Below, in pieces: positions 1 through 64,000 of a stretch of 64,000 bases of DNA (the first letter of the stretch is position 1; each line of letters begins with the position of its first letter). Under the pieces are notes generated by a model. That model was not told where the DNA came from and did no database searches. It saw nothing but the letters and a program-made list of their open reading frames with translations. Position numbers and translations under genes: made by a program. Source of the stretch: Mesocentrotus franciscanus (lineage: Eukaryota > Echinodermata > Echinoidea > Camarodonta > Strongylocentrotidae); NCBI GenBank assembly GCA_037976565.1, contig CP137683.1, positions 13,411,699-13,475,698 of the forward strand, read 5' to 3'.

Positions 1-12673: not shown

Positions 12674-12758
12674 CCTATATCTCTCTCTCTCTCTGTCTCT
12701 CTTACTCATACTCTGTCTCTCCTCCTCTCTTGCTCTGTCTCTCCCCCTCTCTCTACCT
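12447..12758 (+). repeat. CT/CTGT microsatellite
   Basis: About 310 bp of TC dinucleotides interspersed with GTCT tetranucleotides. Long open frames over it are low-complexity Ser/Leu/Cys translations and not genes. Confidence 0.95.
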
Positions 12759-12759
12759 T

Positions 12760-13600
12760 AGTACATTGTCTTATTGCAATGAATTCAAGCCATTACTGCT
12801 CATGTCAAATCCTTAAAACCTGATATACTTCTGTGTGCATATTACTCTTTGTAGGCCAATAGGCGAATGATTTTATAAATCATATGTAAAGACAAACAAT
12901 TCAAGCAAAGAAAATAAAAATTTAACAAAAGAAACTCTCAACAAAATGTAAAATATCTTCATCTGCCCCTGGTGCAGTCAAATTTGTTTTTATCTTAGTT
13001 GTGAACTTTACTTTACTTTTTGTCAACAAATAGTCCAGTCATACAAGGATTTTTAGCTGACTGATTAAAATTCTTCTTTATCTTCATTACAACTTCAGTA
13101 GTACAAGTTCATCCTATAAAAGGCATTTTCTTTCCTCCTTTGTTTCTTCTATTTTTTTTTAACCACACCTTCTCTTGAACTTTCTGGAATTTCATATTAA
13201 ATTATTGCAGCTGGGATGTACATATCCTACATATTTAAAGAAATATAAAAACAATTTGATTGTTGAAACAAAGATTGAAATGTACAGCATGTATATATCA
13301 TCTCACACTTTGTGTGTGATTGAGAGAAGGAGAACCAAAAATATCCCCTTTCTAAAAAGATTTTAGGATTACTTCCATTTTAGAAGACAGAATAGAAGCC
13401 AGAAGAGCCAGAAGGGCATTACATATGTGTTCAATTATATGAATTGGCGCCTTTCTAGCTCCAATCAGACAATATGTCTTCCTAGAATGACAAAGAAACA
13501 AACAATTAAAGTTGATATTTATTACAGCTGTCGATAGAGAAACATTTTACAGTAATCCAACAAACACTTCTTTCTCTATTTCCCCCCCCCCCAAAAAAAA
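12760..13600. other. AT-rich non-coding stretch with one X palindrome
   Basis: An X-family palindrome lies at about 13401-13478 (GAGCCAGAAGGGCATTAC ... GGCGCCTTTCTAGCTCC). Otherwise no features are recognised. Confidence 0.45.
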
Positions 13601-13601
13601 A

Positions 13602-14055
13602 AAATGGCAATTCCAACTCCAAAAACATTAAATTGATCTAACACCCCATAAAAATACTATACATATATATGGCTATTTACTTGATATATGAGCTCTATCT
13701 TATATTGTCACTGACGACCACCGTGAGTCTTATAAATGCTGGACATTTCCTCTATAAATAGTAATTCAGCCCAGTAGTCTGCCCACTTAATGAATTAATT
13801 CTCAATTTTCATATCTTATTGATAACAAAAAATATGACAATTCTAACTCCAAAAACATTCAATTGATTCTAACACCCCCCAAAATACCACGCATAGATGT
13901 GGCTATTTACTTGATATATGAGCTCTATATTATATTGTCACTGATGACCACCGTGAGTCTTATATGCTGGACATTTCCTCTATAAATAGTAATTCCACCC
14001 CCAGTAGTCCACCCACTTAATGAATTAATTCTCAATTCTCATATCTTATTGAAAA
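13602..14055 (+). repeat. Two-copy tandem duplication, about 231-bp unit
   Basis: The copies start at about 13602 and 13832. Each holds CAATTCYAACTCCAAAAACAT, then TTTACTTGATATATGAGCTC, then GACCACCGTGAGTCTTATA, and ends CATATCTTATTGA. They are roughly 90% alike by eye. Confidence 0.85.
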
Positions 14056-14480
14056 TGATGTATGGTCGAGTCTCCACTTCTGGACTAGTTTTGGTTACAT
14101 TTTGACTGCCATAAATCAAATAAGCATAAAATTCTACTCCATGTAGTATAGCTAAAATGAAAATGATACAGGCCATTTGGGCAGACTGGATGCAAGGATG
14201 AATATTTCATTTAAATCGCTCATTCCCCTTTGCATATTTTGGGGGCCCTGCACGTCATGTTGCAATGAAAATTATGTTATGACTCATGATGCAATTTTGA
14301 TTTAAATGGGATCGCTAATCGCCCTCGGTTCTTACACCGAAACCTTGCAAACTCTCGTTTCCCCGCCTCCCACTCTCCCCTGCACTGTTTGAAAATGAGG
14401 AAAGATAATGTTGTTGTTGTAGACTTTGATATGGGCTTGCAGACAAGGGGTATGGAGAACAGTCTTTCCTGGTCTTAAAG
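14056..14480. other. Non-repetitive island, possible regulatory DNA
   Basis: Sequence unlike the surrounding repeats, with balanced composition and homeobox/AP-1-like words (TGACTCATGATGCAA near 14280). No open frame with splice sites was found. A regulatory role is only a guess. Confidence 0.25.
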
Positions 14481-14489
14481 GAGAATGAT

Positions 14490-14605
14490 CAGCTGAGAGC
14501 AGGAAGGAAGTTAGCTTTATAAACTTTTACAAAGACTTAATGCCCTTCTTGCCCTCAACATACAATGTATCGTCTGCTTGGAGCCGGAAGGGCGTTAACT
14601 CTGTC
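14490..14605. repeat. X palindromes: one whole, one left half
   Basis: 14490-14556 is a diverged X palindrome. 14573-14605 is the left half of a second (GGAGCCGGAAGGGCGTTAAC), cut at its internal TTAA by the MITE at 14610. Its right half resumes at 14991-15035. Confidence 0.75.
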
Positions 14606-14609
14606 TTAA

Positions 14610-14986
14610 AGGGATCTGGTAACTTTGTCTCAGATTCTTAAACAAAATCCTGGATTTAGCTCATGCTGCAATGATAATTAGAAACCTTTAGGTCAGTCAG
14701 GAACCCCATGACTTTTACGAGCCGATTGCCTGTCTGATTATCAAGATATTTATGATTGGAAATCGAAACCAAATTTTGCGTTTTCCTAACGGTTTTCATA
14801 ACACTACATTCTATTGGGGAAAACGAGTAAGGTATAACCGGTCACTCAAAGATTTTTACTTTTTTGAGGCACTTCTTGATCATTTTGAAGCGCGATTTTT
14901 TTTAGGGCTTTAATATTACACCATATCACAGACACTGATAACAGGTAGGCTGTGCATCTCAGATTTAACATTGTTAAACGATGCCT
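14610..14986 (+). mobile_element. TTAA-flanked MITE family A, copy 1
   Basis: Ends AGGGATCTGGTAACTTTG and AACGATGCCT are flanked by TTAA (14606-14609, 14987-14990). It lies inside an X palindrome whose intact copies have a single TTAA at that point. 377 bp, non-coding. Related copies are at 19177-19556 and 22094-22473. Confidence 0.9.
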
Positions 14987-15196
14987 TTAAAGTACATGAG
15001 CTAACGCCCTTCTGGCTCATAACAGACAATATTTTCTTTAAGTTCTTCTAGACTTGTTCCTTTGCAGGAAGTCTGTTATCAGTATCAATCACATGACCAA
15101 AATAGAAAAAATGATAACCTTTCGTCTTTCTCTTGATAACCCCTGACCCTTTCCATACTAACATGACAAAATATGTTTAAAGGTATATATGGAGTA

Positions 15197-15695
15197 CCGT
15201 AAATCTCCGTGTATAAGACGCACCTGTGTATAAGACGCACCCCTATTTTTTGGGCCAAGAAAACAAAAAAAAAAAAAAAATTTTTTTTTTTTTTTGCAGC
15301 AAGCCAGGTCTGTGTTAAAAAAACCCACGCGGGGAAGGACTTTCATTTAACTGCGAGGTGCAGTTGAAGGCGCCGATTTGTGCTTATGAACTTGTCACAA
15401 ATAATAGTAACAATGTTGTTTTTTAGAAGAATGTGTAAGATCATTAATGTAAATTAAAAACAGTAGAGGACCTATGATAGGACCTTGTGGTATGCCATGT
15501 GTAATAGAAGAAAAATTGGAGGAATTATTATTATAAACTACATATTGAGATCTATTAGAAAGATTACTTTCAAACCAAGATGACAGACAAATTTGAGTGT
15601 TGTTCTAGTTTCCGAGTAGTGAGTCAACACACCGATTACTGAGCTGGGAGACATTGCCAGGCATAGTGCCAGGATGGAGGGGCATAAATCGAAAC

Positions 15696-15740
<45 letters not shown>

Positions 15741-15821
15741 GTACCTGTGTATAAGACGCACCCCCGACTTTCAAATTTTTTCGGCGGCAAAAAAGTGCGC
15801 CTTATACACGGAGATTTACGG
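15197..15821. mobile_element. 625-bp TA-flanked element, GTATAAGACGCAC-type ends
   Basis: Perfect terminal inverted repeats CCGTAAATCTCCGTGTATAA / TTATACACGGAGATTTACGG, with TA at 15195-15196 and 15822-15823. Subterminal GTATAAGACGCACC is repeated at both ends. Poly-A/T (15267-15295) and (TA)n (15706-15731) tracts sit inside, together with a LINE reverse-transcriptase fragment. The ends resemble pogo/Tigger-type MITEs by memory. Confidence 0.85.
15412..15603 (-). pseudogene. LINE reverse-transcriptase fragment (about 60 residues)
   Basis: Read on the minus strand, this stretch encodes an open segment containing WFESNLSNRSQYV, then GIPQGPIIGPLLFLIYINDL. The second block matches the conserved PQGS-x-LGPLLFLIYINDL region of non-LTR (Jockey/CR1-like) reverse transcriptases; the canonical Ser after PQG is Pro here. 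The segment ends at a TGA about 15 residues later, before the YADD catalytic box, so it is a dead fragment. It sits between the inverted ends of the 625-bp TA-flanked element, so it was either captured by that element or the element formed around it. It has no start codon context. Confidence 0.88.
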
Positions 15822-15980
15822 TATAAATTTCCAATTAGACTTATTCCTTTGCAGGAAGTCTGTTATCAATATCAATCACATGACCAAAATCAAATGATAA
15901 TCTTTCGTCTTTCTCGTGATAACCCCTGACCCTTTCCATACTAGTAAGATGACAAAATATGTTTAAAAGTATTGAGTATA

Positions 15981-16490
15981 AATTTCCAATTATCAATCAC
16001 ATATGTGTGTATGTTCTGCTTTGTTATAGCCATGGTAAGTTGTATGAAGAGTTGTATTTCATGTACAGTGCATATTATATTTGTCGTTTCATGTGATCAA
16101 ATACAATTGATTTTATTGATTAATCAATTGATCAATTGATAAAATTTGTTTAAAAAACAAAAACATGTGTGCCTGGCAGAAAGACATTAGCAGGAGGCAT
16201 TCCTAGTGTATCAGGAATTTACCAGAAAATCTCTTCTGGTAGGCACACAATGATATTTGTAATCTCTTACGCAACATACAAGTAGACGTTCATCAATTGC
16301 CTTTAAATTTGTAGCACCCTTCTCAATTAATGCAGGTAATAGCCCAGTACTGTCCAAATTGTAAGAGTATAATCATGAATAGGTTTTATGTGTGTTAAAT
16401 GTATTTTGCCCTTACTTCAATTAGTGTACAATCAGAAAAGCAGAAAAATAAATGGTTTATCTTTACAGGATATTCAACTGTGTAATGGAC
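15981..16490. other. Non-coding stretch with an 87-bp palindrome
   Basis: 16164-16250 forms a hairpin with arms TGTGTGCCTGGCAGAAA and TTCTGGTAGGCACACA. ATCAATTGAT repeats occur at 16115-16140. Confidence 0.5.
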
Positions 16491-17480
16491 AAATGAGCAA
16501 CCGTGCAGCACGAGCAGGCCTATGTTTTTGTGGCACCGGGCGAGAAATCAATTGGGCAGTTATATATGGCAGCTTTTAGATTAACTCACCCTCTTTGTAG
16601 GGATCATGTAGCCAGTGGTCGGGGGAGTATGGGGTATGACGTCTGGTCGTCTCCAGCCGATAGCAGCCATATTCCAGACTCTACGATCCAGGTAAAATGG
16701 GAGGGTTGTCTTTACCTTAGGCACCCTGTATAAATTCCTTGGACAACACTGTCAGAAAAAAAAGATACGAGGATGCTGGGAGACGGGGATGAGTCGCTTT
16801 GCGATGGCCGCAGCGCCGGCGATCACCAGATAATCGAGCAGGAGCGAGTCAGTGTGGAAGATAAATGGGATTCCCTACTGCTACAGTTGATCCGAAGATG
16901 CCTGTGTGCATAAGAACGTCAGCTGACGTCTAGACGACTTGTAGTCAGAGCGTACGTCCGGCAGCAAACACGGGATGGGCGTCCAAGCAGTCCCTTTAAA
17001 ATTCTTCCTCAACAACACACGCGTTACATAACCAGCATGTCGGAGAGAGAACTGTTCCTTGTTAATGACGTCCCACCAAAGTGAAGCGAACAGGCATGTC
17101 CCGGCTCTCAGCAAGCAGGAGAGTTTTTTAATACAGGCAGAGCTGCGATGCTAGCTTGCCAAGCTATGACAGTCAAACTGTGGAATGCTTGCCGGTTTCT
17201 CTCCCACCACGGATGAATACCCGTCGATGTCGACAGTGGAGTGGGTGAGAGATGAGAGGAGAGGAGAGTGAGAGAGAGAAATGGAGAGAGAGAGAGCAAG
17301 ACCGATCAGCCGTGGGACACAGCTAGCACTCATGCAGGTATGCGTTCACCGTACAGCCGCTGCTTGCTCCACTATAGCTCATATAAACACAGATTTCCTC
17401 AAACAGTCAGCTGATTTTTATACAATTCTAAGGGACGCCCTGAGAAAACACACCCCACGAACCTAAACCATCACATGTGT
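16490..17480. promoter_or_regulatory. Non-repetitive GC-richer island, possible promoter or 5' exon
   Basis: Unlike the AT-rich surroundings, this 1 kb is GC-richer, contains many CpG dinucleotides and has no TE ends. It holds GGAGACGGGGATGAGTCGC, two TGACGTC-like CRE words (about 16925 and 17070) and a GA-rich tract (17235-17300). Donor-like GTs exist on the plus strand (CCAG|GTAAAA near 16690, GCAG|GTATGC near 17337) and on the minus strand (AAG|GTAAAG near 16708). No convincing coding frame joins them. It may be an alternative promoter/5'UTR of the minus-strand gene whose coding exons are at 55.1 and 61.3 kb, or of an unseen plus-strand gene. Confidence 0.3.
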
Positions 17481-19140
17481 GTATATGTAAGTATACACAA
17501 TCAGCTCATCTCCACCTTACTGCTATCTGTCTGTCCATTTGTTTGGGGTAGGTAGCCATAGGTTAGTCGGGTCTGTCAGGGATAGAACCTAACCAGACTT
17601 TGACCCATAGGGATATAAAATCTCAGATCTTGAGATATTTCGTCACATTCCTTCACCCCAAACGGTTCACACCTAGGTCCCTATATGACCCACTTTTCCA
17701 TTTGACTTGAAACCGACTCAAGAAAATAGTCTTCTCTCATTTCATGTAATTGTCTCACAGACTTTAGGTTAGGTATCAGAAATGGGAGAGGAATTGCAGT
17801 GAATGTCTGCATACAGGGTGGGGTCTGTTGGTATATTTCAAGCCTAAAAAACGGGGAAGATGATTGCATTAGGGGTGTATTTCTGACCAAAGGGCCTCAC
17901 CAATCTGCATATCTAGCTCATAAATGGCACGGTAATCCCAAGTGCACACAGAACTTATAAACACACAGGCAGCCAGCACACAGACATGAGTTGCCTCCGT
18001 GTGCGCTGTGCTTTTCGCATGCCAGCACTCACTCAGACACAGAAAAAAGGGGGCGTGGCACCTCCCAATGCAGCACATGCTTTAATAGCTAGTCTCTGCT
18101 CAGAGCTTCTTCGATGAGAATCAATCGAGTGTTTCGATATTAAAACCAGTTCATTAATAGTCATAACACAAAATACAAATTGTTCATATTATATTGACAA
18201 TGAAAATGCTTGAATAACTAACTTGCTTCAATAAATTCTCCAATCTATCTGCAGTACAATATTGATTATTTCATAGTTTTCATTTTGGGTCTAAAATAAT
18301 AAACTATGCATGTCCAGAAGAATGGATGAAACCTACAAACTAGATCAAGTCATTATGGGGTCCACACCTAAACATTCCAATCTCCTTATTCTATTGTATA
18401 CCTTGCATAAAAGTACAAAATTGACTACCAGACACTGCAGGCCATTGATTCGGTTTTGTATAGGGCTGTTCACAAATGTACACAACTATCATGAAAGTCT
18501 GTATCCCAAACCCTTAAAATACACATATCAATCCATCAGCTCCAGTTATTTCAATTTAATAATCAATGTATATATACCTAGCATTCATTCAGTGCTATAA
18601 CAGATAAGCCTCAGGCTAATTTGAAGTCATTAAAACGTAGGTATTATATGAGGAAGAATGCATGGATTCAGAGGCGTATGTAAAGGGTCCATTCTGAACC
18701 CACCTGTGTATTAATCTAAATCCAGTTCGTAACTCAAGGGGAAGAGATTATCTGCTTTGACTGAATTCCTGATACCCCAAAAATGTCCATGAAACAACAA
18801 AAGAGGGGGTAAATGGCCAGGTTAATCATCTTCTCAATGACATCTCGCTTTTTCTGAGGTTTGGTTTCACAAACAAACTCAAATTCCTAGGTACAAAGTG
18901 TCCTTCTTTAGAAATAATGGTAAGTACCGAAAGAAATTCATGAACTAAAACAGCCATTGTGTCCTGTTGAATAACTCTGATTGAAGCACTACAGTAGTAG
19001 CAGCTTCATAATATTTTCATTAAAAGAGCTTTTTTATACCATCAACTTTTGTACCTCATTGGAAATGAGCTAATTATCAGCTTTCATGATGGGTTATTCT
19101 GTCACGGTATATATTTTTTTTCTTCTCAATCTTACACCAT
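17481..19140. other. Non-coding stretch
   Basis: No exon, RNA gene or element ends recognised. Open frames of 60-96 codons are AT-rich and lack coding composition. Confidence 0.4.
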
Positions 19141-19176
19141 CTGTACAGAGCCAGAAGGTTGTGAACTCAGTGTTAA

Positions 19177-19556
19177 AGGCATCCGGTAACTTTGTCAGAT
19201 TCTGAAACAAAATCCTGGATTTAGCTCATGCTGCAATGATAATTAGAAACCTTTAGGTCAGTCAGGAAACCCCATGACTTTTACAAGCCAATCGCCTGTC
19301 TGATTATCAAGATATTTATGATTGGAAATCGAAACCAAATTTTGCGTTTTCCTAACGGTTTTCATAACACTACAGTCTATTGGGGAAAACGAGTACGGTT
19401 AAACCGGTCACTCAAAGATTTGTACTTTTTTGAGGCACTTCTTGATCATTTTGAAGCGCGATTTTTTTTTTTAGGGCTTCAATATTACACCATATCACAG
19501 ACACTGATAACACGTAGGGCCGTGCATCTCAGATTTAACATTGTTGAACGATGCCT
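19177..19556 (+). mobile_element. TTAA-flanked MITE family A, copy 2
   Basis: Near-identical over most of its length to 14610-14986, flanked by TTAA at 19173-19176 and 19557-19560. Its left flank (GAGCCAGAAGG...CTCAGTG) is the left half of an X palindrome, so it also entered X at TTAA. The right half of that X copy is missing and is followed instead by a fragment of the CAGTCAAACCTG MITE (19563-19590). Confidence 0.9.
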
Positions 19557-19590
19557 TTAAGTATACAGTCAAACCTGCTTTAGTGACCAT

Positions 19591-19930
19591 AATAATAATT
19601 CAAAAAATCCTTTTTATCTCTTATACAACATATTAACAGATCAAATTGGTACAAAAATATATTTTTAATTTTGTGTGGAGAGAAATCATAATGCAGTATC
19701 TCAAATTTTAATTAATAATAAAGTACAGAAGAAAAAAGAAAGGGTCTGATTACAAAGCCTAATATGGGTTACATGTAATCTACATGCAAATATGCGAGAC
19801 TCACATCCATGGTGCTGCTTTTACTGATCAATAAATCCATTAACAGATTAACTTAACAGCATATACACTTTAATATACAGCTACATGGACATTAGTCAAC
19901 ATATTATATCACCTTTGTCTACCACTATCC
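19591..19930. other. AT-rich non-coding stretch
   Basis: Nothing recognised. Confidence 0.4.
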
Positions 19931-19937
19931 TTTTCCA

Positions 19938-20455
19938 TTCTCTCTCTCTCTCTCTGCCCCCCCCCCCATTCTCTTTCTCTATATGTCTGTCTCTGTCCCC
20001 TCACACTCTGTATGTTTGTCTATTTTCTGTCCATCTCTGCCCATCCCCTCTCCATCTCTTTATGAATAACCAAAATGAATTTTATCCCTCTCTATCTCTC
20101 ACTATATCATGCACTCTCTCTCTCTTTCTCTCTCTTTCGTTCTCATCTTCTTATTCATTTAAAGTAATCCCATCTCTCTTATCCATCATCTTTTTCACCT
20201 CTCTCTTGTTGTTGACCCCCCCCCCTTCTAACTCTCTCTCTCTCTCTCTCTATTTCCTCTTTGTTCTATTTTTCCTTATCCCTCATCTTCCCTCATTATC
20301 TATATCTGTCTCTCTCATATCTCTCTACCTCTACCTCCTCCTCTGAACATTTCCCTATCTTTCAATTTCTTTCTATCCCTCTATCTTCTTTCTTCTCCAC
20401 TCTTCTCTCTCCCCCTCCTCTCTCTCTCTCTCTGCTTGCTATGCTTTGTCTCTCC
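19938..20455 (+). repeat. CT-rich low-complexity region
   Basis: Interrupted TC/TCTCC repeats with two C-tracts. The 153-residue open frame over it is Ser/Leu/Pro low complexity and is not a gene. Confidence 0.9.
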
Positions 20456-21060
20456 TCCTTAAGGAACAAATCCTGCAAGCTAAATATCAGAAGTCCTAAT
20501 TACAGTTCATGAAAAGTTCTTGTACACATGAACAAATCTCGTGAGCGAGACCTAGGGACAAACTCCAAAAGCGTTCTCATAAACTTTGATCAGCTAATAC
20601 CAGTTATACACCTTTCACAACTACTAAATCATTCCTACAGTTGTAAAACCCCTTCTATGCATGCATATTAAACAGTCTTGCTACAGTAGTGATACCCCGT
20701 TCACACTCGAACACTATTCTAGATGGGGCAGTGATATTGTTCTTACACACAGCTTGAGGAAACGCTCAGTATTGAGTGATCACGCTTCCGCATCTCTGTG
20801 ATCCTCTTTTGCACCGTCCAAGGTCACTCCGCGCACTCACATGCAATCGTGCATAACACTTAACCCTATAAAGAAATCCCAACTCCTTGTCACACAACTC
20901 TTTAACCTCTGCATTCGATGCCATTGGTGAACTTTGTATTTGGGTGGTGAAGTCAGTGAAAGTGATAAATACAAAGAAGTGTGTGAAAGATTGACCACAG
21001 CTTTTTCAAACATGTCAGTCTGCAGGCTTTCTACAAAATTATCAGAGGGTTCACATGACT
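20456..21060. other. Non-repetitive stretch, unassigned
   Basis: Mixed composition around 20690-20900 with several CpG-containing words. No splice-supported frame is seen. Confidence 0.35.
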
Positions 21061-21335
21061 GACATTGTCAGTCCCATGGGCTGTAGAAGTGGTCAGTCTT
21101 GTGGGCCTTCGGTCTAGTGTGCTGTTGGTCTCATGGGCTGTCAGTGTCATAGGCTGGAGGACCTGTCAGTCTTGTGGGCTGCCGGTCTCGTCTTGCCGTC
21201 GGCCTAGGGTGCTGTTGGTCTCATGTGCTGTTGGTCTAGGGGGTTATTGGTCTTGTGGGCTGTCAGTCTCGTAGGCCATCGGTCTCGTATGATGTCGGTC
21301 TCATGGGCTGTCAGTGTCGTGGGCTGCTGGTCTAC
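21061..21335 (+). repeat. GT-rich minisatellite
   Basis: Degenerate repeats of a unit of about 15 bp (GTCTCATGGGCTGTCGG-like, alternating GTCAGT/GTTGGT). Open frames of 69-80 residues across it are by-products. Confidence 0.85.
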
Positions 21336-21972
21336 CAGAATATCCCACTTCAAAGGCCCCTCTCCAATTTACAGAGAAGCACTATTAAAAAGCTTCAAAA
21401 CTAAACATCTCACTAAGTCCACATCTCCTGCAGATTTAAAGGTCTCTGATGATGGAGGAATGTGAATATGAACAGGGACACTTTAAGAGCTAGTCCTATC
21501 GCTCAGATCAGAACACCAACAAATCTTCATTCATACATGATGCTGTTAACCCCCCCCCCCCTAAAAAAAGCAAAATAAGTCCATTTTACATTTTAAATAA
21601 ATAGCAAGGGGGTTGGTAAAATGTAGCTGCATGCAACAAAGCCCCCTTAAATGGCATACTTAGAGAAGTTCCATATCTGTATGTAATAGTCAAATAAACA
21701 TGCATTATTTCATTAGATTTTGCTGCCGTGGTCTTTACTTTGGAAGTTTACAGCGTCGTGTGATGATGAGGCTTACTTTTCAGTAACACTATTAGCCCTC
21801 GCATGTGAACACCCCTATAAGCTGGGGCCAAAACTAATAAGTGATTTGACACAAGGCATCCATTTAGCACGTTGGTAACATAAGATCGAGCCCAACTTCG
21901 GTCCCTCTCTGTTCACAAGTCTACCACCGAATAAACATATTAAAGGGTCTTCAGGAGTTGCTTTAACCTGCA
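21336..21972. other. Non-coding stretch
   Basis: Includes a C-tract (21550-21561). No gene or element ends recognised. Confidence 0.4.
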
Positions 21973-22556
21973 TGTCGACTACTGGATTCTCTCACTCCCA
22001 TAGGCTTAATACAAGGAGCACTCGGTTCCAGCAGGTAATGGGTTAATGTTATAAAATGAAATTTCAATTAAAAAAAAAAAAAAACACAATTAAAGGCATC
22101 GTTTAACAATGTTAAATCTGAGATGCACGGCCCTACGTGTTATCAGTGTCTGTGATATGGTGTAATATTGAAGCCCTAAAAAAAAAAATTGCGCTTCAAA
22201 ATGATCAAGAAGTGCCTCAAAAAAGTAAAAATCTTTGAGTGACCGGTTTTACCATACTCGTTTTCCCAATAGACTGTAATGTTATGAAAACCGTTAGGAA
22301 AACGCAAAATTTGGTTTTGATTTCCAATCATAAATATATCGAGATAATCAGACAGTCGACTGGCTTGTAAAAGTCATGGGGTTCCTGACTGACCAAGGTT
22401 TATAATTATCATTGCAGCATGAGCTAAATCCAGGATTTTGTTTCAGAATCTGAGACAAAGTTACCCAATCCCTTTAACCCATTGCCTACAGGAACCAGGT
22501 GGTCCCTGTATCAAGCCTATGGAAATGAGAGAATTCAGTATTTAATGGGTTAATAA
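21973..22556. mobile_element. Palindromic repeat Y split by a MITE
   Basis: 21973-22045 and 22474-22556 are mutual inverse copies (CAGGTAATGGGTTAA versus TTAACCCATTGCCTACAGG; both continue through ATGGGAGTGAGAGAAT / GAAATGAGAGAATTCAGTA-like sequence). The MITE at 22094-22473 lies between them. Another Y copy is at 61673-61736. Confidence 0.7.
22094..22473 (-). mobile_element. TTAA-flanked MITE family A, copy 3 (reverse)
   Basis: Reverse-orientation copy of 19177-19556, with TTAA at 22090-22093 and 22474-22477. 380 bp, non-coding. Confidence 0.9.
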
Positions 22557-22572
22557 ACTGAATATTCAATGT

Positions 22573-22832
22573 AGAGGTGCTGTGGTCTAGCGGATAAGTC
22601 ACTGGACTGCGGATCACAAGCTTTGGGGTTCAAAACCCAACATGGTACAAATGTCCTTTTGCAAGACATTTATTTAATCTACATATTTGCCACTCTCCAC
22701 CCAGGTTTAAATGGGTACCTGATATGCTTGAGCACTAGTCACTTTGGCAGCTCGGCTTTAACCGGGGTGACATTAGAAGCCCCATGAGAGTCACAGCATG
22801 ACGGATATACATGTATGCGCTATACAAAAACA
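22573..22832 (+). mobile_element. tRNA-derived SINE, copy 1
   Basis: The head resembles a tRNA: an A-box-like TGGTCTAGCGGATAAG and a degenerate B box GGGTTCAAAACCC. The body shares AATGTCCTTTTGCAAG and GCCACTCTCC with the copy at 47589. The tail has GCGCTATACAAA. It is not a functional tRNA, since the B box is degenerate and no acceptor stem closes. Confidence 0.8.
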
Positions 22833-23116
22833 GAACTATTATTAATACAGTTAAATGATATCAGTTAAACAATTTTGGGAGAAATTGTAATATGAGAAAA
22901 AAAGATTTGATGATTGAGCTAATGGTCTCAACCCATATGTATTATTACACTGTCTCCTGTGCTTTGCAGTGTGGTCCAAACTTTTCAGCTTTTTCTAGTT
23001 ATATTTCGACTATGAGGGCATTTTTACTATGCTAATTTTCAAAACTGATGTACAAAGAAAGCGAAAGCTCACAGATTATTTTTCATCTTGACCAAAACTC
23101 AAATTTCTCTTAAACA
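22833..23116. other. Non-coding stretch
   Basis: Nothing recognised. Confidence 0.4.
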
Positions 23117-23120
23117 TTAA

Positions 23121-23318
23121 AGCCCCACTGCACTACTTGTAGCTAGTTTGGCCAGGAGGGATTATACCTCCCAGCGTGGTCACTAACAGGTGGTTATCTC
23201 ATCAACTCAGCTCCCAATTAACATAAGAAAAAGAGGATCATGGGGGACCAACGGGCACCGCTTAGGCATTGTTTTCTATATAGAGGGAGCAAGTAGCTAC
23301 AAGTAGTGCAGTGGGGCT
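23121..23318. mobile_element. 198-bp MITE with TTAA flanks
   Basis: Ends AGCCCCACTGCACTACTTGT and its inverse ACAAGTAGTGCAGTGGGGCT are perfect, continuing into GTAGCTA / TAGCTAC. TTAA at 23117-23120 and 23319-23322. Confidence 0.9.
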
Positions 23319-23322
23319 TTAA

Positions 23323-24540
23323 TATGACTTGTGTTTGCAATGAGTAGTTCACGGCTCGATTATTCATATCATGCTCGCCATAGAGAGAGAATGACAGATG
23401 GATACATTAGCATTATCACAACCTAAAGTGATCCCAATTTGATGTAATCCTTTGCTCAAAGATTTTGACCATTCAGATATCTTTCAGGGTGTCCATGTGC
23501 AATTACAGACTACATATCATCAATCATGTCCACAATAAGAGATGGAAACTGAATTTTTTCAATTAAAAAACATTTATTTGTTTGACAGATCTATGCAGCC
23601 CTCACCGAAAGTAAAAGAGGATATACATGTAATACTAGACATAAACATGTACTACTCAGGCAATACATTCTCTCATGGTCTTCTTTTAGGACCAAACACT
23701 ATAATTTATCATGATTTGAAATGACTGACCATTTCTTGGACTCATTCCAACAAAACTGAAGCTAAATATATTTTTCACAACCCTTTGAACATTACACCTA
23801 GTATAAAAATTGCATAATTTGGTTCAAAACAAATAGCGTTATAGCAGAGAAAATTATGTTTGGGTTAAAACGGGGATTAAAAAGGAAATTATCTGGGGTC
23901 CAGCAAGGCACCACACTTTGACAAAATATGAGTGCATAAGACATACCGGTACATTTAGATGTTAAACCACTGACATGAAAATAAGATCATGTGAAACAGA
24001 CCAGCTAAATTTCAAGTTATATAGGTCTACACATTTCACGTTAGGCACCATCAAAAGACTGTGTAGTGCAAACACCTGGCTGCTTCTACTACCATCATAT
24101 CTGTCATAGTGCATGGTTTACAGGCAAAATATGATCAAGTTGGCAAGGTTTAAACCTTTGAAGGGTACCATGCAGAGTTTAAGTGGCTTGACGACCTAAT
24201 GTGCCTCAACTAGGAGAGGAAAAGAATCTTCAGGAAGGAACGGAGGAAAAGTTGTGAGCATCTTGAACTAGATCACGATGTGAACACAAGATACGCATAA
24301 TGTGTAACATGAAACTGACTTCCCAAATCGAGTCATTCACACGTGGTTTCTCACATTATAAACCATACATGTCCAGTCATCAGTGAAACCAGAGATCAGC
24401 TCAAGCACACGAGGGCCATTCACACCAGACACTATACTTCTACATCCGTTAGAGGTAATCTAGTGGACTGGTAATACATGTAGGTTTTACAACGCATGCT
24501 TCAGCAAGAATTGTTCCGTGGTCTATTCCCTTCAATTTCT
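23323..24540. other. Non-coding stretch
   Basis: No exon, RNA gene or element ends recognised. Confidence 0.4.
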
Positions 24541-24548
24541 AACTGTAC

Positions 24549-24705
24549 CCCACGACCTTATCCATACCTTACCCCACGACATAATCCTAACCTTACCCCA
24601 CGACCTAATCCTAACCTTATCCCACGACCTAATCCTAACCTTACCCCACAACCTAATGCTAACCTTACCCCACGACCTAATCCTAACCTTAACCCTATAA
24701 CTAAC
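24549..24705 (+). repeat. 24-bp minisatellite
   Basis: About six copies of CCCCACGACCTAATCC + TAACCTTA, with substitutions. Open frames in two registers read as PRPNPNLT-like and HDLILTLP-like repeats, the hallmark of a tandem repeat rather than a gene. Confidence 0.92.
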
Positions 24706-24720
24706 CTAGATCCGAATTAG

Positions 24721-25600
24721 ACCCATAACCCAATAATTTAGTCAAAACTTTTAAAGCCCAGAACAATCGTTGCTGGAGTAAATGTCAGACCACCTTTAAA
24801 CCAAAAATTAGTTTTTAAACATGAAAACAATTTACTTCTGCACTTCTGTACTTTTTGACCAACAAGGTGTTTCACAGATCAAAAAAACTGGAAATGGGAA
24901 ATACATAAACTGAAGGAACGAAAACACATCTACAGAATTAAGATTATGGATATTAATTATGCGCAGTCTGTTCAACTAAAATTCTTCATCTCGCTTCATT
25001 TATCAGTTAATACTCAGCAATTCAAAAATTCCTATTATACTAAACCAGATATAGATTTCAACTCCTTAACATTCAGCAAAATTGTCTCTCACCCCTTAAA
25101 ACATTATTTTCCTCGAGACTTCAACAATCAGCCAAAAATATGATGATTATGATGTCCTGGCCAGAATTTGATGCTCCCTTTAAGCCTAAGCCTAGCTGTA
25201 GCTGAGCATACTTGGGCCCTGTCAGCGTTCATTAAAGCAGCCAGCTAAATACACTGGCGATGAAAGCTGGGCTAATTTAGGAAGTTACGGGACCTCAAGA
25301 ACTGGAGAAGGAAATTACACTGGGTCGTATTAAATGACTAGGAACCACGGCTTCCTCTCGGGTGCCGAAGTCCGTACAAAATTGATGCATAATTGTCTGC
25401 GCTTTCCGGCCGAAACCTGAGTGAAAAAAATGGAATGTTTGGGTTATATCCTGTAATGAACATTCATCCTGAGCAAACATGAATGATTTAGTGATCCTGT
25501 CATATTTTCAGTAGATATAATCTGTCTTTTTTTAGTCGTCTTTATTTTGCTTTCGTTTCCTATTTGTCTCTTCATCGACTCCTCTATCTCTTTCCATATT
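24721..25600. other. Non-coding stretch with a non-repetitive island
   Basis: 25145-25500 is GC-richer and not similar to any repeat in the window (contains AGCCTAAGCCTAGCTGTAGC and GCTTTCCGGCCGAAACC). It could be a conserved regulatory element; no exon is supported. Confidence 0.3.
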
Positions 25601-25905
25601 CTCTTGCTCTCTCATGCTCTCTCCCTCCTTCCCTTTCTGTGTCTCTCTGTTTCTAACTCTATATTTCTTTTTCTCTTTGTCTTATTCTATTTGTCTATTT
25701 CACTCTAGGTCACTTGCTATCTCTCTCTCTCTCTCTCTCTCTCTCATCCCTCTTCTCTTTCTATCTCTCTCTCTTTCTCTCTCAACATACAGCAGCTGAA
25801 TATATACATCAGTCATCAAGAAAGCATAATGAATTATCTTCTCTTCCTCACCTCCACCTCTCTCTCTCCCCCACCTCTCTCTATTTCTCTCTCTCTCTTT
25901 TGCTT
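25601..25905. repeat. CT microsatellite region
   Basis: TC repeats with short interruptions. Open frames on both strands are low complexity. Confidence 0.9.
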
Positions 25906-26560
25906 CCATCCAGTTTCTTCTTATGAACAATAACCTTGGTTTAACTTTTGTCAGGTGAGAGCTAATGAAAGGTTTCCTTTTTATTTAATGATTATAATCT
26001 TCATGAGCAGCAGCTTTGTAATCAGATACCACATTGCTGGTATATAGCAAAGATGCTGGTATAGCAAATATATTGGTCGGAAATTGACAAAATAATAGTA
26101 CACTTCTGCTAATCATTAAAACAAGATGAAACAAACTTTTAAAACATTTCCCTAGAGGCTTGTTAGGATATGAGGCAGTGAACCGCCACAAATAAGGTAA
26201 CTGCCACCGTTCTTTAAGTATAAAATGAATTGCACTGAGCTCTGTGTAATAAGTCACAGAAATGTGAAGCGGAATACAATTTACGTCATCATTATAAATT
26301 AATTTTTAAAAACCTGCCATGGTTCGGCCACATCTTATCTGAACAAGCCTTTAATAACAAAATTATAAAAGCCTTGTTCATCGCTTTGTGCAATGTGTGA
26401 ACATAACATGTATTGCGTAATCCTAACATGAATTCTATACTGGGCAATTGAAGAGGGTATTGAAATTGTGCTCGAGTTGATTTCTTTATATGGCAATATC
26501 TGACCTCCTTTCCGCTGAATAAGAATGATGTGAATTTGATATTTTTGTTTACAATCACAG
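25906..26560. other. Non-repetitive stretch, unassigned
   Basis: Minus frames of 88-90 residues (25985-26257, 26292-26558) have no recognisable domain, and acceptor and donor pairs are not convincing. Left unannotated as genes. Confidence 0.3.
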
Positions 26561-26640
26561 TTTTTATTTATTTATTTATTTATTTATTTATTTTTTTATT
26601 TTTTTTTTTTATTTTTTTTTTTTTTTTTTTTTTTTTGGGG
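26561..26640 (+). repeat. (TTTA)n and poly-T tract
   Basis: TTTA repeats (26561-26592) grade into a T-run ending at GGGG. It may be the reverse-oriented poly-A of a retroposed copy. Confidence 0.85.
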
Positions 26641-27072
26641 TCTTTCTGCCCAGAAACAGGGCAGAATAACTAAAAACCTCTTCCACAGTAGTTGTGCACA
26701 TATGTCACTCAAAAAAAAAAGGGTGTTTTCATTTACAAATAAGAATTTATACTTGAATACTAAATGTTTTCTTCAAATGTACTATCTGCTCCTATTCATT
26801 TTGTGTATATTCTTATAATTTATTTAATTTTCATGTTTTCAAAGAAAAATTCAGACTACAAGCCTCTGTACTGATAGAGGTAGAGTGTCAACTAAAGAAG
26901 TATGATTATTATCATATATTTATCAATTTCTTCCTTCTGTAAATATAAGCTCACCAATGAACCAGCATAACGTCATTAGGCTTGGGTGTTGCACAGACAC
27001 CAACGTAATTGTTACGAAATCGCGTTCTAACATTTTTTTTTTTACTAAGATTGAATATGATTGGACTTACCT

Positions 27073-27221
27073 GTTGGTTGTAAGCAATGTTGTAGAAGTT
27101 GTAGGGATGTTGCAGAAAGTGCAGCAACATTGATTGGCAACCCCAGCAAAGCAAGGAGGAACAAATAGAGAGAGAAAAGAGAGATGTCATTAGATACATA
27201 AACCATAACGTGTAAAATGTT
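27073..27221 (-). promoter_or_regulatory. Candidate recursive splice site (ratchet point)
   Basis: On the minus strand a TACTAAC branch-point-like word (about 27225-27231) and the tract TCTCTCTTTTCTCTCTC (27166-27183), followed by TTTGTTCCTCC, precede CAACAG|GTAAGT at 27073/27072. Between the AG at 27222 and this CAG no AG dinucleotide occurs for about 148 nt, a typical AG exclusion zone. The downstream six bases are a perfect 5' splice site. The result is a 3' site abutting a 5' site, as in recursive splicing of long introns. The alternative is a small coding exon; the frame reading HPYNFYNIAYNQQ would then need an acceptor at 27222 with a poor pyrimidine tract. Confidence 0.4.
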
Positions 27222-27231
27222 GTCTGTTAGT

Positions 27232-27878
27232 ACAATTAAGACAAATGAAATTTACCATTCTTAAAACATTCACACCCACATAAGAAATTTTGGTTAAATG
27301 TAGAGTACTTGTTGCATAGCCCACGTCATACTAGCAATCCGATTATTCAATTGTAGGTGCGTGACGTGAATGAGAAACAAGCGGAAAATAATAGAAGGAT
27401 GAATCTCTGAAGATAAAGTTTTGATAAATTAGGTTTAGGTCTAAATAACTGAATATTATACTGCAGTCCAACCTCCCATTTTTCATGACAAATAAGGCAA
27501 ATATTGATCTAGATGAATAAATAGCTTCATGCAATCTACGTCATTGTGGAGGGAACTTCTTGCAAAGGAAAAAAAAGGAAGTGAGGATATCTTTACCAAA
27601 TTAAACCTAAAACGCAGGGAGATTTTGAGTGTTATCAATTGTCTGCAAGCTGAGAAGAAATATGGCAATTCATTTTCTATGAATAATCAATACTGGATGC
27701 TTTATATGTGACAGAATAACATATGTATGATGATTTACTGTGAATGCATTGATACTATGTAATTCAAAATGGTTAAACAAGGTTACGTCATAGAGTATTT
27801 TCCTTTAGTTCAATTGAGCATATACATGTATGCATTTTCAAAGGAACAAAAACTTCTATCAAGTTTCAAAATTTCAAT
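27232..27878. other. AT-rich non-coding stretch
   Basis: Small frames only; nothing recognised. Confidence 0.4.
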
Positions 27879-27880
27879 TA

Positions 27881-28083
27881 CTGTAAACGCTGTTATTTTA
27901 GCATGATTAATTTTTCGCGCTGAGTGACCCCCAAAACATATTCGCGGGTTCTTAATTCAGCCCTTTCAAAACAAGCATAAGAAGTCATGCTTATATTTTC
28001 GCGAGTTCTAAAATTCGCGGACACCGACTTTAGAGCGAAAAACCGCAAAAATCAAAGCACCGCGAATATTACCACGTTTACAG
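27881..28083. mobile_element. 203-bp TA-flanked MITE with TTCGCG motifs
   Basis: Ends CTGTAAACGCTGTTATTTTAG / ACCACGTTTACAG are imperfect inverse, flanked by TA (27879-27880, 28084-28085). The interior has TTCGCGGGTTCT and TTCGCGAGTTCT. This end type is widespread in marine invertebrates by memory. Confidence 0.8.
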
Positions 28084-28689
28084 TATATAATTCTGTTCCC
28101 TTCACCACGTAATGTGGTTTGCTTTCATGTCATCTAAAGTTCTAAATATAAATAAAGCATTCAACCATTAGAATAAGCTACATATTATACTACACTCAGT
28201 ATTCATTCCCTTGGCTAAAGCATATACTCAGTAGAAATCCAGTATATAATTGCATTATCTTCATAAAAAGAATGTAAAATGCTAAAAATTTGCTTGATTT
28301 AACCCATAACTCTTGTTTTATTGTTTCAAGAACATAGATAGACACACAAAATATAATGTAAATGATGCACTTTGTGTATTATGTCTAATAATTTAATTCA
28401 GATTTTCACCAGGCATACATACACAATACAGATAGGAATGGACTTTCGACATACACTGTGGACATACACAATACACACATGTATGAGTATACATGACTGT
28501 GGACTTTTGAGTTTTATCACCTGACCTTCAGTCATAAATCACATGACCAGAAATGAACACAGGGATCTGGATACTTGGCATACCATACCACCCCTGGTTT
28601 ATTTCATGTCACTCTGGTATGGGATAATTGATATTTCAATTAAGCTCTTTACTCTCATCCTATAGGCTTCTCTATCACGATCAGTATAA

Positions 28690-28756
28690 TCAGTATCTAT
28701 CTTTCCCTCTCTCCCCTTGCTCTCTCTCCCTCTCATCATCTCTCTCTCTCTCTGTT

Positions 28757-28812
<56 letters not shown>

Positions 28813-28832
28813 TGTCTGTCCCTCTATCCCCC

Positions 28833-28874
<42 letters not shown>

Positions 28875-28880
28875 TCTCAT
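28690..28880 (+). repeat. CT and (TA)n microsatellites
   Basis: CT repeats, then about 25 TA units (28759-28809), then CT repeats. Confidence 0.95.
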
Positions 28881-29023
28881 TTCCCTTTTCTCTCCTCTCT
28901 GTCTCCCTCATTTCTCCCCCATGCCCCATCTTCTCTCTTCTTTTCATGTCACTCTGCTATGGGATAATTTAATTGAGGTATTTTATCTGTTCTTCCAAGG
29001 CTTCTCCATCACAATCAGTATCT

Positions 29024-29028
29024 ACCCC

Positions 29029-29061
<33 letters not shown>

Positions 29062-29100
29062 TATCGCCATCTCTATATATCTATCTCCATCTCTGTCTGC

Positions 29101-29131
<31 letters not shown>

Positions 29132-29239
29132 ACTCTCTATCGCCATCTCTATATATCTATCTCCATCTCTGTCTGCCTGTCTGTCTCTCTCTCTCTCTCT
29201 CTCACTCTCTATCGCCATCTCTATATATCTATCTCCATC

Positions 29240-29287
<48 letters not shown>

Positions 29288-29326
29288 TATCGCCATCTCT
29301 ATATATCTATCTCCATCTCTGTCTGC

Positions 29327-29367
<41 letters not shown>

Positions 29368-29406
29368 TATCGCCATCTCTATATATCTATCTCCATCTCT
29401 GTCTGC

Positions 29407-29437
<31 letters not shown>

Positions 29438-29482
29438 ACTCTCTATCACCATCTCTATATATCTATCTCCATCTCTGTCTGC

Positions 29483-29513
<31 letters not shown>

Positions 29514-29558
29514 ACTCTCTATCGCCATCTCTATATATCTATCTCCATCTCTGTCTGC

Positions 29559-29589
<31 letters not shown>

Positions 29590-29636
29590 ACACTCTCTAT
29601 TGCCATCTCTATATATCTATCTCCATCTCTGTCTGC

Positions 29637-29670
<34 letters not shown>

Positions 29671-29672
29671 TA
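29024..29672 (+). repeat. Compound minisatellite, about 70-80 bp unit
   Basis: Eight copies of a unit made of CACTCTCTATCGCCATCTC, then TATATATCTATCTCCATC, then TCTGTCTGCCTGTCTGTC and a variable (CT)n run. Unit length varies only in the CT run. Long frames of 279-318 residues over this are repeats in disguise. Confidence 0.95.
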
Positions 29673-30700
29673 GCTCTCATTTCCTTTTCCTCTCCCTCTC
29701 CCTCTCTCAGTCTCTCTCTCCCTCTCTCCGTCTCCCTCACTTTATCTTTCTCCGCATGTCCCCATCTTCTCTCTTTTCCCTCTTCTTTTCATGCCACTCT
29801 GCTATTGGATAATTCACATTTCAATTCTCTATCGAGTCTTGTTCGCTGCCTTGACTATTCATCTTTCCTTTCTCCTTTCTCTTGCTGGGACACCACCCCC
29901 CCTCTCCTTCTCTCTCTCTCTCTCTCTCTCTCTCTAAATTGCATCAATCTGTCACAATCATTCCTGTCTCTCTGAATGAATCATTGTCTTGCAACCAATC
30001 TTTACTCCACTACAACTAAAAGTTTGATACCAAGAGTTTAACATCTTCAGAAGATAGCAAAAATTTAGTTCACCACACGTACCATTCAGTTCATGCACAC
30101 AATATGTGTAAGATAAATTCTTTGTATTACAGGATACAAAGAGCAGTAAAACGAATGTATATTAAGAAGGAAATACAGAAAGGTAAGAAAAGAGAGAGAG
30201 AGAGAGAGATATTAATTGACAGGTAGGACACTTTTTTTAAAGGCTAATTTTCATTGTGTCTCTGGTTCCCAGCAGACTATATCATTTGATATTCTTTGAT
30301 GTCATCGCCTGGATCTGATAATGTTGCATAAATTCATATTAGTAAACCTATGGAAGAACAAAAACCGATTGTGAAATTTAATAAAATTCCATCTACCCCC
30401 CTCCCCAAACACATAGTAACATTACAATGTTGATCTGAAAGACAGGCAGTCACTGACACAGATTGGAAAACACACCACTGAATCGTTTCATAACTTCTTC
30501 AATTCCCATCGATGCTTTAGCCCGTTTCTCTAAAAGCCCATCACATTATAAATACAAGATGATGGGTAGGATACTTAGCAAAGCAAAATGCTCAAGGGGT
30601 GTGTTATACAGCATGGTTTATTCATAGTGAAGGAGCACTTATGGACAGGAGATGTTACTGGAAAAAGGTTGTAAGTCCATTTGCAAAGCAAAAAAGGGTA
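29673..30700. other. CT-rich flank and non-coding stretch
   Basis: CT-rich to 29935, with a (GA)n run at 30190-30209. Text flanking the CT arrays is duplicated: TTTTCATGTCACTCTGCTATGGGATAATT (28943-28971) resembles 28605-28628 and 29787-29815, so the whole block is an older duplication. Confidence 0.6.
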
Positions 30701-30707
30701 GATATCG

Positions 30708-30905
30708 TCTGTTCGGAGCCAGAAGGATGTTAACTCTGTGTTAAAGTATATGAGTTGATGCCCTTCTGGCTCCAAACAGAAGATGTATCAAATATATCAG
30801 ACAGCATTTATATATGGTATGAATATGTATGTACTACATGCAGAGAACTAAAAGGGCATTAGCACTAGGCTAAAAGTTAATATTCCTCTGGTTCTGATCT
30901 TAGCC
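30708..30905. repeat. Two X palindromes
   Basis: 30708-30784 is a well-kept X copy (GGAGCCAGAAGGATGTTAAC ... TTGATGCCCTTCTGGCTCC). 30836-30905 is a diverged one. Confidence 0.8.
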
Positions 30906-32100
30906 ATTATACTCAAGTACAAATAAAATAATCTCATAATAATTCAAATAAGATTTACAATAGTTCCCTTTTTTCACAATATTCTAATTTGCTGTTGGCT
31001 GTATTTTTCTTTACATTTATCAAAATTCCTTTACTTCTTATTCCAATAGTAACTTGGCATACACTTTCATATAACAGGATCTTCAAACATCCCATTCCTG
31101 AACCTACAACCTTGTGAAACTAAGCCTGTACCCTGTACATCAAACATTCCCTACGAATAATAATGGCACGAAAGTATGATCAGCAAATTGGCAACTGAAT
31201 ACCAATGACATGTACATTTATACAAAGTACAGAGCAGTGATGAGCTTCTATGGATGGTAACGCTATATCTCTCACGTTTTTCATGAATTCCTTGCCAATA
31301 TTTTTTCAGGGCCGACAGCCGTCTAAAAAGGGCAGTTGTAACACAAGTCTGTAAGTTGAAGTACCCACTCGGTGTAGGTTCCTTTTGAAAATTGGCTCTA
31401 GACACCCCGTTGACTGCACGCATGGGGCGATCAAGATAGGGCCAAGGTTCCAGAGTGTCTGGTTTATCTCCAGACTCTCCTACTTTTGTACGATTTACAA
31501 GAATGTTCTTGCAGGTCCATAAGTTATACAAGCACTAGTGAATTTCAGCATAACGAATGAGTTATTCGTTTATTTGAATCACTACCATCATTAGTCTTGT
31601 AAATATCGAATATCATCACCTCACATGCTTCTCCCACTCTACATCCCATTTTCTGCCACATCAAGGGCATATTTTCTTGTAGAAAAGCACTTTGGTGTAC
31701 ATTCAACACTGAAGTGCATGTGCACTTCAACAGTTGTTCCACTCTTTCAAGACATTGTTTTTGAGGGAGGTTTAGGGTTACACCACGTCTTCTTTCGACG
31801 GGATTAGTCGGCCCTGAAAAGGGCCCACTCATGCTCTACCTCAACGTTTCAATAATTTGTACCTATCGTCTTCAGGATGTCCCGTTGAATCCTGTTAAAA
31901 AGAATATGCGGTGTTACCGCAAACCTCGCTCAAATCTTTCCTCACCATGGAAGCCTCCAAAGATTATATAATTTCTTTTGTCAATATTGAATATATCCTC
32001 ACACTCTATCCATTATGAATGCCATATCACCATTTAAGAGGGAGAAGGGCACATAAAAACTTTTGTTTGGTTCGGGAAAGCACTTTGGCTATTAAGATTC
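30906..32100. other. Non-repetitive stretch with two minus-strand frames
   Basis: Frames at 31151-31531 (126 codons) and 31545-31832 (95 codons) are the longest here outside low complexity and TE DNA. Neither shows a domain I recognise, and no matched acceptor/donor pairs are clear. They are listed so they can be checked, not called as genes. Confidence 0.2.
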
Positions 32101-32214
32101 CTTGCTTTCCCAAACTCCCTTAAAAACATTACATCCCCCCCCCAATAATGCTTTTCTAAGAATTTTGCTTACCAGAAAAAGTAATGCAAACTATTATAAG
32201 GGGACCTTCACCAC

Positions 32215-32375
32215 CACTCCCCCTCTCTCTTTTGCAACTCTACTCCCTCCCTCTCTCCCTCTCTCTCTCTCTCTTTCTCATCTCTCTCTCCACCCTTTCC
32301 TTTTCTCAATTCTTTGTCCCCCTTTCACTCCCTCCCCCTCCCCCTTGTGTTACCCCCTCTCTCTTTCCTTTCCTG
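32215..32375 (+). repeat. CT/CCCT low-complexity region
   Basis: Pyrimidine-rich, with overlapping Ser/Leu/Pro frames. Confidence 0.85.
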
Positions 32376-32504
32376 TTCATCTTGAAGAGACATCCATTCA
32401 TTGAGTTCACAATTTTGTATCTAGGATTCAATCCATAACTGAGCCTGACCTGAATTTTATTGATATGCCATTTGAAAAATAATCAAGAGATACAATTATC
32501 AATG

Positions 32505-32786
<282 letters not shown>

Positions 32787-32972
32787 TAAAAGCTTGCATG
32801 AACCTCTATTTACTCATTTAAAGTGAACCCTCGTTTTCTGATTACAACAAAAACCGTGATTATCAAGTTCATTAATCACAAAATCAGGCAGGTAGAATGA
32901 GAAGATTATATCTCAGGAGGAAAGGTTGCCATCTTTGAGAACGTGAGATCGAGCTCCCCCACAATACACCCA

Positions 32973-33272
32973 TCCGCTGAGAGCCAGAAGGGCATTACAT
33001 TCATATTCTATAACACAGAAACAACACCCTTCTTGCGCTCAACAGACAACACGTAATTGCATGCCCATTGCTAAGTAATTTTCACTGATCGAGAATCAAG
33101 TAAATCTGGGACCGACTCAGCAATGGAAATCGGGGAAGAAATCGGCTGGAAAATTGCAACTCTTAATTCTGAATTGTTATCCTCGTCATGGACATTTGTG
33201 TGTCTGTTTAGAGCCAGAAGGGTGTTAACTCTGTATTAAAGTATATATGTTAATGCCCTTCTGGCTCCAAAC
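32973..33272. repeat. Two X palindromes
   Basis: 32973-33050 (GAGAGCCAGAAGGGCATTAC ... ACACCCTTCTTGCGCTC) and 33203-33272 (AGAGCCAGAAGGGTGTTAAC ... TTAATGCCCTTCTGGCTCC). Confidence 0.8.
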
Positions 33273-34542
33273 TGATGATTTGCTCCCACCCCCTCAATGG
33301 TGAATAGCTTATCCCTCTTCCAATTATCCAAACCTTTCTCAGCGATTAAAACTCATCATTTATTTCAAATGCATCGTGGGGGAGGACAATCCCTTGAGAT
33401 TTTACGCTAATCACTTTTTTTGATTTCCCTAATTTCCAAATTGACCTATAGAAGTCTCATTTTTGTACTCTATTCATATTCTTGACCTGATTCTTGGTAA
33501 TGAAAACTGGAGTGCCGTCGACAAGTAGTTCATGAATGCAATTAATACTTGGGTGAACGAATGAGCATCAACAAATTCAAGGGCATTCCCTCCAACATTA
33601 GATTTCAGAAACAGATCAAGTATAAAACTTAATCGGAACATGAAATGGACTACCAACTCAATCTTTATGAATTCTTGAATCTTAAATCTTAAGAAGTGTT
33701 GCTTACAATTATTTGAATGAAAGAGCCTATTGCACTTATAGTGCCTTTTAAATAAAACATTATTTGTGTATTGTTTAATTCAGTTTGCTAATGCTAAAAT
33801 GCTTTTAGCCATTTTACATAATGATAACTAGTGGCGGATCCAGGATTCCCTTACAGAAGGAGGGAAGAACAAGTCCAGAAACTCTGTTGTCAAGACATAA
33901 AGAGCTACTTATATTTTCAGATGCCCTTTTTCAGCTTTAAAAAATGCCAAGGGGGCATAAAACATATTTCGTTATCTCAAAACAGTCAATATGCTCTTTT
34001 CCTTTTTTCCTTTTCTTTCTTTCTTTTTGACTTCTATTTTCATCCATTTTTTGTTTTCTTTTTTTCTCCTCTTTTTTTAAAAATATTTTTTCCCCCTAAA
34101 TTCATAATTTCTTTGCTACAGATTTTAAATTTTTATTGATTGATTGATTCTTTTAAGTTTACTTTGTTCAAGATATATTGTAAAACAGCATCTGAGGAAC
34201 TAACACTTCAACAAGCTCTGCTTCTAGTTAGTTCCTCCTTTCTCGTGCTATTTCTATTATATTTGTCGTCTCATTGTATATTTTTTTGTAATATACGTAT
34301 TCATTGTATTATGTTTTGCATGAGAAATAAAATCATTTGAACATTTGAAAATAATAGCAGATCAGTTGAAGTGTTTAAAAATAATCTTAAAACATAATAT
34401 GTTTAACATATAATTAATTGTTCTGTCATTATTGTATTTTCTATCTTACTTCTTTTCCTATGTTTATAATGCAGATGCTTTTATGTGATTACAATTGAAT
34501 TAGTAGATTTAGATTTGGTGCCTTTCAAAACTCATATATTAC

Positions 34543-34581
<39 letters not shown>

Positions 34582-35140
34582 CATTATTATTATTATTATT
34601 ATTATTATCATTAAAATTGTTTATGTCATAATGGGTGTATTGCATTTATTACTTTGGGTATTTTGTTCATATGAAAAGAAGAAGTATAAGTAAACAAATG
34701 TTCCTCTGAAAGAATTAAAATAATGAACAAGAACACTTTTGGTAGGGGATACCCTTTTCCCTGATTGTGCACCCTTATTTTCCTCTGCTAATAATCATTT
34801 CATCCCTCCTCCTGATTTATATCAAACATAAAGAGGATATTCCTTGGTATATGCACACTGTAAACAGATCTGAAGCAAGGGTATTCAGCTGCGCTCTGTT
34901 TACACTCTGACAAATTAGCGATTGTAAGCAGATGCTTTACCGGCTTATCTACCATAGACAGTATGGAACCAGTAAGCCAAAGATTTGGCTTCCTCATACT
35001 GTACATGTCAAACTTTCAGAATGAAATAAATTTGATGACACTTGATAGCATCCTTACTTTTTCTAGCACTCTTTTTTGTTGTTGGTTTAATTGCACTTTG
35101 TTTCTTTTAAAATATTTTCCTGCACTGTGACGGTATTTAT
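33273..35140. other. AT-rich non-coding stretch with (ATT)n
   Basis: ATT repeats at 34541-34612. GTGGCGGATCCAGGATTCCC at 33833-33852 resembles the end of the TIR element at 42600-44014. Otherwise nothing is recognised. Confidence 0.5.
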
Positions 35141-35492
35141 AGGTATGTCTTCATCAGCTCAAGATTGCCAAATAGCCCGCTATTTCTGATTTGGGAAATA
35201 AGCCCGAAGTTACAAATCGCGTCTTCATCAGCTCGAAACTCGAAACTCAAGCTCGAGATATTTTGCTCAGCGTTCGCGCATAGTGCGAGTCTTCGGGCTG
35301 GTGAAGATGCACCGGACAAATGGCGGGATATTTTGCAAACTAGTCCAAAATATCTTGGGATGATTATCTCGACCAAATATCCCGCTAGTTGCAACTGCGG
35401 GCTGATGAAGACGCAAATTAGCTGGATGATTTGGGATCGGGATAGTTAAATAGCGGGTTATTTGGCAATCTCGAGCTGATGAAGACAGGCCT
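35141..35492. mobile_element. MITE family Z, copy 2
   Basis: Ends AGGTATGTCTTCATCAGCTC and GAGCTGATGAAGACAGGCCT, with TTGCCAAATAGCCCGCTATTT-like subterminal repeats as at 5406-5725. The right half is closest to copy 1 (AACTGCGGGCTGATGAAGAC). 352 bp. Confidence 0.8.
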
Positions 35493-35709
35493 ACTGAGTT
35501 GAAAATAATGATGTTAATACAGATGGCCTTCAAAGATAAATATGATAAGTAATGATGCTAATGCCAGGGGCGGCAAAATCACTCTTGAGATGAATTATCT
35601 TGTACTACACCTAAGGATTAAAAGGAAATTTCCTATTCATGAAATAGAAATCAGAAACCGAATTAGAGAAACAGATCATTCCAATGTAATCTAAATGTAA
35701 CTTCTTCCC

Positions 35710-36028
35710 CTCCCCTTTCTCTCTCTCTCTCTCTCTCAATCTTTCTCTTTGTGTGTGTGTGTTCGTGTCTCTCCCTCTCTCTGTTCCTGTGTTTCCTCTC
35801 ATCCTCTCCCCCTCTCTCTCACACACACACACACACTCTCTCACTCTCTTGCTCTTTATCCATCTCCTTTTCTATCTATCAAAAATATATCTCTTGCCCT
35901 CTCTTTTTCTAGCCTTCAGTCTCTATCAAACCCCCATGTTTTCTCTCTCCCTTTCCCTGTCACCCGCCCCCTCCTCTCTCTCTCCCCCTCTCTCTCTCCC
36001 TGCTTCTCTCCCTGCCTCTCTCCCTTTT
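35710..36028 (+). repeat. CT / GT / CA low-complexity region
   Basis: CT-rich with short (GT)n and (CA)n runs. Frames on both strands are repeats. Confidence 0.9.
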
Positions 36029-36269
36029 AAATTTTATATTACCTCCACTTCCGTTATGTTATAAGGGAAGAACAGACTATAAAAGAGAGATTTTCCTTGA
36101 TTAAAAACATTCATCCTTAATCCCCCTGTATACAAAACATTGAGTAATCTTCGAGTCGCTCTGTCTCATAATGAGACCTTCGTAGTTTATAAACAAGATT
36201 AGCTCATCAATTGTCTTTCTCTCTTTAATTGATTGATATTCAATGATTTATGGGATAAAGGGACATTTT

Positions 36270-36345
36270 GTATGTTCAGAGCCAAAAGGGCGTTAACTCT
36301 GTGTTAGAGTATATGAATTGATGCCCTTCTGGCTCCAAACAGATA
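36270..36345. repeat. X palindrome
   Basis: CAGAGCCAAAAGGGCGTTAAC ... TTGATGCCCTTCTGGCTCC with loop CTCTGTGTTAGAGTATATGA. Confidence 0.8.
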
Positions 36346-38420
36346 ATATCATTCTAATTAAAACATTCAGTATCCCATTACCAATCAGCTTAATTCAAAT
36401 GCTATTTTATTTGTCAAGCCTTATGTCATGCAGCTTGTAACCCCTTAAAAAAAAACGTAAATAAAATAAAGACATGTTCGCACATGACATGGGAAGCCAT
36501 GATCAGTGGTTAACTTTGGCGGTATCTTCTTTAATGTATATATGAGAAGGAAATAAGGATGCAAAAGTAGCTGCACACAACAATAAGATACAAAAATGGG
36601 AAGCACATTTGTCATAGAAATAATTATGTTTACCGCATCATATGTAAGCAAGCCTAAAGAAGAACTTGTTTGGGTTTTTTTATATCTTAAAACACACAAA
36701 AAGACATGCATTGTGAAATGTGAGATTCATTTCCTAGTATTTATCAAGGAAACATTTGATATCAATTTCATTTGATATGTTTCCTTCTCAAATAAACCGA
36801 AATATATAGAAACAGGAAGATATTGAGATAAATTTGAAGAGAGATAATATCATTCTCATTAATAACTACTAACAAACAGTAGTACAGTTTATATTTGTCA
36901 AGCTTTTGTCAAGCTTTTTACAAGATCGGCAATGATCTAAGTTTGATATGAAATCATTTTTCACCTCTCATGGGCATATTGCCACATTCCTCATTTTCCT
37001 TGTGTTTGTATATGCTTTGTAAATAATATAAAAATATATTCAAGTAAAAGATCATTGCTGAAGAAAAAATAGATAAAAAATATAGTGACAAGAACTATCC
37101 GGGTTATTTTTTTTTTAATTGCAGGATTTTAAAAAAAATTAAGGAATGAAAATGAATTCATTTTGCTGTCAACTTTTACTGAAAGGAAACATAAAATGAA
37201 TGTCAATTTCATAATACCCAAATGTCAAAATTAAAAAAAGAAGGATGATGTATGAGGAAAAAGAAGAAAATAATACAAATGAACGTAATGCTTGCAAAAA
37301 CATTGGCAGATACTTCAATTAGAAAATTATTATTTACTCTTTTGTCATCTCATTCGGATATGAATAAAGCTTTTTGATCTATATTTTAACTACATTCAAT
37401 TTTTTTGTTATTTATACCTTTTAAATAAAACCAAACTGTGAAAAAAAGAGGAAGAAATATGATATATGAGGAAAATTAAGGAAACAATGAAAATAAACAT
37501 TATGTTAAGAGACTTTTATTTCTCTACAAAATTCATCGGGTCCCAATATCTTATTCTGATATACTTAAATGATGGAAATACTCCTTAAGACTGTATTAAC
37601 AACCACATTTATCATTTCCTATAAAATACAAGTACGTGGCCCATTAAAAAAATATGTGGATTTTAAGATTGAAACATGAGGGGAAAAGAATAACATATGA
37701 CGAATGTATACCTATCAATTTGAACAAACAGGATGCACAGGTTTTTATTAAATGACAACATTAGCCAATGATTCGGTTGCTCTGTTTTATGTTATTCTGT
37801 TAGGAAAGCAGTAATCAGTTGATAAGAGCATTTGCATCAATCATTTCTTTCAAATAGCTGTGCTTTTCAACTACCCCCAATAAAAAAGGTAGAAGTATAA
37901 CACAATGGTATATGTATATATATATATATATACAAAAATACATCAAAAATAAAATATACCGCCCCCAATAGTCTCTTCCACCCAGACCCTATTCCTGTGA
38001 AGGCTTGTTCATGCAATTATCAAATTAATCATAATTAGCGTCATCATCATCATTTAATGAATGGAGTTCCACATATAATTTACCCATCACATCCTCCTCA
38101 CCCCCTCCCTCCCTCACCCTCTGAACACTAATCATGCTAGTCTCCTCACCCCAGACCCTTTTCTCATAAAGCTTTGTTTACATGACATGGTAACCAAATT
38201 GGAAGCAAAATAAAATGCCTGAAGTGTGGTGCGTTTCACATTTCTGCATCTTATAACACAAGGATAAGTGAGTACGCTTGATCGAGGGCGATGCTGTAAG
38301 TTGCTATATTTTTCTGCCCCAATTACCGTTCATGTATGCGTAAAATGGCCATGTTATTTCTAAGCTTAGATCGCACAAAACGCAAACAGGTTTCAAGTTT
38401 CAAATCCAAAAATAAAAAGT
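36346..38420. other. Strongly AT-rich non-coding stretch
   Basis: No repeat family boundaries, a (TA)n run at 37914-37931 and a (CAT)n-like run near 38041-38055. No exon is supported. Confidence 0.45.
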
Positions 38421-38650
38421 ATTCTGGGTTTATAAAGTACTAAATACATAGACAAAGTCTCTAAGCGCTTTACAGACACATCGTTGACCTGGTCATTGGA
38501 TTCAGGCTTGCCCACACACAATGTATGCACATTCTCCCCTCCCTGGGGAGTAGTCCAGCCAGGTGCCTTTTTTCAGATGCTCACTACAATGAATTTCCCA
38601 TCCTATTAGAAGCAATGTAGATAAAGTGCCCTGCTTACAAGACATGTAAT
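38421..38650 (-). mobile_element. SINE fragment
   Basis: Shares TCTCTAAGCGCTTTACA, the following GGTCATTGGATT-type block and CTCCCTGGGGAGTA with the SINE at 60815-61147. The tRNA-like head is missing. Confidence 0.6.
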
Positions 38651-38741
38651 GTAGACCCTGTCTAGAAAGGCTACCTGTCTACAGTGGCCACTTTTTCTGT
38701 TTCCCTAATGTGGCCTTTATAGACAGGTTTGACTGTACATT
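38651..38741. mobile_element. Short copy of the GTCTATAAAGACC MITE
   Basis: GTAGACCCTGTCTAGAAAGG ... CCTTTATAGACAGGTTTGACTGTA. See 11561-11748. Confidence 0.65.
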
Positions 38742-38769
38742 GGAAAAGTCTCCTTTGATCTCTCTCTCT

Positions 38770-39700
38770 CTCTCTCCATTTCTTCAAAGTTCAAGAAATT
38801 ATGTGCACCATCTGCAATTCACGATAGACAGATCCTAAGCGGTATTCAATTCACAAAAATATAAACTTAGGATAAAATGAATTAACAATGTAGATTATGC
38901 CTTTGGGATAAGAATTTCCTTGTAGCCAAAACAAAAGAAAGGTCTTAAAAATCATTACATCATGCTTTATAAGATTAAAAAATTACAGTAAATGGATATA
39001 TTTCTTAATTTATCCACAGAGGATCTTGGTAGCAGGAGATTTCATTGTCTAGACGAACTGCTATTTTTCTCATTCCTATATTTTTTTATCTCAGGTTATT
39101 CAACCTATCTTATTCTTCATAAGAAAACAAAATCTTGCTTCCTCTGTCTAAATGTCAGTCCAATTAAAGTACTATGCTCTTTCTATATATACTGTAGAGA
39201 AAAACACAAATATTTTGGGCATGTAAATGCAGCTCAAAATAGACATGTATGTACATCTATGTCTAGATTAATAAATCCCATAATCAGGTCATTCAACCTT
39301 TCATATTTGTCTGTAAATGTGTTTCTTTACTTTTCCTCATTTCTATCAGTTATGTGCAACATCTTCCTGGCTTAGAGTGGACTATGTCACCCATCAATGC
39401 TTGTGTAAGGCAGTGGCTATTTCATCGAGATTAATCACAGTATTGGGGTCTTTGGAGCATACTTGTTTGTCTGCAAATACATGTTTTCTACTTTTCTGAT
39501 GGGTTATGTACACCATCTCCACTCCTTCAAAAGCATTCTTCATTGCTGTGCACGTAGAACACCAAGACTACAAACATTTCTCAATCACTCGTTCATTTCA
39601 TGGCTCTCTCTGCATTTGGAATCTTCATGAAATCATTTATGTGCACCATCTCCGATCTTTTGCGAGCATTATTTTCTGCCATATAGCCTGACAATCTAGA
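38770..39700 (+). repeat. Diverged tandem repeat, about 150-bp unit
   Basis: TTATGTGCACCATCTCC-like words recur at about 38800, 39352, 39506 and 39639, each following a TTTCTxCTTTTC-like stretch. An old, degenerate array. The 127-residue frame at 38992-39375 lies in it and looks non-coding. Confidence 0.5.
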
Positions 39701-40860
39701 CTACGAGATACTCCAGTTCATTCACCCGACCTTACTCTTCCTCCCAACATGTTCTTCACCGTTTCTATCTTCTGTTCCTCAAGCCCTAATGCTCCTATGA
39801 ATTATAGATAAGATGCGAGATTAGTTGCAAATGATGAAAGGGGTTTTGCCCTGCTCTCCATTTTTTAGTACGTTTCATATCTTAATCATTCGTTTCTCCC
39901 CCATTATAACATATATCATCCTGACAGTAGTTATGCTATATACATTTTGTACATCAATTCCTTTAAAGCATTTCTAAACATTTTTTAAAATATTCATTAG
40001 CATATTTTCATCACAAGGATAAAAAGAATCTGCCAGCACCAGTGAAAAGGAGCTAAGAATGAATATGTCACAAAAGGAATTCTTTTCAGCAAACAATAAA
40101 TATTCTTTTTTAATGATTTGAAAATGAATTACTTTTCATTCTATAAACCAGAACTATCCCATCTTTAAAAAAGATGATCACTTAGAAAAAAACTTGTATA
40201 TGGATGGAAGATATAAATCATTTTCATTCCAACAATTATTAACAACTCGTTCTCTGACTTTATCAGAATATTTTCAAGCTGAATGTAAGTGTATCATTAA
40301 GCTGACAGCAAGAGTGTTTGATTATGGAATGCTTTTGTTTCGTTTTATTTTATTTCTGATGACTCAAGAGAAAAGAGGTCAAGTATATAACGTGTCTACA
40401 TGCACATTGTACATAATATTATTTACTTCATTGGATTAAACTTTTAGACATTTTTTATTAAAATATGATTTGTATCAATGTTAAATCAGAAGTACATATA
40501 GCTATTAACAACACCGTATAATGAAACTGTAGGCTACACTATAAAGTCAAATCTCAATATTACACACCGCAGTATATCATCATAATGTTGATCAGACATT
40601 TACCCTGTATTTTAACTGAAGCTATTTTTGTTGAAAATTAGTTATTTTGATCTGGCTAGTAGCCTCAATTCATTAGCTAATGTCAGCCCATCGTCACCTT
40701 GTGGTGTATTTCTAATGCGAGGATCTCAATTTGCGGTTAAGTTAATGAGCGACCAGGCATGATAGCGCAGACGTGCGTGACGTTCCGCTTGCATGGAGAG
40801 ATGGCGCAAAGATGAAAAACATTTTTTGTGGACGGCATGTATGTGGAGTTAGAGTCCTAT
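39701..40860. other. Non-coding stretch
   Basis: Nothing recognised. Confidence 0.4.
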
Positions 40861-41270
40861 ACCCCTTCTCCCGCTCAACAATTTCATCCCTTCCCCCTCT
40901 CCCATCCTCTCTCCAGTCTAGCCCCCATCCTACATGTATTTCTTGCCCTCCCTACCCTCCCCCCTCTCCCTTCCTACCCCTCCCTATCTCTCATCCATCT
41001 TTGCCCCATCTCCTCTCTTCCCCTCCCTCTGCCTCCCTACTTCCTCTCCTTGTTCTTGCCCTGTCCCCTCCCTACTCTCTCACCCTCCTTACCTCTCCCC
41101 ATTCTTGCCCCAAAAAACTCTCTCACTCTTCATACCCTCTTTCCTTTCCTCTTTCCTGCCTCACCCTTCCTCCTTCCCCATCCCTCCCCATCCCTCCCTC
41201 CTCCCTATTTCTCCTCCAAACTCTTACCCCTTTGCCTCCCACTCCCTTCCACCTTCCACATGACACCCCC
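40861..41270 (+). repeat. C/T-rich low-complexity region
   Basis: CCCTCC/CTCTCC-rich, giving three overlapping frames of 109-181 residues, all Pro/Ser/Leu low complexity. Confidence 0.85.
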
Positions 41271-41496
41271 AGGCTCAGGGCATACTGACAACGTTGTCAC
41301 ATCTTCAAAACTATCTTTCAAGGGGGTCTTTATACTCCTAGCCCTCCTCCCCCTCATAAAAAAGGCATCTTAGCTACCCAGCTGGTAGAAAGTAACCATC
41401 CATGGTTGGATGCCTCAAGTTCATTGGGGTATACATGTTGATGTCAAGCAGCTGGTTTATGACTAAGATCAGGAATGAATCTATATATTAATACGC

Positions 41497-41785
41497 AAAA
41501 TCGCCGCGGGGGGTGCGTAACGGTCTGCCAATGTGAATTTCTGGACATCAAACCCGTCTTTCCTCGACCCTGCCCGCCTCTGCCGTGGCGCGGGAACGGC
41601 GACGCAATTCCAAATGGATGGGATCGGGCATGTCGCGTGCCACGTCGACCCGTGGTCGCCGTCCATGTCGTTAAAAGGTGGTTTCGGGGTCCCGGGAGGA
41701 CGGGCGGACGAGAGCACGGCCGGCGTCGTCCGTGCAAGGAGGCGACGAACCCGAGAGTGAGTCGGCGAGGCGTGCACCCGCCCTC
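41497..41785. other. GC-rich block in the Helitron 5' part
   Basis: A sharp GC-rich segment, unlike anything nearby (GACGGGCGGACGAGAGCACG, GGCGACGAACCCGAGAG). Frames are open in several registers because of composition; none resembles a known protein. It could be a captured host fragment (promoter, or rDNA-spacer-like by composition) or native Helitron 5' sequence. Confidence 0.5.
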
Positions 41786-41790
41786 TGCAC

Positions 41791-42014
41791 GTCTAATCAA
41801 AGAGATCACACTATCAAGAGACAGTCCAGTCCATGATGTGTTGTAGCAATATGCACGTCGCAAAGGGCAGGGCCTATCCCGTGTTAGGCATCTTGCTATA
41901 TGCAGTCTAATCAAAGAGATACTTTATCAAGAGACACTCCACTCACGTCATGTAGCGTAAGACATGCATAATGCGATGGGTTGGGCCTATCCCGTGTGAG
42001 GCATCTTGCTATAT
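41791..42014 (+). repeat. Two-copy tandem, about 113-bp unit
   Basis: Copies begin at 41791 and 41905 with GTCTAATCAAAGAGAT. Both contain TATCAAGAGACA, then GGGCCTATCCCGTGT, and end GCATCTTGCTATAT. Confidence 0.9.
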
Positions 42015-42599
42015 ATACGCATCAGCCAAACTGACGTCAACGTAATACGTGGTTCTACGCTCACACAGGTACACACACAGTCGAGATAATTCGTGCGACG
42101 GTTACAATATATTGGCACAAACAGTCCGATTTTTCGCGTAAAATCTTTACTTTGAATATATTTGTACAAATTCTGTGGACCATGCCAACATAATCATAGT
42201 CCAAGCTTCTGCTTTATTGGTCTTTTATGAAAACTACATTGAAATCACAACAATAATAACGCAAATAGATTGTAAATGTCGAGACCATATAACTGAAGAG
42301 AAGAAAATTCAGCGAGCTTAGGTAATATCACATGCCTCCGCACGGGCAACTCCCGCGGTGTCAGGCCAGTCACGGCGCTCACACAATGCAATTTAACCTA
42401 TGCAGTAACTGCAGCACTCTAGCTATACTGCATGTAGTACCTGTATATAGCGTGTATTTAGATCATTCAATGTTTCATGTTTGAGCCGTGCAATTGTTGT
42501 TTTCTTTTATTTCTTTTTTGAATGTGATGTGAATGTGAGTACGGTACGTACATGCTATTACAGAAGTGTGCAAGGAATGATAGGCCTACAGGTGGAAGG

Positions 42600-44014
42600 A
42601 GGCGCGGATCCATGGGGGCAGGGGCCTTGGTCCCCCTCCCAGCAAAGAAAAAAAAGAGAGAGAAAGAAGGAAAAGAAGGGAAAAGGGAGAGAAAGGGAAA
42701 GAAAGAAGAGGAAGAAGAAAAGAAAAGGTGTAAATAAGAAGGAGATGGGGGCGCGAAGGGCCTTGCCTCCCGGGCTGTTGCCTCCCCCACCCCCTCATCA
42801 ACAAAATAAGAGAGAAGGAAGGAAAGGGAAAGAAAAAAGAAAAGAGGAGATAAAGAGAAAGAAAAAAGAGGAAGAAAGGAAAAGAAGGGGATATCAGTTG
42901 CAATTTTCGCCAACAAGTTGTGAATCGAGGGCCAAAAACCTTGCCTCTCCCCGGCCCCCGCCCCCGCCAACAAAAGAGAGCTAAAATGGAACAAAAAAGA
43001 GTAAGAAGAAAAGAAAAGGGTGAAAAGAAGGGAGATCAGTTGCGATTAATCCCGCCAAAACGTGTGAATCGGCCCTTGCGTCCCTTCCCCAGCACTCCTA
43101 AAGAGAGAGAAAGAAGGAAGGGAAAGAAAAAAAAGAGAAAGAAGAAAGGTAGGGAGATCAGTTGCGATTTTCCCGCCAACAAGGTGTAGATCGGGGGCGC
43201 TTGCATACTGACGGGGCTTGGGTGCTTGGGGCCTGCCCCAAATGAAATTTAAACGTGGTTTATTTCTAATTCGATACCGGTGATTTACAAATGTTGCTGA
43301 AATGACATAATTTTCCGAGATTTTTAGTACATTATACTTTTGATGCGTTTGTTGGAAAATGACAAATTCCCAAATTTACAGTCGGGCAAAAATATACTTA
43401 TTTAGAGGCCTACATGTCAGGGTCCGCGGAATGGCAGGGCTCGGAGGGCTCGAGCTCCACCCCCCCCCTCCCCACTTTTTGTGGAAAAGTATATTAAAGA
43501 GAAATAGAAAGAAAGAGAGAAAGAAAGAAAAAATAGTGACCTGCCAGTGTCACAAATAATGAGGTATCAAAATATGCTCATCTGACCGTGATTAAATGCC
43601 TAAAACCCTGAGCTTCTGGGGCTCCGCCCCCTGGACCCCACGCCAATGAGTGACCTGCCAGTGCCACAAATAAGGTATCAAATTATACTCATCTGACCGT
43701 AATTAAATGCCTAAAAACCCTGAACTTCCGGTGGCTCTGCCCCCTGGACCCACTCAATGGCCCTAAGGCGGACCCTGGATGCTTATCTGACCGTAATTTA
43801 ATGCCTAAAACCCTGAGCTTCTGGGGCTCCGCCCTTGACCCCGAATCACTATGAAAACGTTGAGCGGGGCTTGCATGTAAGAGTGGGGTGATGCGGATGT
43901 TTTGTCTGCCCCGGCCTCCCCAAAAAAAAAAAACGTTTTTGCTCATTACGTACCAATATTTGGCTCGCATAACTTCAAATTTGGGCCCCCTAAGGAATCC
44001 TGGATCCGCGCCTG
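42600..44014. mobile_element. Nested TIR element with 9-bp flanking repeat
   Basis: Ends AGGCGCGGATCCA (42600-42612) and TGGATCCGCGCCT (44001-44013) are perfect inverse, flanked by GGTGGAAGG at 42591-42599 and 44015-44023. A duplication of 8-9 bp fits Mutator-like transposition. Contents: about four GA-rich units of about 135 bp sharing GGAGATCAGTTGCGATTT...CGCCAACAAG (42745-43200) and a tandem repeat of about 110 bp with GGGGCTCCGCCCCCTGGACC (43530-43850). No intact gene; the long GA/CT frames at 42467-42994 are low complexity. Confidence 0.72.
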
Positions 44015-44030
44015 GGTGGAAGGGATATAA

Positions 44031-44200
44031 AACAAATATACAATGACTCATTCTCGAACAAGCTAAAACTATTCGCACTCAGGAACATCAATAGTACTGT
44101 TCTCCGGGCCGCGATGGCCCTCGGGAGAATATAATACGATTTGATGTTCCTTCGATGCGAATAGTTTTAGCTAGATCCTCGAGTGTCATTTTATATTTGT
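44031..44200. repeat. 170-bp palindrome inside the Helitron
   Basis: Arms contain GCTAAAACTATTCGCA and TGCGAATAGTTTTAGC, then GGAACATCAA / TTGATGTTCC, around a centre CTCCGGGCCGCGATGGCCC. Such palindromes often lie near Helitron 3' ends. Confidence 0.8.
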
Positions 44201-44562
44201 ATATTTGTATATTATTTTCAGTGCATGCATGACAACAATATTCGTATAGATAACGAGAGTGAGGATCCGGAAAGGGATAGTGAAAAAGTAGGAACGAATT
44301 TAAGTGACGACAATAATCGTAATTAACGAAAGTAAAAAGAAAGTATTAGTCTAAAATATATGCATCAATTTTAATTACAACTTATTGATTTCACTGTTTT
44401 CTTCCAATTTTCAAGTTTTATTACATGATACATATTTATAAAAAAAAAAATCAAAATGACATGGGACAGCAAACAAAAGGTTGATATTCTAACGAGTACA
44501 ATATTAATGAAAAGAAGAAGAAAAATTATAAAATGATGAAAAGAAATTATCTTTAAAACATA

Positions 44563-44596
<34 letters not shown>

Positions 44597-44685
44597 TAAT
44601 ATCGATAATAATAATCGTTAGCACATATCTATTTTCAACCCCCAACCTCCCTAGAATCCCGTGGATTTTCCACGGGTCCTGCTAG

Positions 44686-46062
44686 TACTTACCTAATATC
44701 AGCAGTGGATACTTACCTAATATTATTATGAGGCCATGGGACTATTAAAAATGTAGTTTCTTTGTTAACATTCATTGATCAGAATAAACCTGTTTTCATA
44801 GTGTGTTTCTAGTATTACAACTATATATATATATTAAAATGCAATATGGAGTACTCATATGGTGTACATCACTTTTCATTCGTTGCACGATTTAGAAAAT
44901 TTGAAACGAGATGTAAAGTTAAGATAGAAGTAGCGTCAACAACAACAACAACAACAGTAAAATCGTAATTTAAATTTGATAGGACATTTCCTATGATCTC
45001 TCTAGAACATGATTCGATGCTAGCTATAATACCATACACAGCACCCCATTTGCAGGCCAAACAAATGAAAAGGTTAAATTCCAACGGCATTTGAAAGATA
45101 ATACTAATCTAGAACTTTCCTCAAAACGAAAGGGCTTGAAAATGTGTTTTTGTGGGAAAATAATGACCGTTAGTTGTCAAATTGACTTTAGGGATTGCGA
45201 TCCTTTTAGTAAATAATCTGATTTTCAGACCCTTGTACCGAATGGTGTACGTTTTGTGCTGCTCAAAGATTCAATCAGTTTAATTTTGGCCATTACAAGA
45301 AGTGGGTTATTGAAATGCTCATGTACCCTTTACAGCTCATTTTATGTATGTTATTACCAAAGAAAAAATGAAGTCAGTCAGTCACTCAATAGTGTCTGAC
45401 AGTGAAGTCTAGAAAGTAAACGGGTTTCCTTGCATAATTTGAATACTAGGACACTGCTAACGTTTAAATTTCAAAGAATATAGGACATACGTGACATATT
45501 CATAATTCCTGCAAAGTTCAACAGAATGTGATGTTGGCTGCAAATGGGACATAGTACCTTTAAGCAATGGACGTGCCTTTTATAAGCAAACAATTGTTGA
45601 ATTCCTCTTACACTGTGTGTTCTCGATTATCATGACTCGACCAAGAGCAAAATCACGACCCACACATCGGCCCACTAAGCATCTCTAAATCTAATCCCCC
45701 AACTGAATTATTTCCACAAGCATAAATCACATAAGCCCTAGAGAAGCTTAAATCAGAGGATCGTTTCGATTCTACAACCGAACATATGCAATCAAGGAAG
45801 GCAACGTTTTATGGTCTTGAATCAATATCTCATTGCATATGGCTGCCCTGTGGGTTAATGAGTTGTGAATTGTTGAAAAGTGCATCCGTCTCCCGTGTGC
45901 ATTTCTTATTTTTTCAAGCAAAGGTATAAGCAGGGGGTCCCTATACTCTAGCTCACATGCAGTAAAGAGGGAACATTTATAAAATGATTTGAAGGAAATC
46001 AACAATAATAAACAAATAAATAGATAATTTGTATATACAGTGTATTTAGAGGACATAAATCA
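44686..46062. other. Non-coding stretch
   Basis: No gene or element ends recognised. Confidence 0.4.
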
Positions 46063-46366
46063 TCCCCCTACCCCCGGCAAAAAAATAATAAGTTTATTTG
46101 TTTGAAAGCAGAGAAATAAGAGATACTGATTGGCAAAAGTTTGAAATGAATCGGACCAATAATAAGAAAGTTATGAATGTTTTAAATATGGGATCACTAA
46201 GTCTATGTTAATCTCAAATTGGCAATCTGGTCAGTGGATTGTGACGTAATCACAGATAACTCTACCTTTTGTAATGTACTAAAATATCATAAATTTTTGG
46301 TTTTCTCTTAAGTGCCTTCTCCCTTTGGGCACTACTCAAAATATATTATGGATAGCATAGATTTCC
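46063..46366 (+). repeat. Interspersed repeat Q, copy 1
   Basis: Shares TTTGTTTGAAAGCAGA, AATCGGACCAATAATAAG, and GGGCACTACTCAAAATATAT in order with 61765-62615. It is uninterrupted and so gives the empty-site sequence for the insertion in copy 2. Confidence 0.85.
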
Positions 46367-47390
46367 CTTTAAGTACATGTACATGTATACGTAGAAACTT
46401 TCTTCTGGTAAATTTGTTACTTTCTCCTAATTTTCTTCTACATTTGTCCTTTTGTTTAATACATGTATCTTTTTGATTGGGAATTTCCAAACATTGTACA
46501 TGATGTAGCTCTTGACAGGCTGTGGGATATAACTATGCACAACACTAGAGGGCACTCGACATAAATCAAACACATGGCCAAGTTGATCCAGTCGTATAGC
46601 ATCTCTGCAAATGCATTCCAATGACTTTTGGTCAAATTTGAATGTAAGTTTCTGGTGAATGTTGGTGACAGAAGTCAATATAAAACCAATAAAAATACTT
46701 CTTAAATTGGACTTTGCAAAAAGGTCAAATGTAGTTCACATCAATCACATGAAAGGAAAGGATATGAAAGGAAAGGAAAGGAAAGGAAAGGAAAGGAAAA
46801 GAAAGGAAAGGAAAGGAAAGCAAATGGGACTTAGAGAGGATCGTTTATCAAGAGGACTTTGTTCGCTGGACAGTGCATAAACACGTACATAAAATACACC
46901 ATGAGGAACCTTGTCGAAGTGCTAATTTCACCCATCCAATACAACCCCCAAAAAAAAAAAAAAAAAAAATAGAATGAGAAAATTATCACTCATCAAGAAC
47001 TTCATAATACTACTTGGGGGCTCTATAAAAATGCAATTCCACAGACAGTACTAAAAAGTACTCTTTGGCATGGCCATATTTTCACAACCCTCAAGAATTC
47101 ATAGCCCACATGTGTTCATGGATTTTAGGGTTGGATAAGTTGGAAAGCTGATTGGTTGGTTGGTTTAATTCTAACCTCAACCTTATCTGGTCAAAGAGGA
47201 TATCCACTTTGAGGAAAAAAAGGGAAACAGGACTTCCAGCTTTCATACCGAAAGTGCATGTCTGATGACTAAGAACAGTCCGGGGGATTTCAAACATTCT
47301 TCCTCTTTCGGGGGATGCAAATTTCATGTTCAATTGTCAAAACTTCCATCACCATGTCAAAATGTTCTTTTTACTGACAATGTAGTGCAT
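46367..47390. other. Non-coding stretch with (GGAAA)n
   Basis: AGGAAAGGAA repeats at 46753-46821 and an A-run at 46951-46970. No gene is supported. Confidence 0.5.
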
Positions 47391-47392
47391 AT

Positions 47393-47470
47393 CCTCTGTT
47401 CAGGGCCAAAAGGTCATTAAATCGGTGTTAAAGTATATGAGTTAATGCTCTTCTGGCTCTTACCTAATGA
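47393..47470. repeat. X palindrome
   Basis: CAGGGCCAAAAGGTCATTAA ... TTAATGCTCTTCTGGCTC. Confidence 0.75.
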
Positions 47471-47588
47471 TATCATCATGAAACCCATCTCTGTTATCTA
47501 TAAATCATTTCAAAACAATTTTGTTGATGATGTTTTGGATGATTGAAAGCCAAATAGCTCCAGTGATAATCCAGTTCTGACATAAATA

Positions 47589-47835
47589 GAGGTGTCGTGG
47601 TATAGTGGATATGTCACCAGACTGTGGATCACATGGTTCACGGTTCGAGTCCCACCGTGGCACTAATGTCCTTTGGCAAGCCATTAATCTACATTTGCCA
47701 CTCTCCGCCCGGTGTAAATGGGTAACTGATATCCTTGAGGACTTGCCGCTTTGACAGATCGGCTATAACCAGAATAATATTGTTGATGCACCGTGAGCGT
47801 CACGGCAAGATCGATATGAGCGCTAGATACATAAG
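47589..47835 (+). mobile_element. tRNA-derived SINE, copy 2
   Basis: The A-box-like TGGTATAGTGGATATG and a good B box GGTTCGAGTCCC head the element. The body matches the copy at 22573 through AATGTCCTTTGGCAAG, GCCACTCTCCGCCC and AAATGGGTAACTGATAT. Internal pol III promoter boxes are better kept than in copy 1. Confidence 0.85.
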
Positions 47836-48239
47836 AAGCCAATATTACACATGTACATTGTAGAAATTTACTTAATACCCCAGCCTCACAACAATTAAGA
47901 CCGACTACAGGCCGAACAAACTATCCTATGACCTCCAATGGTAAAAAAATCGGTCGATTTGGAGTCGGTATGGAGTTAGCCTATAATCTAGGCGGAGTGC
48001 CGAGCTTTTTTCTTTGCTGCTAGACTAACCTTAAGCAGAACGTCTGATACGGCGAGACTACGAACCGTGAGTCGCGAAGCGGCTCACCGCCTATAATCAC
48101 TGGTCTAGCTTTAGTCGTTGTTTTTATTATCGACCATGAATCCGTGGCAGTTTTTCGCACGAAAAACCTCATGAATACGAAATGAACTCAACCAATCAGA
48201 AACACGTATGGAGAAGAGTCTATGCATATGCATATTATA

Positions 48240-48277
48240 AATCACGTGACATTACGTCATTTTCTTCATCCAAGATG
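48240..48277 (+). promoter_or_regulatory. Compact promoter/start region of the RecQ-like gene
   Basis: Within 35 bp: CACGTG (48243-48248), ATTACGTCA (CRE-like, 48251-48259), a pyrimidine stretch and CCAAGATGGCGG (48270-48281). The last is a YY1-type start element in which the ATG (48275-48277) is embedded. A mirror-image version (CCGCCATTTTG) lies near the other TIR at about 48899-48909. Confidence 0.55.
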
Positions 48278-48632
48278 GCGGGTAGTTCATGCGACGACGA
48301 TCTTCTGCGAGAAGTTTATCATATGCGGCCAACAAACTAGGCATTCTAATGGAAAATTCAGAGAACTGCAGGAATCCGCTATTCGTAGCGTTATTGAAGC
48401 CGGCAGGGATATTTTTGTTGCATTACCTACTGGTTTTGGAAAGAGTGCAATATACCAAGCAATCCCCTTGTGCTGTGATTTTCTACGCGACCACGGATTC
48501 TATGATCATGATGACCCGAGTCGTTGCCGTTGGCAGAACGAAAGTACCGCCGTAAAAACTACCGGTACCACTAGTGGCACTACTGGCACTACCAAAACAA
48601 AGCAAGGGGGAACCACTAATTTGTCATTGTAA
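48275..48632 (+). pseudogene. RecQ-type DNA helicase, 5' fragment with frameshifts
   Basis: From the ATG at 48275 the frame reads MAGSSCDDDLLREVYHM and stops after 21 residues. A neighbouring frame then gives LSYAANKLGI. A third gives KFRELQESAIRSVIEAGRDI, followed at 48423-48446 by LPTGFGKS and then YQAIP. FRxLQxxAI is the RecQ motif 0 (adenine/Q motif) and LPTGFGKS is Walker A (motif I). After motif I the frame slips again and ends in a Thr/Gly-rich tail (TTGTTSGTTGTT) with a stop at 48630. Motifs Ia-VI, including DExH, are absent, so this is a truncated, non-functional gene piece. It lies wholly between the TIRs. RecQ helicases unwind DNA 3'-5'; multi-copy RecQ-like genes in marine invertebrates are remembered, not checked. 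Confidence 0.85.
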
Positions 48633-49540
48633 ATTTGATACGATAATTGTTTTACCATACAAAGATATATGTTTTATTGTTCACATAAAACTACAATTTT
48701 TTTAATTTTTTGATATTTCACAGTAGTAAAATGATCATTTTAAAGATTTTTTTGGTTTCATCTCCCCTTCTTCCTTTTTATTACCCCTATTTAGTAATGG
48801 ACGAGCGCAATCTTTTTCGTTGCGGTTTCTTATATCTGATTGGTCGAACGTAACATAGGTGTACCTTATTTGGTAGGGCTGTTGAATGATTCATAGATCC
48901 GCCATTTTGAATATATATGAATATTGATTAGCTAGACCAGTGATTATAGGCGGTGAGCCGCTTCGCGACTCACGGTTCGTAGTCTCGCCGTATCAGACGT
49001 TCTGCTTAAGGTTAGTCTAGCAGCAAAGAAAAAAGCTCGGCACTCCGCCTAGATTATAGGCTAGTATGGAGTCAGTTTGAAGTCGGTATGGAGTCGATTC
49101 GAGGTCGGTTTGGAGTCGGTAAGGAGTCTGTTTGGAGTCTGTTTGATTTGGAGTTGATTTGGAGTCAGTTTGGAGTCGGTATGGAATCGGTTTGGAGTCG
49201 GTTTGGAGTTGGTTGGAATCGGTTTGGAGTTGGTATGGAGTCGGTTTAGAGTCGGTATGGAGTTGGTTTGGAGTCGGTATGGAGTCGGTTTAGAGTCGGT
49301 ATGGAGTCGGTTTGGAGTCAGTATGGAGTCGGTTTAGAGTCGGTATGGAGTCGGTTTGGTGTCGGTTTGGAGTCGGTATGGAGACGGTTTAGAGTCGGTA
49401 TGGAGTCGGTTTGGATTCAGTATGGAGTCGGTTTAGAGTCGGTTTAGAGACGGTTCAGAGTCGGTTTAGAGTCGGAATGGAGTCGTTATGGAGTCGGGTT
49501 GGAGCCGGTTTGGAGCCGGTTTGGAGTCGGTTTGGCAGTG

Positions 49541-50325
49541 TGACTATGGTATGAATCTGCCTGTTCCTGCCTGTTCACACCTGGAAACTCCACGTTTTTA
49601 TACGTTAACTCAATAAATATGAGAGGATCGCTTGCATGTGCTTGTGTAACACGAGACTGAATGTTAGAAATCGAAAGAAAGTGTACAGTGAAACATAGCT
49701 GTTTAGTAAGTGGGTGGGGCTTTGAACATTCAAGCACACACATTCTCTATAACGTGCAAGTCAACATTATTTTATACTTTCGCTTTGAAAAATGGTACTG
49801 CATGGTACTGCATAGCAACATGGTAAAAAGAAACAATTTTCAAACTTAAGTGTATATAGATATAAATCTATACATACTTTGAAGGAAAAAACTCCATTCT
49901 AGTCGATATTCTATTTTTATCAATGACATTTTTCATTGAGTGATTCTAACATGATGATCTGTGTTCACAAAGTTATCTCAGAAAAGGAATGAATATAAAT
50001 TCAAAAGAGGTAAATTTCTCTTAAAACAGATTATAAAATGGGTTCAAGAATGTAGCCAATGAGAAGCGTCAAAATAGATCATGTGTGCGTGCATTAATTT
50101 TAACAATACGCACACAGAGAGCATTTTGGTGATATCAGCCGTGCAAAAAGTGCGCAACAGAAAAGCATAACGCACGGCTGTGTGTAAATCAATAGATGTT
50201 TACCATGCATTGCACAGTTTGGTTACGAGGTCACTGCCCTCGCGATCGTTACGAATGTGAAGGTTGCAGGTTTACAGTGTTTAATATCGCCTTGCTAAAT
50301 AAGATTGTTGACCCATTTTATAAAA
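49541..50325. other. Non-coding stretch
   Basis: Nothing recognised up to 50080. 50080-50325 has CpG-containing words (GTGCGCAACAGAAAAGC, GTTACGAATGTGAAGG) and may belong to the element at 50326. Confidence 0.4.
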
Positions 50326-50495
50326 CAAATAATACACAGGTTTTCGTTCGTGACGTTATGACGATGCAGCGCTATTCGGGTATTCACAATGGCGCAAAAT
50401 ACACTCGGCTACACCTCATGAATTTTATTGCACTGTAGTGAATACCCTCATGCGCTGCATCGACCATAACGCACTCACACCTGTGTATTATTTGT
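50326..50495. mobile_element. 170-bp foldback
   Basis: Arms ACAAATAATACACAGG ... GATGCAGCGC ... GGGTATTCAC and the inverse GTGAATACCC ... GCGCTGCATC ... CCTGTGTATTATTTGT. The centre includes GGCGCAAAATACACTCGGC. Confidence 0.85.
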
Positions 50496-50507
50496 ATAAT
50501 AGAATTA

Positions 50508-50582
50508 TCTGTTGATAGCCAGAAGGGTATTAAGTCTGTGTAAAAGTATTGGAGTTAATGCCTTTCTGCCCTCAACAGATGA
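50508..50582. repeat. X palindrome
   Basis: GATAGCCAGAAGGGTATTAA ... GTTAATGCCTTTCTGCCCTC, ending in CAACAGATGATT like other X copies. Confidence 0.75.
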
Positions 50583-50630
50583 TTTTATTATTTTGTTTTG
50601 TTTTGGAGGATCTATCAAATCAAAGAGCCT

Positions 50631-50955
50631 GGGGGGTGTTTCATAAAGCTGTTCGTAAAGTTACGCATGACTTTACGAACGACTTGAATATGAAGTGCCA
50701 GATAGGATGCCCAAAGTTTTTCCTGATGTTTTAACAAAGTGTGACTATATTTCCAATAACCTCAATTAAATTATGGCAAAAAATATACCTTTGCATTAAA
50801 AATGATTGTTATAATAAGAATGTTAATCTGCAGCTGCACAATTCAACTTTAGTTGATGCAGTTAAAAATGATTGAACATCCCATTTGGCTTTTCATATTT
50901 AAGTCATTCGTAAAGTCATGCGTAACTTTACGAACAGCTTTATGAAACACCCCCC
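50631..50955. mobile_element. 325-bp foldback, GGGGGGTGTTTCATAAAGC ends
   Basis: Left arm GTGTTTCATAAAGCTGTTCG...ACTTTACGAACGACTT; right arm AAGTCATTCGTAAAGTCATG...GCTTTATGAAACACCCCCC. Each arm also holds an inner GTAAAGTTACGCATGACTTTAC hairpin. Same end style as 7171-7326 and 58176-58480. Confidence 0.85.
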
Positions 50956-51162
50956 TGAACTCATAATTTCTATAATCATTAATTAGATTAAAGATAAACT
51001 TTAGGCCCAAATCCATAACTTTTATTTCCACCCTAACGGCTAATCTCTACCTTTAAATCAATCTTCATGTTTCTAGAGTCACATGACTTCCTCTCGTCCG
51101 ACATGGCTCTCATGGTGCAATATCCTGCCTCATAAGGCCACGTGGCTCACAATGGTTATTGC

Positions 51163-51640
51163 CAATTTCAGCTGTACAAGATCATTATAACATCGACATG
51201 TTGCAACAGTGAAAAAATACATCGTAGCTATTTAGTTCAGCCAAGCTATAACAAAAAATAATAATAATAATAATAATAAAAATCTCTTATATAAACAAAA
51301 GTTGAGGTCAAAATCACTCTCTGGAATCACCACTTTACATTTATGTTGCAAATTCAGCTGCACAACATCAGTATAACATCATCATGTTGCAACAGTATAA
51401 AAATAAACATGGTAATATAGTGAGCGATTTAGCTAAGGAAAGCTCAGAGAGAGCTGCAATAAAGATAAATAAATACATGCAAATTACTGTAGAAATCACA
51501 ATTGCATTGCCAATTTCAGCTCAAATAGATCCTTACACGTCAGCATGCTACATGTACAAAAAGGACAATCTACAACAGTACACTGTTGCTCATAATGTTA
51601 TAATATTTTTTTCTTACCTCCTTTCATGAGGTGATTGTGA
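51163..51640 (+). repeat. Degenerate tandem units, about 175 bp
   Basis: Blocks like CAATTTCAGCTGTACAAGAT...CATCxxCATGTTGCAACAGT recur near 51168, 51350 and 51515, and again near 52640-52690 on the far side of the foldback at 51777-52394. Confidence 0.6.
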
Positions 51641-51776
51641 CAATCATGGTTTATTTTTGGAAGATAAAGTTTTTATCTTCTCCGAACTTTGTAGATCAAT
51701 TAAAAGAGTCATGGAGATTTATTGGTAAAGTATTGCAAAAATAATAAACGTTATCTATCAACAATATACCATATTG

Positions 51777-52394
51777 AAAATAATATCGCTAGTGATATTC
51801 GTTATGTCTCGCAATGTGGTCAATAAGGAATCTAAAAGATCTCGACGTTTCGTGCGCCGCTGCAACACTTCGTCAGGTGATAAAAACTAATGTAAGCAAG
51901 GGTGTTTTATACTCTACGGGAGGACCGGCGCAACGGTCAAAAATTGGAACAATAACGCACGAGGCCTATTGGCCGACGCACACAGTGCTCGACCAATCAG
52001 CAGGCCGCTGGTTCGGCTAATTATGCACAAGGCCTAATGGTCGACGCACACGGTGCTCGACCAATCAGCAGGCCGCTGGTTCGCTCGCCTGCTGGGCGGA
52101 AGCAATAGCACCGTGCGTCGACCATTAGGCCTTGTGCATAATTAGCCAAACCAGCGGCCTGCTGATTGGTCGAGCACTGTGTGCGTCGGCCATTAGGCCT
52201 AGTGCGTTATTGTGCCAATTATCGATCGAATTATTGACCTATTTTTGTCCTCCCGTAGAGTATAAAACACCCTTGCTTACATTAGTTTTTATCACCTGAC
52301 GAAGTGTTGCAGCGGCGCACGAAACGTCGAGATCTTTTAGATTCCTTATTGACCACATTGCGAGACAAACGAATATCACTAGCGATATTATTTT
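51777..52394. mobile_element. 618-bp near-palindromic foldback with hammerhead-like motifs
   Basis: Outer arms (about 150 bp: 51777-51927 and 52245-52394) are nearly identical inverse copies. Inner arms with GACCAATCAGCAGGCCGCTG continue to a centre near 52085. Each arm has CTGACGA, a short stem and GAAAC (right arm 52296-52325, left arm inverse 51846-51876), like the conserved boxes of hammerhead ribozymes found in Penelope-like elements; a proper stem III is not visible. TATACCATATTG occurs just left (51765-51776) and 39 bp right (52433-52444), a possible target duplication. No protein coding. Confidence 0.8.
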
Positions 52395-53288
52395 CGATAC
52401 TACATCCGCAATGAGTAATATATTTAGCATTATATACCATATTGTCGCTATCACTTCTTTAAAAGATGTAAGGAAAAAATGTTCAAAATTATGACCAACA
52501 GTGTACATGGGAGCAGAGAGCAAACTGGCTTGGGAGAAGCTCCAAAAAGAGCTCGGGTAAAGAGAAATAATAAATAAACAAATAAAATGAAATACATAAA
52601 AATTACCCTGAGGGAATCACAACTTTATACTGGTATTACCAGTTTGAGCCACACTGGATAATGTCAACATGTTACAATAGTAAAAAAAGAAAAAAATAAT
52701 AATGAAATAGAACTAAGCAATTAAGCTTTAGGAGAAGCTGTAATAAAAAAAATCATACATGACTACATGACATAATTGTATAGTTTCTTTAAAGGAAAAA
52801 ATGTGTACACAATCTTTTATTTCGTTTTCTCTTGGGTGAAGAATGTGTCTAGAATTTGATTTTCTATAATTTTTATAAATATATAAGAAACATACAGACA
52901 AGTAAACACATTATACATGTGGAAAACACCGGATATTAATATTTTTCATTATCATTCTGTCTGATAATTTTCTACAACTTTGTTTGATTTGGGATGGATC
53001 GATTTTACATATCCTGTAATGATATCTATGTATATGAGACTATGAGTGGTTATTATGAATCAAACTGAACAGGAAGTAGTGGTATTCGGGGGAACTTTAC
53101 ATAAGTTTGTATAGTGTTTTTATGTCAGAGAGATCCTGATAATGATACATCACATTCACACTAGCAAACTTATCGTACAGGTACAAGAAAACCATATAAA
53201 TGTATGATGATCGATTAATATATTATGTATAATATTTTAAATACAAAATTAAAATCATTTACTGGTGTATTTCCACTGCAAAAGTACC
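52395..53288. other. Non-coding stretch
   Basis: Contains a last degenerate unit of the 175-bp tandem (52500-52760); otherwise AT-rich and unassigned. Confidence 0.45.
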
Positions 53289-53309
53289 CTATTCAAACAA
53301 TCTGCAACC

Positions 53310-53525
53310 ATCATCTCTCTCTAAAAAAAAATTGAGTGATCTCTGACGTGACTCCTCTGGAGAGTGAAAATGTAGTGAAAATAGAGTGAACATTAACTCT
53401 TTTCTTCTTAGAGAGCACTCTAAAATCAATCGATATTCACTCCTAAACAAGTGGTCACTGACGTGACTCCCAGGGGCCCGGAGTGAAAATAGAGTGAACA
53501 TTCACTCTTTTCTTCTTAGAGTACA
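53310..53525 (+). repeat. Two-copy direct repeat, about 125-bp unit
   Basis: Both copies carry TGACGTGACTCCYxxGG, then AGTGAAAATAGAGTGAACAT, then ACTCTTTTCTTCTTAGAG. AGTGAAxxTxCACT inverse pairs give local hairpins. Confidence 0.8.
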
Positions 53526-54970
53526 GCTTTCCCAAAACCATGTATTTATACGATAAGTGATTCATTTTTTGTTCTACATGTTTGTATCTGAGTGATTGCG
53601 ATAAAAAGACCCTGACCAATGAGCTAAACTTATGCAAGCTTTTCAGATAATTGATTAATTTTTGATAGTCTACATCTATATGTTCCATGACAGAATGACT
53701 TTTATTGAAACAGAGATTTGAGCATCATTTCAAATGAAAACATTGATAGAGAAATCAGTGTCTATCTCCCACATGGACATTGTATCCTATAAATTAAAAA
53801 AAATGACTGTATGACTTGAAGGGGCTATAACATGAGCACTTCCGACATGACTGGCCAATTGAAAATTGTATTTGCTCTACCAATGCCCATGACAAAAACT
53901 GACACATATCATTTGGTGTAAGGAGAGGCCCAACCCCCCAAAAAAAAAAAAAAAAAAAATTGTTTCTTTCACAACATATACAAATTTGGTATAAATTTCC
54001 ACTGGTGTGTGAATGACCCATTGGCCATATACATGTACATGTTTTGGCACTCTATTTTAAAAAAAAAAGGAGGTATAGCGTTCAAAACGTTATTGAACTT
54101 CCTCATATCAGATGTTCTATTCACATCATAAATCCACTTGAAAAGTGATGGAATTTATGGAGTCAATTTGAGAGCATTAATGACCATGGTGTATATGTAT
54201 GGTTTACAGTTAAACAAACAAAACTAGATGGACAAACATGTATATAATTTCAGCCAATGGAGTATTGAAATAACTGAAGTATTCTTGAAGTATGAAGGAA
54301 AAAAAAGAGGTGAGATGCCTCATTAATCCTAAATGAATATCCTTTAAAAAATGTAGACTTTCACTTCTTCAAAATTGCCTGCGTAACTAATCCTCCTCCC
54401 CTTCTGTCCCTTGCTAGTCCACTCATAAATTCCTAAAGCTAGGTTTTGTCAAAAATAACTTAATTTGCACGCTGGACACTGCAGTTTATGATGTCCCAAT
54501 TTGTACTGGAAGATTTGTAATGTGCTAAAACAATTAATAAACAATTTTCACAAATAATGATGTTTACACCATACAGGATTTATTCTACATGTGTATTACT
54601 CAGCATATAGGCGAGGAATATATATTTACTAAGGTTATTCTAAAAAGATAATTAAGAAATCTGATATATTGCCTGTTGAGAGCTAGGAAGGCACTGACAA
54701 TTATACTTTTACATAGAGTGACTCCAAACAGATACCGGTAAGTATGTTTATAGTCAAATGTACTTTATCCATTAAAGAAGCTTCATTTCATGAATGATTG
54801 TGTGCAAATTATTGTTTATATGGGGGTTGTATACAAGGTTGTAAGTACCGTTCCACTACAATAGCCAAATAAAAAAAGAATTGATCAATCAATAAACTTG
54901 CTACATGTACCTCAAGTTGCACTTTTTTGCTTTCTTCAATATTGCTGAATATTTTTTCTGGAAAACTTTT
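53526..54970. other. Non-coding stretch
   Basis: A poly-A run at 53938-53960 and a remnant X palindrome at about 54671-54735. Presumed intronic DNA of the minus-strand gene. Confidence 0.4.
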
Positions 54971-54979
54971 TCTTCCTAC

Positions 54980-55135
54980 CTGCATCCTGTTGCCTCTAGC
55001 GTGTGGTTTGCCGTAGTAGTATCCTCCTCCTCCTCCACTGTAAGATCCAAAGCCTTTGGTGACAGCAGAGCCAGCGTCGTGCCCGTTATACCAGTATCCT
55101 CCCACTTTCGGCATTCGTCTGGATCGAGAGTGCAT
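54980..55135 (-). CDS. Candidate first coding exon, Gly/Tyr-rich basic N-terminus
   Basis: The minus-strand ATG at 55135-55133 (context ATCATGC) opens 52 codons ending exactly at ATGCAG|GTAGG, a good donor (GT at 54979-54978, phase 0). The peptide starts MHSRSRRMPKVGGYWYNGHD, has a Gly5-Tyr3 stretch (SYSGGGGGYYYGK) and ends ARGNRMQ. It is basic and aromatic/Gly-rich, with no signal peptide or membrane segment. The frame is also open upstream, so an internal-exon reading cannot be excluded, but no acceptor of matching phase was found; hence the first-exon call. Composition is unlike the surrounding AT-rich repeats. The donor phase matches the exon at 61208-61480, so both could join the same downstream exon beyond the left window edge. 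The protein family is not recognised. Confidence 0.5.
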
Positions 55136-55700
55136 GATAGCTCCAGAAAACAAACCAAAGAAAGGGGGCTCAGCTACCCTGGGGGGTCCGTGAATAGGTC
55201 CAAGAAAGAAGGGGGCCGACAATACTCTTCTGAGGATGGTTTTGTGCGACCAAGAGTGACGGATGGACTTTCCGAAGAATAAAGAGGGAGGGGTCGGGCG
55301 ATAATGAGTGCTCTGTGGAGTGGGGATAATCCTTTGAAGAATCTCTCAACTGGGGGTAGTGGTGGCACAAGGGCTGACAAAAGCAGCACCTATTGTTGAA
55401 CAGTCGGATAATCCTGGTGTCAGGAGTGGGATTCAATAGGCCTGTGTATAAATAAACGTCGGAGTGCACTTGAAGAAGAGGCAGGGAATGACTTCCTAAA
55501 CAGGGCCGGTAGGTCGGTCGATAGCTAAATAGAGAAGCCGGTGGTTTGCTGGCAGGCAGGTAGGTAGCGGGTAAAGCTGGAATGCAGAGATACAATGCTA
55601 ATCCCAGGACACAATGGCAGCACAGACGGACAATCAGCTTGTACAGGGTGTCCGGTCTTCGTAGATCAATAAGCCAAGTTCAGTGTAAACTATACCCTTA
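55136..55700 (-). promoter_or_regulatory. Possible 5'UTR/promoter of the 55.1-kb exon
   Basis: Non-repetitive, GC-richer sequence immediately upstream of the candidate start codon on the minus strand, ending where AT-rich and CT-repeat DNA resumes. It is open in two frames for 70-140 codons without protein-like composition. A TATTTATAC word lies at about 55447-55455. The transcription start is not identifiable. Confidence 0.35.
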
Positions 55701-55728
55701 AGCAGGATGTCATGGGTCAGTTTGCTCT

Positions 55729-56120
55729 GTGATGTTGCTTTTGATTCAACCAAACTGCCTTTTTCAGCCTAGGACTAACCACCACTCCACACCAATGATA
55801 CCAAAACTGGCAGAAGAGCGCACAAGGACGATGGATGCCACTTTGAAACCTCTCACAAGGACACTCGAACTTCAGCTGGAGTTTCGACAACTGACAATTT
55901 GTCTGTATGCTGCGTTGATGAGTTCCTATATCGTGTCAACGAAAAGACATGAACTGACTAAATCAGCAGCAACAGAACTTCCTCTACCATTTTTTTGTCT
56001 TTCTCTAATAACAATTCACTTCCCTGTCAGTACTATCCTGTTTCTACAACAAATTCCCACATTACAAAATCACCAGGAAATTAAACCAGGGTATATAGCT
56101 CTTAAAACTGTGGTAATAAA
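55729..56120 (+). other. Open plus frame, doubtful
   Basis: About 130 codons are open before the frame runs into a CT repeat. The composition is mixed and not low complexity, and the frame diverges from the minus-strand promoter region. No domain, acceptor or donor supports it, so it is probably chance. Confidence 0.15.
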
Positions 56121-56149
56121 TTTACATGCATGTTGTTTCTTTCTTTTTT

Positions 56150-56695
56150 TCGCTCTATTTTTTTCTCGCTCTCTCTCTTACTCTCTTTCCCTCTCTATTT
56201 CCAATCTCTTCCATATCTGTCTGCCATCTTTCTCTCTTCCTTCCACTATCTACACGTGTTACCTCTATCTCCTCCTTCTCTGACTGACTCTCTTTATCTC
56301 TCTCTCTCTCTCTCTATTTCCAATCTCTTCCGTATCTGTCTGCCATCTTTCTCTCTTCCTTCCACTATCTACACATGTTACCTCTATCTCCTCCTTCTCT
56401 GACCGACTCTCTCTTTCTCTTTTTTTCTCTCTCTCTCTCTCTCTCTTTCCCTCTTTATTTCCAATCTCTTCCGTATCTGTCTGCCATCTTTCTCTCTTCC
56501 TTCCACTATATATCTACACGTGTTACCTCTCTCTCCTCCTTCTTTGACCGACTCTCTCTTTCTCTCTTTTTCTCTCTCTCTCTCTCTTTCCCTCTTTATT
56601 TCCAATCTCTTCCGTATCTGTCTGCCATCTTTCTCTCTTCCTTCCACTATATATCTACACGTGTTACCTCTCTCTCCTCCTTCTCTGACTGACTC
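56150..56695 (+). repeat. CT-rich minisatellite, about 120-bp unit
   Basis: Four copies sharing ATTTCCAATCTCTTCCGTAT, then CTGTCTGCCATCTTTCTCTC, then ACACGTGTTACCTCT, differing in CT-run length and a TATA insertion. Confidence 0.95.
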
Positions 56696-56703
56696 TCACT
56701 CTC

Positions 56704-56801
<98 letters not shown>

Positions 56802-56872
56802 CCTCTCCATTATATATTGTTGTCTGTCTATCTGTCTATTTATCTTCCCTTCTCTCTCTCTCTCTCTCTCTC
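56696..56872 (+). repeat. CT microsatellite
   Basis: (TC)n with few interruptions, continuing from the minisatellite. Confidence 0.95.
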
Positions 56873-58100
56873 TACTGAAGATTATGACAATTCTCCTGAG
56901 TCAGTTGGTGAAAAATGAGGCAAAAAGTGAACAATAAAATAATCTACAGCTATACACAACTGTAAGATTAAAATGTACAAATCTTGACAATAGTCAAAGC
57001 CAACAGTTTGTAAATTATCATCTGAAGGATGATGTTTTTCACTCTTTATTCATCAATCTACCTATCAATCTATCTATCTATCTTATCTATTCTTCCCTCC
57101 ATCCCTTCACTTTGTAACCAATCCATGTTGAGAGAACAAATGGGAAAGGGAAACAGGAAGAGTTTGGACAGCATTATAACAATGTTGTGAAGAGGAAGCA
57201 GCGTTTCCTACCACAGTATATTCAGGTTCTTAATTGGAGAAGCACATGTGCAGAAATTTAGAATGTTAATTTGACCCCGTTCTTCTTCTTCTTTTTCTGT
57301 TAAAGGGCTACGCAGCCTATCATGAAGATCTATAGAAAGATTACCAGTTTTTAATGCAGGCACACTAAACACCAGGTTTACACCCTATATACTCTTTGCG
57401 AGAAGTGTAGTGTATTATTAAATATGCATAGGGTGTGACTCTCTTACACATGGGGCCTCCACTCCAGTTAACGTTCTAGTCTGAGGAACCCCCCCAAAAA
57501 AAAAAATGTAGGTGCTGTGTACTTCCACTGAGCCACATGTACACCAGTCTCGATTTGGCATTCCCTTCAGATATTTGCACTTAAATTAATTGGAAAGAGT
57601 GGGCAGAACATATCTAACACATGTATCTTTTGATACAGAAGAAACAACATGTCATCATATTCATAAAGTCCTTTTTTGCTACAAGAACTGAAGATAATCT
57701 TCAAAACATGACTAAATATTGTTGCATAACAGTTCTAAAAGATTGCAAAGAGTGGAACATTAGGAAACTTATTACAATGGAGACCCACATTTGGAGAAAC
57801 TTTTGTAAAACATGACCTGTATTTTGAAATCTCTGCTCATAGGGCTTATTCTGTAAAAGAAATAATAGATTGCTATGAGAAAACAAATTTTTAGCCTTGT
57901 ACACTGATTTTTTAAATATTTCTACCAGCTGCAGATTATAATTTGAATGAACAATTGAGACCGATGAATGTTATGATAAAGGTCAGATAACAAGAATAAT
58001 ATGACCTACACACTGTAAATATTAATTGTACATAAATATTTGACCAGATACCCTTTAACAATAATAAGGTCGATGATCATAAAAGGCGCATTGTCTAATA
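56873..58100. other. Non-coding stretch
   Basis: (CTAT)n-like run at 57058-57090 and a small palindrome at 57379-57437 (ACACCCTAT / ATAGGGTGT). Nothing else recognised. Confidence 0.4.
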
Positions 58101-58175
58101 GTCCTGGTTTAAATTCTACATAAGTGGGAACAGTCTGGCCTAAACAGTCTCACATTCTCCAAAAATCATACAGAC

Positions 58176-58480
58176 CAGGGGGATGTTTCACAAAGACTAA
58201 GATCGACTTTAAGTTGGACTTGACTATGGCAGGCCGTTCATGCCACTGGTTGCTCTCACCATTGGTCTCTCAATTATGATCTTTAGATAATATTTTTTCC
58301 TTCAATAATGAACTATCAAAAAATGTAAATTCTGTAGATTTGTGACCACGATTTATACATCCCTTCAGAGAACAATGCCAGTAAATGGTGAGAGCAACCA
58401 GTGGCATGAACGGCCTGCCACAGTTATTAAAGTCCAACTTAAAGTCGATCTTAGTCTTTGTGAAACATGTGCCCACCTGG
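58176..58480. mobile_element. 305-bp foldback between direct repeats
   Basis: Left arm GTTTCACAAAGACTAAGATC...GCCGTTCATGCCACTGG; right arm CCAGTGGCATGAACGGC...GATCTTAGTCTTTGTGAAAC. Outside it, TGGTTTAAATTCTACATAA...CAGTCTCACATTCTCC (58104-58160) is repeated at 58478-58545, so the element sits at a tandem duplication. Confidence 0.85.
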
Positions 58481-58545
58481 TTTAAATTCAACATATTAAA
58501 GTGGGAATGAGTACCGGTAGGGCATTAACAGTCTCACATTCTCCC

Positions 58546-59420
58546 CCTAAAAAATCAATTTCCTGATCAATTACTAATGACATATCAATAATGGACCAAT
58601 TTGTATTTGAGCAGTGGCAATATAAGACATTTAAGCAAAGCCGAAGCTCATTAAAGTTTACCAAGATATCTTTCTAATCATGAAAACAGATCTTCTAAAA
58701 CCAAAACTGCCACCAGATACTTGTAATGTTCTCTGAAAATCAGATTGTACTTAATTAGGGAAATAGTGTTGTTATTAGCAGGAAATGAAGCATTCATGTG
58801 CATGTAATAAATTGGGTATCTGTCTTCTTTTTTTTCCTTTTCAATTTAAATATTTTCAATGCATTTTGAGAAATTCATAGCTATGGAGAGCATTTGAATT
58901 CTCTGTGCAAAAAAATCTATCTATCTTTGTTTTTAATCACTGAAAATCATTCTATCCAAACTCCTTTTTTCACAATCAAATAGTTTAACCTTTACATTTG
59001 TTTGTACAAGCAGCAGTATTAGGAACACATAATAATTGATAAAGAGGTGCAAACAAAAATTACATTCCAGAATTGTGAAAGATGTGTTCTCACCAATAGT
59101 CATTATCAACTCTTGACAAGGATTACATTGACTGAAATGAGAACACTTCCTCTATCATGAATCAGGCCTATATGATGCAAACTAAGGTATACCCTCCAGT
59201 TGACCTGTGATTATTACAAAAGATTTCTATTCATAAAGCCCTCATTTCTAAAATTTGCTGTTTATGGTGTTTTTTTTTGGGGCTGGGGAGGGGGTATCAT
59301 TACTCGGTTCCATGCTATAGGAATGCAATTAGCTTTCAGGTTATGCCAGCCCGTATAATGTCTGATTGCTCATCTTGTAGTGTTAATTAACTCAGAACAC
59401 ATGTGAACATAGTGCATATT
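58546..59420. other. Non-coding stretch
   Basis: AT-rich, presumed intronic; nothing recognised. Confidence 0.4.
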
Positions 59421-59421
59421 T

Positions 59422-59880
59422 GTTTAAAACTCTGACGTTTCCCAAAGATGGGAACTTAAAGTAGAGTCTTAAACTACGATCTCGTGTGAACGTAGCTATT
59501 GTGTAATATTTCTCGTTCAAATGATAATGCCAACAGGTTCTCTGCTACTGACATGGGACTGTGAACCTAGTGCGTCATTGTTTCAAACTCTGAGGTTTTC
59601 CAAAAGATGCGAACTTAAAGTAGAGTCTTAAACTACGATGATCTCGTGTGAATGTAGCTATTGTGTAATATTTCTCGTTCAAATGATAACACCTTCAGGT
59701 TCTATGTTACTGACATGGGACTGTGAACCTAGTGCATCATTGTTTAAAACTCTGAGGTTTTCCAAAGATGCGAACTTACAGAAAAGTCTAAAGCTACAAT
59801 GATCTTGTAGCTATTGTGTAATATTTTTTGTTCAAATGATAACGCCTACAGGTTCTCTGCTACTGACATGGGACTGACTA
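59422..59880 (+). repeat. Three-copy tandem, about 160-bp unit
   Basis: Copies start near 59422, 59579 and 59743, each with AACTCTGAxGTTTxCCAAAGATG, then TAGCTATTGTGTAATATTT, then TGTTCAAATGATAA-like sequence, then CTACTGACATGGGACTG. Confidence 0.92.
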
Positions 59881-60810
59881 TCCGGAAAGGGGAAGTCATA
59901 AAACCTCAGAGAGGAAAAGATGAATGGTTCCCTTCCCTGCTATTATGGCATGCTGACAGGGAAATGTGACTACTAAACCAGCAGGGTTTGGTGATAACTG
60001 TGTCAGCTCACTGCAAAAAGGACACTACTGTAATGTGTTGTAAATGAATGTAATGTCCTTTTGGCAGTGAAATAACACATCAAACTGTCTTTGTTGTAAA
60101 ACATTTATCTGCATTTCTTCCATGCCCCAAGTGGGGCCGTTTAAGAAATAAAATAATCAAGTTCAAACTGTAAAACAGCAGAGATTGGTGATTAAGTGTG
60201 TCGGGTTCATTGCAAAAAAAAGGACACTAACCTCTGGTGAGAGGCTGCCATGTCCCCTGTTAGCGGAGAGACAACAAGTTCAGTTAGGACTGATAAATGT
60301 GATGATAAATATAATCATAATTCATAACCAATTTGCTTCTCTTGTGCATGTGGAAAATGAATCAGAAATTTTGTTATGAGTCAGACCTTAAAGCTTTATA
60401 ATGCCAATGTGCCTCCCTCAATGATATTACTGTCTCGATAGGACCATTTCGAGAGCAATTTTTCTTAAACGAACCTCAAGATATAATATCTGTGAGCCAG
60501 TAATTGTACTACTTCGATGTGATATCAGTCGCAGAAAGAGTATCCATAGTGCTGGATTGACAGAACCAACAATTTTACCATTGCGAAAATCAGTGAGGGC
60601 TGACAACTCTTATCATTATTGTTATTAGTACATTATAGTTCATCATTATTGTTTTTGCTCATGTCTGATGAAGCCATAGCACCCATTTTGTTGATAGTCC
60701 ACAAGAAGGTCCCTAGAGCTATGGCTTGTTGATGGTAGTAATGGCCTTCTTGCAGGCAGTAAGCAAGTCTCCCATGACTCGAGCCCGAGTTATTTCAGGC
60801 TTAGCATTAA
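59881..60810. other. Non-coding stretch
   Basis: A palindrome at 60008-60075 (CACTGCAAAAAGGACAC / GTGTCCTTTTGGCAGTG-like, loop about 28 nt), with half of it repeated near 60210-60228. No exon recognised. Confidence 0.45.
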
Positions 60811-60814
60811 TACT

Positions 60815-61147
60815 AATAATACTAATAATCTGGATTTATATAGCACTCAATATGGAAACCGTCTCTAAGCGCTTTACAAATATTATTGCCACGGTCATCG
60901 AATTTATAGGTACAATGTGCACCATCTTTACTCCCTGGGTAGTATTCCTACCATATGGTCACCATAAGGGCATAGGCAATTACTAACACAAATGCTTCCG
61001 TCATCCTACGGTCCCCATTTCTCTCTTGGGTATTGAGTGGCAAATGTAGGTTAATGCCTTGTCAAAGGACATTAGTGCTGTGTCGGGGATCGAACTCACG
61101 ACCTTTGAATTTCAAGTCAAGTGCTTAATTAAACCACTCAACTACGA
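60815..61147 (-). mobile_element. tRNA-derived SINE, copy 3 (reverse)
   Basis: Read on the minus strand: tRNA-like head with A-box-like TTGAGTGGTTTAATTAAGC and B box GAGTTCGATCCCC, then CACTAATGTCCTTTGACAAG as in the other SINEs, ending with GTAAAGCGCTTAGAGACGG and GTGCTATATAAATCCA. The tail is shared with 38421-38650. Confidence 0.82.
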
Positions 61148-61207
61148 TGTACTTCATTAGTACTAAACAGGTTAATAAATTGATGGCATTAAGGCGATCT
61201 GACTTAC

Positions 61208-61480
61208 ATTGGCGATTGGCGGACTCGAGTAGACCGGATAAGGCTGAGGATGAGACTGAGGATGCGACTGCTGCTGCTGGTGCTGCTGCTGGTGAGGGGG
61301 TGGAGGGGGGTACCTCTGCATGGTGGGGCTAACGGGCGTCGGCCGGAAGTATTGGTGCCAACCGGGACCCTGGGTGCTGGGCGGGGGAGGCGAGGCCAGG
61401 TTGGCGTTGGGCCACATGCCGTGGGGGGCTTGCGGGGAAGAAGTGTTCCGCCGTACCACTTGGAAGGCTGGTCTAGGTTG
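61208..61480 (-). CDS. Internal coding exon, Pro/His/Gln-rich region
   Basis: The minus-strand acceptor has a clear pyrimidine tract ending CTCCACGCCCTCAG (AG at 61482-61481), and the donor is CCAAT|GTAAGT (intron begins 61207). The exon is 273 bp, 91 codons, phase 0 at both ends, open throughout. It encodes QPRPAFQVVRRNTSSP at the start, then PPPPSTQGPGWHQYFRPTPV, PPPPPHQQQHQQQQSHP and finally YPVYSSPPIAN. It is a low-complexity, probably disordered segment as found in transcription or RNA-binding regulators; no folded domain. It is much more GC-rich than its flanks. A second frame is open but lacks matching splice phase and composition. The parent protein is not recognised. Confidence 0.72.
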
Positions 61481-61672
61481 CTGAGGGCGTGGAGAAACGA
61501 AAGCGGAGAAGTATGGAATAACATGGGATCGCTTGGATATATCATCATAAAGGGTCTGAGGATTTCAAATTTCTTATATTCAAATGCTTGAAAGTTCACA
61601 AATTAATTCATCTAACTCTATATATTCATTCATCTACATGTATATGCTGTCAAACCTCTATACAAAGATTAA

Positions 61673-61736
61673 CCCATTGACTACTAAATTCTAAGCTTAA
61701 TGCACGGAACACCTGGTTCCAGTAGGCAATGGGTTA
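61673..61736. repeat. Palindromic repeat Y, short copy
   Basis: TTAACCCATTGACTACTAAA ... CCAGTAGGCAATGGGTTAA. See 21973-22556. Confidence 0.75.
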
Positions 61737-61764
61737 AGAAAGGAGGAAAATGTGGCCTTTAAAA

Positions 61765-62615
61765 TAAAGGGCAATCCAACCCTGGTAATTAAATTCATTT
61801 GTTTGAAAGCAGAAAATAAGAGATGCTGAATGGCAAAAGTTTGACATAAATCGGACCAATAATAAGAGAGTTATCATGGTTATGATGGTTTGAAATACAA
61901 GATCACTATGCTTATGTGAATCTCAAACTGGCAACTTTGCCAATGGATTTTGACATAGTCATGGACAACTCTCCCTTTTGTCGTGTACAAGACACCCTGT
62001 GTCCACACACAACACTTTTCCGTGATTAGGGGTGATTAGTTATACCGTTTCGGGATAGTTATACGATGAAATTGTGTGTGTGGACGCTTACTAACGATAC
62101 GCTGATAACGAAACGTCGTATAACGAAACGTCGTATAACGAAACGCGGGTTTGGGCATCGTTTCGAACTAGACCTCAATAAAGAATCACGTCTAATCACG
62201 CCTAATCAAGGAATGTGTTGTGTGTGGACGTAACTAGCAAACTAGTCGAACTAGAACGGTATAACTGGGCGGGGCTTAACATGACCTCGCGCGAAAGGAG
62301 ACCTGACCTCTCATTTCTGCTTCCATTTCATGACCGCAGTAGCAAACTGCGCACCTATACGACTTTTGCTGTAGAGTTTCGGGATTACTTTCTTGTGTGT
62401 GTGGACACCCTGGAATTTATATGATGATTCTTTATACGACGTTTCTTGTGTGTGGACACCCTGGAATTTATACGATGATTCTTTATACGACATTTCGTTA
62501 TAGAGTTTCGGGATAAATTGTTTTGTGTGTGGACACGCTGACAGTCATTAATTTCTGTTTTTCTCCCAAGTGCCTTCTCCTGGGGCACTACTCAAAATAT
62601 ATTATGTATAGTACA
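61765..62615 (+). repeat. Interspersed repeat Q, copy 2, interrupted
   Basis: Matches 46063-46366 from TTTGTTTGAAAGCAGA to GGGCACTACTCAAAATATAT, but carries about 550 extra bases (about 61990-62543) after TTTTGTCGTGTAC. Confidence 0.85.
61995..62539. mobile_element. Insertion with GTGTCCACACACAA ends
   Basis: Left CTGTGTCCACACACAACAC and right TTTTGTGTGTGGACACGC are inverse. Internal direct repeats: CGTATAACGAAACGT units (62098-62140), and TGTGTGTGGACACCCTGGAATT with ATGATTCTTTATACGAC twice (62393-62490). Possible GACA flanks (61991-61994, 62540-62543); the exact ends are ambiguous. Confidence 0.7.
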
Positions 62616-62758
62616 TCCTTATAGGTCCTTGAAAAAAAAGGCCCACCGAGACATTCATTTTGAAGAAAACAAATATGACATTTCAATAATTTTGTGTACC
62701 GGTATTGGTCCTGTTGGGAAAGTTGTCCAGCACTACATGACAGTGAATTGCCGATTAA

Positions 62759-63151
62759 AGGTATAGACCAGTTCTGGTCATGTGATTGCATTGTGAAAGA
62801 AATGTTGTGGAATCGATCAGAAAAGGTTGATCATCTAGCATATAAGTATTGGTTTGTACTGCAAGGTTCTGGAATCAGCAAAATGATAAGAAATTTGGCC
62901 CAGTCTTGGTAAAGTTACAAGCACTGTACACAGAAAGATGTATATGGGACTATACACGCGATCGCGATATCTATCCAGTCCGGATAGATATGATAATTTA
63001 CCAAATATATCAATTAGTAGGCGGTTTCCCGGCAAAATTTGTATCATCACGTATTAGTTAAAACATATTCTTTTACATGATTGGTAATAAGAGCTTCCAC
63101 TTCATTTTTTGAGAGGGGGGCATTTCCAAAACTGGTCTATACACTGTACCT
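62759..63151 (+). mobile_element. TTAA-flanked MITE family B, complete copy
   Basis: Ends AGGTATAGACCAGTTCTGG and CCAAAACTGGTCTATACA...GTACCT, with TTAA at 62755-62758 and 63152-63155. 393 bp. The best-preserved copy of four in the window. Confidence 0.88.
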
Positions 63152-63330
63152 TTAAGCCAATTTGAAGTTCCCATGTACGTGTGTGAGTAAAACTTTTAAA
63201 ATTTCATATTATCATTTTCTGTCTGATTTGGTTCAAACTGTCACCTGTAAGCTCTTTTATTTTTCTGCTTTCTCTTAGCTTTGTTTCCTATTAAGTTTGG
63301 ATTTCCCTTTAAAGGCAGGTAGTCCTTATA

Positions 63331-63997
63331 CCGTGTGAGTCAAAAAAAAGTTTACACCTAGAAAATTGCTAATTATTTTTAAAATCATCTATGAACAGTA
63401 AACTATTATACATCTTATGAAAGAGTGTTTTATCCCAAACCATTTGGTATCATTTTTGTGTGGTATGTGTTCATGCTTGGATGAACAGGAGGCATTGTTT
63501 GCGACGGTGCAAAAATCAACTTGTGCCAAAGTTGCTTATCTGATGTTTAAATAAAACAATTGGGATTTGGATATCAAATCGGTTTTTGCAGATCCAGACA
63601 ACATCCCTACCAAAATTAATCATGCCTCATACATGTATATCAAATATCAAATATCAAATATCAACGATCATTTTGTGCATGTGCGTGCGTGTGCGAATTT
63701 GCTTCTGCAAAAAGCATATGCAATGCATTTCATTTGATACATTCAATTCATTCTCTCACTCCGCTAATCCCAACATAATACATGATGTAGGGATCACTTT
63801 GGCGCAAGTTGATTTTTGCACTCTCGCAAACAATGCCTCCTGTTCATCCAAGCGTGAACACATACCACACAAAAATGATACCAAACGATTTGGGATAAAA
63901 CACTCATTCATAAGATGTATAATAATTTACTGTTCATAGATGATTTTTAAAATATTTAGCAATTTTCTATGTGTAAACTTTTTTTTGACTCACACGG
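63331..63997. mobile_element. 667-bp TA-flanked MITE with about 197-bp TIRs
   Basis: Left 63331-63529 and right 63801-63997 are near-perfect inverse arms (tips CCGTGTGAGTCAAAAAAAAG / CTTTTTTTTGACTCACACGG), flanked by TA at 63329-63330 and 63998-63999. The central 270 bp has ATCAAATATCAAATATCAAA and no recognised gene. TA flanks and long TIRs suggest a mariner-type MITE. Confidence 0.92.
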
Positions 63998-64000
63998 TAT

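Follow-up and report, generated by a model that had tools for sequence, protein, structure and literature searches.

Background

Kolobok transposons target the sequence TTAA, and elements of the MuDR/MULE group have, to our knowledge, no RecQ gene of their own. A RecQ helicase occurs in Academ transposons (PMC3627910), and AcademH, a lineage of Academ reported from animals and fungi in the title of its description (Kojima 2020, Mob DNA 11:15), is described as encoding a helicase and generating target duplications of 9 or 10 bp (PMC10045372). In KolobokH, RecQ helicase is carried as an accessory protein; in the account given these elements come from fungi only, and one further, rhodophyte Kolobok carries RecQ (PMC9587614). 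Target duplications of 4-10 bp are given for MuDR and its prokaryotic relatives (PMC10045372), a 9-bp case on record is counted towards MuDR/MULE (PMC3627910), and MULEs are known for gene capture (PMC9168764).

Here, a short transposon carrying the start of a RecQ-type helicase gene was analysed in the genome of the sea urchin Mesocentrotus franciscanus, in a stretch of 64,000 nucleotides (contig CP137683.1) that is called the window below. A preliminary description of the window took RecQ helicases for host repair enzymes that define no common TA-flanked transposon class; that premise is not supported, as the accounts of Academ (PMC3627910), the AcademH helicase (PMC10045372) and KolobokH (PMC9587614) place such helicases in transposons.

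Structure of the window copy

The whole transposon unit spans positions 47977-49063 of the window and is bounded by two inverted ends that are 100% complementary and lie 819 nt apart (Table 1). The ends had been described as perfect over 132 bp; they are perfect, and each is 134 nt long. The same description proposed TA duplications and a TA-flanked class. TA instead forms the tip of each end in all 38 end pairs of the family to which the window copy belongs (family A, below), and the duplication outside the ends is 9 bp, ruling out Tc1/mariner or any other TA-duplicating class. The unit was inserted into a minisatellite with an 11-bp period, and the array is present on both flanks, in agreement with the preliminary description.

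Table 1 Features of the window copy and its surroundings (positions in the window)
Feature	Position	Strand	Comment
Target duplication, left copy	47968..47976	.	sequence GTATGGAGT
Left terminal inverted repeat	47977..48110	+	134 nt, starts TAGCCTATAATC
Putative promoter-like block upstream of ATG	48190..48277	+	CCAAT, TATAAA, CACGTG, ACGTCA and AAGATGGCGG in the family consensus
RecQ-type helicase gene start	48275..48544	+	ATG to just past Walker A; Walker A at 48426-48446
Internal-deletion junction segment	48545..48605	+	~55 nt of it missing from the shorter copy class
Right-hand interior	48606..48929	-	inward promoter-like block (CCAAT, AAAATGGCGG at ~48900)
Right terminal inverted repeat	48930..49063	-	134 nt
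Target duplication, right copy	49064..49072	.	
Host minisatellite that took the insertion	49064..49540	.	11-bp period; shorter part left of the unit from ~47952

The ATG at 48275 stands in the context AAGATGGCGG, consistent with its earlier reading as a YY1-type start. The window open reading frame matched Pfam PF00270 (DEAD) with an E value of 3.8e-5 and 23.9 bits, under the 26-bit cut-off. Comparison with the consensus of the long copies revealed two single-base deletions that break the helicase frame of the window copy, in which the RecQ-like motif 0 and Walker A piece was confirmed; the family-A consensus has an open frame from the ATG through Walker A. The right-hand interior may hold the beginning of a second gene, convergent to the first.

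Elsewhere in the window, a second inverted-end pair (GGGGGGTGTTTCATAAAGCTGTTCGTAAAGTTACGCATGACTTTACGAA...) is located at 50630-50680 and 50905-50956, with ~50 nt nearly identical, ~225 nt apart and MITE-like. Positions 47590-47665 have, by eye, a tRNA-derived look as in the head of a SINE; ARAGORN, run with the bacterial code, found 0 tRNA genes in the window. The long open frames at 28717-29812 consist of simple repeats only. The sigma-70 and ARAGORN scans have no bearing on a eukaryotic promoter.

Copy number, age and size classes of family A

The outer 25 nt of the end matched the 773 Mb assembly at 175 places (85 forward and 90 reverse, at most 2 mismatches), and the reversed pattern used as a control matched at 0. 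Among the first 100 matches listed, most paired ends fell into three spacings (1.0-1.09, 0.7-0.86 and 0.18-0.26 kb), and one pair at 14 kb was a short family-A copy split by foreign DNA. A first-look genome search scored 40 of 102 candidates. From 38 retrieved stretches together with the window copy, 38 left/right end pairs were obtained (none from L033 and L034, two from L038), and an exact 9-bp target duplication was found in 34 of them. The remaining four comprise two pairs with one mismatch (L013, L026) and two with no duplication (L037, and L035, in which the ends belong to two neighbouring pieces). With the L035 pair left out, 37 copies were oriented, 22 longer than 1060 nt and 15 shorter, and the mean identity to the class consensus was 99.5% for the long and 99.6% for the short copies. 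This near-identity indicates that the spread of family A was recent, as the preliminary description had suggested.

From each of eleven unpaired family-A ends, 1.6 kb of inward sequence was read. Nine proved to be tiny units, 56-185 bp long and with exact 9-bp duplications, including one (L085) in which the second duplication copy is preceded by sequence other than the usual tip; the other two (L090, L091) were not seen as tiny units with a 9-bp duplication. Three of the tiny units (L086, L087 and L089; 106, 56 and 70 bp) contain little beyond one end, yet have exact 9-bp duplications, and very small family-A units may still move. The end at L091 (C7:15821270-15822900) is single, without partner or duplication, and adjoins an unrelated inverted repeat of ~460 nt (82%).

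A shared deletion junction and the search for a parent

A 32-nt marker taken from the right side of the deletion junction gave 62 genome matches (at most 3 mismatches; control 0). Every one of these matches follows a family-A RecQ start on the same strand. For 61 the distance stays within 260 bp, and the last is 7.6 kb from its RecQ start because another element inserted inside that copy. Since the marker is always found behind a RecQ start, the copies descend from one internal-deletion founder. A protein search of the genome with a family-A query returned 98 rows, of which 67 were taken as family-A RecQ starts and the rest are mostly 51-67% identical. Only five of the 67 have no junction marker: three in end pairs ~0.73 kb apart, and one each at C11 and C21. 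Family A is almost certainly an internal-deletion derivative that carries the element's own RecQ-type gene. The proposal of a deletion derivative of a larger mobile unit with a RecQ-like gene is therefore borne out by the many copies, their shared junction and two further families of the same kind (below). The preliminary description had itself named two observations that would count against it, inverted ends that never flank RecQ sequence elsewhere and a one-off capture from a single host locus. RecQ starts were found between such ends at dozens of places, and the piece is not a one-off capture.

Inside family-A ends, the start of the RecQ-type gene was present and the whole gene was seen in no copy examined. 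Likewise, the copies, split copies and unpaired ends examined included no full-length family-A copy with either a complete helicase or a transposase. Candidates at C20, C5 and C13 that were checked as possible parents are short family-A copies. Two larger loci were also rejected. The first, L077 (C16:30854000-30862800), is a short family-A copy split by a 7.4 kb foreign insertion, and the second, at 16.73 Mb of C3 (L083 and C3:16747521-16748177), is a short copy interrupted by ~12.9 kb of foreign DNA, which was read at its left edge. The 7.4-kb insert is another element with many subterminal inverted repeats, and the same 6 nt of the copy occur at both of its edges; at the C3 copy, 11 nt of family-A sequence are present on both sides of the insert. 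When proteins were searched for full helicases that begin as in family A, none appeared among 27 candidates, a result weakened by the chimeric query.

Two related families

A second family (family B, at L081) has 101-nt ends at 97%, plus a RecQ start. Its end pattern gave 184 and 176 genome matches (control 0), and ten pairs were picked, four of them with RecQ; the 9-bp duplication is exact in eight, measures 8 bp in another pair and is disrupted in the last. A third family (family C) is located at L108-L111, where three loci (L108, L109 and L111) show the left end; a right end was looked for in all four and not found. The tip 5′-TAGCCT is common to families A, B and C, and each holds the helicase gene from its ATG. 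Over 66 aa, the helicase starts of A and B share 51.5% identity; family-C rows share about 62-64% with the family-A query, and family A shares 48.5% over 68 aa with a full-type helicase at C14. The same tip and the same gene start in families B and C indicate that the RecQ piece belongs to the transposon itself as its left-end gene and is no one-off capture.

Complete helicases and the DUF6589 protein

With a 174-aa RecQ probe from the C14 helicase, only 3 of 101 matched rows extended past residue 92. A probe from the second half of the helicase gave 27 rows, and approximately seven loci of the closer type have this second half. On these figures, the suggestion that mobile RecQ sequences explain multi-copy RecQ-like genes holds in part.

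The C14 helicase matched both PF00270 and PF00271, and its helicase piece is RecQ-like, matching Bloom helicase (E 3.6e-14) and TIGR00614 recQ_fam (E 2e-22, under the model's cut-off). It faces a 377-aa ORF on the opposite strand ~3.5 kb on, which matched PF20231 (DUF6589) with an E value of 5.4e-26; of two C14 ORFs compared with Pfam, one matched PF20231 and the other had no match. Pfam lists PF20231 as of function unknown, and a search of one literature collection for DUF6589 found no publication. The joined C14 DUF6589 ORFs had four relatives among 8000 candidates scored, all of them sea urchin proteins, and a structure model of the protein had a mean pLDDT of 36.5, leaving the fold unreadable. 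PF20231 matched 34 rows in the host genome and was found in 0 of 14 control genomes.

After merging, 18 RecQ-like helicase loci and 29 DUF6589 loci were compared for pairs within 15 kb. Seven of the helicase loci had a DUF6589 partner, all seven in convergent orientation, relative to 0.02 pairs expected by chance, which makes DUF6589 a candidate transposase. Of the seven loci with helicases most similar to those of the short copies, C14 alone has a DUF6589 neighbour; the remaining six convergent pairs involve distant helicases (rows of 21-33% identity). Two of these six were read and both are decayed, both with Helicase_C and one with a PHD finger adjoining the DUF6589 part. No long inverted ends were found at those two pairs, and a search for inverted ends round the C14 locus gave nothing above the shuffled background. 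We regard the chances as even that a DUF6589 protein was the transposase of the parent element. The wider reading, in which DUF6589 is the transposase of a broad lineage of RecQ-bearing transposons whose two genes converge, each running inward from one end, is slightly less likely than not.

DUF6589 was also seen in frames of ~1800-1900 codons with no RecQ-like match within 15 kb (for example C1:23713923, C15:10519865 and C13:11962414); these may represent a different lineage or a fused protein. At L100 (around C7:5180039), an ORF beside a RecQ-like piece resembles, by eye, a PIF1-type helicase.

Discussion

The closest described system is AcademH, which has a RecQ-type helicase and duplications of 9 (or 10) bp; the elements here hold the start of a RecQ-type helicase gene, and their duplications are exactly 9 bp in the large majority of family-A and family-B pairs. 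The window copy differs in having neither a transposase nor a full helicase. AcademH is known here from descriptions in other papers, and on this comparison by description the parent element was probably of AcademH type. A KolobokH-type element with a RecQ helicase is extremely improbable, because the 9-bp duplications lack the TTAA motif that a Kolobok duplication would have, and RecQ starts at the left end instead of behind a transposase. The likeness lies in a RecQ helicase carried as an accessory protein, in elements described from fungi only apart from the one rhodophyte Kolobok with RecQ (PMC9587614).

The long inverted ends and ~9-bp duplications are also those of MuDR/MULE elements, including their short derivatives, and would fit an unrelated, for example MULE-like, element that acquired the 5′ part of a host RecQ gene before being amplified (duplication lengths, PMC10045372 and PMC3627910; gene capture by MULEs, PMC9168764). 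Such a capture is improbable, since three families with differing ends and 49-66% mutual identity hold the same gene, in each case starting with its ATG, located at the same end and pointing inward, making separate captures unlikely. Pfam scans of a few loci showed no MULE transposase, and the RecQ gene itself sets these elements apart from MuDR/MULE as we know them. A different question is why the gene start was retained. A short working peptide, such as a dominant-negative regulator of transposition, could explain why the same stretch, from the ATG to just past Walker A, is retained in three families, and the frame is kept over 81 codons in 26 of 37 family-A copies. Against this, the frame or start is lost in the other 11, and 16 of 22 distinct substitutions over the 81 shared codons change the residue (0.73, compared with 0.75 expected without selection). 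This comparison gave no sign of selection, at a power that is low because the copies are young, and a working peptide is very unlikely.

With two intact ends, one common deletion junction and many near-identical copies, family A resembles MITEs formed by internal deletion: the same junction follows the gene start at every marker, and no copy examined has the full gene. It differs from usual MITEs in that the window unit, at ~1.08 kb, is long for a MITE and retains a recognisable gene start. We consider it likely that family A is a non-autonomous transposon, a large MITE, which arose by one deletion in a RecQ-bearing parent and is mobilised in trans by related full elements. In the parent, the helicase gene would have been read inward from the left end, and a single internal deletion would have spared the two ends, the helicase start on the left and a promoter-like block facing inward on each side. 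Enzymes of related full elements would then have mobilised the short copies in trans, with 9-bp duplications formed at the target sites. In the full elements, the helicase may act in excision or gap repair, and the role of transposase may fall to the DUF6589 protein that is convergent to RecQ-like helicases elsewhere in the genome.

A RecQ piece repeated through an animal genome is thus transposon coding sequence, which bears on how counts of RecQ-like genes are read. If the link to DUF6589 is true, a protein family of no assigned function would gain a probable role, and the two-gene arrangement would allow helicase-assisted cut-and-paste transposition to be tested. If the reading of DUF6589 as a lineage is also true, many sea urchin gene models of RecQ-like and DUF6589 type would be pieces of such elements, and the short copies would retain both inward promoter regions together with the helicase start.
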